Source: a bacterium
GTDB lineage: Bacteria; Electryoneota; Electryoneia; Electryoneales; Electryoneaceae
Assembly (NCBI GenBank): GCA_020444265.1
Contig: JAHLLH010000009.1
Span: 107,881-171,880 of the forward strand
DNA length: 64,000 bases
Reading direction: 5' to 3'
The position numbers and the translations under genes were made by a program. The notes beneath the pieces were generated by a model. The model worked only from the letters and a program-made list of their open reading frames with translations. It was not told where the DNA came from and did no database searches. Within the stretch, counting starts at the first letter, position 1; every line of letters starts with the position of its first letter. This document shows positions 1 to 64,000 of the stretch, piece after piece.

Positions 1-25
1 ACATGATTGTGTCCTATGCGGACCC

Positions 26-59
26 AAAGCGTGGCAGCGAAAGCTGCCACGCTTTTTTT
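26..59 (+). terminator. Rho-independent terminator of an upstream gene truncated by the window
   Basis: AAAGCGTGGCAGC-GAAA-GCTGCCACGCTTT 13-bp perfect stem followed by T-run. Confidence 0.9.
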
Positions 60-69
60 GTGGCGAGAA

Positions 70-299
70 GGTGACTGGTACACGCTTTTGTGTCGGTGTG
101 AAAAGGCACCGGATGCGAGGGATTTGAGGCGGGGGAAGCGGTATCCGCCCTGAGTGTACCTGTCACCGCCCGGGTAGGGAGAGGGCGAAACAAAGTGGTG
201 ACAGGTACACTCATGGATGAGGTGGTGGATAGTAGCCGCATCCGAGACTGAGTGGAGGTTGCGTGCCGGTGGTTGCGGACGCGTACCAGTCACCCTCGG
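70..299. repeat. Tandem double REPIN-like element, copy 1
   Basis: GGTGACTGGTACACG (70) / GAGTGTACCTGTCACC (152-167) / GGTGACAGGTACACTC (197-212) / GCGTACCAGTCACCCTCGG (281-299); arms are inverted copies of GGTGAC[T/A]GGTACAC. Confidence 0.85.
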
Positions 300-300
300 T

Positions 301-470
301 GTCATCCCCAGCGCGAAAGGCTGTGCCAACAGCCTTGTGGCCGCAGGCCACCATCGCGCGTCGGGGATCCCCTGTGGCCTGGTCGGATGTGTACGGAGGA
401 TCCACGACGCCCACGGGTTCGCATCGCGAACGAGCCGGTTTGCACCGGCTTGTGGGCTGGGGATGACAGG
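301..470. repeat. GTCATCCC...GGGATGAC inverted-end palindromic element, copy 1
   Basis: GTCATCCCCAGCGCG (301-315) and GCTGGGGATGACAGG (456-470), with internal CGTCGGGGATCCCCT (359-373) shared with the 53.2-kb copy. Confidence 0.7.
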
Positions 471-601
471 CAAGCTGCCGGGGCCAGCCTGAATTAGAAG
501 TGGGTTTCGCAGCGGGGAGGCGCTGCATACACAAATTGGTTCATCGGGTTTCCTCCATTCAAACCCGGTTGTAGCTTGACGATCCCGGGAAACCGGAACG
601 G

Positions 602-1993
602 GTGTGGGTTGGCCGTCGCACCCGGATCGAGAAAGGAAGGTGTACTGTGATACGGCTATTCCCCAGACGGGAACTATCGGGCAGAGTGTGGCGGCTGGCA
701 GGGCCGGTGGTGGTCGGTATGATCTCCCAGACCTTGCTGAGCGTCGTCGATACCGCCATGGTAGGACGTCTGGGAGCAATTTCCCTTGCGGCAACAGGAC
801 TCGGAGGGATTCTGACCTGGACCATCATCGGATCCGTCAGCGCCTTGCATGTGGGTGCACAGGCGGTTGCGGCGAGACGGTTCGGTGAGAAAAACTTCGT
901 GGTGGCCGGCAAGACTCTGGACAACGCGCTCTGGCTTGCGGTGGTGGTTGGTATTCTAACCACCGTTCTCTCCATGTGGGCGATGTCGCACCTGTTCGGG
1001 TTGTTCACCAGCGATCCTCTGGTAGAAGCCGAGGGGAAACGCTACATCATGTACCGTCTGATGGGCACCTTGCCCTTCATGGTCATCATGGCGTTTCGCG
1101 GCTTCTACAACGGTGTGGGCGATACTCACCTGCACATGAACGTGATGATCGTGATCAACGCGACCAATGTGCTGCTCAACTGGGTGTTCATTTTTGGCCA
1201 CTTGGGCGCACCTGCGATGGGAAGCGCTGGAGCGGGGCTTGCCTCGACCCTCGGAACCATCTTGGGCATGTTGTTGTTCATCGCGATCGCAATCGGCTAC
1301 AAGCGTCGCGACAACTACAACTACTTCAAGTGGAGCAATCTTGATCGGGATACGATGCGACGAATTGTGCGTCTCGCGGTTCCGTCCGGGATTCGCAACT
1401 TCTTGGTGATGCTTGGTTTCTCTGCCTTCAGCGCGATTGTCTCAGGACTGGGCACTGTGCAGATGGCTGCGACCAATGTCGTGCTGACCATCCTCTCACT
1501 CTCCTACATGCCAGGTGCGGGCTTTGGCTTTGCCGCTGCAACTCTGATCGGGCAGAAGCTGGGTGAGGGTGATCCGGACGGTGCGGAGGAATACGGTTGG
1601 GAGTCAGCTCGTCTCAGCTTGCTGACGATGGGAGTGCTCGGGATAGTTTTCATCTTTTTCCCCGACCTGCTGTTTCGTCTCTTCACCGACGATGCCGAGG
1701 TGATCGCCTACGGCACCCTACCGCTCCGCATCATGGGTGCAATCCAGGTGTTCGATGCGATGGGCATGGTTCTCAGCTTTGCGCTGGAAGGTGCCGGCAT
1801 GAATCGTTGGGTGCTCTATGCTGAACTCTGTGTGAACTGGCTGATCTTTTTACCGGCAAGCTACATCCTGGCGTACATCGTCGGATGGGGCCTGACAGGT
1901 GCCTGGATGGCATTCAGCCTTTACCTGGTGATCTTCAGTATCCTTGTGACACGCAAGTTCATGGGTGGTACCTGGAAAACAGTCGAGGTCTAA
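602..1993 (+). CDS. MATE family efflux transporter
   Basis: Polytopic protein with MATE N-terminal motif (AGPVVVGMISQTLLSVVDTAMVGRLG); true start may be ~650. Confidence 0.93.
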   Translation: MWVGRRTRIEKGRCTVIRLFPRRELSGRVWRLAGPVVVGMISQTLLSVVDTAMVGRLGAISLAATGLGGILTWTIIGSVSALHVGAQAVAARRFGEKNFVVAGKTLDNALWLAVVVGILTTVLSMWAMSHLFGLFTSDPLVEAEGKRYIMYRLMGTLPFMVIMAFRGFYNGVGDTHLHMNVMIVINATNVLLNWVFIFGHLGAPAMGSAGAGLASTLGTILGMLLFIAIAIGYKRRDNYNYFKWSNLDRDTMRRIVRLAVPSGIRNFLVMLGFSAFSAIVSGLGTVQMAATNVVLTILSLSYMPGAGFGFAAATLIGQKLGEGDPDGAEEYGWESARLSLLTMGVLGIVFIFFPDLLFRLFTDDAEVIAYGTLPLRIMGAIQVFDAMGMVLSFALEGAGMNRWVLYAELCVNWLIFLPASYILAYIVGWGLTGAWMAFSLYLVIFSILVTRKFMGGTWKTVEV

Positions 1994-2018
1994 GCATGTC
2001 CCCCCACCATTATCGAGA

Positions 2019-2057
2019 ACACGCCCCACATCCATTCGGATATGGGGCGTGTTTGTT
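2019..2057 (+). terminator. Rho-independent terminator downstream of MATE gene
   Basis: ACACGCCCCAcATCC-attc-GGATaTGGGGCGTGT then TTGTTTAT. Confidence 0.8.
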
Positions 2058-2072
2058 TATAGGGTATTGAGA

Positions 2073-2738
2073 TCAGAAACGGTAGCAAAGACCGATACTT
2101 GAGTTGTTGGTGCTCAGGCTTGCGCCATTCCTGTCCAACCTCCTGTGGAAATCATACTGCTCAGGGATGCGAAAACTATCGATGTAAGAATCCAGATTGA
2201 GACGCAACGAGAGCCCTGTCTGAACCTGCAATGAAAACTGCTCGTTGAAGGCATACTCGCAACCCAGTTGCGCGTGGAGACCGACACCTCCATCGAAACG
2301 TTCCATCTGGGACCGATCATAAAAGTCACGGTTGAAACTGTCAAAATAAAGGCTGACCCCAAGCCCATAATAGATGCCAGTCTTCTCAGAAACCTCTTTT
2401 GTCCTCAGCAGATCGACCTGCAAGTTCAGACTGGCAGGAGTGATGTAGGTATAGCTGGCGAGGGACGACTCTACGGTAGAGTAACCAGCCACATCCCTCT
2501 TTTGGTAGCGATCATTAAAGAGAGCCGAGCTTAGAAAACTTAGCCCGATACGCATCCGCCAGGTTTGTTTCAGCGTGCGTTCATAGTCAAACCCCCCGCT
2601 AAAGAGGCGACCGTTTGACTGGCCGAATTCAATCCGGATGGCATGTTTGCCTGGATCCTGGCTTTGCTGGGCTTGGACATAGCTTAGGGGAATGCCCAGA
2701 AAGACGAGGATAATGAGTAGCTCACGTAATCGTTTCAT
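2073..2738 (-). CDS. Putative outer-membrane beta-barrel protein (paralog cluster 1/4)
   Basis: Signal peptide (MKRLRELLIILVFLGIPLSYVQAQ), alternating strand pattern, C-terminal ...IGLCYRF. Confidence 0.65.
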   Translation of the reverse strand: MKRLRELLIILVFLGIPLSYVQAQQSQDPGKHAIRIEFGQSNGRLFSGGFDYERTLKQTWRMRIGLSFLSSALFNDRYQKRDVAGYSTVESSLASYTYITPASLNLQVDLLRTKEVSEKTGIYYGLGVSLYFDSFNRDFYDRSQMERFDGGVGLHAQLGCEYAFNEQFSLQVQTGLSLRLNLDSYIDSFRIPEQYDFHRRLDRNGASLSTNNSSIGLCYRF

Positions 2739-2779
2739 GTTGATCCTCCCGATGTCAAATGTTGGTTTCATGGGAGCGA

Positions 2780-3511
2780 TCAATAGTAGAAGGTCAGGCC
2801 GATTCCGCCACCAGACGTTCTGAAACTTGTTCTGACCCAGTCATCTGACTCGCTGTCGCGATAGTCGGCAATGGTATCGGGGGTGTAATTCGTGCGCAAC
2901 GTGCTCGTACTTCTCTCGACTTCCATGACTGCTTCCATGCCATACCATGCGGATAAAGCGAATCGTGGCGCGAGGAAGTACTGGCTGCCGAGGGTGAACG
3001 AGAGTCCAGCCCGAAAGGTCCGGTCGTTTATATCCCGATTGGTGACGGAGTTGGTTTCGCCTGGTGAAGGAGTAATATGCAGGTATTCCGTTCGGGAATT
3101 TGAGTAGTCCCAATCATAGCCGAGCAAGGGACCTATTGCAGTGGACAGTTGAACCCGATCTCCTGCAAGCGGATAGTACACCCATTGTGGCGAAAAGGTG
3201 ACCCCGCCGCTGAACCTGCTATATTTTGAATCAGCTGAAGCAGGGTACGAATTCGTTTCGTTCTGGTCGTACTCCTGGGATTCGATCTCAGTGGTCAGAG
3301 TCAGGGAATAACGTAACGCACTCTTATCTCCGAGGAAATCGGTCCAGGCGAAGGATGCCCCGGTGGGAGTGATGTCGCCGCTGGAAACCGTCTGGAACTC
3401 GAGGGCGTGCATCTCGGAGTTGTAGCTGTAGTCCTGAGCTACAGTTGGCACAGCACAGACCAGCAGCATCAAGCTGGTTGTGAACAGGGTAGTGGTGATT
3501 GAACATTTCAT
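2780..3511 (-). CDS. Putative outer-membrane beta-barrel protein (paralog cluster 2/4)
   Basis: Signal peptide (MKCSITTTLFTTSLMLLVCAVPTVAQ), C-terminal aromatic strand GGGIGLTFYY. Confidence 0.65.
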   Translation of the reverse strand: MKCSITTTLFTTSLMLLVCAVPTVAQDYSYNSEMHALEFQTVSSGDITPTGASFAWTDFLGDKSALRYSLTLTTEIESQEYDQNETNSYPASADSKYSRFSGGVTFSPQWVYYPLAGDRVQLSTAIGPLLGYDWDYSNSRTEYLHITPSPGETNSVTNRDINDRTFRAGLSFTLGSQYFLAPRFALSAWYGMEAVMEVERSTSTLRTNYTPDTIADYRDSESDDWVRTSFRTSGGGIGLTFYY

Positions 3512-3587
3512 TGTAGTTCTCCTCGTTACAATTGGCTCCAACGATAGAGCAGCTAACCATCCGGTCAAATATCAAATGATCTGAGAC

Positions 3588-4388
3588 TTAGAACTTGACC
3601 CGCACACCCAGCATCACCTGCTGTGAGTACGCTTGCCAGCCATTTTGCTCGTACGTCTCTTTTTCCCAGCTGGAGGAGGGTACCGGTGTGTTCTCCTGAG
3701 ACTGTTCGTTTTTCTCGTCTGTTGACGAGTTGAAAAGAGCAGCCTCGAAGCCGGTCTGGCAGATCAATCCGATCCTCTCTTTGATCCACCATTCCGCTCC
3801 GATAATCCCACGCAAACCGATCAGCATTGCCATCGTCTCATCGGTATGCTTGCCCTCATAGCGGTAGTGGGGCGGAGTACTATCAACTCTGTGGTAAGTG
3901 CTTTCAAAGTCATTACTGATGATTGAGAAAAAGGGCCCGAGTCCGAGAATCGCACGAACTGGTCCGTTTTGGGAGTTGAGGAACGGTTCGAACATCACAT
4001 CAACAGACATGTCCCAGGTGTGAGATATGCGATCCGTTGTAAAATCCGACTCGTTGTACTCGTAAAAGGTGTCGTCCATCCACTGGGTCTGTTCCTCATG
4101 GCTCGAGCTGTAGCTCTGATCAATCCTTGCGTGGATCGTCATGTTCGATGTGCTTCGATAGCCGAACTCTACTCCACGTCTATTCTGAATGAATGTTTCA
4201 TAGCTGTATGGTGGATACTGATTGTTGAAGATGATTTGGGCAGGGCCACCATTTCCTGCAAAGCGGTGAAAATAGGTGACCGAGAAACGATCTGTTTCGG
4301 AATCCTGAGCCATGCTGCTGTTGACGACAATCAACAGTGCACCGCCAACCAGCATCAGGCTTGTCAAATATCTCCATGCCTTTTTCAT
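3588..4388 (-). CDS. Putative outer-membrane beta-barrel protein (paralog cluster 3/4)
   Basis: Signal peptide (MKKAWRYLTSLMLVGGALLIVVNSSMAQ), C-terminal VMLGVRVKF. Confidence 0.65.
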   Translation of the reverse strand: MKKAWRYLTSLMLVGGALLIVVNSSMAQDSETDRFSVTYFHRFAGNGGPAQIIFNNQYPPYSYETFIQNRRGVEFGYRSTSNMTIHARIDQSYSSSHEEQTQWMDDTFYEYNESDFTTDRISHTWDMSVDVMFEPFLNSQNGPVRAILGLGPFFSIISNDFESTYHRVDSTPPHYRYEGKHTDETMAMLIGLRGIIGAEWWIKERIGLICQTGFEAALFNSSTDEKNEQSQENTPVPSSSWEKETYEQNGWQAYSQQVMLGVRVKF

Positions 4389-4408
4389 GACTGCTCCTTG
4401 GTTGACGA

Positions 4409-5131
4409 TTAAAAGTGAAAGACCAGGCCGAGGGAGGCACCAGCTGTCCGTGTGGACCACCTGGAATTGTCTCCCTTGTAGCCATCTGTGGAATTGAAGG
4501 AGCCGGAGGAACGGCGCTCGGATTCAATGTCTTCGGATTCGTAAATCATACGGTACCCATAGGAGCCGAGAAGCGAAACTTGCTGGGTGATACGCCACTG
4601 CACATCGAGAACCGCGTGACCACCAATACCCCATCCTGAAAAAGTGAGATCGCTTTTAGAGAGGTCTGAACTTGATTGGGACTCGGACGTGTAGTCTCGT
4701 GTCCTCTTGAACCACTCGAGCAAAGGTCCGCAGGCGAGGGATGCCTGGAGGGTTCCCTCCGGTTTGAGATGGTACACTCCCAGGGCGGTGACGACGGCCG
4801 AGTAGTAGCCATCGTCCTGGTCTCGGTGGTCATCATCAATGCCAGAGGAGGAGGATCCTCGTCTCTTGGACGAAAACGAGGCACCGTAAAAGCTGGCTCC
4901 AGCTCGCAATCCGATCTTGTCCAGGTAACGGCGTTCCAATGCAAATACAAATCCACCGGGATAGCTGGAGGTGCCCGGCTGCAGGTAGTATTGGAAGAGC
5001 ATCGAGGTTGTTCCGGTTGGAACACGATACCCTTCATCCTGCCCCGCTTGCGCGGCATTGGAAACGGTGGACATCGAGAGGATCAGCAGCAGTTCTGCCA
5101 GCATAATGATCCTGAGAGGGAGAGATTTCAC
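4409..5131 (-). CDS. Putative outer-membrane beta-barrel protein (paralog cluster 4/4)
   Basis: GTG start preceded by GGAGGT on the minus strand; signal peptide; C-terminal ASLGLVFHF. Confidence 0.6.
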   Translation of the reverse strand: MKSLPLRIIMLAELLLILSMSTVSNAAQAGQDEGYRVPTGTTSMLFQYYLQPGTSSYPGGFVFALERRYLDKIGLRAGASFYGASFSSKRRGSSSSGIDDDHRDQDDGYYSAVVTALGVYHLKPEGTLQASLACGPLLEWFKRTRDYTSESQSSSDLSKSDLTFSGWGIGGHAVLDVQWRITQQVSLLGSYGYRMIYESEDIESERRSSGSFNSTDGYKGDNSRWSTRTAGASLGLVFHF

Positions 5132-5434
5132 GTGGACCTCCGAACAAGTATCGACGTGGTATATGCAATTTGAATATGCTTTGGAATGTGTTTCTTGTTG
5201 GCACGGTCCCTGGTTTGGAACGCATTTGCAGGCACAGCGGAATGACATGTAGAAAGGAGTTGTGTGGAGTGTGCGAAAGAGGATAGCATAGGTGTCTTGA
5301 AATAATGCTGATTCATCTGGGTCTCAACGTTTTGATATCTGATAGTTGTCACGACGGCACATACGTATGATAGTACTACCAACATACAGTATCGTTTTGT
5401 AATTGTCCACTAGTTAGGCGGACCATTCGAAAGC

Positions 5435-5466
5435 TATATAACAAGCGCCTGCGTGTGCAGGCGTTT
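5435..5466 (-). terminator. Probable terminator downstream of pdxT
   Basis: CGCCTGC-ACAC-GCAGGCG hairpin followed on the minus strand by cTTGTTATAT. Confidence 0.5.
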
Positions 5467-5471
5467 AAGAT

Positions 5472-6101
5472 TCAGGACATCTGGAAAATCAGTTGATGCA
5501 ATCGCCGGTCGGCGGATCGTTCCGGGTGGAAGGTGGCCAGCCAGATGTTGTTCTGACGGACCAGCACGGGGTCGCCATCGTACTCTGCCAGCACCTCAAC
5601 ACCCGGTCCAAGTTTGGTGATCCTCGGGGCTCGAATCCAGACCGCTTCGAAGGGGCTATCCAGGCCGTCAATTTCAATATCAGCGATGAAGCTGTCGATC
5701 TGACGGCCGTAGGCATTTCGTTCCAATTCCACATCGATCAACTCGAGCGGGGTCACCTTGTGGTGGCTGCCCTTACCCAGCCAGATCGCACCCGCGCAGG
5801 TGCCCAACAGGGTACGTCCGGTTGCGGCGTAGGCGGCCAGCACGCGGTCGAGGCCGTAGCGACGGCCCAGCAGGTCAATCGTCGAGGATTCGCCACCGGG
5901 AAGGACAAGGCCATCGGGGATGGGTCGGCTTGCCGCGTCACGTTTGATCGCTTCGGGACGTGCTTCCTTCAACGGCTTCGAAGGATCTGCAAACCCGGCA
6001 TCCTCAGCGCGGCGAATCTGGACCGTCTCGATGCCAATGTCGCGCAAGGCGACTTCGTGGGTTTCAAAATCCCCCTGCAGGGATAGCACACCGACCAACA
6101 T
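5472..6101 (-). CDS. pdxT: Pyridoxal 5'-phosphate synthase glutaminase subunit
   Basis: GVLSLQGDFETH, LPGGESSTI, GTCAGAI, ATFHPE motifs; beside pdxS. Confidence 0.93.
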   Translation of the reverse strand: MLVGVLSLQGDFETHEVALRDIGIETVQIRRAEDAGFADPSKPLKEARPEAIKRDAASRPIPDGLVLPGGESSTIDLLGRRYGLDRVLAAYAATGRTLLGTCAGAIWLGKGSHHKVTPLELIDVELERNAYGRQIDSFIADIEIDGLDSPFEAVWIRAPRITKLGPGVEVLAEYDGDPVLVRQNNIWLATFHPERSADRRLHQLIFQMS

Positions 6102-6165
6102 GGCAGGGATCCTTTTGTCGAAAACGACCCGGATGGAAGTCCGGGTCGGAGATTGATGACTGAAC

Positions 6166-6380
6166 GGTGACTGGTACGCGCCATCTCAACGTGTGAAACC
6201 GTTTCCCTGTTCGAGCTGGTGGAGCGTCCAATCAGGTTCAATACCCGAGTGTACCTGTCACCAGATCGTCAAGGCAGCGGTGACAGGTACACTCGGGGAA
6301 TGGATCCCGTCACACGCTCCCGTTCTTTTCCAACCAGAACGCTGGAGCACGCTCTTCGACTGTGTACCAGTCACCCTCGG
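6166..6380. repeat. Tandem double REPIN-like element, copy 2 (between pdxS and pdxT)
   Basis: GGTGACTGGTACGCG (6166-6180) / GAGTGTACCTGTCACC (6247-6262) / GGTGACAGGTACACTC (6279-6294) / TGTGTACCAGTCACCCTCGG (6361-6380); same order and near-identical spacing as copy 1. Confidence 0.85.
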
Positions 6381-6381
6381 T

Positions 6382-7320
6382 TTACCAGCCGCGGCTGGCC
6401 AACTTTTCTTCTTCCGGCATGCTGCGGATATCGAGGCCGTGCATCACCGCGCCCTGGTCACGCTGGGCAGCGAGGACCTCGGCGGGATCGTTGAAGTTAG
6501 TCACCGCACGGACAATTGCGGCGGCCAGCTTGCCCTGGACTTTCATCCGCTCCTTGACATCCTCGATGTCCGAACCGGCCTTAAAGATACCAGAACCAAC
6601 AAAGACCGTCTCCGCGCCGAGCTGCATCATCAGGGCGGCATCCGCCGGGGTGGCGACACCACCTGCAGCGAAGTTCGGCACCGGTAGCTTGCCATGTTCG
6701 TGCACGTACTGGATCAGCTCAAACGGTGCGCCGAGGTTCTTCGCTTCGGCCATCAGTTCGGTGATGTCCATGTGCTGGATGCGGCGCATGTCGCCCATGA
6801 CCTGGCGCATGTGACGGACCGCTTCGACCACATTCCCGGTGCCCGCTTCTCCCTTGGTACGGATCATCGCAGCACCTTCGCCGATGCGGCGCAAGGCTTC
6901 GCCCAGGTTGCGGCAACCGCAGACAAAGGGGACACGGAAATCATGCTTGTAGACATGATTAGCTTCGTCAGCAGGAGTCAGCACTTCGGACTCGTCGATG
7001 AAGTCAACACCCAGTTCCTGGAGCAGTTGGGCTTCTACAATGTGACCAATCCGGATTTTCGCCATCACCGGAACCTGGACCGCATCCATGATCTCCTCGA
7101 GAACTTCAATGCGGGACATCCGGGCGACTCCGCCTTCCTTGCGAATGTCAGCCGGGACACGTTCCAGTGCCATCACAGAGGCTGCGCCAGCATCCTCAGC
7201 GATCTTCGCCTGCTCGGCGTTGGTCACATCCATGATCACACCACCGCGGAGCATGTCCGCGAGCCCAACCTTCACCGAGAAATCGTATTTTTTCCCGCCG
7301 CCGTTGCTCTGCGTAGCCAT
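6382..7320 (-). CDS. pdxS: Pyridoxal 5'-phosphate synthase lyase subunit
   Basis: [50 protein letters not shown] is diagnostic PdxS. Confidence 0.98.
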
Positions 7321-7603
7321 CGTATAACCTCAAAACGAAAACGTGAACGTGCATTCTGACAGCCGAACCGACCGTCTACCCCGAAGAACCGGGCAGCCTT
7401 CAATATAATATGTTCACGCATCATTCCCTCACTCGGGGAGGAGGGCTGGGAGGTGTTGGGGCCAGCCATCACAGTTAAATGGATCGTAGGAAATGGTCAC
7501 TGGAGAATTGGGAAATCGAACTCTTCCTGTTCGAGCATTGCCCAGCTCGCTACTATCTTCTCACTCACGAATCGCCTCATGTCGACCCAGCACAGGAATC
7601 ATC

Positions 7604-8479
7604 ATGAAAGCAGAAATCCTCCGCTTCACCGGACCCGATGTCGAGAGCATGGATGTCTATAATCCAACTGTCCCCTTTATCGATCGCGAAAAGGTCTACC
7701 TGGCGGCACGAGTTGAGTCGCATGAGCTCGAGACGGATTCAAAGGTTCTCTTCTTCAACGAGACAGCCGAGGGGTGGGCACGTGACCCGGAAACTCCGGT
7801 TCTCGAGATGCAGGATCCTTGTATCACACGGATCGCTGGGGAGTGGGTGATTGGTGGGGTGAAATACCCGGTCGGCGATGGGTCCTGGCGGACCGATTTT
7901 TACCGTGGCCGTGACCTGCTCACCCTCGAACTGTTCGCAAGTGGGCCGCTTGGCATGAAGGATATCCGTCCCGTCGAACTGCATGACAAGCGTGTCGGTG
8001 TGTTCACCCGTCCGCAAGGTACGAAGGGAGGCCGTGGCAAAATCGGCTTCACCATCGTCAATAGCCTGGATGATCTGGCCACAATGGACTATGATGCCCC
8101 TCCGCTGATTCCGGGGCAATTTGGCGACGACACCTGGGGTGGTCCTAATGAGGTTTCGCTGCTGCGCCCGGGGAAGATCGGTGTGCTGGGACATACGGCA
8201 TGGATGGAGAACGAGGGCACACCGGAGGTCATCAAGCATTACATGCCGATGGCTTTTGTCTACGATTACAACACGATGGAGGCGACCCCGATCGAGGTGA
8301 TCGCCCGCCGTGCCGATTTTCCGGGGGGACCAGCGAAACGTAACCCGGAACTGGTCGATGTCGTCATATCTGGAGGGCTACAAAACCTTGGCGATGGCCA
8401 TGCGGTCTTCTATGCCGGACTGTCGGACATGCAGGTGGGCCGAATCATCATCAAGGACCCCTTCGCTGAATGGCGGTAG
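7604..8479 (+). CDS. DUF1861 (MTP-1 family) protein, beta-propeller glycosidase-like
   Basis: Motifs DVYNPTVPF, LQDPCI-like MQDPCITRIAGEWVIGGV, GRGKIGFTIV, GKIGVLGH typical of DUF1861. Confidence 0.8.
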   Translation: MKAEILRFTGPDVESMDVYNPTVPFIDREKVYLAARVESHELETDSKVLFFNETAEGWARDPETPVLEMQDPCITRIAGEWVIGGVKYPVGDGSWRTDFYRGRDLLTLELFASGPLGMKDIRPVELHDKRVGVFTRPQGTKGGRGKIGFTIVNSLDDLATMDYDAPPLIPGQFGDDTWGGPNEVSLLRPGKIGVLGHTAWMENEGTPEVIKHYMPMAFVYDYNTMEATPIEVIARRADFPGGPAKRNPELVDVVISGGLQNLGDGHAVFYAGLSDMQVGRIIIKDPFAEWR

Positions 8480-8636
8480 AAAAAGTGACTGTTTCGAGTT
8501 ACGTGATATACATAGTTCAAGAACAAGTGCTGGGCACTGATCTTAGCTTGGATGAGAACAATCGGATCCGTAATTCGTAACTGTCACCATCTTTTATTTT
8601 AGACCAGGGGATGAGGGGACCTACAGCTAGAACGGA

Positions 8637-8933
8637 GTGTTTGTGTCGGAAACCACGATCAAAATATTGAAGGTGATGCTTGGGCTGACGATGATTATTG
8701 CGGGTATTGCGATGCTCGTGCTGCCGGGTCCGGGGATTGTCTTCATCTTCGGCGGACTCTACCTCATCGCGACTGTTGTCCCGGGCGGCAAGGAGCGGGT
8801 CGAGGTGTGGCGCCAACAGTTCAACCAATGGCGTGAGGAGCGACGTAGCGGCTCCCGACGGACCTCAAGGAAATCTTCAAAAGCGAAGAGACCAAATGAG
8901 GAATCAACTCCGGATTCAGGTCCAGCAAATTGA
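8637..8933 (+). CDS. PGPGW-family small transmembrane protein
   Basis: AMLVLPGPGIVFIFGGLYLIA motif; basic C-terminal tail. Confidence 0.7.
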   Translation: MFVSETTIKILKVMLGLTMIIAGIAMLVLPGPGIVFIFGGLYLIATVVPGGKERVEVWRQQFNQWREERRSGSRRTSRKSSKAKRPNEESTPDSGPAN

Positions 8934-8958
8934 TCCATTTTGGTCGTGTGAACTGTAA

Positions 8959-8986
8959 AAACCCCACCTTTTCAGGTGGGGCTTTC
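8959..8986. terminator. Bidirectional terminator between convergent genes
   Basis: CCCCACCT-tttc-AGGTGGGG flanked by A-run and T-run. Confidence 0.8.
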
Positions 8987-9007
8987 TATGCGATTAGAGG
9001 CAGAGCC

Positions 9008-10195
9008 TTACTTCACCACCCCAAGCTGCTTGCCGACACGGATAAAGGCCGCGATGGCGGCATCGAGGTTTTCACGTGTATGGGCAGCAGATAGCTGGAC
9101 ACGGATGCGCGCTTCGCCCTTTGGCACGACGGGGAAGAAGAAGCCGATGACGTAGACACCCTCATCGAGCAGCTGGCTCGCGAACTTCTGGGCGAGCGGG
9201 GCATCGTAGAGCATGATCGGCACGATAGGTGTGTCGCCGGGACGGATATCGAAGCCCGCTTCGGTCATCATCGTGCGGAAGTACTCAGTATTCTTGTGCA
9301 GCGTCGTGATCAGTTCTTTTGATTCCTCAAGCAGCTCGAAGGCACGGATCGAGGTGTGCGCGATCATCGGTGCGAGGGTGTTGCTGAAGAGGTAGGGCCG
9401 TCCACGCTGACGCAACAAATCCACAATTTCCTGGTGCGCGCAGACAAAACCACCGGATGCTCCGCCCATCGCCTTGCCGAGGGTGCCGGTGATGATATCG
9501 ATCTTGTCAAGCACATCATGATGCTCGGCGGAACCTTTGCCGTTGGCCCCGATAAAACCGGTCGCGTGAGAATCATCAACCCCAACCATCGCATCATACT
9601 TCTCGGCCAGCGCCACAATTTCCTTCAGCTTCGCGGTGTCACCATCCATCGAGAAAACACCATCGGTGAAGACCAGGCGGTGCCGTGCCGACTGAGCTTC
9701 CTTCAGCTTCTCTTCGAGGTCGGCCATATTGGCGTGCTCATAACGGAAGCGCTGTGCTTTGCAGAGCCGGATACCATCGATGATAGAGGCGTGGTTCAAG
9801 GCATCCGAGATGATCGCATCCTCCGGCCCGAGCAGCGGCTCAAACAGGGCGCCATTGGCATCAAAGGCCGAGGCGAAGAGGATGGTGTCATCCTTCTCGA
9901 GGAAGGAAGCAATCTTCTTTTCGAGCTGTTTGTGGACTCCCTGGGTGCCGCAGATGAAACGGACCGAGGACATGCCGTAGCCCCAGCGATCAAGACCCTC
10001 GTGGGCCGTCTTGACCAGTTCCGGGTGGCTGGACAGGCCAAGGTAGTTGTTGGCGCAGAAGTTGAGCACATCCCCTGCGGGTACATTGATCTTCGCACCC
10101 TGCGGAGTGTTGATCACTCGTTCGTCTTTGTAGAGCCCCGCCTCACGGATTGAGGTGAGTTCGGTCGCGAGGTGCTCTTTTATCTTGCCGTACAT
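9008..10195 (-). CDS. kbl: Glycine C-acetyltransferase (2-amino-3-ketobutyrate CoA ligase)
   Basis: Class II aminotransferase fold; [47 protein letters not shown]. Confidence 0.95.
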
Positions 10196-10245
10196 CGAAA
10201 GCCTCCCTTTTCAGCTTCAAATCGTATCACTGGGGCATAAGATAA

Positions 10246-10271
10246 GGGCAGGCATTGTCGAATGCCTGCCC
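10246..10271 (-). terminator. Terminator hairpin downstream of 10303-11112
   Basis: GGGCAGGCATT-cgac-AATGCCTGCCC perfect hairpin followed by TTATCTTAT on minus strand. Confidence 0.65.
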
Positions 10272-10302
10272 TCCAGAGAGCTATTCATCCAAGATGCCGG
10301 GA

Positions 10303-11112
10303 TCAATCCCCGAACGGATTTTTCAACGTCAGACCTATGCCGTAGAAGGGACCCGACCAATCAAACTCTACGATTTTCGGATCAGCAGTATCGTAGGCCG
10401 CAACTGGATAGTTGCCGACTGTCAAACCATACTCACCAACCATCCGATCAGATACACTGGAGCGCCACCCGCCACCCATGTCAAGGTCGATGTATCGGGT
10501 CAGGGCAACACGCAGACGTCCTTCTATCCGCCAAGGTGTGTAATTACCACTGATGTCAATCGGAGAATCATCAGGGTCGCCATTGGGGGTTGGACCAGCG
10601 TAGGGAGGGTGAGGGTCCTTGTACTCGCCCTTGGCAAATCCCCAGCCCATCGAGCCAAAAAGAGCTACCGATAGACGATGGCCCAGCGGCTGGATGTAGC
10701 CTGCGCTGATAAGGTATTCACGGGCCGATGTGGTGACCACATACTCATTGGGTGCCCACTGGGTAGACCCATTGATCAGGACATACGACTCATACCCGAC
10801 TGTCTGTTCCGGGACATTGCAGTAAATAAAACCCAGGTAAAATGAGTTGTAACGGAAACCAGCTTTCAGCTCAGCAGCCCATTCCTCATTGATCGACTTG
10901 AGGTTGTCGACGGTACGTTGCTGCATCGATTCGCGTTCCAGAGCGACACGTGAATCAATAGCATCCTGGACCTGATCAAATCCATAACTCTGCTGATTGT
11001 AAATAACAGAAGCCTCGAAACTCCAAGGCGAAGCTTCCTGGGCTTGGGTTACGGTGGGCAGCAGTATCAGCAGGACAGCGGGAATCAGCCACCGCATGTT
11101 CAACCGTGACAT
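10303..11112 (-). CDS. Putative outer-membrane beta-barrel protein
   Basis: Signal peptide (MRWLIPAVLLILLPTVTQAQ), beta-rich, YGIGLTLKNPFGD end. Confidence 0.6.
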   Translation of the reverse strand: MSRLNMRWLIPAVLLILLPTVTQAQEASPWSFEASVIYNQQSYGFDQVQDAIDSRVALERESMQQRTVDNLKSINEEWAAELKAGFRYNSFYLGFIYCNVPEQTVGYESYVLINGSTQWAPNEYVVTTSAREYLISAGYIQPLGHRLSVALFGSMGWGFAKGEYKDPHPPYAGPTPNGDPDDSPIDISGNYTPWRIEGRLRVALTRYIDLDMGGGWRSSVSDRMVGEYGLTVGNYPVAAYDTADPKIVEFDWSGPFYGIGLTLKNPFGD

Positions 11113-11212
11113 TCGTCAATCTCCTATCGCGCGGGGATGGCGCCGGCTCAGGCGGAACACCCTCTTCTCCAATAAAGGTAAGGCATAATCGGGTGTAAGC
11201 CCAACCATTCAC

Positions 11213-12823
11213 TTGTTTCCTTCGAGCGATGGAGGTCTGCGAATGGAAAGTGGTTTGCCGATCTGGTCGGAATCTGTCTACCTTTACCTCTTTCCGCAGT
11301 CACGCATCGAACAAAGGGGTCTTCGACTCGTGGATAGGACGCGCCGAGCTGGGGTGTTGTTACATCCGACTTCGCTCCCGGGACAAAATGGTATCGGGGA
11401 ACTGGGCCGTGAGGCCCATCGTTTTGTGGACTGGCTTGCCGATGGAGGTCAGACCCTCTGGCAGGTTATGCCCCTCGGTCCCACCGGGTATGGTGACTCT
11501 CCCTACCAGTGTTTTTCCGCTTTCGCAGCGAATCCGCTCCTTATTTCCCTCGAGAAGCTTGTTGAAGCCGAGTTGCTTTCTGACGATGAACTCGAGTCGA
11601 TACGCGGTGGCAACCCGGAGGCGGTAGACTTCGGGCATGTTATCCCGGCCAAGCAGCAGCTTCTCGTGCTTGCCTGGGAACGATTCAAGAAGAGTGCAGA
11701 CGAATCCTGGAAAGAGCATTTCGGCGGGTTCTGCGCAACTCATCACTCCTGGCTCGATGACTTCGCCCTTTTCATGAGTCTGAAACGGTCCCAGGGGGGA
11801 CGATCCTGGAACCAGTGGCCAGAGGGGTTGCGGAAACGGAAACCAGAGACGTTGAAGAAGGCGGCGAAGCAGCTGCGTGACGAGATCGAACGAGAAAAGT
11901 GGCTGCAGTACATCACCTTCGAGCAGTGGTGGGATGTCCGTCGCCATGCCAATGAGCGTGGTATCGTCATTTTAGGTGACCTGCCGATTTTCATTGCCTA
12001 CGACAGTGCTGATGCATGGGCCAATCCGCACCTTTTCCACTTCGACAAGGAAGGCAACCCGACAGTTGTTGCCGGAGTGCCGCCGGATTATTTCAGTAAA
12101 ACAGGCCAACGGTGGGGCAATCCTATATACAAGTGGGAGGCTCATCGGGAAGAGAAGTTCGCATGGTGGGAAGCTCGATTGCAGACTGTGCGCGAGACGG
12201 TGGACATGATCCGGATCGATCATTTCCGTGGTTTCGCAGCCTGCTGGGAAATTCCTGCTTCGGAACCGACCGCCGAGCATGGTACATGGGGAGATGCACC
12301 TGGCCATGAACTCTTCAGCACCTTGCGTGAACGGATGGGAGACCTGCCGCTGGTCGCGGAGGATCTGGGGCTGATCACACCCGATGTGATCGAGCTTAGG
12401 AAAGCGTTTGGTTTCCCCGGCATGCGTGTCTTGCAATTCGCCTGGGGGTCCGGAGCGGAAAACCCCTTCCTGCCTCACCACCATGAGGTGGACACGGTCG
12501 CCTATACTGGTACCCACGACAATAACACGACGGTCGGCTGGTATACGGAAGAGACCACGCCAGAAAGCCGTGAACATCTGGACGACTACATTGGCCATCC
12601 TGCAGGACCGATTCATCTTGAGCTACTAAGAATGGCCTATGCCTCTCCGGCCATGGTCGCGATCGCCCCGATGCAGGACCTGCTGGGTCTAGATTCCTTT
12701 GCAAGGATGAACACCCCGGGACAAGCAGCCGGGAACTGGGCCTGGCGACTGCGAGATGACCAACTGAGTGGTGATCTGGCGGAACGTCTGAAGCAGTGGG
12801 TCGAGCTGTACGGCAGGGGTTAA
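11213..12823 (+). CDS. malQ: 4-alpha-glucanotransferase
   Basis: RRAGVLLHPTSLPGQNGIGELG, IRIDHFRGF, AEDLGLITPDV, YTGTHDNNT; translation likely starts downstream of 11213. Confidence 0.96.
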   Translation: MFPSSDGGLRMESGLPIWSESVYLYLFPQSRIEQRGLRLVDRTRRAGVLLHPTSLPGQNGIGELGREAHRFVDWLADGGQTLWQVMPLGPTGYGDSPYQCFSAFAANPLLISLEKLVEAELLSDDELESIRGGNPEAVDFGHVIPAKQQLLVLAWERFKKSADESWKEHFGGFCATHHSWLDDFALFMSLKRSQGGRSWNQWPEGLRKRKPETLKKAAKQLRDEIEREKWLQYITFEQWWDVRRHANERGIVILGDLPIFIAYDSADAWANPHLFHFDKEGNPTVVAGVPPDYFSKTGQRWGNPIYKWEAHREEKFAWWEARLQTVRETVDMIRIDHFRGFAACWEIPASEPTAEHGTWGDAPGHELFSTLRERMGDLPLVAEDLGLITPDVIELRKAFGFPGMRVLQFAWGSGAENPFLPHHHEVDTVAYTGTHDNNTTVGWYTEETTPESREHLDDYIGHPAGPIHLELLRMAYASPAMVAIAPMQDLLGLDSFARMNTPGQAAGNWAWRLRDDQLSGDLAERLKQWVELYGRG

Positions 12824-12973
12824 CAGGGCTGACCCTGTGACAGAGCAGAAGTGAGGATTTTCAGCTAACTCGTTTGCATTCCATAGCTTGAGCCCTGCAC
12901 TTTTAGCCACAACTTCGATGGCACGGGATTCACGCGAGAGTACCCCGGCGCTGCACCCCGCAGTTGTGCCGGG

Positions 12974-15829
12974 ATGGAGGACTGGATGAAGGGCTTCAAG
13001 CATGGCTTACGAAAGTATGCCCTCCTTGCAGTAGCAACAGGTTTGACAGTGTCGCATGCAGGAACTGCAGCACCCCAACCGAGTGAAGCGACGACTCTCA
13101 GGCAACTTGCCGAGCGTTTTGAACAGAGGTTCGAGCAACGTCGTACATCACTCTTTCATTCCCTGAAGAGTGAGACTTCTGGTGCACAGGGTGCCCTGAA
13201 TCGAAACCCCGATTTTGACCTGATCGGGATTGATGAACGGGGACGACCCATAGTCTACCACACGATGAATCTCCCCTCAGCACGAACCATTCGCACAGAT
13301 GAAGTCTGGGTCGATGGAGCGAGCGGGCTCGAGCTCGATGGCAGCACTCTGGAACAAGGGGAGATGGGCATCTGGGATGCAGGGGCGGTTCTTGCCACGC
13401 ATGACGAATTTGGGGGACGAGTTGTCTCGGGTGATTCCGGGGTCACCGTCTCCGATCATGCAACCCATGTTGCTGGAACAATGATCGCCGAAGGGCTACG
13501 CGCCACAGCCATTGGAATGGCTTACCAGGCGCCGCTGACTTCCTTCGAGTGGGACAATGACTTTCCCGAGATGGCGTTCGCTGCTGGTGAGGGGATGATT
13601 GTTTCCAACCACTCCTATGGTCCTGCCACGGGGTGGGAATACAGTTTCGAGGACAACATCTGGTACTGGTATGGTGATCCCTCGATCTCCGAAACCGAGG
13701 ATTACCAGTTTGGCTATTACGATTCTGATGCCCAGGCCTTCGATGAGATCGCCTATTCTGCTCCCGACTACCTCATTGTTCGCGCCGCTGGCAATGATCG
13801 TCTTCAGGGCCCACTGGAAGCACTGGAACATTACGTTTTTGTTGATGGTAGCTGGCAGCTCTCCACCACGCAACGTCTACGAGATGGCGGCGAAAATGGG
13901 ATCGGGTACGATGCCATCAGTCATGGTGCAGGCGCGAAAAATGTGCTCTCAGTGGGTGGTGTCGAGCAGATCAATGGCGGTTACCTCTACCCGGAAGATG
14001 TCCGCATCGCCAGTATGAGTAGCTATGGTCCGATGGATGATGGACGGATCAAGCCCGATGTGGTGGCGGTCGGTCTCTTTGTCGAATCGACCTCTTCGGA
14101 GGATGGGGACGGGTATCGTAATGGAAGCGGAACCTCGGTTGCAGCTCCGAGTGTGGCGGGCTCTGCGGCGCTTTTACAGGAACTCTGGCGCGAAACTCAT
14201 GGTGGTACCAATCCACGTTCCGCGACTCTGCGTGGTCTGATTACCCACACAGCGGAGGAAGCAGGCGACAACCTCGGCCCAGACTACATCTACGGCTGGG
14301 GGCTGATGAATACACGCCGTGCCGCTGAATTGATCGAAGAGGATGGCCATTCAAGGGCTCGAGTTCTCGAGAGAAGCCTCACCGATGGGGAGGCAGATAC
14401 AATCCTCGTCCGTCGTATCACCGGCACTCCAATTCGTGTGACTCTCGCCTGGACCGATCCAGCAGCCGATCTGATCACCCCTGCACTGGACGATACCAGC
14501 TCGATGCTGGTCAACGATCTAGATATCCGGCTGAGTCATGTGAGTGTCAACCAGACCTATCGCCCCTACATTCTCGATCCTGCGGATCCAGGGGCTGCGG
14601 CAACGACTGGCGACAATCGAGTCGACAACATCGAACAGATCTACGCCCGTATTCCAGCTGATGGTCTGTATACCCTCATCGTCAGCCACAAGGGCACCCT
14701 TGTCAACGATGCCCAGGAATACACCCTTTGCCTGAGCGGCTTGCGGGTTGAGGATGATATAGACTATCCCGCGCCACGGTATGCCTCTTCTGATTTGTCG
14801 GCAACGGATGGTTCGGTCGAGCTCAATTGGGCGTATGTCAATGACTATCCCAGTGGGTTGGAACTGGTTTATTACGATGATGACGAACCATCCGATACCA
14901 GCCCTGCTGTCGGGACGACGATGGGGACCTATTTCGATATCGACCAGACGTGTGAGATTCTCGAACTTCACATCTACACCGAAGCAAACCGTCCCAACCT
15001 GGAATTCGAGGCGTACCTCTACGAGACGATCAATGGTATTCCGGAAGAAGGGTACAATTTCCAGTATATCGAGACGTATGCCGATGACCACCGTTGGAAT
15101 GTGCTCGCTTTCGATCCAAACTGGTACGATCCGATCAGTGAACCGATCCTGGTAGCTTTTCGTTCCTTTGACTCCGGAATTGGTCTTGGAATCGATTCGG
15201 AAGACAATGAGCATGGGTGGTCAAAGGCAAGCGGGAGCTGGGAACGAGTTCCGACAACCTTCTACATTCGGATGCTCGTCGAGTACGAGGATGGCAATTC
15301 TGCGATGCTCCTGCCAGATGGCCTCCCTGTGGACCATGGGTTGGATGAGCTGGATGAGTTCATGGAGTTCCAGGTCTGGCGCAATAGCGAGCTGATCGCG
15401 ACCACTGATACCATTCATTATGTGGACCACCTCACTGAACCGGGAGAGTACGAGTACCGGATCACGGCACTCTACAGCGATGGTTCCTCCATTGCCAGCA
15501 ACCCGACGGAAGTTGAGTTCGCGGGTGTGGATGTTGCTGAACGGCACGAACGAACCCTGCCGAACCGTTTCGAAATTAAGGAGGCGTGGCCGAACCCGTT
15601 TAACGCGCAAGTGACCGCTGAAGTCGCGCTACCGCGTGCAACAAAGCTGCGAGCGGAGGTCTACGATGTCCTCGGGCGCAAGGTGGCAACCTTGAGCAAT
15701 GCGGTTGTATCCGCAGGGACTCTGAGACTGACATGGAGGGCAGACAACGCTTCAAGTGGTGTCTATTTCCTGCGTGTAGAGACGGGTCAAGGAGAGGTTG
15801 CAATTCGTAAACTGAGCTTGATTCGCTGA
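12974..15829 (+). CDS. S8 family (subtilisin-like) serine peptidase with C-terminal sorting domain
   Basis: Catalytic triad regions IWDAG, DHATHVAGT, GSGTSVAAPSVAG; C-terminal WPNPFNAQVTAEVALP...YDVLGRKVATL sorting-type domain. Confidence 0.9.
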   Translation: MEDWMKGFKHGLRKYALLAVATGLTVSHAGTAAPQPSEATTLRQLAERFEQRFEQRRTSLFHSLKSETSGAQGALNRNPDFDLIGIDERGRPIVYHTMNLPSARTIRTDEVWVDGASGLELDGSTLEQGEMGIWDAGAVLATHDEFGGRVVSGDSGVTVSDHATHVAGTMIAEGLRATAIGMAYQAPLTSFEWDNDFPEMAFAAGEGMIVSNHSYGPATGWEYSFEDNIWYWYGDPSISETEDYQFGYYDSDAQAFDEIAYSAPDYLIVRAAGNDRLQGPLEALEHYVFVDGSWQLSTTQRLRDGGENGIGYDAISHGAGAKNVLSVGGVEQINGGYLYPEDVRIASMSSYGPMDDGRIKPDVVAVGLFVESTSSEDGDGYRNGSGTSVAAPSVAGSAALLQELWRETHGGTNPRSATLRGLITHTAEEAGDNLGPDYIYGWGLMNTRRAAELIEEDGHSRARVLERSLTDGEADTILVRRITGTPIRVTLAWTDPAADLITPALDDTSSMLVNDLDIRLSHVSVNQTYRPYILDPADPGAAATTGDNRVDNIEQIYARIPADGLYTLIVSHKGTLVNDAQEYTLCLSGLRVEDDIDYPAPRYASSDLSATDGSVELNWAYVNDYPSGLELVYYDDDEPSDTSPAVGTTMGTYFDIDQTCEILELHIYTEANRPNLEFEAYLYETINGIPEEGYNFQYIETYADDHRWNVLAFDPNWYDPISEPILVAFRSFDSGIGLGIDSEDNEHGWSKASGSWERVPTTFYIRMLVEYEDGNSAMLLPDGLPVDHGLDELDEFMEFQVWRNSELIATTDTIHYVDHLTEPGEYEYRITALYSDGSSIASNPTEVEFAGVDVAERHERTLPNRFEIKEAWPNPFNAQVTAEVALPRATKLRAEVYDVLGRKVATLSNAVVSAGTLRLTWRADNASSGVYFLRVETGQGEVAIRKLSLIR

Positions 15830-15868
15830 GGAGCGCACCCCGGTCCTGATCGATGGTTGCTCCAGTGT

Positions 15869-15899
15869 ACGCCGGATTGGCTCTTGCCTCCGGCGTTTT
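15869..15899 (+). terminator. Terminator downstream of subtilase
   Basis: ACGCCGGA...TCCGGCGTTTT. Confidence 0.6.
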
Positions 15900-16040
15900 C
15901 AATGGCTAATACCTTATACTTATGCGTGAGCGGATCACGTAGATTTGCATCCGCAGGATCCGAAGGAGTTCGAAACGGGTCCCAAAGTCAAGTTGAAACC
16001 CGCAGTGGTTGACCAGCATTCCGCAGCCGATCGGAGAACC

Positions 16041-18425
16041 ATGCCGTCCAAACTGTTAATTGTCGAATCCCCTGCCAAAGCGAAAACGTTGTCCCGCTAC
16101 CTCGGCAAGGATTATACGATAAAAGCATCGATGGGCCACATCCGTGACTTGCCCTCCAGCAAACTCGCGGTAGATGTGGACCAGAACTTTCTGCCCCAGT
16201 ACCAGATTATTCCCGCAAAGAAGAAAGCGGTTGCTGATCTGAAGAAGGCAGCAGAGCGGGCTAACGAAATCCTGCTCGCAACGGACCCTGATCGCGAGGG
16301 GGAGGCGATTGCCTGGCACATTGCACACATCCTGGGCAATGGTGGGGCAAAGACCCCGATCCACCGTGTCATGTTCAATGAAATTACCAAGGACGCGGTC
16401 AAGCTGGCGGTCAATTCACCTGGCGAGATCGACTTGCACAAGGTGGATGCTCAGCAGGCGAGACGAGTTCTGGATCGTCTGGTAGGCTATCTCGTCAGCC
16501 AGCAGTTGTGGGGTGTGGTTGCAAAGGGAACATCGGCGGGACGCGTCCAGTCAGTTGCCTTGCGTCTGATTGTCGAACGCGAAGAAGAGATCGAAGCATT
16601 TGTTCCGGAAGAATACTGGAACATCGGCGCGTTGGCCTCGGTTGAAACGTGTGATCCATTTTCGGTCAAACTGGTCAAGATGGCGGGTGAAGAGGCTGTG
16701 GTGTCCAACGGTGAAATCGCCGGCCAGATCACCCATCACCTCGAAACGATGCCAGCTAAACTGGCCGATGTTCGTCACCGCACCAGTAGCCAGAAACCTC
16801 AGGCTCCCTTTACCACCTCGACCTTGCAGCAGGAAGCGGCACGCCGTCTGCGGATGGGTGTGAAGCGAACGATGTCCGTGGCTCAACGCTTGTACGAAGG
16901 AACTGAACTGGGCGAAGCCGGCGCAGTGGGTCTCATTACCTACATGCGTACCGATTCGACCCGTGTTTCGCCGGTCGCAGTGGATGCGGCGCGTGCCTTC
17001 GTTCAGGCGACTTACGGTGACAAATTCCTCAGCCCCAAGGCTCGCATATTCACCGGCAAGAAGGGTAAGCGAACCCAGGATGCCCACGAAGCAATTCGTC
17101 CGACCAGCACCGAATATCCGCCTGCGAAAGTTAAAAAGTACCTTAAGCCGGAAGAATTCCGTCTCTACGAACTGATCTGGAATCGCTACATGGCGACCCA
17201 GATGGCAGATGCGAAATACTCAGGGGTTACTGTCGAAGTGGCCGTTGGAGAAGAGGGTGGAGCACCTGCTGGCAGCGATGGAAAGAAAGGCGAAGCTCCC
17301 TACCTGCTGCGTGCGGTGGGACGGAAATTGATCTTTGCCGGCTTCCGCACCCTCTGGGGTGAATCGGAGAAAGAGGAGGGGGAGAAGAAAGAGGGCGACG
17401 AGGAAACGACCGAGCTGCCGGACATCTTCTATTCAGATGCACCCAAGGCAAAGCAGCCCGCAGTCGGTGCAGATGCAAATGTCTCCTCGGTGACAAGTGA
17501 GCAGAAATTCACCCAACCGCCTGCACGCTACAGCGAATCGATGCTGGTGAAAACCCTTGATGAACTAGGCATTGGCCGCCCCTCGACCTACGCCTCGATT
17601 ATTGGTACCATCCAGGATCGCAAGTACGTTGAGCGGGATGAGAAACGGAAGCTGTTGCCCACCGAACTTGGGCGGACGGTTAACAAAATCCTGGTCAACG
17701 AGTTCGAGAGTGTCTTCAATGTCAAGTTTACGGCTGAGATGGAAGATGCACTCGATGATGTGGAAGATGGTGGGGATTGGACCGAAACCGTTCGTAAATT
17801 CTGGGAACCCTTCAAAGAGAAGATCGACCAGTTCAAGGGGCGGAAGAAGGAGATCAAGGAGAATGTGGTCGAGCGGACCGGCCGTACCTGCCCGTCCTGC
17901 AACAAGGGTGAGCTGATTGTCCGTTTTGGTCGCTTCGGCAAGTTTGTCGCCTGCGATCAATATCCCGACTGCAAGTACATCGAGAAGGAAAACGGCGAGG
18001 CGAAGGCGGAGCCGGAAAAGATCGGACGGGAATGTCCGACCTGCGGCAAAGGTGAGCTGGTGAAACGCCAGGGCCGTTTCGGTGAGTTCATCTCCTGCAA
18101 CCGTTACCCGAAGTGCAAGCACACGGAAGAAATTCCAGGCGCGGAGAAGAAAGGGCCCGGTGGAAATCTGCCGGATGTGTCGATTCCCTGTCCGCGTGAA
18201 GGGTGCGGCGGAACCATCGTCGCGAAGCGTACCCGACGTGGAAAGGTTTTCTACTCCTGCACGAATTGGAAAGAGAAGAAGTGCGATGTGGCATTTTGGG
18301 ATTTGCCGATTGAGAAGGAGTGCCCTGAATGCCACTACCCGATCCGTGTGGTAAAGGGCAAGAATCTCGTCTGCCCGGAGTGTAAGCACAAGGAGGAGTA
18401 TGTCCCAGAAGACGCAGATGCGTGA
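16041..18425 (+). CDS. topA: DNA topoisomerase I (type IA) with C-terminal zinc-ribbon repeats
   Basis: SKLLIVESPAKAKTLSRYLG, DPDREGEAIAWH, YMRTDSTR; several CxxC...C zinc fingers; ATG at 16041. Confidence 0.97.
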   Translation: MPSKLLIVESPAKAKTLSRYLGKDYTIKASMGHIRDLPSSKLAVDVDQNFLPQYQIIPAKKKAVADLKKAAERANEILLATDPDREGEAIAWHIAHILGNGGAKTPIHRVMFNEITKDAVKLAVNSPGEIDLHKVDAQQARRVLDRLVGYLVSQQLWGVVAKGTSAGRVQSVALRLIVEREEEIEAFVPEEYWNIGALASVETCDPFSVKLVKMAGEEAVVSNGEIAGQITHHLETMPAKLADVRHRTSSQKPQAPFTTSTLQQEAARRLRMGVKRTMSVAQRLYEGTELGEAGAVGLITYMRTDSTRVSPVAVDAARAFVQATYGDKFLSPKARIFTGKKGKRTQDAHEAIRPTSTEYPPAKVKKYLKPEEFRLYELIWNRYMATQMADAKYSGVTVEVAVGEEGGAPAGSDGKKGEAPYLLRAVGRKLIFAGFRTLWGESEKEEGEKKEGDEETTELPDIFYSDAPKAKQPAVGADANVSSVTSEQKFTQPPARYSESMLVKTLDELGIGRPSTYASIIGTIQDRKYVERDEKRKLLPTELGRTVNKILVNEFESVFNVKFTAEMEDALDDVEDGGDWTETVRKFWEPFKEKIDQFKGRKKEIKENVVERTGRTCPSCNKGELIVRFGRFGKFVACDQYPDCKYIEKENGEAKAEPEKIGRECPTCGKGELVKRQGRFGEFISCNRYPKCKHTEEIPGAEKKGPGGNLPDVSIPCPREGCGGTIVAKRTRRGKVFYSCTNWKEKKCDVAFWDLPIEKECPECHYPIRVVKGKNLVCPECKHKEEYVPEDADA

Positions 18426-19374
18426 GCTGCTTGCAGCTTACCTGGATGATCTGCGGGCCGTACGCAATGTGTCGCAGCACACGTTGAAAGCGTACGAATC
18501 GGACATCTCCACATTCATCGACCAACTTGAGGCGCGGGCAGGCAGTATGCCCGCGCCTTCCTCTATTCCCATGCGATGGGTCAGGCGGTATCTCGGGGAG
18601 CGAGTCGAAAAGGGGGCAAGCCGTGCGACTGCCGCACGAATTTTGTCGTCCCTCAAGGGCTTTTTTCGCTATCTTGTGGAACGGGGGGAGATTGATAGTT
18701 CACCGGCGGAGGCGATCGAAGGGCCCAAGCTGGGTAGACGGCTGCCCCATGTCCCCTCAGTTGATACTGTTGCTGCCGCAGTAGCCGCGACCACACCGGA
18801 CGATGATGTTCAGACCGCACGAGACACCGCATTACTTGAGATTCTCTATGGCTGTGGCCTTCGGGTTGCAGAGGCGGTGGCGCTCAACAGAGCCTCGTTG
18901 GATCTGAAACGGAACTGGGTGCGTGTCATAGGCAAGCGGAACAAGGAACGGATGGTTCCCCTTGGCAAACCGGCGAGGGAGGCGCTCGAACACTGGCTTG
19001 CAATGCGCACCGAATGGGCAGGATCTACCAGCGGTGATGCACTCTTTCTCGGGGTTCGGGGTGGACGTCTGAATGTGCGGACGGCATTCGATGTCGTTCG
19101 TTCACGGTTGGCTGAAGCTGGCGAGGTGAAAGGGAAACACCCGCACGCATTAAGACATGCGTTTGCCACGCATATGCTTGAAAATGGTGCGGATCTTTCC
19201 TCGGTCAAAGAGCTGCTCGGACATGAAAGCCTTTCGACCACACAGATCTACACGCACGTTACCGCCGAGCATTTGAAACGGGTTTACTCGGACAAGCATC
19301 CACGCGCGGGGGGCACGCCCCCGTCTGAAAAGGAGGCGACTGGCACGATACGGGATGAGTCTGGACGAAAGTAA
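18400..19374 (+). CDS. Tyrosine recombinase XerC/XerD family
   Basis: LYGCGLRVAEAV, HALRHAFATHMLENGADLSSVKELLGH, STTQIYTHV; overlaps end of topA. Confidence 0.93.
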   Translation: MSQKTQMRELLAAYLDDLRAVRNVSQHTLKAYESDISTFIDQLEARAGSMPAPSSIPMRWVRRYLGERVEKGASRATAARILSSLKGFFRYLVERGEIDSSPAEAIEGPKLGRRLPHVPSVDTVAAAVAATTPDDDVQTARDTALLEILYGCGLRVAEAVALNRASLDLKRNWVRVIGKRNKERMVPLGKPAREALEHWLAMRTEWAGSTSGDALFLGVRGGRLNVRTAFDVVRSRLAEAGEVKGKHPHALRHAFATHMLENGADLSSVKELLGHESLSTTQIYTHVTAEHLKRVYSDKHPRAGGTPPSEKEATGTIRDESGRK

Positions 19375-19440
19375 GAGTTTGACGGACATGAGCCGGGGCG
19401 AACTCTATCCCGGCGATCCCAACAGAAGAAGGAGGCGACA

Positions 19441-19728
19441 ATGCAGGTAATTATCCAGGGCCATGGCATTAACGTACGCGACGAGTTGAAGGAATATATC
19501 GAGAAAGAACTAGCCCGCCTGGAGAAGCTGCATGACCGGATAACCGATGTCGATGTCGTCCTCGATGGAAAGCTTCACTACAAGGAAGCTAATATCAAGG
19601 TGAGTGTGCCAGAAGACTTGCTGATTGCATCGGAAAAAGCCGACAAGTTTGAGGTTGCAACCAAGGCAGCGGTCGACAAACTTGTCGACCAGTTGAAGAA
19701 GTACAAGGAGAAGTTGCGGGGGCATTGA
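19441..19728 (+). CDS. hpf: Ribosome hibernation-promoting factor (short HPF)
   Basis: MQVIIQGHGINVRDELKEYIEKELARLEK...; 95 aa. Confidence 0.9.
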   Translation: MQVIIQGHGINVRDELKEYIEKELARLEKLHDRITDVDVVLDGKLHYKEANIKVSVPEDLLIASEKADKFEVATKAAVDKLVDQLKKYKEKLRGH

Positions 19729-19734
19729 TCGCTG

Positions 19735-20751
19735 ATGACAACACCCTTGACAGATAAAGAAAAGCAGACGGGGCAGAGCCTGGACCATATCGAGGTCAAG
19801 GAACTGTTTGACGATAACCATGAGCGTCTGGAGCTGACAATTCTTGCCGGTGCGCAGCAGAGCGGTATGAACCGTCGCATCGAGCAGAAAGAGCTGCACC
19901 GCCCGGGACTTGCCCTGGCTGGCTTTCTTGAGCTGTTCACGTATCATCGTGTTCAGATTCTTGGAAACACCGAGACCCAGTACTTAAAGGGTCTCGGTGT
20001 TTCTGGACGTACCTCGGCCATATCAAAGCTGATGGGATTTGATATTCCCTGCATCATCATCGCGAATGGCAATGAACCGGCGGAAGAAATGATCGCCGAA
20101 GCCAATGAGCGACACATTCCTGTCCTCGGATCGCCGAGGACCACAACTGACCTGATTCATCTCCTGTCCGACTACCTGGATGATCGTTTCGCACCCTGGA
20201 TCACCGTTCATGGTAGCCTGGTGGATGTGTATGGCACAGGGATGCTTTTCAGCGGGCGCAGCGGTATCGGCAAGTCGGAAATTGCCCTTGACCTGGTTGA
20301 ACGTGGGCATCGCCTGGTGGCCGATGACATTATCCGTCTCGACAAGAAGGCGGAGGGAGTCCTGATGGGCTCGGCTCCGGACATGATTCGCCACATCATG
20401 GAGGTTCGTGGTGTCGGCCTGATTGATGTCCGGCGTATGTTTGGTGTGCGCGGGATCCGGATGCAGAAACGTGTCGAAGTCGAGGTACGTCTCGAAGAAT
20501 GGGACGATACCATCGAATGGGAGCGAATCGGTTTGGATTACGAATCCACTACGCTTCTTGGTGTGCCGATTCCGATGTTGCGCCTGCCGATTTTCCCCGG
20601 CAAAAACATCTCGATGGTCGCGGAAGTGATCGCGCTGCAGATTCATCTGCGGGTCTATGGGGTGAACCCGGCTGAAGAACTGAACAAACGAATGCTGGAA
20701 GAAGTGGACAAGCAGCGGTTGAAGAACTACCTCATTCGGGACTTTGAATGA
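19735..20751 (+). CDS. hprK: HPr kinase/phosphorylase
   Basis: GRSGIGKSEIALDLVERGHRLVADD P-loop and HprK signature; MEVRGVGLIDVRRMFG. Confidence 0.96.
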   Translation: MTTPLTDKEKQTGQSLDHIEVKELFDDNHERLELTILAGAQQSGMNRRIEQKELHRPGLALAGFLELFTYHRVQILGNTETQYLKGLGVSGRTSAISKLMGFDIPCIIIANGNEPAEEMIAEANERHIPVLGSPRTTTDLIHLLSDYLDDRFAPWITVHGSLVDVYGTGMLFSGRSGIGKSEIALDLVERGHRLVADDIIRLDKKAEGVLMGSAPDMIRHIMEVRGVGLIDVRRMFGVRGIRMQKRVEVEVRLEEWDDTIEWERIGLDYESTTLLGVPIPMLRLPIFPGKNISMVAEVIALQIHLRVYGVNPAEELNKRMLEEVDKQRLKNYLIRDFE

Positions 20752-21131
20752 TCATTGGGGCGTTGATTGTGACCCATGGCGAGCTGGGACGTGTCCTTGT
20801 CGAGGAGGCTGAACACCTCGTCGGTGGCCAGGAACGTTTCAAGTCGGTCAGTACTCGCGGCCTTTCCGCCTCTGATATTACTGACAGGATTCGCGAGCTG
20901 GTCCTGGATGAACCGTGGATCATTTTCACAGATACGCCGGGCACATCCCCAACCGTCCGGTCGTGCGTCGCCATCCGTGAAGGGCAGGCAGTTGTTACAG
21001 GTGTCAATCTCGGTATGATTTTATCCTTTCTTGTTCACCGAGACCATTTAAGTGTGCAGGAACTCGCTCAACGGATGGTTGATGATGGCCGCCGCTGCCT
21101 CGACATCCGCTGGCCGCTGAACACGGGGTAG
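20748..21131 (+). CDS. PTS EIIA, mannose family
   Basis: MIIGALIVTHGELGRVLVEEAEHLVGG with conserved phospho-His (THG). Confidence 0.87.
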   Translation: MIIGALIVTHGELGRVLVEEAEHLVGGQERFKSVSTRGLSASDITDRIRELVLDEPWIIFTDTPGTSPTVRSCVAIREGQAVVTGVNLGMILSFLVHRDHLSVQELAQRMVDDGRRCLDIRWPLNTG

Positions 21132-21133
21132 GT

Positions 21134-21622
21134 ATGAAAGGGCTGGTAATCAGGGTGGATGACCGTCTCGTGCACGGTCAAATCCTTTATGGCTGGTTGC
21201 AGGGTTGGCCTGCAGACGAAGTCTGGCTTGCGAACGATCGAGTCTCGAGCGATCCTGTTGAACGGCAGGTTTACCTCGATTTGCTCGGGGGAGTCAATCC
21301 TTCCGGAATCCTTCCAATCGATGAAGCAATCTTGCGTTTCGGTGGAAAGAAACAGGTTAATGGGCGTATACTACTGATTCTTGAATCATGCGGTGACCTT
21401 GCACGGATGCTGAAGGGGGGAGTCTGCCCGTCAGAAGCACATCTTGGCAATCTTGCCAGGCATGATGGTCATACAGTGCTGTCATCGAATGTTGCAGTCA
21501 GTCCACAGGACAGGGAGGCTCTTGAGCAGATCCTGGCGAGCGGCTGTAACGTCACCATACGAGATTTGCCTTCTTCCACGGCAATACCCCTGAAGAAGGC
21601 GCTGGAGGAGATGAACACGTGA
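21134..21622 (+). CDS. PTS EIIB, mannose/fructose/sorbose family
   Basis: VIRVDDRLVHGQILYGW EIIB-Man phosphorylation motif. Confidence 0.88.
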   Translation: MKGLVIRVDDRLVHGQILYGWLQGWPADEVWLANDRVSSDPVERQVYLDLLGGVNPSGILPIDEAILRFGGKKQVNGRILLILESCGDLARMLKGGVCPSEAHLGNLARHDGHTVLSSNVAVSPQDREALEQILASGCNVTIRDLPSSTAIPLKKALEEMNT

Positions 21623-22515
21623 GCGTGAACCGGAGGCGACTCGACGAATTTTCGGTCGGGGTAACCGTCCTGGCCGCCATCATCATTTTGATTGGCGGGA
21701 TCATCTGGGGCAAGGGCATCAGTTTTAATTCCAAGCATGAGATTTACGAGGTTCAGTTCCCCGAGGTCTACGGACTGAAAGAGGGAAGCTCGGTCCTCAT
21801 TCAAGGTGTTGCGCACGGCAAGGTTGGCATGATTACCCTCAATAGCGAGGGGGCGCGTGTCCAAATCCTCATCGATACAGATGTTGATCTCTATGACGAT
21901 GCCAAGGTTATCCTCTTTACGCCGCAGTTAATGGGTGGACGGATGGTCACCATCGACCCTGGTGAGGGGCCCGCGAAACTCAAACCGGGTGCCCTTTTGA
22001 AGGGGGAGGTACCTGCCGGTATGGGTGAGGTGATGGCTGCATCGGGTGAGGTGCTCGATGAACTGCTTTCCATGATCCAGCAGCTTAACACGACAGCGAG
22101 ACGTGTCGATTCCATTTTTGTCAAGAGCGACATGGTCTACCGTGTTGACCGCACCCTGACCGACCTGACTGACATGACGTCGGCGATGAAACGTGACCTG
22201 GCGATGACAACTTCTTCCCTCCGCGATGGCGCCGCACAGATTCGCAATTCGAGCGAAGAGTTCAACACTCTCCTGGTCGACAACCGTCCCCGGATCGACA
22301 GCCTGATGGTTCGTCTCAACAGCATCGCCACAGAAGCAGACAACTTCTCAAGCAGCTTGGAAACGTTCGGCAATCAGCTCACCAGCCAGGAAGGTTCGTT
22401 GGGTAAACTGATGTACTCGGACAGCCTGCACGATGAACTGGTCCGGACCATTGCCGATACCGACAGCCTGATTAAGCGCTTGAAAAAAGAAGGTATCAAG
22501 GTCAGCTTGTTTTAG
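21619..22515 (+). CDS. MlaD/MCE-family protein
   Basis: N-terminal TM then VQFPEVYGLKEGSSVLIQGVAHGKV MCE core; coiled C-terminus. Confidence 0.88.
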   Translation: MSVNRRRLDEFSVGVTVLAAIIILIGGIIWGKGISFNSKHEIYEVQFPEVYGLKEGSSVLIQGVAHGKVGMITLNSEGARVQILIDTDVDLYDDAKVILFTPQLMGGRMVTIDPGEGPAKLKPGALLKGEVPAGMGEVMAASGEVLDELLSMIQQLNTTARRVDSIFVKSDMVYRVDRTLTDLTDMTSAMKRDLAMTTSSLRDGAAQIRNSSEEFNTLLVDNRPRIDSLMVRLNSIATEADNFSSSLETFGNQLTSQEGSLGKLMYSDSLHDELVRTIADTDSLIKRLKKEGIKVSLF

Positions 22516-22538
22516 ACTCAATACGTAGTTCATCCATT

Positions 22539-22573
22539 GACCTTCGTCAGCATGTTGACGGAGGTCGTTTTTT
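22539..22573 (+). terminator. Terminator at end of topA...mlaD gene block
   Basis: GACCTtCGTCA-gcatgt-TGACGgAGGTC then GTTTTTTG. Confidence 0.8.
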
Positions 22574-22859
22574 GTATCCCCTCCTACTCAAGCAAACTCC
22601 GGATCGAGAAGTTGGCATTGGCTTTGCAATTTGCAGACGTAGAAATATTGCCTGAAGCACACGTCTGACTCGTAACGCACAGCTATGAAAACGGTTGACA
22701 GGACAAGCGGCAAAAAAAACGTTGGCAGGCCTGGGAGGGGAGCACACAATGGTGTGTACGGCATGCACAACGTCTGTAGAAATGAATTACCTGCTAGTCC
22801 AATCCTCTCCCCGCCAGAAAGAGAACAAAGCAAAGCAATAATACAGGTAGGGCCGGAAG

Positions 22860-25568
22860 ATGAGAACGATGCTCGTGCTGTTGTTCGTCCTGTTGTTCTG
22901 CACACCACCTGCACACGCTGATATACGCGATCTTGGAAGTGGTCTCCTCTCGCTTCGAGGGGATACCTATCAACTCATCCTCGATTGTTCCGGTGGGGTG
23001 TCGGGCAAGCCTTTAAGTATTCATGATCGCTCATTGCTTCAAAGCCTTAACAAGGCGGATAGTGACCCTGAATCGCCTGCGCTGACCCTGGTCGCAGGAA
23101 ATGTTCAATCCCCTGTTTTTCCGCAGGTTCTCGGCTTCGAGATCATCGGACTGGATTCCCTCGTCATCCAGAGCCAGCTTGTCACTTCGGTACCAGCCGC
23201 AGCTCCTCTCCTGGTTCGTCAGACCCTTATCACGCAGCACAACCAGCTCCTGATGGAGCTCGACTTCACTGTAGATGACACTACCGATCTACTTGACGAG
23301 GTGTACCTGGATATTGATGGGAATGACGAATCCGTGCTGCATTTTGTCAATGCTCATCAGACGATTGATGTTGACTACAACAAACCGCAAGCGGCCAGCT
23401 ATGGCATGCAACTGGGTGTCGTGGTTCGAAATCTTGCTGACCGAATGATGCTGGTTCCATCCAATCCATACTACGGCTACTTTGAGCACGATGATGACGG
23501 ATTGCGCAATATCATCTTCCGTACGAAAGAACCGCATGGCACGGAACCGGGACCACTGGTTCATTCCGTGTTGGTCCCGGGACAACATGTTGTTCGCAAC
23601 TATAGTCTTGTCTTCGTTGAAGGCGCTGGGGTGTCTGTGCTTCCCGATGACAACTATCTCTTTATATCTCCACATTCGTACGGACGGGACGGAACTGTGG
23701 GCTTAATTGGTGACGATCTGCCATTGCGCAACAATTGGACACCGATTACGGTGCCCGATGATCCGGATGAGCCAACCAAAAGTGCCATCGTTCAGCTTAT
23801 GAATGAGCATCCCAACCTCCAGATGAACCTGGTTATCACGTATGATTATCTGAAAGACTTCTGGCCAGTGGGGAGTGCGATTACCCGCGGATGGAGTATG
23901 AATCGCGGCAATGTCAGCTTTGTGCCCTTTGACGCGAGTGATGGTGATCGCTGCCTTCGTATGGATGTAAGCGCAGATACCAATGTCTACGTCGAGCAGA
24001 GCGTCGAGCTTGAGGCAGGTGATCTGGTTACCGTTTCAGTGGACTACATGCTGCCGGGTCCCCTCGCCGAGGGGGGTAGGCTTACCTTCAGTCTCTTCAA
24101 CGAAGAGAATGGGTATGAGTATTGGTCCTGGCTCACCGATCCAGCCCCTTCATGGACGTCTGCTGAAGTCCCATTGACCCTTCCCGTCCCAGAGGATGGG
24201 ACATATACCTTTCGCATCACCCTCGCGCGTGCTGGCTGTAGCGTATTTATCGATAACATCAGCCTGGATGCTAGCGGACGGGATGTCAGCTTGAGGAATC
24301 CCGGTTTTGAGTTGGGCCACACACATCTGACCTACCTCGATGGACGATATCGTTGGTCGGATGTTCGCTCGGATCACAACATGGTCGAGCACGCGACTGA
24401 GGAGTACCGCGAATTCCTTCAACGGCTTGATTCGAAAACAGTCCTCTACGGATTTGAGGATCGGATTGGTACCGGGATCCACGCTTTGCATCATTCATCT
24501 AAAGGCAATTTTGTCGGATCTGCCCCGATCGGTCAGGATTTTTCACTCGTTGATCCCGAGGTCCATCGTAGTACCATGGACGGCATCTTTCATGACTGGG
24601 AACAACTCGGTTTAAGCCGTCGAGCTGTGGACATCATGCGCACATCCGGGATTCACTACCACCATCAGACAGTCCAGGAAGCGTTGCGACATGAGATTCG
24701 TTGGATGGATGCCGGGTTGGACCCAAATGCACGTTCACTCTTCCCCTGCTATGGGTATGGAGAGCAAATCTGGCTTCAGAACACCATCGGTTGGTTCGAT
24801 GCCGCACCCGGCGGATTTTCGAGCTTCCAGCCAACCTATGAAACCATGGCTCAGGGCGGGGTGGCGATGCTGGGCTTCCATCCTCGCGCACTCTTCTACC
24901 ACAATCAGAACCTGGATGGCAAGGAGTGGCTGTCGGATCAAATATCAACCCTTGAACAGCTCTTTCCACATTCCTGTTGGGAACGAGTTGAAGACATCGC
25001 CTACCGTGGGCGATCACTCGACAGCCTGCGCATCCTCGCTCAGTATGTTGATCCCATCACCCTGGAACAGGTCGTCGAATTCGAAGGGGTAGCGCATGAT
25101 GGGACCACGATGATGCTGTTGCTTAATCCTTGGATCAGCGTCAATTCCAATGCGATGCTGAATGGGTCCATCGAATTGCCACTCGAATCTCGAGAATTAC
25201 GGCGATTTATCGTATTGCCAGATTTAGAGAACGGTCATCACGAACTTCGCTTTCGAACAGTAAGCGTCTCCAATGAGGCGCCCGTTTCAACCTTGCCAGC
25301 GGAATCGAGTCTCGATGTCTGGCCGCTACCGAGCAATGGCCCGGTGCGCGTACAGTGGAAGGATTCGCGATTACTTGAGCATGTGACGGGCGTCTTGTAT
25401 AACCTTCAGGGCAGAGTAGTTAAACGTTTCGAGTGGCAGCCTTCGAACTACCAGGTCAATGCCATTCTACCCATGAGTGATGTCGCCAGCGGGCTCTACC
25501 TGCTGCGTCTCTCGCATCCGGGCGATGCCGATCTGATAAAGGTCAGGCGTGTTTTGATGATCAAATGA
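22860..25568 (+). CDS. Secreted multidomain protein with C-terminal sorting domain, function unknown
   Basis: Signal peptide, beta-sandwich/CBM-like segment inside a possible deacetylase-like TIM barrel, C-terminal WPLPSNGPVRVQW...YNLQGRVVKRF sorting-like domain. Confidence 0.6.
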   Translation: MRTMLVLLFVLLFCTPPAHADIRDLGSGLLSLRGDTYQLILDCSGGVSGKPLSIHDRSLLQSLNKADSDPESPALTLVAGNVQSPVFPQVLGFEIIGLDSLVIQSQLVTSVPAAAPLLVRQTLITQHNQLLMELDFTVDDTTDLLDEVYLDIDGNDESVLHFVNAHQTIDVDYNKPQAASYGMQLGVVVRNLADRMMLVPSNPYYGYFEHDDDGLRNIIFRTKEPHGTEPGPLVHSVLVPGQHVVRNYSLVFVEGAGVSVLPDDNYLFISPHSYGRDGTVGLIGDDLPLRNNWTPITVPDDPDEPTKSAIVQLMNEHPNLQMNLVITYDYLKDFWPVGSAITRGWSMNRGNVSFVPFDASDGDRCLRMDVSADTNVYVEQSVELEAGDLVTVSVDYMLPGPLAEGGRLTFSLFNEENGYEYWSWLTDPAPSWTSAEVPLTLPVPEDGTYTFRITLARAGCSVFIDNISLDASGRDVSLRNPGFELGHTHLTYLDGRYRWSDVRSDHNMVEHATEEYREFLQRLDSKTVLYGFEDRIGTGIHALHHSSKGNFVGSAPIGQDFSLVDPEVHRSTMDGIFHDWEQLGLSRRAVDIMRTSGIHYHHQTVQEALRHEIRWMDAGLDPNARSLFPCYGYGEQIWLQNTIGWFDAAPGGFSSFQPTYETMAQGGVAMLGFHPRALFYHNQNLDGKEWLSDQISTLEQLFPHSCWERVEDIAYRGRSLDSLRILAQYVDPITLEQVVEFEGVAHDGTTMMLLLNPWISVNSNAMLNGSIELPLESRELRRFIVLPDLENGHHELRFRTVSVSNEAPVSTLPAESSLDVWPLPSNGPVRVQWKDSRLLEHVTGVLYNLQGRVVKRFEWQPSNYQVNAILPMSDVASGLYLLRLSHPGDADLIKVRRVLMIK

Positions 25569-25637
25569 AAACATGCAGTAGTAAGGAACGTTCAGTCAGA
25601 ACTCTTGACCTGCTACAACACCTATCTCTGACATCAG

Positions 25638-25672
25638 TAAAAACGCCCGTGGGACAATCCCACGGGCGTTGG
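25638..25672. terminator. Terminator between convergent genes (strong on minus strand)
   Basis: AACGCCCGTGGGA-caa-TCCCACGGGCGTT, TTTTT tract on minus strand. Confidence 0.8.
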
Positions 25673-25694
25673 CATGTTTTGCTGGATGGATCGA

Positions 25695-27146
25695 TCAGTA
25701 TTCTTCGACGCTGACCGTTTCCACATCGCCGTACTTCGCCATTACCTCGCTGATGTCGTCCGCTTTGCCGACAACAGTCATGCGAAGCTGATCTTTCAGC
25801 AGGTACTTCTTCGCCATTGCATTGACCTGTTCCAGCGTCACTTGCTGGATGTTCTGACGGTAGTCCGCGATAAACTGTGCGGGATCACCGAAATCGAACA
25901 GCAAGAGTGACTGGAACTGGTTGGCAATCTGGGCCGGGGTCTCGAACTGACGCGGGTAGGCGCCGATCATGTACGACTTGGCCTCATCAAGTTCTTCCTG
26001 CGTGAACCCTTCCGTTGTGACCTGGTCCATGATCGCGAGAATCTCATCGATCATCTGCTCGGTCGCCTCGGTACGAGTTGAAGTCTGGATGGTGTAGGAA
26101 CCGTTCTGCTGACGTGCCTCGATGTAGGAATAAATGCCGTAGGTCAGGCCGAGGTCGTTCCGGACACGGTCCATCAGACGGCTGGCGAAACTGCCGCCAC
26201 CGTAGAGGTAGTCCATCACACGGAAGGCATACAGATCGTCGCCCATGTTGTAGGGCCCGAGGATGTAGCCCATGCGAATCTGGGTCTGGACCGCATCGCT
26301 CTTATCGACGAGCAGCACCTTGCCACCTTCGCCACGCTGAGCCGGTTCGGCAGTCGGTTGGGGTGCAGCGCCACCATCCCACTTCCCGAAGTACTTCTTG
26401 ACCAGCTTACGGGTCTTCTTCAGATCGAAGTCACCCGAGATAGCGAGGGTCGCACTTTTGGGAGTGTAGAGACGTTCATGTTGGGCAACGATGTCGTCCC
26501 GGCTGATCTCCTGGATCGACTCAATCGTCCCGGAGGAGGGGTAGCCGTAGGGATGCTCACCATAGACCCACTTGGCCCAGGCACGACCTGCGATGGCGCC
26601 GGGATCATCCTTCTGTGCCATCAGGTTCGAGATGGACTGGGTCTTGACACGACCAATCTCCTCTTCGGGGAAGGTCGGGTTGAGGATCACATCACTCATC
26701 AGGTCAAACCCGAGGTCGAGGTCGCGGGACATCACCTCTGTGACGATATAGGTCGAATTGTTTCCCGCACCGGTCGAGATGGAACCACCGACAAAATCGA
26801 TCTCTTCGGCGATGTCAATTGCTGAGCGCTCTTTTGTCCCCTTCGTCAGCAGCTCAGCGACCATGTCGGTCAGGCCGGGCTTGTCGATCGGGTTGAAGAG
26901 GCTACCTGTGGGGAAGTTGAGACGGAGCGCCGTCATTGGCACTTCATGCTGCGGGATGTAGTAGACGGTGAGTCCGTTCTTGAGCACGTCTTTGGTGATC
27001 TTCGGCAGTTCAACCGGGCTGGCATCCAGCATCGCGGGCGGTGTGTACTCCGGCACTGGATCGTTGTCCATCATCTCCTGGGCCATCGTCGGCATCGCCG
27101 CCAGAATCAGCCCGAGCATCAGCAGGTGGGTTACGAAGCGTTTCAT
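25695..27146 (-). CDS. M16 family peptidase-like protein lacking the HxxEH zinc motif
   Basis: M16 fold sequence but GLTDMVAELLTKGT replaces HxxEH; adjacent to a catalytic M16 gene. Confidence 0.88.
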   Translation of the reverse strand: MKRFVTHLLMLGLILAAMPTMAQEMMDNDPVPEYTPPAMLDASPVELPKITKDVLKNGLTVYYIPQHEVPMTALRLNFPTGSLFNPIDKPGLTDMVAELLTKGTKERSAIDIAEEIDFVGGSISTGAGNNSTYIVTEVMSRDLDLGFDLMSDVILNPTFPEEEIGRVKTQSISNLMAQKDDPGAIAGRAWAKWVYGEHPYGYPSSGTIESIQEISRDDIVAQHERLYTPKSATLAISGDFDLKKTRKLVKKYFGKWDGGAAPQPTAEPAQRGEGGKVLLVDKSDAVQTQIRMGYILGPYNMGDDLYAFRVMDYLYGGGSFASRLMDRVRNDLGLTYGIYSYIEARQQNGSYTIQTSTRTEATEQMIDEILAIMDQVTTEGFTQEELDEAKSYMIGAYPRQFETPAQIANQFQSLLLFDFGDPAQFIADYRQNIQQVTLEQVNAMAKKYLLKDQLRMTVVGKADDISEVMAKYGDVETVSVEEY

Positions 27147-28537
27147 TGGTCATCACCTCCCATGCTCACATCCACCGGAACCAGCTCAAAATCGGGTTCC
27201 ACAATGACCGTAGTCCGGTTCGAGGGAACCAGGTAGGTCTTGATCACACGCTGGACATCTTCTGCAGTTACCGCGTTCCACTTGTCCAGCTTTTGCAGCA
27301 CTTCCTTGTAGCCATCCTTGTAGGTCACGACTGCTTCGCCGATGACACTACCTTTACCGGAGTTGGTTTGCAGGTTGGAGTAGAAGTCCGCTTCAAGCTG
27401 GTTCTTTGCCTTCTGAATTTCACGCTCAGTCGGCGGGGTAGCCGCGAGGGAATCGACCGTCGCGAAGAGAAGCTCTTCCGCCTCGTCCATTCCACGTCCC
27501 TGGTTTACGCCGATGTAGAAGGAAAAGATGCCCGGGTGATAGAGTTCGTAGAGGAAGCCGCCTGCAAAACGCGCGACCTGTGAATCGTAGACACAGGAAC
27601 GGTAAATACGGCTTGACTCACCGCTGGCAAGAATCTTCTGGGCCACTTCGAGGGCCGGGAAGTCAGGATGGCTCGCCGCCGGAATGTGGTAGCCAGCCAG
27701 GAGGAAGGGGAGCTGGGCCGGGCGACGGAAGCTGATGCGCTTCTCGCCACGCTGCGGCACATCTGCGCTCATCGATTCCCAAGGTTGCTCCTGCGCTTCC
27801 ATCTTACCGTAGTACTTCTTGACCAACTCGTAGGCCTCATCTGGATCGAAATCACCAGTGAGAACGATGGTCGCGTTATTCGGGGCATAGTAGGTTTTGT
27901 AGAACCACTTCAGATCTTCAAGACGGTAGTTCTGGATGTCGCTCATCCAACCAATCACCGGCCAATGGTAGTTGCTGGCAGTGAAGAGATGGGTCGACAG
28001 CAGCTCGCGGGCCGAACCAAAGAGGTCATTGTCGACACGCAGACGACGTTCTTCGGTGATGACCTGCTGCTCCGGCTTAAAGGTCTCTTCGGTGATGTTC
28101 AGGTTGGCCTGACGTTCCGCCTCGAGGTGGATGATCAGTTCGAGATACTCCGAGGAGATGTTCTCGTAGTACATCGTACGGTCATACCAGGTGTTGGCAT
28201 TCAGCGTACCACCATGCGCTTTGACAATGCTGTCATACTCGCCGGGGCCATACTTTTTCGTGCCGCGAAACATCATGTGCTCGAAGAAGTGCGCCATACC
28301 AGTAATGCCGGGACGTTCGTGGCGGCTGCCAACCCGGTAGTAAACCTGGTAGGTGATAATCGGGGCGCTGTGGTCCTCGATCATCAACAGGTTCAGTCCA
28401 TTGTCCAGGGTCCGTTCCTGAACATCAATAAGTGGTTTGCTCGCATCATCCTTCGCGATGGCTGATCCTGTGATCAGCAGTAAGGCGAGGAGCAGAGCCA
28501 CGGACATCGTTCGTTTCATCATGCCTCCGTGGTGCAA
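27143..28537 (-). CDS. M16 family zinc metallopeptidase (catalytic)
   Basis: HFFEHMMFRGTKKYGPGEYD zinc motif. Confidence 0.93.
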   Translation of the reverse strand: MHHGGMMKRTMSVALLLALLLITGSAIAKDDASKPLIDVQERTLDNGLNLLMIEDHSAPIITYQVYYRVGSRHERPGITGMAHFFEHMMFRGTKKYGPGEYDSIVKAHGGTLNANTWYDRTMYYENISSEYLELIIHLEAERQANLNITEETFKPEQQVITEERRLRVDNDLFGSARELLSTHLFTASNYHWPVIGWMSDIQNYRLEDLKWFYKTYYAPNNATIVLTGDFDPDEAYELVKKYYGKMEAQEQPWESMSADVPQRGEKRISFRRPAQLPFLLAGYHIPAASHPDFPALEVAQKILASGESSRIYRSCVYDSQVARFAGGFLYELYHPGIFSFYIGVNQGRGMDEAEELLFATVDSLAATPPTEREIQKAKNQLEADFYSNLQTNSGKGSVIGEAVVTYKDGYKEVLQKLDKWNAVTAEDVQRVIKTYLVPSNRTTVIVEPDFELVPVDVSMGGDDQ

Positions 28538-28578
28538 GGTTCGTTGCCGGCTCGGCAGTTGGAAGACTGAAGATAAAG

Positions 28579-28605
28579 CATGGGGCGGGCAAAGCCCGCC
28601 CCATG
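28579..28605 (-). terminator. Intergenic hairpin between tricorn-like and M16 genes
   Basis: CATGGGGCGGGC-ttt-GCCCGCCCCATG perfect hairpin. Confidence 0.5.
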
Positions 28606-28613
28606 AAGGAAAT

Positions 28614-31600
28614 TTACTTTCCTTCCCAGAGATTCATGTTGTCTAGCTTCGGGGAAGGTTTCGGCTTGGCTGCTTCGGCTGCCGCTGCCTCGATCATCAG
28701 CTCGGTCGCCTTGTCGAGTTGCGGATCGCGTCCGTTGTTCCAGTCCGCCTGGGTGTAGGGGACGAGATAATCCGGCACGCAACCGTTGCCCTCTTCGTTG
28801 AGGTTGTTGCGTTCTGGGGTCGGGGTGTCGGTACCGCCCCAGACATACCAGCCGCGAAACGGCATACGAATGTGAGCACCATCGAGGGTTGTCCAGCCAC
28901 CCGTCGAAATAACATTGCCGCCGGTTGTGTTGCCAATGACCGGCCCGCGACCAATCGTCTGAATCGCATGGCTGAAGATTTCAGCGTTGGAGTAAGAACC
29001 CTCATTGCAGATCACCGCAATCGGCTTCTCCCAGCGATACAATGGGTACCTGGGCTGCGGGTAACCAACAACACCATCACGTGCCACAGTATAAGCATGT
29101 ACCGGTTGGGTGAGGATGGTCAGAAGCATGTCTGTGGTCCAACCGCCGCCATTGTCGCGCACGTCGATGATCAAAGCATCTTTGTCATCGGCTGCGGCAT
29201 ACAGGTTCATCTCGAAGCGTTCCACTTCGGCGAGACCCATGCCACGAATGTGCAGGTAGCCGACGTTCCCTTCGGAAGCATCCTCCACAACAGCGCGTTT
29301 TGTCTTTTCCATGTTGGCGTAGAGAAGATCGACGAGGTCACGGTAGCCAACCGGGGTGATCTCGTACATCATCTCTTTTTTCCCGCGACGCAGGGTTACT
29401 TCCGTCGGTATGTCGTCACGGGTTTCCAGCGTGGCGAAGTAGTTCTGAGTAGCGGAAACGGACCTGCCGTCAATGGTCAGTATAATGTCGCCGGGAAGGA
29501 TGCGTGTCGCGACACGATCTGCCGGGGAGTGGGGGATGACACTCTTCACCTTGAGGCCGTCACCCTTGTACGACGGATCAAACTCGAGGCCGAGGTAGCC
29601 ATCCGGCGCGGGACCATTGTCGCTGTCGCGATCCGGGTAGTACCCCATGTGGCTTGCGTTCACTTCACCGATCATGAAGTTGACGACATCCCGGAAATCA
29701 CGCTCATGGCCGACCTGAGATGCCCAGTTGGCGTACTTGCCACGCAGCGCGGGCCAGTCGACGCCGTGCATGCCGGGATCGTAGAACCAGTCACCCAGTA
29801 CTCGCCAGCCTTCGTCCAGGACCTGGAGACGGCGTCCCGGCACATCAATGGTGATGCGGGCTTTGAAGTCGGTGCTTTCGCTCTTCCCGCCATCCATCCC
29901 CATTGAATAGGGTTTTCCGCTCTTCAGGTAATAGAAGGTCTCGTTGGCGGCATCAAAGGTGATCGCACTCGGGCGAGTTCCGCCACTGGTCACCTCTTCC
30001 ATGTCATCGCCGAAACGGTTGACGCTGTAAAGGTCACGGTCCCCTTCAACGGTCGCGAGGAAGAAGAGCTTGTCGCCTTTCGGGTGAATCGCGATCATGG
30101 TCTCGTCGCTGGGCAGGCTGGTCATCCGGCGCCCGCGAAGGTGGATGTCTTCGAAGTCGATGGTGACGACGAGTTCATCCTCGCCCTCCTCCTCGTCTTC
30201 GTCATCACCCTTGTCCTTTTTCTTGTCGCGAGTCTTCTCCCAGATTTCCCACTCTTCCTGGGTACGCTCGTCATCCTCCCGAGTGAGGTAGACGAAATAG
30301 ATGTCCATCTGGTTGGCATGACGTGCCGTGTTCCAGGCCAGCATGCGGCCATCGGGCGACCAGACCGGGTTCATATCCATGTCCGGATGCTGGCTCACAT
30401 TGACAGCCTCACCCTTACCATCGGCAGACATGATCCAGATATCCGCGTTGAAGTTGCGATCTTCGACCGCATAGGCCATCCATTGTCCATCGGGAGACCA
30501 GGAGAAGTCTGGAGTGGCCCAGCCCGTGAGGATTGCCTTGTCACCCTTGCCGTCCGCATCCATCACATGCAGGTCAGCATTGCCCTTGATGTAAGCAATC
30601 TTATCACCTTTCGGCGACCATTTTGGACTGGTTGCAGACTGCTTGCCATCAGTCAGATTGACAATCTTGTGCTTGCGTGCCAGACGCAAATTCGATTCAT
30701 CCGGATCGTCTGACAGCAGCAGGCAGAGGGTTTTGTAGTTGAAACGGTCGCTGACGAAGGCGAGGGTGTCGGTAGAACCGGGACGCCATTCGACGTTCTG
30801 TTCACGGGAAGCATTGGGGACGGCGACCGTTGCACGTCCACCAAGGTCCTTGTTGACGAGGACTATTTCGCCTTCGACAATCATCGCATATTCTTCACCG
30901 TCACTCGAGACAGCCAGTTCATCGGCACCGCCGGTTTTATTCTCGATGGTCACCGGCTTGGTGATCTGGTCGGCAGCGACATAGATCATCAATTTGGTCG
31001 GGTTGCTGCCATCGGTGGCGGGGCACGTGTAGATGCTGGTGCCTTGCTCGAGGACCAGAGTTGTGCCATCGGCGCTCAGGGCCGCTGAACGAACCGCATC
31101 ACCTTCAAAGAAGGTTACCTGGCTTTTGCCCGATCCGTCCGCATTCATCTTCCAGACATTCTGGGTCATCGACTCATCCTGGTCGCTGAGCCAGTAGATG
31201 GTGCCATCGGGGGCCACCATCGGGTTCATGTCGTAACCCAGGTTGTCCGTAAGTTGCACCGGATCGTTTCCTGCGGTGTAGCTGAAGATTTCACGCTGGT
31301 AGCTTCCACGGTAGTGGATGCGGGCTGCTTTGACCCGTCCGAATGCGATGATGAAGGTGCCGTCCGCACCGACCGTCACTTCATCACCCCAGAAGTCACC
31401 CAAACGAAAAGCCGTGCCACCTGTTGTGGGCACGGCTTGGATTTGACGGTCCATCGGGAACATGAAGGGACGTGAGGCGGCAAAGTAAAACATGCTGCCA
31501 TCGGGGCTGAAGCCGCCAGGAACGTCGGTTGTTGAAGCGTGCGTCAGCCGGCTGGGCGGCCCGCCCGCGGCTGGCATGACAAAAACATCATCGTCGCCGA

Positions 31601-31859
31601 AACGGTCCGATGCGAAGGCGATCTTGCTCCCGTCCGGGCTGAAAACCGGTTGGGTGTCATAAGCAGGATTCGCAGTCAACCTTGTCGCTTGGCCGCCCTC
31701 ACTGGAGACGCTCCAAAGATCACCCTGGAACGAGAACACGACAGTTGAACCATCAGGGCTAACGGCTGGTTCACGCGGCATGAACGGTTCCACGGCGAAG
31801 GCGCTCGCAGTAATGAGGAGGGCAAGGAACAAGGCAGTTGGGAGACGATACCACTTCAT
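28614..31859 (-). CDS. Tricorn-like S41 family protease with PD40/WD40-like propeller and PDZ
   Basis: Repeated SPDGS/APDG PD40 motifs N-terminal; PDZ (LGLEFDPSYKGDGLKVKSVIPHSPADRV); S41 core (IIDVRDNGGGWTTD, NEGSYSNAEIFSHAI). Confidence 0.93.
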   Translation of the reverse strand: MKWYRLPTALFLALLITASAFAVEPFMPREPAVSPDGSTVVFSFQGDLWSVSSEGGQATRLTANPAYDTQPVFSPDGSKIAFASDRFGDDDVFVMPAAGGPPSRLTHASTTDVPGGFSPDGSMFYFAASRPFMFPMDRQIQAVPTTGGTAFRLGDFWGDEVTVGADGTFIIAFGRVKAARIHYRGSYQREIFSYTAGNDPVQLTDNLGYDMNPMVAPDGTIYWLSDQDESMTQNVWKMNADGSGKSQVTFFEGDAVRSAALSADGTTLVLEQGTSIYTCPATDGSNPTKLMIYVAADQITKPVTIENKTGGADELAVSSDGEEYAMIVEGEIVLVNKDLGGRATVAVPNASREQNVEWRPGSTDTLAFVSDRFNYKTLCLLLSDDPDESNLRLARKHKIVNLTDGKQSATSPKWSPKGDKIAYIKGNADLHVMDADGKGDKAILTGWATPDFSWSPDGQWMAYAVEDRNFNADIWIMSADGKGEAVNVSQHPDMDMNPVWSPDGRMLAWNTARHANQMDIYFVYLTREDDERTQEEWEIWEKTRDKKKDKGDDEDEEEGEDELVVTIDFEDIHLRGRRMTSLPSDETMIAIHPKGDKLFFLATVEGDRDLYSVNRFGDDMEEVTSGGTRPSAITFDAANETFYYLKSGKPYSMGMDGGKSESTDFKARITIDVPGRRLQVLDEGWRVLGDWFYDPGMHGVDWPALRGKYANWASQVGHERDFRDVVNFMIGEVNASHMGYYPDRDSDNGPAPDGYLGLEFDPSYKGDGLKVKSVIPHSPADRVATRILPGDIILTIDGRSVSATQNYFATLETRDDIPTEVTLRRGKKEMMYEITPVGYRDLVDLLYANMEKTKRAVVEDASEGNVGYLHIRGMGLAEVERFEMNLYAAADDKDALIIDVRDNGGGWTTDMLLTILTQPVHAYTVARDGVVGYPQPRYPLYRWEKPIAVICNEGSYSNAEIFSHAIQTIGRGPVIGNTTGGNVISTGGWTTLDGAHIRMPFRGWYVWGGTDTPTPERNNLNEEGNGCVPDYLVPYTQADWNNGRDPQLDKATELMIEAAAAEAAKPKPSPKLDNMNLWEGK

Positions 31860-32163
31860 TCTGGTTCCCCTTGGTATGGAGTCACAGTTCGGGCAGGCCG
31901 GCTCGGGCCCGAACCTGTTTTCTGATGAGGCTTGAAAAGCCTGAAAACGTCAGGAGGGGATAAGTTAGTCCTGTCCAATTCACCCTGCAAGCAAAAGGGG
32001 TCAACCGCCCTTGCTTTTTTTTGTGTTCGCTTGCATCTGCAGAGGAGGGGGAGCCATTTTTCCCCGAACAGATTTTCAACGAAATGGATGTATCTTCCTT
32101 CCTTGTGCGGAGAGGGACGATTCCCCCGGATTGGGGCACAGCAGGTGAGGAGTATCGGGGAGT

Positions 32164-32880
32164 ATGACTGTCGTAACCCCTGAAATATTAGATAAATGGG
32201 CTGTCGAAGAGATGGCCGCGCTTGCGGATAGTGAGTACGCGACCCAGATGAAACGTCTTGCGCCGGGAAGTGGTGAGGTGCTGGGAGTACGTGTCGCAGA
32301 CTTGCGCGAGCTCGCACGTGAGGCAACACGTGTCCATGGTCCGGAGCCCGAAGATTGGAGCCGTTACCTCAGCCGTGTGATTCCAACTCATCACCGTGAG
32401 CGGATTCTTTTCGGCCTGTACGGCCTCGATCATGGGTCGGAACTGCTGGATGATTTGTTCGGGGAACGGGTCGGTGGTTGGGCCCGTGAGCTGGATAATT
32501 GGGAATTGATTGATGCGCTTGCGACGGTCGTCGGCTGGTGGGTGCTGGCAGACATGAGCCGTGTCGGCTACCTCGAAGCATGGGCCGTACGTGGCGAAAC
32601 ACCCTGGAAAAGACGTCTTGCCGCCATCGCCACCATCACCCTCAACAGCGAGGGAAACAGCTACCCCTCCCAAACCTTCCGAGTTCTGCGCAACCTGATG
32701 AATGTCAGCGATTCTTCTCTGGTTAAGGCGGTCGGTTGGGCGCTGCGTGAGGTGAAGGATACCGATGCGCTGTTGCGCTACCTGGCATGGTGGGCACCGC
32801 GTACGAAAAAAGGCCTGTTGAAAGAAGCGCTGCGCCACCTCGATCCCGCCAAACAGGATGAGATCCTGGCGCTGGTGTAA
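32164..32880 (+). CDS. DNA alkylation repair protein, AlkD-like HEAT repeat
   Basis: VRVADLRELAREATR, NWELIDALATVVGWWVL, SLVKAVGWALREV, LRYLAWWAPRTKKGLLKEALRHL. Confidence 0.85.
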   Translation: MTVVTPEILDKWAVEEMAALADSEYATQMKRLAPGSGEVLGVRVADLRELAREATRVHGPEPEDWSRYLSRVIPTHHRERILFGLYGLDHGSELLDDLFGERVGGWARELDNWELIDALATVVGWWVLADMSRVGYLEAWAVRGETPWKRRLAAIATITLNSEGNSYPSQTFRVLRNLMNVSDSSLVKAVGWALREVKDTDALLRYLAWWAPRTKKGLLKEALRHLDPAKQDEILALV

Positions 32881-32896
32881 CGAGGGTGCCTGGTGT

Positions 32897-33086
32897 GTCA
32901 TCCCGGGCTTGACCCGGGATCCAGCCTCAACTGGAAGGGCAGAGCAACTTCGTCTGATCCTTGGTCGACGGCGGATGAAGAGAAAAGAAGAAGGAAAACG
33001 CTCCGATTTCCTGGGCTCCCTCAGATTTGGCTGAGTCACTCGTAGCAAGGTCCGGTAGCTGGATCCCGGATCAAGTCCGGGATGAC
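32897..33086. repeat. GTCATCCC...GGGATGAC inverted-end palindromic element, copy 2
   Basis: GTCATCCCGGGCTTGACCCGGGATCCAG (32897-32924) and CTGGATCCCGGATCAAGTCCGGGATGAC (33059-33086). Confidence 0.85.
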
Positions 33087-33150
33087 AGGCTCGTTCACTT
33101 CGTTCGCAGCGACAGCAGACGGCAACAGTACAAGGATTGTAGAACCGGTT

Positions 33151-34428
33151 ATGTCATCTCTTTTGATACGCGATGTCCTGCTGCGCGGGCAGCGGACCAA
33201 CATTTTCTGCGAGAACGGGCGCATTTCGGCCATTGATGGTGAGGAGCATCCGGCGGACTCCATGCTGGATGGTCGTGGAATGATCGCCCATCCGCCCCTG
33301 ATCAACGCCCACACCCACGCTTCGATGACCCTCTTTCGCGGCAATGGCGATGATCTGCCGTTGATGGAGTGGCTTACGAAACGAGTCTGGCCCTACGAAC
33401 GTGGCATTTCACCCGATGAGGTCTATTGGGGCGCACGTCTCGCTATCCTCGAAATGATCCGTGCCGGGACCGTCTTCTTCAACGACATGTACTGGGATTT
33501 CCATGCGGTCGCCAAAGCGGTCGAGGAAACCGGGGTGCGTGCGATGATCGCCGCCGTCCTGCTCGCGCCCGAAGGCACGGGTGATTTCAGCAAGCAGGTT
33601 GCGAAAAACGAGCAACTCTACGAAGAAGCCAAGCGCTATTCCGACCGTGTCCAGTTTGCTGTCGCCCCACACGCCATCTATACCGTAAGCGAGGAGGCGC
33701 TGCGTTGGTCGGGCGAATTTTCGAAAGAGAACAACCTGGTGCTGCACACCCACCTCTCCGAAACGGAACACGAGGTGAAGGAATGCTACGAGCAGCACGG
33801 TTGTAGCCCTGTGGAATACCTCGAACGGCTCGGTATGATGTCAGATCGTCTCGTGGCGGCGCATACCGTCTGGCTGAGCGAGAAGGACATTGCCATCCTG
33901 GGTGAACACAAGGCAACCTGTGTTCACAACCCGGTCAGCAACATGAAGCTGGCGGTGAACGGGGTCTATCCCTACCGGAAATTGCAAGCGGCGGGGGCGG
34001 TTACCGCGATAGCGACCGATGGCGCCGGATCGAACAACAACCTCGACATGTTCGAGGAGATGAAAATCGCCGCGTTGTTACAGAAATTCAAGGGTAACGA
34101 TCCGACCGCAATTACCGCTAAAGAGACCCTCGACATGGCGGTGAAAAATCCGGCGAAACGTTTTGGACTCGATGGTAACCCCCTCCAGGTTGGCGGGCTT
34201 GCGGACCTTATCCTGATTAATCCGGATATGCCAGAATTGAACCCGATGCACGATCTCGCTTCACACCTTGTCTATGCAGCGAACGGAAGTGTGGTGGATA
34301 GCGTGGTGTGCGATGGTCGGGTGCTGATGGAGCACCGGAACATTGAGGGCGAGGATGAAGTGCTTGCAAAAGCACGGGAAGCGTCCGCTTCCCTCTTTGC
34401 ACGGGTGGATGAGACCAACCAGGACTGA
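33151..34428 (+). CDS. 5-methylthioadenosine/S-adenosylhomocysteine deaminase-type amidohydrolase
   Basis: PLINAHTHASMTLFRG, VAPHAIYTVSEE, HTHLSETEHEV, TDGAGSNNNLDMFEEM; ATG at 33151. Confidence 0.92.
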   Translation: MSSLLIRDVLLRGQRTNIFCENGRISAIDGEEHPADSMLDGRGMIAHPPLINAHTHASMTLFRGNGDDLPLMEWLTKRVWPYERGISPDEVYWGARLAILEMIRAGTVFFNDMYWDFHAVAKAVEETGVRAMIAAVLLAPEGTGDFSKQVAKNEQLYEEAKRYSDRVQFAVAPHAIYTVSEEALRWSGEFSKENNLVLHTHLSETEHEVKECYEQHGCSPVEYLERLGMMSDRLVAAHTVWLSEKDIAILGEHKATCVHNPVSNMKLAVNGVYPYRKLQAAGAVTAIATDGAGSNNNLDMFEEMKIAALLQKFKGNDPTAITAKETLDMAVKNPAKRFGLDGNPLQVGGLADLILINPDMPELNPMHDLASHLVYAANGSVVDSVVCDGRVLMEHRNIEGEDEVLAKAREASASLFARVDETNQD

Positions 34429-34431
34429 CGG

Positions 34432-35838
34432 ATGGGACTTATCAAAAAGGTGTCACGCCTGTCGGAGCAGGTCAGCGAGATGAGCGAGGTTGGCGAGGAG
34501 GAACGTCAGCATGCGAAACCTCATCTACGTTGGCTCTTCCACGCTTTCCGTTTCATCCAGATCACAGTTCGCGAAAGCATCGCGGACAAGATTCCCCTGC
34601 GCGCTACCGCACTGACTTTCGCCTCTCTGTTGACCATGGTCCCGCTGCTGGTGATTGCCTTCCAGATTTTCCGGATGTTAGGTGGTCAGGATTGGTTCTT
34701 CGAAACAGTTCGTCCCTTTATCCTTGACATGCTGGCACCGGGAACAGGGCCGAAAGTTGCAGAACGACTTCAGGAAGTGATTGAAAATGCTGGTAGCGCA
34801 ACCCTCGGCGGGGTGGGTGTCGGTGTGCTGGTCCTTGCAGTCTATTCGATTTTCAGCGGGGTGGAATCAACGATCAATGTGATCTGGGGAACCAAGTCCC
34901 GTGCGGGTAGTTTGCAGCGTCTACCGCTCTATTGGGGTCTGGTAACAATTGTCCCGATTCTTGTCATCGGGTCCCTAGCCATTACCACCTACCTTCAGGC
35001 CTTGCCATTTGTCAGCGAAACTGTCTCCTATGTGCCGGTGAGCCAGGCGGTGATCAACCGTCTCCTCTCGATGGGCATGGTGATCATCGGCTTTTTCTTG
35101 CTCTATCGTTTTGTCCCGGCGACTTCGGTCCACACTCTTTACGCCCTGATCGGTTCAGTGGTGGTGGGTGTGATTTATGAAGGTGTGAAAGCAGCATTTA
35201 TTGTTTACACCGCTGATCTCGTGCAGTATGACGTGATCTATGGTTCCCTTGCCATCTTCCCACTGCTATTGGTTTGGGTCAACTTGTCCTGGGTGCTGGT
35301 GCTGGGTGGAATGGAACTGACCTATGTAGCACAACACTACCGTAGCTTGGTCAACAAGCCAAAACACATCCGTCTGAGCCGTTCGCAACGCGACTCGGCA
35401 GCCTATCTGCTGTTGAAGGAAGCAACCCAGGCCTTCCATACGAACAGCGATTCAGTTCACATCGAGCAGTGGAGCAAGAACTGGAAGGTGCCGCCGCATT
35501 TGGCCGAAGAGACAGTGGACCTGCTGCGTGAGGGCGGCTTGGTTGAACGTGCGGGCAAGGATTTCTCCCTCGTCCTGCTGGCACGTGACCCAAAACAGGT
35601 GACCATCGCCGAAATTGAGGCGCTGCTTTCCAATGAATCCCGTTCCGCATGGCGTTGGCCGGAATCCCGTCAATGGGGTTGGCTGAAAAACTGGATGAAA
35701 GAGAAAGAAAAATCCTGGTTGGAAGCCGCCGGATGTACGACCCTTGCAGAACTTGTCGAGAGTATGGAAAAAGCCCGTAAAACCAGCTCGAAGAAGAGCA
35801 CCGCCACCTCGAGCAAAACCTCGAAAACGAGGACCTGA
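34432..35838 (+). CDS. YihY/BrkB family membrane protein
   Basis: RATALTFASLLTMVPLL, IWGTKSRAGSL, DVIYGSLAIFPLLLVWVNLSWVLVLGGMELTY. Confidence 0.92.
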   Translation: MGLIKKVSRLSEQVSEMSEVGEEERQHAKPHLRWLFHAFRFIQITVRESIADKIPLRATALTFASLLTMVPLLVIAFQIFRMLGGQDWFFETVRPFILDMLAPGTGPKVAERLQEVIENAGSATLGGVGVGVLVLAVYSIFSGVESTINVIWGTKSRAGSLQRLPLYWGLVTIVPILVIGSLAITTYLQALPFVSETVSYVPVSQAVINRLLSMGMVIIGFFLLYRFVPATSVHTLYALIGSVVVGVIYEGVKAAFIVYTADLVQYDVIYGSLAIFPLLLVWVNLSWVLVLGGMELTYVAQHYRSLVNKPKHIRLSRSQRDSAAYLLLKEATQAFHTNSDSVHIEQWSKNWKVPPHLAEETVDLLREGGLVERAGKDFSLVLLARDPKQVTIAEIEALLSNESRSAWRWPESRQWGWLKNWMKEKEKSWLEAAGCTTLAELVESMEKARKTSSKKSTATSSKTSKTRT

Positions 35839-37037
35839 TGAGCCGTTTCTCACTGAACAACGTTGGTTTTATCTGGCAGAAAGAGCTGCTCGATATTGTT
35901 CGGGACCGTCGCACGCTGATGTCGATGATTGTCGTGCCGCTGCTATTGATCCCGGTGATGGTGATCGGAGTGGGTGCCCTGATGGCTTCGTCCATCAGCG
36001 ATTTGAAGGAACAGACCTATACAGTTGCCCTGCTGGGTGCCGATGCGGACACCGAGTTGGCAGAGGTCGTTCAAGAGGCCGAGCGAACCCAGTTCCTCGA
36101 TCTCGATTCGGATACGGCGATGGCACGCGAAATGATCGATGCCGGCGATATCCAGGGGGCGGTCTACATTACCAAGGATGGCGTGGGCAAGGCGACGGTT
36201 CGGATGTGGGTTCGTAAAAACCGCGAAACATCCACCTTTGCGATGGATCGTGTCGAGGATCAGTTGGTGGCACATCGCAAAGAGGTGACCCGCCTTCATC
36301 TAGCAGAGCTTGGTGAGCCAGAAGATATCCTGACCCCCTTTGTAATCGAGGAAGAGAACCTCGCCAGCGATGAACAGATGGCGGCCTCGGGATTGGCGTC
36401 TTTTCTGCCCTACATGTTGATCCTGATGACCCTGACCGGGGCAATTTACCCGGCGATTGACATGACGGCTGGGGAGAAAGAACGAGGCACCCTCGAGACT
36501 CTGCTGGCCAGTCCGGCGGGACGGCTTGAAATTGTGCTTGGTAAATATTTCGCCGTGATGACGACCTCGGTGACATCAGCGTTAATTTCGGTTATCTCGA
36601 TGATGGTGATGCTGACGTGGGGTATGGTCTGGCTCGGCGCACAGATGGGCGAGCAGCTCACCTTCCAGATCAGCTTCGGCAACATGATGATTGCTGTGCT
36701 GATGATGCTGCCCCTCGCGGCGCTTTTCTCCTCGCTGCTGATGACCATTGCTGTCTTTGCCAAGAGCACACGCGAAGCGCAGAGCTACATTGTGCCCCTG
36801 AACATGCTGGTGATTCTACCCGCGATGATGTCGATGGTACCCGGCAGCGAAGGCGACCTGCAGCGTGCATGGACTCCGGTGGTGAATGTGTCATTGGTGC
36901 TGAAGGATATTCTTAATGGCAGCCTTGACCCGGCGCAGTTGGGGATCACCCTGCTCTCGACCACGATTTACGCCATCATCGGCATCTTCATCACCACCAA
37001 AGTATTCCAGCGAGAAAACGTGCTGTTTCGTGTGTGA
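35838..37037 (+). CDS. ABC-2 type transporter permease (NatB-like)
   Basis: KELLDIVRDRRTLMSMIVVPLLLIPV, AGEKERGTLETLLASPAGRLEIVLGKY. Confidence 0.9.
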   Translation: MSRFSLNNVGFIWQKELLDIVRDRRTLMSMIVVPLLLIPVMVIGVGALMASSISDLKEQTYTVALLGADADTELAEVVQEAERTQFLDLDSDTAMAREMIDAGDIQGAVYITKDGVGKATVRMWVRKNRETSTFAMDRVEDQLVAHRKEVTRLHLAELGEPEDILTPFVIEEENLASDEQMAASGLASFLPYMLILMTLTGAIYPAIDMTAGEKERGTLETLLASPAGRLEIVLGKYFAVMTTSVTSALISVISMMVMLTWGMVWLGAQMGEQLTFQISFGNMMIAVLMMLPLAALFSSLLMTIAVFAKSTREAQSYIVPLNMLVILPAMMSMVPGSEGDLQRAWTPVVNVSLVLKDILNGSLDPAQLGITLLSTTIYAIIGIFITTKVFQRENVLFRV

Positions 37038-37041
37038 TCCC

Positions 37042-37416
37042 GTTCGGTCAGCTCCTTGCATCTGTTCCGCCAGACCCCGATATGTTCCGTCAGGTCCTTA
37101 GCGCAGCGGAGACCTGACGGTGTAGCACGGGCATCTTGCCCGTGCATCGCGCCTTTGGCGCGAATGGTGTGTCAGATCTGAGGATCTGACACAACTGTGA
37201 AGATGTAGGCATCTGACACAACTATGAAGTGTAGGCGTCTGACACAACGTTGCAGGTTCGGTCAGGTCCTTGTATCTGTTCCGTCATGTCCTTAGCGCAG
37301 CGGAGACCTGACGGTGTAGCACGGGCATCCTGCCCGTGCATCGCGCCAGGGGCGCGAAACCTGTGTCAGATCTTCGGATCTGACACAACTGTGAAGACGT
37401 GGGCATCTGACACAAC
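37042..37416. repeat. Tandemly duplicated modular hairpin repeat upstream of miaB
   Basis: Unit 1 37042-37255, unit 2 37256-37416; 37084-37203 matches 37278-37397 at a constant 194-nt offset; four successive palindromes and five CTGACACAAC copies. Confidence 0.88.
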
Positions 37417-37427
37417 GTAGGGAGGTA

Positions 37428-38780
37428 TTGTTGTCCGGTAAAGGGTTTCAGGAGGGGGTTGAGACGGTGCGTGGCGGGGTCTTCATCGAGACCTATGGCT
37501 GCCAGATGAATCTCGTGGATAGCGAGATTGTGATGGCAATGCTCGAGGAACGCGGCTACCAGCGTGTGGACCGTGCCGAGCAGGCCGAGGTCGTGCTGAT
37601 CAACACCTGTGCGATCCGTGAGCATGCCGAGTCGAAAGCGATTTCGAACATCGGACGGTTTGGTGCACTGAAAAAGAGGAATCCGGAGACTCGTATCGGG
37701 GTGCTGGGGTGCCTGTCGAAGCATGCCTCCAGCGAGATTGCCAAGCAGCTTCCCTTCCTGGATTGGGTGATGGGACCGGATGTGTATCGCCGTCTGCCCG
37801 CCCTGCTGCTCGAACCACCACCCGAGGTGCCGTTGATCTTCCCCAAGGGTTCCCCGAACGAGCTCTACGATGACATCCTCCCGGCTCGCCGTGAGGGGAC
37901 CAACGCCTGGGTGACCATCACACGCGGCTGCAACAACCGTTGCACCTACTGTGTCGTCCCGGCGGTCCGTGGCGAGGAACGGCATCGTCCGGTAGAGTCG
38001 ATCCTCCGTGAAGCGCGCGAAGCCGTGGAGGAGGGCTTTGTCCAGATCACCCTGCTCGGGCAAAATGTGAACAGCTATGCCCATGAGGGCACCGATTTTC
38101 CCGACCTGATGGAACAGGTCGCCGCGATCCCTGGACTGAAGCGGCTTCGTTTCATGACCTCGCACCCGAAGGATTGCTCGGACAAACTGCTGGATGTGCT
38201 GGCGAAGGGGTTGCCAGTCTGCCCGGAGTTGCATCTGCCGGTGCAGGCGGGCGGGGACAGCGTGCTGAAACGGATGGGCCGTAAATATACCTCCGACCAC
38301 TACCGTAGTTTGGCAGCGAAGGCACGGGAGAAGGTGCCGGGTCTGCTGCTCTCGACCGATATCATCGTCGGCTTCCCCGGCGAATCGGAGGCGGATTTCC
38401 GTGAGACGGTCCGTCTTGTTGAGGAGATGGAGTACGACAACGCGTTCGTTTACAAGTACTCGGAACGGCCCAACACTCCGGCGGCGAAGCTGGAGGATGA
38501 TGTGCCGGACGGCGAGAAGGTGCGTCGCCTGATGGAGCTGAACGACATCATTCAGGCTTCTGGCCAGCGGAATCGCTTGAGGCAGGTTGGGCAGGTTCAC
38601 CCGGTTCTGGTCGAGGGCCCCTCGCCAAAGAAACCGGAGGAGGCCATTGGGCGTACACCATCTGGGCACATGATTGTTTTCCCGGGCACGCCGGAGTTTG
38701 GAAGTGAACTATGGGTTCGAGTCAAAAAACTCTCCGGCATGACCCTTCGTGGCGAAATAGTGGACAAACCGTCCTCATGA
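37428..38780 (+). CDS. miaB: tRNA-2-methylthio-N6-dimethylallyladenosine synthase
   Basis: GCQMN, CAIREHAESK, GCNNRCTYCVVP (radical SAM), TRAM tail; TTG start with SD GGGAGGT at ~37420. Confidence 0.96.
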   Translation: MLSGKGFQEGVETVRGGVFIETYGCQMNLVDSEIVMAMLEERGYQRVDRAEQAEVVLINTCAIREHAESKAISNIGRFGALKKRNPETRIGVLGCLSKHASSEIAKQLPFLDWVMGPDVYRRLPALLLEPPPEVPLIFPKGSPNELYDDILPARREGTNAWVTITRGCNNRCTYCVVPAVRGEERHRPVESILREAREAVEEGFVQITLLGQNVNSYAHEGTDFPDLMEQVAAIPGLKRLRFMTSHPKDCSDKLLDVLAKGLPVCPELHLPVQAGGDSVLKRMGRKYTSDHYRSLAAKAREKVPGLLLSTDIIVGFPGESEADFRETVRLVEEMEYDNAFVYKYSERPNTPAAKLEDDVPDGEKVRRLMELNDIIQASGQRNRLRQVGQVHPVLVEGPSPKKPEEAIGRTPSGHMIVFPGTPEFGSELWVRVKKLSGMTLRGEIVDKPSS

Positions 38781-38826
38781 GTGGATATTAGGGGATCAGG
38801 CAACATCCCTGGAATACGAGGCTTTT

Positions 38827-39270
38827 ATGTGGATTGTTCGTTGGATCGTTCTGCTGGTCATCATTGTGATCGTGCTGGGTTTCTCGCTTCAGAACCAGGG
38901 TGAGACGGTTAATGTTCACCTGCTGAACTGGGAATCCGGTCCCGTGCCGCTTTACTTGGCCCTCTTCATCTCCTTCGGATTTGGGATGGTCTCGTTCCTG
39001 CTGATCGCGGTCTTCCAGCAGCTCCAGACCCTCGCCGATTTATCCCGCGAAAAACGGGGTCGCAAAAAGGCTGAGAAGGAGCTGGAAGAAGTAAACGAGA
39101 AGATCGAAACTCTCGAGGGTGAGGTCGAACGTGCCGACAAGGAAATCGCACGGCTTCAGCGTGAGTCGGAAGTCCTGCGGGACGAAGCGGAGTCCCTTCG
39201 AAAAGGGCTGCCCTCCGGTGAAACAGCGGCGAAATCCGAGACGAATGAGGGCGATGAAGAGAACCACTAA
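38827..39270 (+). CDS. LapA-domain (DUF1049-like) membrane protein with coiled-coil tail
   Basis: IVLGFSLQNQGETVNVHLLNW...PLYLALFISFGFGMV then coiled coil. Confidence 0.75.
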   Translation: MWIVRWIVLLVIIVIVLGFSLQNQGETVNVHLLNWESGPVPLYLALFISFGFGMVSFLLIAVFQQLQTLADLSREKRGRKKAEKELEEVNEKIETLEGEVERADKEIARLQRESEVLRDEAESLRKGLPSGETAAKSETNEGDEENH

Positions 39271-39295
39271 TCGTCTTGTTTGCCGATGAAATGAT

Positions 39296-39328
39296 AAGGC
39301 CTGAACGTAAACACGTTCAGGCCTTTTT
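39296..39328. terminator. Terminator between convergent genes
   Basis: AAGGCCTGAACGT-aaac-ACGTTCAGGCCTTTTT. Confidence 0.9.
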
Positions 39329-39348
39329 CTTGAATGGGAGATCGAACA

Positions 39349-41067
39349 CTACCCGACCCGCCAAGCCATATGCAAACGGTCGGTGGCGAGGATGTCGAAG
39401 GTGCCACCGGCGGCGGATAGGTAGCGCATCGGGCTGGTGGTGATGAGGCCGTGGATAGGTTCGTAGAGCAAGTCCACGGGACGGTCGAACCGGACGGTCC
39501 AGTTCGGCCAGTAACCGCCCTCGAAACTGATTTCACGCACCCGCCGTTCCTCGAGAACGTGTGTCAAGAGACGACGGTTCTTGTCGACGATGATCTCGCC
39601 ATACATCCCACCCGGCCAGATCATCGGTAGCCGGTGCAGCACCTTGCCCTCGACCATCGTCTCGACGGTCAACGCTCCATCCTTCATCTCGATTTCACGA
39701 CGGTATTTCACCGGGGCGGAGGCACGTGCCGCTGCCAGCTTCGGCGGAGGCGCGAGTCGAGTTCCAGTGCCTGACTTCCTACCGTGAAGTCGGGGAAAAC
39801 CCTTTCGACGAGGGGAACGTTCTGTCCCGGGAATCGGCAGCGAATAAAGCTCGCCTTCGATGGTCCATGGTGTTCCCGGAATCACCTTGAACTTTCCGGC
39901 GTAGGAGGGGTGGCGCAAGCGATTTCCTTCGATAAGCCAAGGCCCTTCGCGCAGCGCCAGTCCAGTTGGTGAACCAAACAGCCGTGTTGAGTCAGTTGGA
40001 TGGTGATGCATCCAGCCCAGGGTGCCGCCCATTCCGAGACGGAGACTCCACTCGTCCAGCTGGATTCGCCCGCAACCATTGTTGAGTATCGGGAAGCTTG
40101 AATCACTTTCCGCCCTGATGATAGTCTCCCCCGGATCGTACAGATGCGCATAGAGGTGCAGATAGCTCATCGGCGTCAGCCAGGGGACATCGGGATCAAG
40201 CAGCGCGTTATAAAGCTGCTCGGAAAAGGCATGTTTCAGCAGGCTTGCAACTCGTGCGGACACATCGATCCGGTCAGCAGTTGCACAATACCCGGTGAGG
40301 ATGGGGAGGGAGGCGAGCGATGATTCCGCGCCACCTCCGAAGAGTCCGCCGGGAGTGGTTGAAAGCAGGCTTCGTCGTGCGATACGACCATATAGTTCGT
40401 CCGTCTCGCTCGATCGCTCCGCTTCACCGAGCACCAGGTAGGCAAAGGTAAGCGCGAGTGCCCCGGCATCCTGCGGGTGTTTCTCCGGGTTGGCAAGACT
40501 CTCGCGCAGCAGCCTTTCCCCCTCGCGTCGCAGAGCCCGAGATGTGGCATGGATCGCAGGGCTTTCCAGGTACTCAGCGGCAGCATGCAGCGCCGCAGCT
40601 CGAAGCGGCCGTGTTTCCGGTCCGGGGGGAATGGGTGCGGAGGATAGGTACCGGGCTGCTTTTCGCAATCCTTTCTGCGCCCGGTTTGCCGTGTTTGAGG
40701 GAATCCTGTCCTTGAGCAGGAGGGCGGTACGTGCCACGGCAAACAAGCCATAGGCAGTCGCCTGGGTGTCGAGGACACCGTTTGGCTGGGTACGGATCGC
40801 ACCGGATCGATGCTGTTGGCGCAGCCATTGATCCATCGCGTGAATAGCAGTGCGAACCAACTCTTCACGTGAATGACCCTCTGGGATAGCGAGGCTATGC
40901 TCGGCTGCCAATGCTAAGGTCAGGCAGGCTTCCTGGTAACGCGGATTGACGAACCCGGTTCGTTTGTATTCAGGATCGAGTATACCCACGACACCGGCAC
41001 GCTGCTCACGGTTCAGCGCACGGCGCAGGTAATCCTGTACGAGTGTATCGGTCGGGAAGTCACTCAC
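39349..41067 (-). CDS. Alpha/alpha-toroid plus beta-sandwich protein, polysaccharide lyase/heparinase-like (tentative)
   Basis: GTG start overlapping the flippase stop (GTGA); helical N-terminus and beta-rich C-terminus; overall architecture only. Confidence 0.55.
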   Translation of the reverse strand: MSDFPTDTLVQDYLRRALNREQRAGVVGILDPEYKRTGFVNPRYQEACLTLALAAEHSLAIPEGHSREELVRTAIHAMDQWLRQQHRSGAIRTQPNGVLDTQATAYGLFAVARTALLLKDRIPSNTANRAQKGLRKAARYLSSAPIPPGPETRPLRAAALHAAAEYLESPAIHATSRALRREGERLLRESLANPEKHPQDAGALALTFAYLVLGEAERSSETDELYGRIARRSLLSTTPGGLFGGGAESSLASLPILTGYCATADRIDVSARVASLLKHAFSEQLYNALLDPDVPWLTPMSYLHLYAHLYDPGETIIRAESDSSFPILNNGCGRIQLDEWSLRLGMGGTLGWMHHHPTDSTRLFGSPTGLALREGPWLIEGNRLRHPSYAGKFKVIPGTPWTIEGELYSLPIPGTERSPRRKGFPRLHGRKSGTGTRLAPPPKLAAARASAPVKYRREIEMKDGALTVETMVEGKVLHRLPMIWPGGMYGEIIVDKNRRLLTHVLEERRVREISFEGGYWPNWTVRFDRPVDLLYEPIHGLITTSPMRYLSAAGGTFDILATDRLHMAWRVG

Positions 41068-42650
41068 TTCTTCACCACCCTCAAAAGAATCGATCCCAGT
41101 CGTCTCATGTTCTCTTTCCCGTGCGGGAAGAGGAAACTTGCCCCGATCCATGCTGGCAGCAAGATGCCGACAATGGTCAGCAGATGGACAAGTGGGGTCA
41201 TAGTGTCCGGCAGGCCGGACATAAGAAGCCAAAGCGCTCCCGCCCAGCCGAACCAGAGGAGAATCCGTCCCAGTGCAGCAGATCCAACCTGAAGCTTGAG
41301 GAAGGGGAGCATGCTGAGGATCAAGATAAACTGAGAAACCCCCAGTGAAACCGAAACTCCGACAATGCCATAATGCTGTGCGAGCTGCCAGGCGAGCAAA
41401 ATATTCATAATTGCCAGTGAGATGCCGAATGGCAAAAGCATGTTGGATCGTTCCTGCGCGATCAGGACACGGTTGGTCACCGGGTGGAAAACGGTGGTCC
41501 AGATGCTCGGTGCCGCACCCATCAGGGCAGCGCTGGTCAGAGCTACAGCATGATCGTCGAATGCACCATACCCATAAATCAGCAGGACGATGGACTTGGC
41601 GCCGGTTAGACAGATGACCACTAGTGGCATCATCAACCAGAGGGAAAAGTCGAGCAGGAAGAGGTAGTGCCTGCGAAAATCAGTATCGTTTTTTGTCTCG
41701 GCCAGCTCGCTGAAATGGGGGAGTACCATGGCTGTCAGCGTCCGACCAATCGTCCACTTCGGCGTTTCTGTGATGAACCGTGCGAAATAGAGTGCGGCAA
41801 TCGCGCCCACGGCAAATTCGGAAACGAATCGTCGATCTAGAAAAAGTCGCAGTTGGTTCGACAGTCCAACGATGAGCAAGGGGGCAAACAGCAGAGAAAA
41901 GCGTCGCATCACAACCCAGGTACGGTGCCGTGCAACACGAGCTTGCTCATGCATCCACCAGGTTTTCGCGTCGATCGAAAGCACGCCAACAACAAAAACA
42001 ACACTGACCCAGTACGATATCGGGATCAGTTGTAGCGGAAGGTGTCCCAGTCCGATCAGGACAATGGCAGCAATCTGAAAAGCGTTCATTACCATTGTGC
42101 CGTAACCGATTAGACGATAGCGCTTGACACTCATCAGCAGGCATGTGAGCATGCTTTCCGCGACAAAGATCAGGCTGGCCGGAGCAATCCAGCGCAGCAT
42201 CATGGACATCAGCTCGATATCGTCGGGAGAATAATCAGGAGCCTGTAACCGTGCGATGGCATCTCCTGCCAGCATCAGCACCAGCATCAGCACCAAGGAT
42301 GTGAGCAACGATAACCAACCTATCAGGCGAAACAGCAGGGCACGACTGCGCAGAGCTCCACGAATACGCCACCTGGTCAGCAGCGGCACCAGTGACATCT
42401 GGACTGTTTGCCCTGCAAACGTAAGTGTGATGGAGCGGACAAAATCGACTGAGACACGGTAGGCATCGGAAATGATTCCTGCACCGAAGAAAAAAGCGAC
42501 CAGCCACTCCCGCAGGAAGCCCATCAGTTTCCCGCCTGATGCCAGGATTGTGATCAGGATGCCTTCTTTTGCAAGACGGACAGTCTCACCTCTTTTGGAT
42601 TCTGTCTGGTTCGGGGGGAGTGGAGGGATCGAGGGTTTCTGGCTTGTCAT
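41064..42650 (-). CDS. MurJ/MviN-like lipid (polysaccharide) flippase
   Basis: MOP-superfamily pattern: LITILASGGKLMGFLREWLVAFFFGAGIISDAYRVS; 12+ TM segments. Confidence 0.85.
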   Translation of the reverse strand: MTSQKPSIPPLPPNQTESKRGETVRLAKEGILITILASGGKLMGFLREWLVAFFFGAGIISDAYRVSVDFVRSITLTFAGQTVQMSLVPLLTRWRIRGALRSRALLFRLIGWLSLLTSLVLMLVLMLAGDAIARLQAPDYSPDDIELMSMMLRWIAPASLIFVAESMLTCLLMSVKRYRLIGYGTMVMNAFQIAAIVLIGLGHLPLQLIPISYWVSVVFVVGVLSIDAKTWWMHEQARVARHRTWVVMRRFSLLFAPLLIVGLSNQLRLFLDRRFVSEFAVGAIAALYFARFITETPKWTIGRTLTAMVLPHFSELAETKNDTDFRRHYLFLLDFSLWLMMPLVVICLTGAKSIVLLIYGYGAFDDHAVALTSAALMGAAPSIWTTVFHPVTNRVLIAQERSNMLLPFGISLAIMNILLAWQLAQHYGIVGVSVSLGVSQFILILSMLPFLKLQVGSAALGRILLWFGWAGALWLLMSGLPDTMTPLVHLLTIVGILLPAWIGASFLFPHGKENMRRLGSILLRVVKK

Positions 42651-43732
42651 GCGGCCCCCGTCTGGTCCAACATTTCGACAGCGGCCTGCATCACCTGGTC
42701 CGGTTCGAGCTGACGCATGCAGTTGTGATGGCCCAGCGGGCAGGCTTCGCCACCGTGGATGGCGCAGGGACGGCAATCGAGATCAAGACCGATGACACGG
42801 TCGTTGGGGCCAGTCGGCGCGAAGCCAAACTCGGGAACAGTAGGCCCAAAGATCGCGAGAACAGGGATTTCGACCCCTACCCCGAGGTGCAGCGGGGCTG
42901 TATCTCCAGTAATCAGCAATCGTGCAAGACGCAACAGCTCGGCGCTACCCGGAACATCCAGCAGACCAGCGGCACTGACCACACCATCACCGGCCTTGCT
43001 CGCGATGTCTCCGCACAAATCCTTATCATCCGGACCACCAACAAGCACAACCGGGAGTCCTTGCTCGCTATAGAGCTGCTGAGCAAGCTTTGTCCAATAG
43101 ATCCACGGCCACCGTTTTGTTGCCCAGACGCTTCCCGGCGCCATTGCGACAAAAGGTTTGCCTTCGAGTCCAACGTTGGCCAACCACTCCTGAACGGCAC
43201 CCCTTTTTGGTTCTTGAACCGGAAGTCTTGGCTTGGTTACAGCCTTCTCGACATTCCCCAGCAGGGCGAGGATTCGCGCCGTCTCATGCTGGTCTTCGCT
43301 GCGCTCCACCTGTTTGGTATACATGAACGCGCCCGGTGTGCCCTGGTACCCGATGCGTTCAGTAATACCTGCCAGCGCCAGAATCAACGCTGTCCGGAAG
43401 GAACGATGTGGGGTGTAGGCAAGGCTGAACTTCAAGGCTCGGAGGGCGCGAACCATCTTGATCATGCCGCGCAGAGATCGTCCACCCCCACGTTTGTCGT
43501 ACACGAGAACTTCATCTACGGTAGGATGATTGTCGAGAAGCGAACGAGTCGAGGGAATAGCAACAACAGCGAGGAAGCTGTCAGGATAGAGGCTGCGGAT
43601 TGAGTCGATCAGGGGAAGGGTGAGGACCAGGTCACCGAGGAACGCTGTCTGGAAGACCAGGATACGAGGAGGGTGCAAGCCTGTGCCCTTGGACGCTTGA
43701 CGGTCCACGGCTGTCTGATCCGAGGTACTCAA
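42647..43732 (-). CDS. Glycosyltransferase family 9 (LPS heptosyltransferase-like)
   Basis: RILVFQTAFLGDLVLTLPLIDSIRSLYP, APGSVWATKRWPWIYWTKLAQQL, ITGDTAPLHLGVGVEIPVLAIFGPT. Confidence 0.92.
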   Translation of the reverse strand: MSTSDQTAVDRQASKGTGLHPPRILVFQTAFLGDLVLTLPLIDSIRSLYPDSFLAVVAIPSTRSLLDNHPTVDEVLVYDKRGGGRSLRGMIKMVRALRALKFSLAYTPHRSFRTALILALAGITERIGYQGTPGAFMYTKQVERSEDQHETARILALLGNVEKAVTKPRLPVQEPKRGAVQEWLANVGLEGKPFVAMAPGSVWATKRWPWIYWTKLAQQLYSEQGLPVVLVGGPDDKDLCGDIASKAGDGVVSAAGLLDVPGSAELLRLARLLITGDTAPLHLGVGVEIPVLAIFGPTVPEFGFAPTGPNDRVIGLDLDCRPCAIHGGEACPLGHHNCMRQLEPDQVMQAAVEMLDQTGAA

Positions 43733-43736
43733 GTAG

Positions 43737-44822
43737 CTACCTCACCAATTTCAGCAAATGGGGTACCATCCGGTCCACCTCCTGCTCGATCCGGTTGCGC
43801 ACCTCACGGTATCGTTCAATTCCATGCCCAATCGGGTCAGGAATATCCTCATGCGAGTCAAATTCGGAATGCGGATAGGCAGTAAAAAGGAAAACCTTCC
43901 CATTATCGCTGGTGAAACGGCTGTCCACTTCACCGATCTGATCGGAGGTCATTGGCAGAACCAGGTGAGACCAATCGACCAGATCATCATCCAGCGGACG
44001 GCTTCTGTGGTTGGAGATATCAATGTCTCTCTCACGCATCACTTCGACCGCTGACAGGCTGGCTCGTAACCCCTCTTCGGTGGTCGTTCCGGCGCTACGT
44101 ACAACATATTTACCCGGGGCTTTACGGTCGAGACGGTCCCGTAACAACCCTTCTGCCATCGGGCTTCGGCAGCTGTTCCCTGTGCAGACAACAAGGATGT
44201 GGATGTGGTCGCTTTCCACTCCTGTGAGGGGACGGTTACGCAAAATTTCCGCACCGTCCGCTGTCCACCGTTTCACTTCTGATGGACGGCCTGGTAAAGC
44301 ATCCGACTGGTAAACAATGCCGTCCACTTCTTTCAAAAGATCCGGGTCGAGTTGGTCACGTGATAAGGCTGGGGGCTGGCCATGACGGTTGGCACTGGTT
44401 GAGACAACGAGATCGTCCAGCGCGGCACAAATGGAGCGCAAGAACTGGTGATTCGGGATGCGGATGCCGATGGTTCCATCCTGACCGGTAACCGGCCTCG
44501 GTGCTCCAGGTTGTGCGGGCAAAACCCAGGTCACCGCACCGGGCCAGCTTTCAAGGATCCTGCGACGTGATTCCCCTTCGGGGAGCTGAACAAATCGCCC
44601 CAGACCGACCACCGTGTTGAAGAGGTTGGAGAGAGGACGGTCCCAGTCGAGCCCTTTAATGGCGCGGATCTTTTTCACCGCACTCGCGTGACGGCTTAGC
44701 GCATGCAGGCCGTACACGGTATCGGTTGGGAGAATAAGAACCTCACCGCGTTCGAGACGACGGATAATGTCGATCACCACACTCGGCGGGGCTTCCCCGG
44801 CTCGTAATTCAGCGATTACCAT
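43737..44822 (-). CDS. Fusion: threonylcarbamoyl-AMP synthase (TsaC/Sua5) + low-molecular-weight protein phosphatase
   Basis: YrdC domain (LILPTDTVYGLHALS, PGAVTWVLPA, IGIRIPNHQFL, VSTSAN) followed in frame by LMW-PTP P-loop VVCTGNSCRSPMAEGLL and C-terminal DIPDPIG. Confidence 0.93.
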   Translation of the reverse strand: MVIAELRAGEAPPSVVIDIIRRLERGEVLILPTDTVYGLHALSRHASAVKKIRAIKGLDWDRPLSNLFNTVVGLGRFVQLPEGESRRRILESWPGAVTWVLPAQPGAPRPVTGQDGTIGIRIPNHQFLRSICAALDDLVVSTSANRHGQPPALSRDQLDPDLLKEVDGIVYQSDALPGRPSEVKRWTADGAEILRNRPLTGVESDHIHILVVCTGNSCRSPMAEGLLRDRLDRKAPGKYVVRSAGTTTEEGLRASLSAVEVMRERDIDISNHRSRPLDDDLVDWSHLVLPMTSDQIGEVDSRFTSDNGKVFLFTAYPHSEFDSHEDIPDPIGHGIERYREVRNRIEQEVDRMVPHLLKLVR

Positions 44823-45313
44823 CCTGACACCGTCTTGTTCAAAATGTCTTCCGTGATCTTCCGCATCGCTTCACCAACAGCTGCTTCACGGTCAGCCGGA
44901 TCACCGGGATCGTAGTTGTCGAAATTCGAAATGGTCTGTTCCCACACAACTTTGCCGTTGGTCAGATCTTCATAGCGAACACGGACGACAATGGTTACCC
45001 GGTACTCTTGCACCGACTCGTCAGCGGAATAAGTCGAGGGCTGATCGTCCACACGTGCAATAGTGCCATACAGGGCGGAATCGGCATTACGAAGGTCCAC
45101 AATCTTTAACGTGTTATCGATGGTGAAGGTGTTAACCACCTCATCCGTCATTTCCTGATCGAGGCCGAACTCCGCAGTCTGGTTTTCGAAAATGGGAATT
45201 GCCACCGTCTGCAAATGAGTCGGCACCGCACCACTGAAACTGTAAATGCCGCACCCTGCAAGCGGAAGCAGCAAAACCAGGGCTGCAACAATAGTGATGA
45301 GACGCCTACTCAC
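44816..45313 (-). CDS. LptE-family LPS assembly lipoprotein
   Basis: Lipobox LLPLAGCGIYSFSG, TVAIPIFENQTAEFGLDQEMTDEV. Confidence 0.85.
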   Translation of the reverse strand: MSRRLITIVAALVLLLPLAGCGIYSFSGAVPTHLQTVAIPIFENQTAEFGLDQEMTDEVVNTFTIDNTLKIVDLRNADSALYGTIARVDDQPSTYSADESVQEYRVTIVVRVRYEDLTNGKVVWEQTISNFDNYDPGDPADREAAVGEAMRKITEDILNKTVSGW

Positions 45314-46437
45314 AAGTTGTACTCCTTGATTTTCCGGTAAAGAGTGCGTTCCCCAATCCCAAGGATCTCTGCTGCTTTGCGACGGTTCCCATTCTGCTCG
45401 ATCAGAGCTTGACGGATCTGATCGCGTTCTACCTCTTCCAGAGTTGGGCGAAGGGGTGGCTCACCATCAACGGTAGTGTAGTGCACCCGCTCCGGTAACT
45501 CCTCATGACGACGCCCCAAAAGCAGCAGTTCCGTAAAGGTTTCCTTCATCTGCTGGATGTCGCGACGTATATCAATAAGTTGCTGAAGGATCATCTCATT
45601 GTCCAGAGTCCCGCGTTGAACTGGAGCAAGCACTGGAAGGTGAGAACCAGTAGGAGCAGGCAAGTGGCGACGGATGGAACGATCGTCGATCGGCTCATCC
45701 CGTTCAAGGGTAAGCAAGGTGCCGATAAAGTTCTTCAGCTCACGCACATTGCCGCGCCATTCCGCCTGTTGCAGGGTGTCCATCGCCGAGGGCAGGAGGC
45801 GCACTCGCTCGATTTTGTTTTCTCGGAAAAAATCGTCCGCAAACTGCTCGACCAGCGGCGGAATGTCTTCGGGTCGCTCGCGCAGCGGTGGGATGTTGAT
45901 TTCGACGGCACGCAAGCGGAAGTAAAGGTCCTCACGGAACCGGGCACGCTCTACATCGGCACGGAGGTCCCGGTTGGTGGCGGCGAGGACACGGATATCG
46001 GTCTTCACCGATTTGTTGCCGCCTACTCGAAAATATTCCCCTGTTTCCAGGGCACGCAGCACCTTCACCTGCATCTCGAGCGGCATGTCGCCCACTTCAT
46101 CGAGGAAGAGGGTGCCGCCATCAGCTTGCTCGAAAAAGCCCTTTCGCTGCCTGTCCGCGCCTGTAAAGCTGCCGCGTTCATGCCCGAACATTTCGCTTTC
46201 AAACAATCCTTCCGGGATAGCACCGCAGTTTACCGGGACAAACTGAGCATCCCGGCGGGGCGAAAGGTCGTGGATGAGACGCGCCACTACTTCCTTACCC
46301 GTTCCGCTGGCACCTGTAACCAGGACAGAGATTTTCGTTGGTGCAACCCGTCGAATCAGGGTACGCACCTCCCCGATCACATCACTGCGTCCTATCAGAC
46401 GGTCCCGGACCGCCAGGTTTGCTGTTTCAGACGTCAT
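45310..46437 (-). CDS. Sigma-54-interacting AAA+ transcriptional activator with C-terminal Fis-type HTH, no receiver domain
   Basis: GASGTGKEVVARLIHDLS, HERGSFTGA (GAFTGA variant), GGTLFLDEVGDMPLEMQVKVLR, NRRKAAEILGIGERTLYRKIKEY. Confidence 0.93.
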   Translation of the reverse strand: MTSETANLAVRDRLIGRSDVIGEVRTLIRRVAPTKISVLVTGASGTGKEVVARLIHDLSPRRDAQFVPVNCGAIPEGLFESEMFGHERGSFTGADRQRKGFFEQADGGTLFLDEVGDMPLEMQVKVLRALETGEYFRVGGNKSVKTDIRVLAATNRDLRADVERARFREDLYFRLRAVEINIPPLRERPEDIPPLVEQFADDFFRENKIERVRLLPSAMDTLQQAEWRGNVRELKNFIGTLLTLERDEPIDDRSIRRHLPAPTGSHLPVLAPVQRGTLDNEMILQQLIDIRRDIQQMKETFTELLLLGRRHEELPERVHYTTVDGEPPLRPTLEEVERDQIRQALIEQNGNRRKAAEILGIGERTLYRKIKEYNL

Positions 46438-47171
46438 ATGCTTTTCCCGCTGTCGCGAGTGTAAACCACCAAGTTGTCCCACGCCCAGATCGCATCATCA
46501 ATGGGCGGGGTATCCTGATCGGCGGAGATGTGGGTCAGTAAAATGGTACCGATCCCTGCTTTCTTCGCCAGCTGAACCGCTTGATTCGGATCGACATGGC
46601 GTGTTTCCACGACCAGGCCCGCCGCACGGTCCAGTTTTCCTTCGAGCGGTTCCAGCGATCCTAGGTCACCGCTGAAGACCCATTTCTCACTCTCGATCTC
46701 AACCGCCAGGCTGTAGCTGCCGCCACGTCCCTCCCTATCGGCGGGGAGGTGGTCATTGGTCCAGGCATCCAGCTTGTGCCCGGAGGAGGTGTTGTAGCGC
46801 CCCGGTTTCAATTCCCGCAGTTCAAGCGGAAAGGTGAGTCGATCCTCTCCCAACCGTATCGCAGGCAGAAAGGACTCCCACCCCTCGAGCAACCCCATCG
46901 GAGCGATCAACTCGAGTGGGCTGGTACGTCGATCCGCCTTCATCCCGTTCAACAGCATCGGCAATCCTGCGCTGTGATCAGCATGAGCGTGGGTCAGCAG
47001 GATGGTCCTGATCTCCTGCTTCCAGAGCACTTCCTCGGCTAATCGTCTCGCACATCCTTCCCCAGCGTCGATCAACAGGGCACCGTCCGTTCCTTCGACA
47101 AGGACCGAACTTGAACCGCGATCCGGATGGGGGTATCCCGATCCGGTGCCGAGGAAACGAATGATTGCCAT
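46434..47171 (-). CDS. Metallo-beta-lactamase fold hydrolase (RNase Z-like)
   Basis: FLGTGSGYPHPDRGSSS, LLTHAHADHSAGLPML, WVFSGDLGSLEPL. Confidence 0.85.
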   Translation of the reverse strand: MAIIRFLGTGSGYPHPDRGSSSVLVEGTDGALLIDAGEGCARRLAEEVLWKQEIRTILLTHAHADHSAGLPMLLNGMKADRRTSPLELIAPMGLLEGWESFLPAIRLGEDRLTFPLELRELKPGRYNTSSGHKLDAWTNDHLPADREGRGGSYSLAVEIESEKWVFSGDLGSLEPLEGKLDRAAGLVVETRHVDPNQAVQLAKKAGIGTILLTHISADQDTPPIDDAIWAWDNLVVYTRDSGKSI

Positions 47172-47174
47172 GAG

Positions 47175-48473
47175 TTACCCGTTCAACGCGCGCCAACCGA
47201 TGTCGCGGCGCATGAACTTGCCCTCGAACTGGATCTGGTCGGCCGCTTCGTAGGCCGTTTCCAGTGCCTTGTTCAGTGTGCCACCAATGGCGGTGACATT
47301 GAGCACGCGTCCCCCGCTGGTCAGGAGACGGCCATCCTCCCATTTTGTGCCAGCGTGGAAGACAACAAGATCATCCCGTTCCTTCGGCAGATTGGTGATC
47401 TCCTGACCCTTTGCATAAGGGCCGGGATAGCCTTTGGAAGCGAGGACGACTGTTGCTGCGTACCCCGTCCGGCTGATCCGTTTCCAATTGGACGGGGTCA
47501 GGTTGAGCTGCTGCTGCATGCTGCCGATCTTGCCAGCGGCAGACATCAGCATCAGGTCAACCAGGTCGACACTCAGTAGTGGTAGCACCACCTGGGTTTC
47601 CGGGTCGCCGAAACGGCAGTTGTATTCGAGCACTTTCGGGCCATCATCCGTCAGGATCAGTCCTGCATAGAGCACACCTTTGTACGGAGTTCCGTTTTCG
47701 CGCAGTGCCTGCAGCGTCGGGGCGATGATCTCGTTGCCGCAACGTTCCAGCAGGACATCGTCCATCACCGGTGCTGGCGTGTAGGCTCCCATACCACCCG
47801 TGTTCGGACCTTTGTCTCCTTCACCGACTCGTTTGTGGTCCTGTGAGGGTGGCAGCATCATGAATTCATTGCCATCGGTAATTGCCAGCAGCGAGACTTC
47901 CGGTCCCTCGAGATACTCCTCGACAATGACCTCGTTCCCAGCCTCGCCAAAGATTTTCTCACCCATCATGTCACCCAGGGCCGCTGATGCCTCTTCACGG
48001 CTTTCGCAGACATAGACCCCTTTCCCCGCAGCCAGCCCGGAAGCCTTGACCACCATCGGGCCACGACGTCGCTGGACATAGGCCTGCGCTTCGGCGAGGT
48101 CGGTAAAGGCACGGTACTGGGCAGTAGGGATTCCCGCCGATTGCATCAGGTCCTTGGAGAAGCGTTTCGAGCTCTCGATCTGAGCGGCACGTTTTGACGG
48201 TCCAAAAAGGAAATTCCGCTCCGGGTCAAAGGCATCCGCAATTCCTTCCGCGAGGGGGGCTTCGGGACCGATGACCGTGAGGGTGACATCGTTGTCGCGC
48301 GCGTACCGTGCCACGGCATCCACATCCGTTGGGTCAACATCCACCGGTTCCGCCAGCGACCGTGTGCCGCCATTGCCCGGGGCGCACCCCAGCCAGGAGA
48401 CATGAGGACTCTTGCGAATTTTCCATGCGAGCGCATGCTCACGCCCACCCCCACCAACGATCAGCACTTTCAT
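47175..48473 (-). CDS. purD: Phosphoribosylamine-glycine ligase
   Basis: MKVLIVGGGGREHALAWKI, GPNTGGMGAYTPAPV, EYNCRFGDPETQ. Confidence 0.98.
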   Translation of the reverse strand: MKVLIVGGGGREHALAWKIRKSPHVSWLGCAPGNGGTRSLAEPVDVDPTDVDAVARYARDNDVTLTVIGPEAPLAEGIADAFDPERNFLFGPSKRAAQIESSKRFSKDLMQSAGIPTAQYRAFTDLAEAQAYVQRRRGPMVVKASGLAAGKGVYVCESREEASAALGDMMGEKIFGEAGNEVIVEEYLEGPEVSLLAITDGNEFMMLPPSQDHKRVGEGDKGPNTGGMGAYTPAPVMDDVLLERCGNEIIAPTLQALRENGTPYKGVLYAGLILTDDGPKVLEYNCRFGDPETQVVLPLLSVDLVDLMLMSAAGKIGSMQQQLNLTPSNWKRISRTGYAATVVLASKGYPGPYAKGQEITNLPKERDDLVVFHAGTKWEDGRLLTSGGRVLNVTAIGGTLNKALETAYEAADQIQFEGKFMRRDIGWRALNG

Positions 48474-48542
48474 CGGATAACACCCCTGTATGGATATGGA
48501 TGGCCTGGGCCTGCGGCCCAGGTTTATCCTGTTTTCTCACCC

Positions 48543-48606
48543 TTTCGCGCCTTCGGCGCGATGTACCGTCAGGTCTCCGCTACGCTAAGGACCTGACGGA
48601 ACGAGG
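48543..48606 (-). repeat. Partial inverted copy of the 37-kb modular hairpin repeat
   Basis: TTTCGCGCCTTCGGCGCGATGTACCGTCAGGTCTCCGCTACGCTAAGGACCTGACGGAACGAGG is the reverse complement of the CCGTCAGGTC...GGCGCGA part, missing the GCACGGGC hairpin. Confidence 0.8.
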
Positions 48607-48751
48607 TAAGGAACTGACGGAACTGGCTGCGTACTTCAAACCTGAGCCCCGCTCTCGTCAAGGGAACAATATAAACGTAATGCGCTCCCCAGTGCCTTCC
48701 CAGCAGGGTCGGTCTGCGGCGCGAAGCAGGCGCAGGATGCCTTTGCCACTG

Positions 48752-50779
48752 TCACGCATTTTTCGCTCGTTCCTTCTCCCGCACCTCTTCCGGCACGTAG
48801 GAGCCCTTCAAGCGGTCGATCTCGTCACGCAATTGCGCTGCTTTCTCGAACTCGAGGGAGTCGGCGGCGCGGAACATCTGCTCTTCCAGCCGCGAGATCA
48901 GCTCTTCCTTTTCGCCGGTGGAGAGCTCCGCCGGTTCCACCTTTGGCAGGCCTCCATCATAGCCAGTGCGGTCGTGTGCGGCCCGAGTCGAGGCGAGGAT
49001 CTCATCGACAGACTTCCGAATGGTCTTCGGCTCGATCCCATGTTCCTCGTTGTAGTCCTGCTGCACCTTGCGGCGGCGATTGGTCTCGTCGATCACCTTC
49101 TGCATTGAGTCGGTGATGGAATCGGCGTAGAAGATCACCTTGCCTGCTGCGTTACGCGCGGCACGTCCCGCAGTCTGCATCAAGCTGGTTTCGCTGCGCA
49201 GGAAGCCCTGCTTATCGGCATCCATCACCGCCACCAGCGATACCTCCGGCAGATCGAGCCCCTCACGCAACAAGTTGATCCCGACCAGCACATCGAAGTG
49301 GCCCAAGCGCAGATCGCGCAGGATTTCGACACGTTCAAGGCTGTCGATTTCGCTGTGCAAATAACGGATGCGGACATCGAGACGACGCAGGTAGTCGGTC
49401 AGGTTTTCCGCCATCCGTTTGGTCAACGTGGTGACCAAGATACGTTCGCCGTTCTCGGTGCGCAGACGGATTTCTTCCTGCAGATCATCTACCTGACCCT
49501 CGGTCTTCTTGACTTCAATTTCCGGATCGAGCAAGCCGGTGGGGCGAATAATCTGTTCGACCAGCAAACCGCCAGACCGTTCCATCTCATAGTTCGAGGG
49601 GGTTGCGCTGACAAAGAGCATCTTTTTCGCGCGTGCTTCCCACTCGTGGAATTTGAGGGGACGGTTGTCCAAAGCGCTCGGTAGACGGAAGCCATAGTCG
49701 ATCAGCACCTCTTTGCGGGCACGGTCCCCGTTGTACATCCCGCCAATCTGCGGCACGCTGACATGGGACTCGTCGATCACGACAAGGAACTCGTCAGGGA
49801 AGTAGTCATAAAGGGTGAAGGGTGCTTCGCCCGCCTCTTTGCCGCTGAAGTGTCGGCTGTAGTTTTCCACGCCCTGGCAGTAGCCCACTTCGGCGAGCAT
49901 CTCGAGGTCGAACCGGGTTCGCTGTTCGAGACGTTGCGCTTCCAGCAGTTTGCCCTGCTTACGCAATTCCTCGAGACGGAGGTTCATTTCCTCACGGATG
50001 GTGACCATCGCACGTTCGGTACGGTCGGTCGAGGAGACATAGACCGTATTCGGGTAGACCGCCACCGCCTTCAGCTCTGCGATTACTTCGAAGGTGACCG
50101 GGTGGACCTTGACGATCTTTTCGATCTCATCGCCCCACATCTCGATCCGGACAACTTCCTCGCTGTAACGGGGCAGAATCTCGACCGTATCACCCCGCAC
50201 CCGGAACTTGCCGTAATCAAGGTCGGCATTGGTCCGTTCGTACTGGATCTCCACCAGGCGCATCAGGATCTCGTCACGTGTGATCGCCTGTCCTGGCTGG
50301 AGGAACATCGAAAGGGCCTTAAAATCTTCCGGCGACCCAAGACCATAGATCGATGAGACCGAGGCGACGACCACCACATCATCCCGTTCAAAAAGGGAGG
50401 AGGTGGCGCGCAAGCGCATCCGGTCGATGGTGGCGTTGACGGACGTTTCCTTGCCGACATAGGTGTCTGTTGTCGGCATGTAGGCTTCCGGCTGGTAGTA
50501 ATCGTAGTAGGAGATGAAGTATTCGACAGCATTGTTCGGGAAGAAGTGACGGAACTCACCATAGAGCTGCGCGGCGAGGGTCTTGTTGTGGGACATGACC
50601 AGGGTTGGCAGTCCCAACTCCTTGATCACCTGGGCTACCGTATACGTCTTCCCGGACCCGGTAATGCCGAGCAGCACCTGGGCATCCGCACCACTGCGAA
50701 ACCCGCGTACCAGTTGCTCAATTGCCTGCCCCTGGTCCCCCCGGGGCTCGAAGTTGCTGACGAGTTCGAATTTGGCCAT
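48752..50779 (-). CDS. uvrB: Excinuclease ABC subunit UvrB
   Basis: LLGITGSGKTYTVAQVI, YYQPEAYMPTTDTYVGKE, UVR motif EEQMFRAADSLEFEKAAQLRDEI. Confidence 0.98.
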   Translation of the reverse strand: MAKFELVSNFEPRGDQGQAIEQLVRGFRSGADAQVLLGITGSGKTYTVAQVIKELGLPTLVMSHNKTLAAQLYGEFRHFFPNNAVEYFISYYDYYQPEAYMPTTDTYVGKETSVNATIDRMRLRATSSLFERDDVVVVASVSSIYGLGSPEDFKALSMFLQPGQAITRDEILMRLVEIQYERTNADLDYGKFRVRGDTVEILPRYSEEVVRIEMWGDEIEKIVKVHPVTFEVIAELKAVAVYPNTVYVSSTDRTERAMVTIREEMNLRLEELRKQGKLLEAQRLEQRTRFDLEMLAEVGYCQGVENYSRHFSGKEAGEAPFTLYDYFPDEFLVVIDESHVSVPQIGGMYNGDRARKEVLIDYGFRLPSALDNRPLKFHEWEARAKKMLFVSATPSNYEMERSGGLLVEQIIRPTGLLDPEIEVKKTEGQVDDLQEEIRLRTENGERILVTTLTKRMAENLTDYLRRLDVRIRYLHSEIDSLERVEILRDLRLGHFDVLVGINLLREGLDLPEVSLVAVMDADKQGFLRSETSLMQTAGRAARNAAGKVIFYADSITDSMQKVIDETNRRRKVQQDYNEEHGIEPKTIRKSVDEILASTRAAHDRTGYDGGLPKVEPAELSTGEKEELISRLEEQMFRAADSLEFEKAAQLRDEIDRLKGSYVPEEVREKERAKNA

Positions 50780-51125
50780 GGTCTATGGAGGGTCCTGTCA
50801 TTCTGGCAGAAGTTTGAACCTGAAAGGTACGGAGAAAGGCTGGAGCGGTCAAGGGTGGATAGTGAACATTTGAGAGGTAGTAGGGGGGCTTGGTCTATCA
50901 CTTTGCGTGGCAAAGATTCTTTATGGTGGAGGAATCAACCAATTAGCTTTGGGTAGGCTAAACACTAAATTTTACTTCTATTTGCTTGATTAACTGAAGG
51001 TTATTATAGAAATCCTTACGGGAAATATTTTCTCCTTGCGTCTGTTTCAACATCATTTATTTTCAGTCATATAGGTCTATTGAGAGACCAAGTTCCAAAG
51101 TAATTGTCGTAGATTAAGCAGGGTG

Positions 51126-51154
51126 TTGTAACTGTAGTGAGCAGTATCTATAAT
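51126..51154 (+). promoter_or_regulatory. Sigma70-like promoter of the island operon
   Basis: TTGTAA (51126-51131), 17-bp spacer, TATAAT (51149-51154); start codon 24-27 nt downstream. Confidence 0.65.
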
Positions 51155-51177
51155 CAAGTGTCAAATGGGTTTTGGGA

Positions 51178-51567
51178 ATGATGACTATCTTTGATCGATT
51201 CGTGAGCTTGCCTTTTGCAGAGGTAGCATCTGCAGCAATAATACTCTGCATGTTAAGAATCGTCGTGCAGGAACAGCCAAAAGGCGCTCTGGAGATTTTA
51301 CAATCCATAATCTATCTTTCGTCGGATGTATATTTGCTTGCAATTGGCCTTTTTTTTGCGAGTAAATATTATCTTGCAGGTACTGTAAGAATTGGCGTCG
51401 CAAGCTTTACAGTTTATTTGATATTCTATATCTTTACATTGCTTAGCATTCGTTGGGCAAGGCGGCGTTTTTTTGAAGAAGACTATAGGGGAGCTATAAT
51501 TATTACGATACTTAGCCTTACAGTTTCTATCATATTTTTAGCGCATACTATATCGGTGTTTGCTTGA
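51178..51567 (+). CDS. Small polytopic (about 4 TM) membrane protein, unknown
   Basis: Four hydrophobic segments; ATG at 51178 or 51181; AT-rich codon usage. Confidence 0.65.
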   Translation: MMTIFDRFVSLPFAEVASAAIILCMLRIVVQEQPKGALEILQSIIYLSSDVYLLAIGLFFASKYYLAGTVRIGVASFTVYLIFYIFTLLSIRWARRRFFEEDYRGAIIITILSLTVSIIFLAHTISVFA

Positions 51568-51576
51568 GGTGAAAAA

Positions 51577-52257
51577 GTGATAAGTCAAGATATGATGATA
51601 TATATATTGTTTATCTCGTTATTAGCGGCTGTTATAGCGCTCGTAACTTTATTATATTCAAAATTGAGAAGAGAAGAACGTTATAATTACGATTTAAAGA
51701 AAGTGCAATTAGATGATCATAGAAAATACGTTGAAGATAAGATATATAGCCTACAAAAGCAGTTGTTGCATTCTGAGGATAGATGGAAGTCAATAAATCA
51801 TTTGCTCCTAGATTATCAGAATAATGATAATAAGATTACTAATATAATTAATAGTAACGAAAAAGTAAATGATAGGCTAGTGTTTGTGTTAATGCCGTTT
51901 AATGAGGATTACTATGATGACTTTAGGGTAATCAGGAATGTATGCTATAATTTGGATTTTAAATGTTTGAGGGGTGATGAGGATAAGGTATCAAGGAACA
52001 TTCTTGAACATATTACTAAATTGATAAAATCAGCCGCTATGATAATAGCATTTATTGATGGGAGAAATCCAAATGTATTTTATGAGCTAGGAATGGCACA
52101 CGCTTTAGGGAAGAAAACAGTTATTCTGTCAAAAGGCAATTTTGATAATAATATGCCCCCGTTTGATTTAAGGACGAGCAATATTATATTTTATGAAAAT
52201 GAAAAGGATCTTGAGAATATTATGAGTAGCGAGATGCCTAGGATTATGTTGAAGTGA
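51577..52257 (+). CDS. N-terminal TM + coiled-coil + TIR-like/nucleoside 2-deoxyribosyltransferase-like domain protein
   Basis: VFVLMPFNEDYYDDFRVIRNVC...CLRGDED...ILEHITKLIKSAAMIIAFIDGRNPNVFYELGMAHALGKKTVILSK; GTG start 9 nt after the upstream stop with SD GAGGTGA. Confidence 0.75.
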   Translation: MISQDMMIYILFISLLAAVIALVTLLYSKLRREERYNYDLKKVQLDDHRKYVEDKIYSLQKQLLHSEDRWKSINHLLLDYQNNDNKITNIINSNEKVNDRLVFVLMPFNEDYYDDFRVIRNVCYNLDFKCLRGDEDKVSRNILEHITKLIKSAAMIIAFIDGRNPNVFYELGMAHALGKKTVILSKGNFDNNMPPFDLRTSNIIFYENEKDLENIMSSEMPRIMLK

Positions 52258-52308
52258 TGGTAAGGATTGATCATATATAGATATGTTACTCGGATATCCA
52301 AGAAATTG

Positions 52309-53181
52309 CTACTCTATACCATTCATCACCGCTTGCTCGACGGCATCCTGCACGAGGAGAGTGAGGGTGGGCATTGCGGCGTTGGGACCTTTGCCGGTCG
52401 AGAGGAGGAAGGCGGTATCGCCGTCCCAGATGGTATGGGAGGGACGGATGACTCGGGCCAGGGCACTCTGGGCGGTGTCGGCAAGTTGACGGGCCTGCGC
52501 TTTGCTGATCGGGGCTTCAATGGCGACGGTCAGCAGGGTGGTATTGCCGAATTGCAGCGAGGCGTGGAGGAAGGCCTCCCGGTCCCCATGCCCGGCCAGC
52601 AGCTTTCCTTCCGGGGTGGTGACATCTCCGACTGGATTGACCACCGCTACGGCCCCGACACGGACCCCCTCGAACTCGACCAACGAACTACCCAACCCCG
52701 ATGGCACAGGCTTGATGTACTTGCCTGCGCTCGCTCCGGTGCCTGCACCGACCCGGCCTGTCGCGAGCGGAGCATCGGAAGCAGCCTCGCAGGCGGCGTA
52801 GCCGGAATCTGCCGTGGGACGAGCCTTCGGATCACCGACCACGAGATCGTAGATCACCGCCGCCGGGACAATTGGCACCTTCGCCGCCGGGGTTGGGTGG
52901 CCGATGTCATGGTGCTCCAGCCAACGAACCACACCATCCGCCGCGGCCAACCCAAACGCTGACCCGCCGGTCAGCAGGATCGCATGGACACGTTCCACCT
53001 TCTTCTCAGGCGCAAGCAGCACCCCTTCACGTGTCCCCGGAGAGGGGCCGAAGAAGGAGGCAGAGGCGACCGCCCCTTCCGGTGGTGCGAGGATGACAGT
53101 GCACCCGGTCTGGCCCTCACTGTCGGTCCAATGCCCGGCACGGATGCCGTTAATCGCGGTGATGGTGTTGTTTTCGCTCAT
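52309..53181 (-). CDS. P1 (DmpA/S58) family peptidase
   Basis: LTGGSAFGLAAADGVVRWLE, GRVGAGTGASAGK, VGAVAVVNPVGDV. Confidence 0.92.
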   Translation of the reverse strand: MSENNTITAINGIRAGHWTDSEGQTGCTVILAPPEGAVASASFFGPSPGTREGVLLAPEKKVERVHAILLTGGSAFGLAAADGVVRWLEHHDIGHPTPAAKVPIVPAAVIYDLVVGDPKARPTADSGYAACEAASDAPLATGRVGAGTGASAGKYIKPVPSGLGSSLVEFEGVRVGAVAVVNPVGDVTTPEGKLLAGHGDREAFLHASLQFGNTTLLTVAIEAPISKAQARQLADTAQSALARVIRPSHTIWDGDTAFLLSTGKGPNAAMPTLTLLVQDAVEQAVMNGIE

Positions 53182-53224
53182 GGGTCACTCTTATAAGTTG
53201 ACTGGGTTACCAGCTCAGAAACCC

Positions 53225-53406
53225 CTGTCATCCCCAAGGGCCATGTTCGGCGTCAGCCGGACAAGGAGTTGTAGTTGGGCCCGTCGGGGATCCCCTTTGA
53301 TCGCATACGTCAGGGGCGTTCATCTTTGAGGGGGACCCCCGACGCGACCTCGTTCCCTGCGGTCACAATCCGGCAGATGCCGGATATGTCGCTGGGGGTG
53401 ACAAGC
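53225..53406. repeat. GTCATCCC...GGGTGAC inverted-end palindromic element, copy 3
   Basis: CTGTCATCCCCAAGGGCC (53225-53242), CGTCGGGGATCCCCT (53282-53296) shared with copy 1, GCTGGGGGTGACAAGC (53391-53406). Confidence 0.65.
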
Positions 53407-53455
53407 ATCGCGTGTACCGGTTTGACTCGCCAACCCGGTGCTTACCCTCACTACT

Positions 53456-53971
53456 TCACTCCATCAGCATATCACTGTAAGAACGTTCCAACAGCTGCTC
53501 GGGCAGAATACCAAGCCGTTCAATCCACTCGTTGCACTGCTCACGAAGCCGTTCCTCACCGATCGTGCCCTCGAAATCTATAGCCTCGATCTCGACGAAG
53601 CTGCCAAGTCCTTCGACCATGTCCACGTGCAGCTTGACATTGTCGACAAAATGAATCTCGCGATGCTTATCGACAACGACAAGTACTCCGAGGGAATTGG
53701 TCAAGGCGAGTTTTAGCTCTTCGCCGTCTCCGACATCCTTCACCAGCACGACCTGAGAGTTTTTCGGGCCTGCCTGGTTGGGACGATTGTACTGGATCAG
53801 TGCTCGTTCGATGGTTCCCTGACGTAGTTTGAGACGGCCATTGGGGACTCGGAAATAGGTGTCCACCTGGTGATCGGTGCCACGGAAATCGCTGCCCGCT
53901 TCATTGAGGATGGCGCGGATACGATCCGGGTCAGGGCAGCTTGCTTTGATCTCGATATTCAGGTGGGGCAT
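53456..53971 (-). CDS. CYTH-domain protein (class IV adenylate cyclase/CyaB-like)
   Basis: NIEIKASCPD (ExExK), DTYFRVPNGRLKLRQG, HVDMVEGLGSFVEIEAI. Confidence 0.88.
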   Translation of the reverse strand: MPHLNIEIKASCPDPDRIRAILNEAGSDFRGTDHQVDTYFRVPNGRLKLRQGTIERALIQYNRPNQAGPKNSQVVLVKDVGDGEELKLALTNSLGVLVVVDKHREIHFVDNVKLHVDMVEGLGSFVEIEAIDFEGTIGEERLREQCNEWIERLGILPEQLLERSYSDMLME

Positions 53972-54173
53972 GGGTGAAGTCTCGGTTGAAAACAGTGATA
54001 AGCATCAGGTTTTTGAGTGCTGACATGCACGCCTGGGTGACGGGGCATCCTGGCCACTGGCGAGTCCGGCTACTGTCACCAGACTCCCCTTTCAAGGTAG
54101 TACCCTCCAGCTCGACATGCTATCTTCGTTGTCAGGACGAAGGCAACGTGAACCCACCTCATCCGGCAGGAAG

Positions 54174-56081
54174 ATGCAAACGAGCAGCGAACAGGCACCT
54201 CACCTCGTGATCGGCACCGCCGGTCACATTGATCATGGCAAAACCTCCCTTGTCAAAGCTCTGACGGGTCGTGACCTCGACAAACTCGAAGAAGAGAAAC
54301 GTCGGGGGATTACCATCGAGCTCGGTTTTGCTTTTTATGGCGACCGTGCGGCGTTTGTCGATGTGCCGGGCCATGAACGACTTGTCAAAAATATGATCGC
54401 GGGCGCTGCGGCGATGCGTGCCGCGCTGCTGGTTGTTGCCGGGGATGATGGGGTGATGCCGCAGACGCGTGAACACCTCGCCGTGCTCGATGCCCTTGGG
54501 GTGTCGAGAGGAGTAGTGGCGGTCACCAAGGCGGACTTGGTTGATGATCCAGACTGGCTCGACCTGGTTAGCGAGGAGGTTCGTGAACTACTCGAACCGA
54601 CCAGTCTCGCTGGTAGCCCGGTGATCGTGGTGGACTCGCTTTCAGGACAAGGCATCGAGGAGCTGAGAGCTGCACTCGACTCGATGATTGATGAGATTGA
54701 AGCGCAGCAGGATCCCGGCTTTTTCCGTCTGCCTGTCGATCGCAGCTTTGTTATCAAGGGGCATGGGCGGGTGGTCACCGGGACCGTCTGGAGCGGCACG
54801 GCCAAGTCCGGCGACAAATTGACCCTGCTGCCGGGTGGGGAGATGGTCCGTGTCCGTGGTCTGCAAGCGCATGAATCGGCGGTTGAATCGGTTCAGATGG
54901 GTGACCGTGCCGCGCTCAACCTGGCGACGGATGGCGAACCGGAACGAGGGCAGGTGTTAGTAACCCCGGGACGATGTGTTGAAACCGATTTCCTCGATGC
55001 ACGTCTCAGCTTGTTGCCTGGTGCACGCGATGTTACTCATCGTATGCGAGTCCGTGTCCATCTCGCGACGGGTGAGGCAATCGCACGCGTGTTGGTGGTC
55101 GGCGGAGAAATGATTCAAGCGGGAACAAACGGGCTGGTCCGTATCGCGCTGGAGAACCCAGTCCCTGCAATGCACGGCGACCGTGGTGTACTGCGTCTCT
55201 ACTCTCCGATGGAAACCCTGGGCGGGATTCGTGTCCTCGATCCCCTGCCGCCTGACCGGAAACGGTCCATTACCAATCTCGTGGAACGACTGACCAAGCT
55301 GGGCAACACCCCTGGCGAGCAACTCCAGGCGCTGATCGAAGCGCGTGGGCAGGTGGAGATAGATCACCTGCTGGCGCTGCTACCCTGGCCTCTCGATCCG
55401 TTCTATGAGGTGCTCGATGCGCTGATAGAAGGACAAGCCGTCCGGAAGATCGTCCAGCAGAAAACATGGCTGGTGGATTCGGACGTCTGGAACCGTTGGA
55501 AAACGGGCAGCGGTCCGGTACTGGCTGAATTCCACACTCAGCATCCGGAAGAGGCTGGTATGCCCAAGGCCTCCTGGGCGGAACGTGTGATCGGGAAAGA
55601 GGCACCCGGCGATTTGGTTGAGGCGCTGGCGACCGAGCTAGCGAAAGCAGAGTCGCTCAAGATTGCAGGGGGCTTCCTCGCTTCCACTGGGCATGAGGTC
55701 CGCTTGCAGAAGCGCGACGAACCCGATGCGAATCGTGTCCACCAACTCCTCGTCGATGCGGGGATCAACGTTCCTCTGCCTGCTGTCATTGCCGAAGAGA
55801 CCGGCCTTGCGGAGGATCGTGTCCGCAGCTTGTTGCGTGCCCTGAAACAGGTGGGGCGCGCGGTGATCCTCGAGGAAAAAATCGTCCTCGCGACCGAAAC
55901 GATGGAGCAGATCCGCACCACCCTGAAGCGTGAATTTGGCACCAGGGACGAGGGCTTCGTGCTGAAAGATGTGACCACTCTGCTCGATACCACTCGAAAG
56001 TATGGGGTGCCGTTGCTGGAGCAACTCGACCGTGAGGGCTTCACCCAGCGTGATGGAGATAAGCGAACAATTCTGGACTGA
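54174..56081 (+). CDS. selB: Selenocysteine-specific translation elongation factor
   Basis: IGTAGHIDHGKTSLVKALTGRDLDKLEEEKRRGITIELGFA, DVPGHERLVKNMIAGA; long C-terminal winged-helix region. Confidence 0.95.
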   Translation: MQTSSEQAPHLVIGTAGHIDHGKTSLVKALTGRDLDKLEEEKRRGITIELGFAFYGDRAAFVDVPGHERLVKNMIAGAAAMRAALLVVAGDDGVMPQTREHLAVLDALGVSRGVVAVTKADLVDDPDWLDLVSEEVRELLEPTSLAGSPVIVVDSLSGQGIEELRAALDSMIDEIEAQQDPGFFRLPVDRSFVIKGHGRVVTGTVWSGTAKSGDKLTLLPGGEMVRVRGLQAHESAVESVQMGDRAALNLATDGEPERGQVLVTPGRCVETDFLDARLSLLPGARDVTHRMRVRVHLATGEAIARVLVVGGEMIQAGTNGLVRIALENPVPAMHGDRGVLRLYSPMETLGGIRVLDPLPPDRKRSITNLVERLTKLGNTPGEQLQALIEARGQVEIDHLLALLPWPLDPFYEVLDALIEGQAVRKIVQQKTWLVDSDVWNRWKTGSGPVLAEFHTQHPEEAGMPKASWAERVIGKEAPGDLVEALATELAKAESLKIAGGFLASTGHEVRLQKRDEPDANRVHQLLVDAGINVPLPAVIAEETGLAEDRVRSLLRALKQVGRAVILEEKIVLATETMEQIRTTLKREFGTRDEGFVLKDVTTLLDTTRKYGVPLLEQLDREGFTQRDGDKRTILD

Positions 56082-56083
56082 GC

Positions 56084-56749
56084 ATGGACAAACCGGACTG
56101 GCTGACAAGTGGTACTCGTCTCCTGCTGGATACCTTCTGGCCACGTGAATGCGTAGTCTGTGGCAGCGGGGAACGTGTCGGCCCCGGCGATGTTTGTGAC
56201 CACTGCTTCGCGGCGCTGCTGCCTGCACGGTCTGTCGATTCCCCCTCCTACATCAAACGTCTCGTGGTAGGTTTCGCCTACGATTCCGCGCTGCGACGTA
56301 TTGTGCATCGTTTCAAATTCGAGGGTGTGAAAGCCCTCGCTGAACCTCTTGCGGTTAAATTGGATAAGCGACTCCAGTTTACCGGGCAGTTTCCGGAAGC
56401 GGGGATTCTTGTCCCTGTCCCGAGCCACCGGACACGGCTGCGGGAACGTGGCTACAATCCCTCGGAACGTTTGACGGATGAGCTGTCGAAGTTGTGGAAT
56501 GTGGACCATCGACCCGAGCTGGCAAAACGTGTCCAGGCAGGCCCACACCAGTCCTCGCTGCCGGACGAGAAACGAAAAAATACGCTGAAGGGAGCCTTTC
56601 AGGTTTCTCCACCCGGCGAAGGTGAGGAACGGGTTCCCCTGTTGTTGTTTGACGATGTGATTCACACCGGAAACACTCTCCGTCGCCTCGGGGAGGCTGC
56701 ACGCAAGGCGGGGTGGAAACATGTTGAGGCGATCTGCCTCTGCAATTAG
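56084..56749 (+). CDS. ComF family phosphoribosyltransferase-like protein
   Basis: CVVCGSGERVGPGDVCDHC zinc finger, LVPVPSHRTRLRERGYNPSERL, LLFDDVIHTGNTLRR. Confidence 0.9.
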   Translation: MDKPDWLTSGTRLLLDTFWPRECVVCGSGERVGPGDVCDHCFAALLPARSVDSPSYIKRLVVGFAYDSALRRIVHRFKFEGVKALAEPLAVKLDKRLQFTGQFPEAGILVPVPSHRTRLRERGYNPSERLTDELSKLWNVDHRPELAKRVQAGPHQSSLPDEKRKNTLKGAFQVSPPGEGEERVPLLLFDDVIHTGNTLRRLGEAARKAGWKHVEAICLCN

Positions 56750-56836
56750 GAAAGCTGTACATTCATCTGTTCGGACAACTCTTCGAACCTGCAACATTGA
56801 TAACTCGTTTGATTCACGAATAACCATGAGGTTGGC

Positions 56837-58432
56837 ATGCGTGGCACGGTGACCCTTCTGCTCGTCTTTCTGTTGGCATTTGCCTTTGTCGGTTGCGAAG
56901 AAAGCTCCTCCCCGGTTGAACCGAGTTTGCCCCAGCCCGATCCCGATTTTCACATCTACCCGGGAAATGGCACGAGTGGACTGCCGCTGTCGGTTCATAT
57001 CGAGTTCATCTGGGATCAGGCCACCTCGACCAATCGCTACAATCTTTTCCTGGATGAATCCTCATTCCCCACCAACCACATCGGGGTAGACATGGGGTCC
57101 GGGGTGCTCGATGTGAGTGGTCTCGAAGCTTTTACGACTTACTTCTGGCGGGTCCAGGTGGTCGATGCAGCCGGTGAGGAGGTGGCGATGAGTCCCACCT
57201 ATCGATTCACCACCATAGGCACCGATTATGGGGTCACCTTCCCCGACAGCGAGCTGGACCGTGTCGTCCGTGAGTTGATTTCCATCCCAGAAGGCGATCT
57301 GCATACTTCGGATGTGAACAGGATCGATGCGATTATGGCACGAGATGAGGGCATCGTTGACCTGACAGGCCTGAACAGTTTGCCATTGCTTGGCACCCTG
57401 AATGTCAGCCTAAATCCCATTGAAGATTTGTCGCCATTGGCGGATAACCGTGCCATCCTCACCCTGCAAATCGAGGGGATTCCAGCATCTGATCTGACAC
57501 CCATTGGCGACATGCACAACCTGTTGACCTTGAATGCCAGCGGCATGGCGAATGCCGGATGGGATTCGCTGGTTGCGCTCACCCAGATACGTCAACTGAT
57601 CGCGGATAACGTTGGCGCTCAGATCACCGATCCGGTCAGCCAGATGGATTGGTTGCTCTACCTCTCCCTGGCGAGCAACAATCTGACCAGCCTCGACTGG
57701 ACCGCTGGCCTGACCAGCCTCCGTCAACTGGGCGTCAGCACCAACAGCCTTACCGATCTCTCTGCGCTCGCCGGGTTGAACAGCCTGGAAGCGGTCACCT
57801 TCAACGAGAACCAGGTGAGCGACCTGACGCCACTAGCAAGCTTGCCCAACCTGGAATATGTCCAGGCGATTGCCAACCAGATCACTGACCTCGAACCACT
57901 CACCTCCAACACCGAACTTGTGAGCCTGGTGGTCGAGGCGAACAGCATTACGGAACTGCCGGCAGCGGTCAGCAACTGGTACAATTCCCTTGAAATCCTG
58001 AACATCAGTCACAACCCCATTGATTCGGCTACCCACAACCGGATTTTGCTTCTCGAAAGCCTGCACCGTCTCGAGATGGACAACATCGGCCTGAGCAGCC
58101 TCGATGTGGTGAGTGAGATGGATGAGCTGTGGGTGTTGAGCGCGAACAACAACTCCATCATAAACATCAACGCTCTCGGGGAACGTTCTGGATTGACGGT
58201 GATCGCGCTGAACAACAACCAGATCAGCAGCATCACCTCCCTGGCCTATGTCACCGATCCGGTCCGTATCGAGCTCTCCAACAACCAGATATCCGACCTC
58301 TCCGCCCTCTTCGATAACAGCGGCCTCGCAGCAGGGGACTCCCTCTTTGTCGATGGCAACCCGCTGAGTGAGATGTCCCTCAATGTCCACATCCCCGGCA
58401 TGATCGAACGGGGAGTGGGGGTGGTGTTCTAG
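56837..58432 (+). CDS. Leucine-rich-repeat (internalin-type) lipoprotein with FN3-like N-terminal domain
   Basis: Lipobox LAFAFVGC; repeated LxxLxxLxxNxxxDLxPL LRR units. Confidence 0.85.
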   Translation: MRGTVTLLLVFLLAFAFVGCEESSSPVEPSLPQPDPDFHIYPGNGTSGLPLSVHIEFIWDQATSTNRYNLFLDESSFPTNHIGVDMGSGVLDVSGLEAFTTYFWRVQVVDAAGEEVAMSPTYRFTTIGTDYGVTFPDSELDRVVRELISIPEGDLHTSDVNRIDAIMARDEGIVDLTGLNSLPLLGTLNVSLNPIEDLSPLADNRAILTLQIEGIPASDLTPIGDMHNLLTLNASGMANAGWDSLVALTQIRQLIADNVGAQITDPVSQMDWLLYLSLASNNLTSLDWTAGLTSLRQLGVSTNSLTDLSALAGLNSLEAVTFNENQVSDLTPLASLPNLEYVQAIANQITDLEPLTSNTELVSLVVEANSITELPAAVSNWYNSLEILNISHNPIDSATHNRILLLESLHRLEMDNIGLSSLDVVSEMDELWVLSANNNSIININALGERSGLTVIALNNNQISSITSLAYVTDPVRIELSNNQISDLSALFDNSGLAAGDSLFVDGNPLSEMSLNVHIPGMIERGVGVVF

Positions 58433-58452
58433 GGGATTACTTCGGGTAGACA

Positions 58453-59427
58453 ATGAGACTTGCCACACGTACTCTCGGATTATTCTTCTTGCTCCTCGCC
58501 TGTGGGATTGTCATGGGCGGGGATGCTTTGTTCCCGTGGGATTCTCAGGGTCAGTTTTCATCGGGCAGATTTCCTGCGAACCCTGGAAAAGGTTTGGTAA
58601 ACCCGCTCATGGGGGATACTGTTCTGCACTTCTATGTGGGTCGATTTGGGGCACCTCCTAATGCACTTGTGTGGGAAGATTTTCCGAATGATCCAGTGGT
58701 GAATTGGGGTATTAGCTTTCGTCGTTATAACCAAGGCGTAGGTACGGTTCCTTCGGATCCTCCCTGGGGCTCCTCGCTTTACTGGATCGATTTAAAGGAC
58801 TATGTCTACTGGGTTTGCTGGAATGTTAAAGCGGATACAACAGTATTCATCCCGCCTACCGGTATTCCTGACAGTACCTTGATCTCGTATGTCTGGGATG
58901 CCTCCAATGGTTGGGATTGTTCTTTTAAACTTCATCTTCGGGATTTGCCCGTTCCAAAAATAGAGGGTGCTTGGCGAATCACAATGATTCTTACAACAGA
59001 TGTTGACGATCCTCAAAAAACAATCTTCACGTCAGACGACTGGATTTTCTTCATCAGGACAAAACGAGAGACTGCCATAGATAGCTTTATGTGGGCTGAC
59101 ACGGAGCACCTGTTAGACGATAATTCTGTGCTCCAACCCCTACTGAACAGTTTCCCCAACTCACAGTTGTTGCTCCAGAGAAGTTTCAGGCACTACATGG
59201 CGGAGGAGAACTGTGATTCGTTACGATCCATTGCTTCACGCTGGCTCTACTATCGAAATGCGATGATTGAACCACTTGTTGGACACGGAACCGGTGGGCC
59301 CGCATCAGGAATGGCAGAAATAGATGTTGCTGTCCCAGCCCAGACATCATTTCTGCTCATCGACTATTTGCATCAAACGCTATATGAGGTGTGTGGAGAT
59401 TCGACAATTCCCGCATGGCAACCCTGA
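58453..59427 (+). CDS. Secreted protein of unknown function
   Basis: Signal peptide; good coding frame; no family recognised. Confidence 0.6.
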   Translation: MRLATRTLGLFFLLLACGIVMGGDALFPWDSQGQFSSGRFPANPGKGLVNPLMGDTVLHFYVGRFGAPPNALVWEDFPNDPVVNWGISFRRYNQGVGTVPSDPPWGSSLYWIDLKDYVYWVCWNVKADTTVFIPPTGIPDSTLISYVWDASNGWDCSFKLHLRDLPVPKIEGAWRITMILTTDVDDPQKTIFTSDDWIFFIRTKRETAIDSFMWADTEHLLDDNSVLQPLLNSFPNSQLLLQRSFRHYMAEENCDSLRSIASRWLYYRNAMIEPLVGHGTGGPASGMAEIDVAVPAQTSFLLIDYLHQTLYEVCGDSTIPAWQP

Positions 59428-59451
59428 AGCAGGGGTCACACTGCGAAATAG

Positions 59452-59484
59452 AAATAGGCCTGCCATTTCTGGCAGGCCTATTTT
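59452..59484. terminator. Bidirectional terminator between convergent genes
   Basis: AAATAGGCCTGCC-atttct-GGCAGGCCTATTTT. Confidence 0.9.
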
Positions 59485-59535
59485 GTTCTATGCTGGCCCG
59501 ACACTAAAGTGACGGGCCAGGGGAGTGGTCATGCA

Positions 59536-62160
59536 TCAGTGTCCCATGCCGCCCATACCACCCATGCCGGGCATCATTTTCGGAGCTTCGTCCGATTTCT
59601 CGGGGGTGCCGTAGATGGTGACCACATCCTGCGGTTTGCTCAGGTACTTCTTCGCAACACGCTTCACATCATCCAGAGTCACCGCCTGCACCGCCTCGTA
59701 CGTGGTCCAGGTGTCAAGGGGGTCGGACCAGATGGCGAGGTCACGGCCCAATGCCATCGCGAGGTTGATGCGGCTCGAGTAGCGACGCAGGGTCCCGCCA
59801 CGCAGATCGCCCTTGGCGACGGCGAGGGCTTTCTCGTCGAAATCGCCCTTCGCGACGGTTGCTACATGATCGTAGACCGCCTCTTTCGATTCCTCGAGGT
59901 GTTCCTCCGGCAGGCCCATCGAGGAGCTGAAGGCGCCCCAGCCTTCACGGACCACAATGCGTGAACCGGCACTGTAGGCCCAGCCTTTTGCTTCGCCCAA
60001 GTCACGGTAGATCATCGTGGAGATCATGTTGTTGGCGACCATCAGTGCGGCACGGTCTTCCATCATCACATCTTTCAGCAGGAAGCCGGTCGCGAGGTAG
60101 CCTTGACGTCCGCTGCCGGTCACTGTCTCTTCGCCCGGTGTTACCTGCGGCATCGGGCCGGTCGGGTTTGGCAGGTCGGAGGCAGTCAGGTCACCAAAGG
60201 CCTGCTGTACTCGTCCGATCATCTCCTGCGGCGGGGCGGGGGCGAGGATGGTCAGGATGAGGTTGTTCGGGGCGAAGTAGCTGTTACGGAAGGTGCTCAG
60301 TTCGGCGACATTGATCTTCTCGAGGGAGCTGCCATCGCCATAGACCGGAAGCGCCATGACATTGTCGCCGTAAAGGTTTTCTTCCATCGTGCTCGAGGCG
60401 ATCCCGCTGACATTGCCCTTGCTGCGGTCTATAATTCCCTTCAGCTCGGTGACTGCCTTTTCCAGCGCGGTCTCGTCGACGGTATCATCTGCAACCCGAC
60501 GGCCCAGCAAATCAACCGCCTCCGCCCAGCTTCCGGCGATGGTTTGGATACGGACATAGCTGTATTCGGGCGTGGTGCGGTAGTTGTCCATCGGGACACG
60601 GCTGTCATCCACCGTCTGCATCTCCATCCCGATCGCTTCCATCTCGTCGTTCAACGCTTCCGCATCCTCTTCCTTCAGCAGCCGGTGCAGCACATCGGCC
60701 CAGCCACGGTTTTTCGGGCCTTCGAGCAGGGCACGGTTTTTCGCGACAAGGTGAATGCCTGCGACCGGAGCGTTGGCAACCTGACGGACCGCGATAACCA
60801 TGCCGTTCGCGAGCGTGTCCACTACAACATCACCGAGGGTGATGCCATCACCTGTCGATTCATCTGGACGGGGCAGGAAGGCGCTGGCGACATAGAAGGG
60901 CTGCGAAAACCATCGTGAGGCGACCGCTGTGGCATCACCTGCTGTCACTCCATCACGCGCCTCCTCGTAAGTCTCCCAGAATCCCCACGGTGCAACAGCG
61001 AGCTTCGGGACCAGCAGGAAGGCGCCGTACTGCACCTGCTCGGAGAAGAAGAGTTCCTGGCGCCGGTCGCTCAGGACCGTCTGCTGAATGGACTCGTCGC
61101 TGAACTCCATAGTGGCCATCGAATGGACCGCTTCCAGAATTCCCTGCACCACTGTTTCCGGGTCAGCACCCGGCATCAGGCCGGCGGTAACATCTAGGAC
61201 GCTGAACGAGGGATCCTGGGTGACGCCTGCATAGACATAGGTGATCAACGGCATGCCACCGCCGCCACGCAGCACCGAATCAAGCTGATCGTTCAGCTTA
61301 CTCGCGATAACGCTATAGGCTGGCATGTCGGGATCGTCGAAACGAGGGGCCTGGAAGGTGACCTGAACCGTCCCGCTCTTCACATCGCCATAATTGACCT
61401 GGGTCTGCCCCTGCTGCCAGGAGTCGAACCCGACCGGCCAGACTTCAGGACGTTTCGGGATGGTCTTTGCCGCTTCCTCGCCATAGGTCGCTTCGGCCAA
61501 CTCCTCCATCTCCTTGAAGGTGAGGTCGCCACGCAGCACGAGGGTCATGTTGTTGACCACGTACCAGTCATCATGGAATTGCTTGACCACTTCATGCCCG
61601 AGGTTGCGAATGCCCTCGTAGCTGCCCAGTGTCGGGAAACCGTATGGAGTGTCGCCGTAGACATGACGCAAATGCGCGATCTCGGCGGGGTAGGAGGAAC
61701 GGTTCCATGACTGTTGGATTTCCGCGAGCACACGTCCTTTTTCCACCTCAAAGGTGTCGGCATCGATGGTCGAGTTCAGGATCATGTCCGCCTGTAGCTC
61801 CATTGTCTCGGCAGCATACTCGACGGGGGTAACCAGGATGAAGTTGGTGTAGGACTTGTCGGTGTGGGCATTGTAGTAGGCACCCATCCGGTCGAAGGCA
61901 TCGTAAATCTCGCCCTGGGAACGAGTGGTTGTGCCACGGAAAATCATATGCTCGAGCATGTGGGTCGACCCGGCGGTCGCAAGGACCTCATAGGCCGATC
62001 CAGTTTTAACCGTCAACAGGCTCGACAGCAGTGGGCTTGATGCATCGGGCATCATCACCACCTCGAGACCGTTCTCGAGGGTGGTCGTCCTCACCTCGTT
62101 CGCCTGACCAAGCGTGGTCAGCAGCAGGACGATCATCAGGATGAAGGGCAACCTTTTCAT
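59536..62160 (-). CDS. M16 family zinc metallopeptidase (long, two-half form)
   Basis: HMLEHMIFRGTTTRSQGEIYD; signal peptide MKRLPFILMIVLLLTTLGQA; Gly/Met-rich C-terminus. Confidence 0.93.
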   Translation of the reverse strand: MKRLPFILMIVLLLTTLGQANEVRTTTLENGLEVVMMPDASSPLLSSLLTVKTGSAYEVLATAGSTHMLEHMIFRGTTTRSQGEIYDAFDRMGAYYNAHTDKSYTNFILVTPVEYAAETMELQADMILNSTIDADTFEVEKGRVLAEIQQSWNRSSYPAEIAHLRHVYGDTPYGFPTLGSYEGIRNLGHEVVKQFHDDWYVVNNMTLVLRGDLTFKEMEELAEATYGEEAAKTIPKRPEVWPVGFDSWQQGQTQVNYGDVKSGTVQVTFQAPRFDDPDMPAYSVIASKLNDQLDSVLRGGGGMPLITYVYAGVTQDPSFSVLDVTAGLMPGADPETVVQGILEAVHSMATMEFSDESIQQTVLSDRRQELFFSEQVQYGAFLLVPKLAVAPWGFWETYEEARDGVTAGDATAVASRWFSQPFYVASAFLPRPDESTGDGITLGDVVVDTLANGMVIAVRQVANAPVAGIHLVAKNRALLEGPKNRGWADVLHRLLKEEDAEALNDEMEAIGMEMQTVDDSRVPMDNYRTTPEYSYVRIQTIAGSWAEAVDLLGRRVADDTVDETALEKAVTELKGIIDRSKGNVSGIASSTMEENLYGDNVMALPVYGDGSSLEKINVAELSTFRNSYFAPNNLILTILAPAPPQEMIGRVQQAFGDLTASDLPNPTGPMPQVTPGEETVTGSGRQGYLATGFLLKDVMMEDRAALMVANNMISTMIYRDLGEAKGWAYSAGSRIVVREGWGAFSSSMGLPEEHLEESKEAVYDHVATVAKGDFDEKALAVAKGDLRGGTLRRYSSRINLAMALGRDLAIWSDPLDTWTTYEAVQAVTLDDVKRVAKKYLSKPQDVVTIYGTPEKSDEAPKMMPGMGGMGGMGH

Positions 62161-62456
62161 CACCGTACCTCCGGGGGATTTTAGTCGTTTGTCGTATCCA
62201 CGGCAAATTAGGCGTGGCAAAGATGCGGGTCAACGGCAGTCGTCAGGAAGTGGGGCATATTCCTCGCTCGATCTGTACCAACCCATCAGGTTGTCAGAAC
62301 CTGCTTGGAGAGCGGCAAAAGTTTGTCTCGAATATAGAAATACTTATCTTCTCTAGATTTGAAAACATGGTCCAGCTCCAGGGAGCTTTAAACCAGGTTG
62401 GGACTGAGCCGTCTGATGATCAGACAAAGTTGACCTGGTGACCATCAAGAGAGGTT

Positions 62457-63758
62457 GTGATGAAACGGTTTGTGTTGGCATTGATGGTGGTGGGGCTTAT
62501 TCCTGCCTTGATGTTGGGGGCAACCCTCAGCGGTGTTGTATCAGATTCAGCAGGAACAGCGATTGTGAACGCTCGGGTCAATGTGATGAGCGACCCGATG
62601 CATGGCCATCCCGGTGATGGATATCGTGCCTGGACGGACGAATCGGGAACGTACCTGATCGAAGGGATCGAGGCGGGTGTCTACGAAGTAATCGCGGGCG
62701 CGCGCGGGTTCGACATGGCTCATCTGCCGATCGAATTCACCGAAGATGCGGCAGTCGTGCAGGACTTCACACTTTTCCTGCATCACGGCGGGGGCGGTGG
62801 TGGGCCGGGAGATGGCCCGTTTGACCATCCCTGGGAGATCGTTGAACTGACCGGCACAACCATGATCGATGTTCGGGGCGACCGTCAGCTCTTCTTGCTG
62901 GACACCGACGATGTCCCCGGTCCGAATTTCGTGCTCGGATTCGGTCCGCCCGACTATATCCCGGAAAGTGATGTTGCTCTGCCGGAAGAAGGCGATGTGA
63001 TCGAGATTACCGGTGGCCTGATGCTGCGTGGTCATCATCCCGTTGATATGCCCCTGGTGATTGTCTTCGAGCTGAACGATCAGCCCTGGTTCACACCGGA
63101 TTCATCGGGTCATCATAATGGTCATGGCGGCTGGTGGCACCGTCACCACGGCTGCGAATTTGGCGACCCGGTTCTTGTCGATGTAGAGGGGAACGCGATG
63201 GTCATCCTCGACCGTCAGGACCATGAACGGTTCGCACTGAACGTGGACGATACCCCCGAACCGGAATTCCGTCTCGACTTCGGCCGCGATGACTACGATC
63301 CAGGCAATGGTGCGGCACGTCCGGTGGACGGCGATTTTGTCGAGATCACCGGTGGTCTGATCAATGGATGCCCGATCCATGCGACGATTGTCGTTTACGA
63401 AATAAACGGCATGTTCTGGCGTGAGCCTGGTGACACCACCGGTCTCGGTCCGCAGCAGACAACGGCTGTCGGGGACGAGCAGGTGCTTCAGCCCTCCAGC
63501 CATTTGGTTGTCGATGCCTACCCGAATCCCTTCAACCCGACGACAACGGTTTCGGTCACCCTGCCGAGCGCGGGTGAAGTGAGTATCCGTGTCTTCGACC
63601 TCGCAGGTCGTCAGGTCGCCGAACTGGCGCAGGGTACCTTCGCCGCTGGCCAGCATCGTTTCGTGCTGGATGGCACCGCCCTCGCCTCGGGCAGCTACTT
63701 TGTGAAGGTACAGAGCACGACTGCGCAGTCGATCCGACGAGTGCAGCTGGTGAAGTAG
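62457..63758 (+). CDS. Secreted protein: carboxypeptidase-regulatory-like domain, duplicated ~90-aa module with His/Gly-rich linkers, C-terminal sorting domain
   Basis: SGVVSDSAGTAIVNARVNV; two VEITGG-type modules; YPNPFNPTTTVSVTLP...FDLAGRQVAELAQG. Confidence 0.75.
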   Translation: MMKRFVLALMVVGLIPALMLGATLSGVVSDSAGTAIVNARVNVMSDPMHGHPGDGYRAWTDESGTYLIEGIEAGVYEVIAGARGFDMAHLPIEFTEDAAVVQDFTLFLHHGGGGGGPGDGPFDHPWEIVELTGTTMIDVRGDRQLFLLDTDDVPGPNFVLGFGPPDYIPESDVALPEEGDVIEITGGLMLRGHHPVDMPLVIVFELNDQPWFTPDSSGHHNGHGGWWHRHHGCEFGDPVLVDVEGNAMVILDRQDHERFALNVDDTPEPEFRLDFGRDDYDPGNGAARPVDGDFVEITGGLINGCPIHATIVVYEINGMFWREPGDTTGLGPQQTTAVGDEQVLQPSSHLVVDAYPNPFNPTTTVSVTLPSAGEVSIRVFDLAGRQVAELAQGTFAAGQHRFVLDGTALASGSYFVKVQSTTAQSIRRVQLVK

Positions 63759-63780
63759 GGCTGATGGTTGCTGAGTATTC

Positions 63781-63813
63781 ACGCCCCGGTGATGTTTTCG
63801 CCGGGGCGTTTTA
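63781..63813 (+). terminator. Terminator
   Basis: ACGCCCCGG-tgatgttttcg-CCGGGGCGTTTT. Confidence 0.85.
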
Positions 63814-63820
63814 ATGGGTG

Positions 63821-63969
63821 GCCCGACTTGCTTGCCAAGTCGGGTTTATTCATGTAGGCCGGATTCTTGAGCCCGGCGCTGTCCGGCGCGAGCCGGACGT
63901 TCAATTTTAGAAGGTGTCAGGGGCACTGAGGCCCCTTCTTTTCTTGCCGGATTCAAGAATCCGGCCTTG
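63821..63969. repeat. Cluster of short palindromes
   Basis: GCCCGACTTGcttgcCAAGTCGGGT; GGCCGGATTCTTGAGCCCGGC; GTCCGGCgcgaGCCGGAC; GGGGCactgaGGCCCC; GCCGGATTCaAGAATCCGGC. Confidence 0.65.
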
Positions 63970-64000
63970 TATATTCGTGTTGTCCCCCTCGAGTTCGTAT

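Follow-up and report, generated by a model that had tools for sequence, protein, structure and literature searches.

The window, a stretch of 64,000 nucleotides, comes from a genome of 4.33 Mb in 19 contigs. It contains an island at 51178-52257 (+ strand) formed by two co-directional genes, g1 followed by g2 (Table 1). The island lies between uvrB (48752-50779, - strand) and a gene at 52309-53181 (- strand) whose putative product, named from its sequence, resembles a DmpA/P1-type peptidase. Its GC content is 33.5%, compared with 56.0 ± 2.5% (minimum 48.8%) in the other 1.1-kb segments of the window, in agreement with the abrupt AT-rich island described in the original prediction. The coordinates, strands and sequences that had been given for both genes, and the approximately four transmembrane (TM) segments of g1, were borne out by the sequence and its translations.

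The island had also been credited with a promoter of its own, TTGTAA-N17-TATAAT. The sequence is indeed present, but the region has 11 promoter-like sites against 6.7 ± 2.2 in shuffled sequences, a count that is not above chance, and the candidate is thus not significant by itself. The Shine-Dalgarno sequence of g2, TGAGGTGA, overlaps the g1 stop codon and, hence, the translation of the two genes is probably coupled. No convincing direct repeats or attachment site were found at the island ends, and neither a tRNA nor an Rfam element that could be the integration target was found within the window. A short tandem repeat (period 26, 2.4 copies) is present at 37184-37248.

Table 1. Features of the island and its leader (positions in the window).
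Feature	Coordinates	Strand	Basis
AT-rich leader, non-coding	50940..51177	.	Sequence and GC profile (GC 0.58 to 0.41-0.30)
Candidate sigma-70-like promoter, TTGTAA-N17-TATAAT	51126..51154	+	Consensus scan, 10/12
g1, 129 aa, four hydrophobic segments	51178..51567	+	ATG start; translation
Overlap of g1 stop and g2 Shine-Dalgarno (GAGGTGA)	51563..51576	+	Sequence
g2, 226 aa	51577..52257	+	GTG start 9 nt past g1 stop; translation
g2 enzyme-like domain, residues 98-225	51868..52251	+	Conservation, 100-111 relatives

The g1 proteins (120-146 aa) are proven, at the level of sequence profiles, to form one family. An HMM built from the other members found the window g1 with an E-value of 1.1e-9 among 5911 ORFs (best non-member, 0.076), and leave-one-out HMMs recovered every held-out g1 with E-values from 1e-9 to 4e-21. 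HMMs derived from the first nine g1 proteins also found those of loci L230 (1.3e-22) and L232 (2.5e-19); the g1 of L231 gave a weak match (0.02) and its assignment rests on position. Identity of the relatives to the window g1 is only 12-24%. Near-invariant positions are few, namely a Pro that precedes TM1 and the P-x-D with which TM2 begins. In the latter motif, [LF]-P-x-D, P and D are each kept in 11/12 proteins (E replaces D in the twelfth). The window g1 has S-S-D at this place, with D50 as the acidic residue, and the protein of L052 has P-G-E. Loop 3 is the most basic loop.

The AF2 model of g1 consists of four helices (mean pLDDT of 76), and Foldseek returned no structural match (none below E 0.7). 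Assignment of g1 to a known channel or family was rejected, the Pfam/PHROG matches being scattered and sub-threshold and Foldseek giving none; no characterised member of the g1 family is found in any library searched. The protein is almost all TM helix with short loops, and contains no domain for ligand binding, whether Macro, SLOG or other. Because it lacks a soluble domain, a ligand-gated pore would be less likely than a sensor or an anchor.

The g2 protein is composed of a TM helix (residues ~8-26), a coiled coil extending to ~90 and an NDT/TIR-class Rossmannoid domain (98-225). Its AF2 model, generated from a 24-sequence alignment (mean pLDDT of 88.5), has one long helix (4-65) comprising the TM and coiled coil, short helices and the Rossmannoid domain. 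When compared to the PDB with Foldseek, it matched the 2'-deoxyribosyltransferase 7o62, the CMP N-glycosidases BcmB/MilB, DNPH1/Rcl and TIR domains (MAL, TIR-1), with E-values of 2.5e-5 for NDT and BcmB and of 2.2e-4 for the MAL TIR. Alignment of the family profile to Rcl with hhalign gave a probability of 94% (E 9e-8) and paired the family NPNVFYELG with the Rcl LGVGYELG, the Glu of YELG being aligned. PF05014 matched 8/8 scanned g2 members; the window g2 had the best E-value of the eight, with a score of 25.3 bits that is under the curated cut-off of 28.8, which the soluble relatives L056 and L061 pass. The PADLOC TIR effector profile PDLC00733 also matched 8/8 scanned members (best 1.3e-10). 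The TIR profiles (Pfam TIR, TIR_2, ThsB_TIR) gave no match in the window g2, and CAP12-PCTIR (PF10137) gave marginal matches only, in single members. Both the profiles and the predicted fold are compatible with a C-terminal domain of the NDT/TIR-class Rossmannoid type.

The motifs of this domain are an MPF loop, R132-x-D134, N164-P-N-V-F-Y-E170-L-G and P195-F-D197. E170, a catalytic-type Glu that follows strand 3, is kept in 111/111 relatives, and conservation is also high for N166 (0.99), V167 (0.97), D197 (0.97), Y169 (0.96) and N164 (0.94) among 100-111 relatives. Positive charge follows the TM helix in all 12 g2 proteins, which by the positive-inside rule means that the domain is probably cytosolic. 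A SLATT origin of the g2 N-terminus was considered and discarded: the sole PF18142 match (0.016) came from L039 and two members have two TMs, but the other members gave no support.

The association of the two genes was then assessed. Since the searches used g2 alone, the pairing constitutes independent evidence. A two-sequence g2 alignment used against viral contigs gave seven long matches, six of them full-length, and every full-length one was preceded by a same-strand TM protein of 128-146 aa. These six viral loci, a Bacillus albus plasmid (NZ_CP128151), the window, and four loci from a Photobacterium-centred order sample (L214), a Pseudomonadota-centred sample (L230, L231) and a Bacteroidota-centred one (L232) make up the set of 12 loci. 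All 12 full-length g2 genes have g1 directly upstream, with a gap of -14 to +9 nt; the g2 homologues are 29-40% identical to that of the window. As a control, we have inspected all fetched relatives: the partner was present in 11/11 TM-anchored g2 outside the window versus 1 of ~90 relatives without an N-terminal TM. Five more proteins flagged as TM had no partner, and corresponded to a 577-aa multi-TM protein (L003) and to marginal hydrophobic stretches in soluble proteins. Divergence between loci in g1 follows that in g2, the two distance matrices having a correlation of r=0.58 (permutation p=0.001). Retention of the pair in such distant bacteria exceeds what chance would give. In single-protein scans, neither g1 nor the g2 N-terminus was found swapped onto other effectors.

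The seventh viral match (L051, 4998-5597) is a truncated g2 that has neither the TM helix nor an upstream g1, a double loss that would be consistent with the TM helix and g1 being needed together.

Prophages and plasmids carry the module, which also occurs as chromosomal insertions and bears a mobility signature. With the neighbours named by sequence inspection, the copy in L126 has terminase and tyrosine-recombinase genes close by, that in L127 follows a portal-type gene, that in L129 is beside a terminase on the opposite strand, and those in L130 and L132 lie by large serine recombinases. Another copy is on a 531-kb plasmid (L039), and isolated chromosomal insertions were found in L215 (adjoining groESL), L233, L234 and L235. 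The AT content of the module exceeds that of the flanking DNA in 12/12 loci, the difference ranging from 2.5 to 25 points. The module is rare, with four matches among ~1,800 genome slots in partly overlapping samples from outside the phylum of the window. The genes beside the copy in the window include none recognised as an established defence gene.

We have also compared the uvrB region of the host with that of its relatives, the phylum set being of only 39 genomes. In G005, G002 and G006, of the same family as the host, uvrB adjoins a homologue of the window gene 53456-53971 (CYTH/adenylate-cyclase-like, by sequence) at a spacing of 0.2-0.5 kb, without the island and without the peptidase gene. 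The corresponding interval of the window is occupied by the island and the peptidase gene. The nearest relatives of the host belong to different genera, and hence the comparison gives absence in sister lineages rather than the exact insertion point. A search of 60 relatives yielded no g1 homologue. On these sequence grounds, the island is best described as a lineage-specific, horizontally acquired insertion. Three family relatives (L223, L224, L225) likewise have no DmpA/P1-peptidase-like gene in the interval from uvrB to the CYTH-like gene, which may therefore be a small insertion spot.

Four observations had been named beforehand as contrary to the original prediction: no homologous gene pairs elsewhere, no structural match to TIR/NDT folds, loss of the conserved Glu in homologues, and the island at normal GC in close relatives. 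None of them was made. The neighbourhood check found g1 upstream of 12/12 full-length g2, AlphaFold/Foldseek returned NDT, DNPH1/Rcl and TIR matches for the C-terminal domain, E170 was retained throughout (111/111), and the island was missing beside uvrB in three relatives.

Clues to the substrate of g2 come from its relatives. Every active member of the TIR-DrHyd-SLOG clade that has been characterised cleaves N-glycosidic bonds, be it in nucleotides or in nucleosides (PMC9503650). In NDT and DNPH1, a Tyr that contacts the Glu is associated with 2'-deoxy substrates, the same position being usually Phe or Ala in NADase TIRs (PMC11204291). Strand beta-1 of g2 has V102/F103, in a register uncertain by one, and no NDT-type Tyr; F is found in 85/99 ungapped relatives. 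As confidence in the alignment register over beta-1 is low, little weight can be put on the absence of the Tyr. In two relatives, the g2-type domain is joined to a Macro domain (L018, 2374-3576) or to a TIR_2 domain (L009, 357-1361), which suggests NAD/ADP-ribose chemistry. Together, the V/F residues and the fusions weakly favour NAD+ or another ribonucleotide, and not a 2'-deoxynucleoside, as the g2 substrate.

The pair was compared with known enzymes and defence systems. With NDT, DNPH1 (Rcl) and MilB-BcmB (PF05014; DrHyd branch, PMC9503650), g2 shares the predicted fold, the GPF/MPF-type loop that follows strand 1 and the catalytic-type Glu of YELG; it differs from them by its TM and coiled-coil anchor, the constant four-TM partner and the lack of the NDT-type strand-1 Tyr, and no metabolic gene context was seen. 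The CAP12/Pycsar TIR effectors (PF10137) and PDLC00733 have a related catalytic segment (PDLC00733 being matched by eight of the eight g2 members), but the pair has no CD-NTase/cyclase gene and no STING/SAVED sensor domain, and PF10137 is marginal. Swarozyc, a DUF4062 TIR-like NADase, is reported to be a single protein that assembles with the phage portal and acts in abortive defence (PMC13174449). Its TIR-like domain, distantly similar to TIR and NDT, and its catalytic Glu are reminiscent of g2, which in contrast has no DUF4062 match, is anchored by a TM helix and is paired with a membrane protein.

Kiwa, in which KwaA senses phage at the membrane, is also a two-gene system with an inner-membrane sensor protein and a cytosolic effector (PMC12904381). 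The KwaA/KwaB profiles of PADLOC gave no match in any member of the pair, and the g2 effector is N-glycosidase-like and tethered, whereas KwaB is a DNA binder. The P2-like phage AC1 has a prophage-borne, three-gene system of TIR and TM proteins with demonstrated defence (PMC9122126); in our pair, TM and TIR/NDT parts are in one protein that has a four-TM partner, and no sequence match to the AC1 system was found. No Thoeris, CBASS or Pycsar partner (ThsA, cyclase, nucleotide sensor) stands beside g2, the sole conserved partner being g1. Zorya (ZorA/ZorB), a MotA/MotB-like motor pair whose peptidoglycan-binding domain is periplasmic, was discarded, as the weak ZorB match (0.0043) covers the TM and coiled coil alone and the g2 domain is NDT-like and, by its charge pattern, cytosolic.

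By the features tested, the pair is not Kiwa, Thoeris, CBASS, Pycsar, Zorya or Swarozyc, and it was described nowhere in the profile libraries (PADLOC of 2023) or literature (open-licence papers) searched. Enzymes of this class are known; what is new, as far as we could find, is the tethering to the membrane together with a four-TM partner family. By analogy, the pair would work most like a TIR-type NADase effector associated with a membrane sensor.

Based on these data, we propose a recently acquired module in which a membrane-tethered N-glycosidase is controlled by g1 as sensor and acts in abortive defence, a reading to which, taken whole, we give an even chance. It builds on the pair, its conservation and mobility signature and the invariant Glu, and on a fold predicted by a model; from these we infer catalysis, substrate, g1-g2 contact, sensing and defence. 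The TM helix and coiled coil would tether g2 to the inner face of the membrane, with the cytosolic domain being a putative TIR/NDT-class N-glycosidase that acts via Glu170, probably on NAD+ or a ribonucleotide. The constant four-TM partner g1 would most likely sense membrane damage or phage entry and set free a g2 that is otherwise kept inactive, for instance through clustering of the coiled coils. The combination of a tethered coiled-coil enzyme and a constant small membrane partner suggests that control is exerted at the membrane, by clustering or by release, much as KwaA acts as membrane sensor in Kiwa. The resulting nucleotide depletion would abort the infection. The step from a mobile nucleotide-cleaving pair to phage defence draws on cargo context and family company. 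The wider proposal of a two-protein defence family spread by prophages and plasmids through several phyla, in which a four-TM sensor (P-x-D) activates a tethered TIR/NDT-class NAD+ glycohydrolase, is plausible but falls just short of an even chance.

A membrane toxin-antitoxin-like addiction module, with g2 as nucleotide-depleting toxin and g1 holding it inactive, would need no phage sensing. The tight operon (gap -14 to +9 nt), the fixed gene order and the plasmid and prophage copies are all compatible with it; the first gene, however, is that of the partner, which is embedded in the membrane and has a conserved acidic TM2 residue, unlike typical antitoxins, and we hold this explanation to be unlikely. 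It also overlaps with the proposed defence module, since many defence systems are toxin-antitoxin-like. Alternatively to abortive defence, the module could be prophage cargo serving superinfection exclusion or lysogenic conversion. In such a case, g1 would block DNA entry or alter the membrane and g2 would tune nucleotide pools to the benefit of the resident phage, the cell not being killed. The moron-like site among structural genes on the opposite strand (L126, L129), the position after a portal-type gene (L127) and the structural similarity to CMP/hmCMP hydrolases acting on phage-type nucleotides agree with this, but the chromosomal copies without visible prophage (window, L215, L233, L234) suggest host selection too, which leaves exclusion or host modification distinctly unlikely.

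The layout of a TIR/NDT-class enzyme with a TM protein is also that of Thoeris-type and phage AC1 systems (PMC11204291, PMC9122126), and a messenger made by g2, such as an ADP-ribose derivative, might open g1 as a membrane pore. We regard such signalling as improbable: g1 lacks the Macro, SLOG or other domain with which to bind a ligand, and g2 is membrane-tethered, whereas a diffusible messenger would need no tether.

If the proposed defence module is real, detection at the membrane would lead straight to nucleotide breakdown of the TIR/NDT type, with neither a nucleotide messenger nor a STAND sensor in between. With a size of ~1.1 kb, it lends itself to easy cloning and testing. The g2 domain is intermediate between the NDT/DNPH1 enzymes of metabolism and the TIR NADases of immunity, and might thus reveal how the preferred substrate changed from one group to the other.

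Related arrangements were seen outside the 12 loci. Temperate Firmicutes phages have soluble single-gene versions, namely SM1 gp11 (L221), SAP-26 ORF45 (L220; on the strand opposite to the neighbouring genes) and phiEf11 PHIEF11_0065 (L219). In L215, a 234-aa gene with no Pfam match (9770-10474) follows the module beside groESL, and is possibly a third component or unrelated cargo. The 577-aa L003 protein (4735-6468), directly 3' of a 387-aa gene, fuses about nine TM segments to the same NDT/TIR-class domain as that of g2, and is thus a membrane version in one gene.
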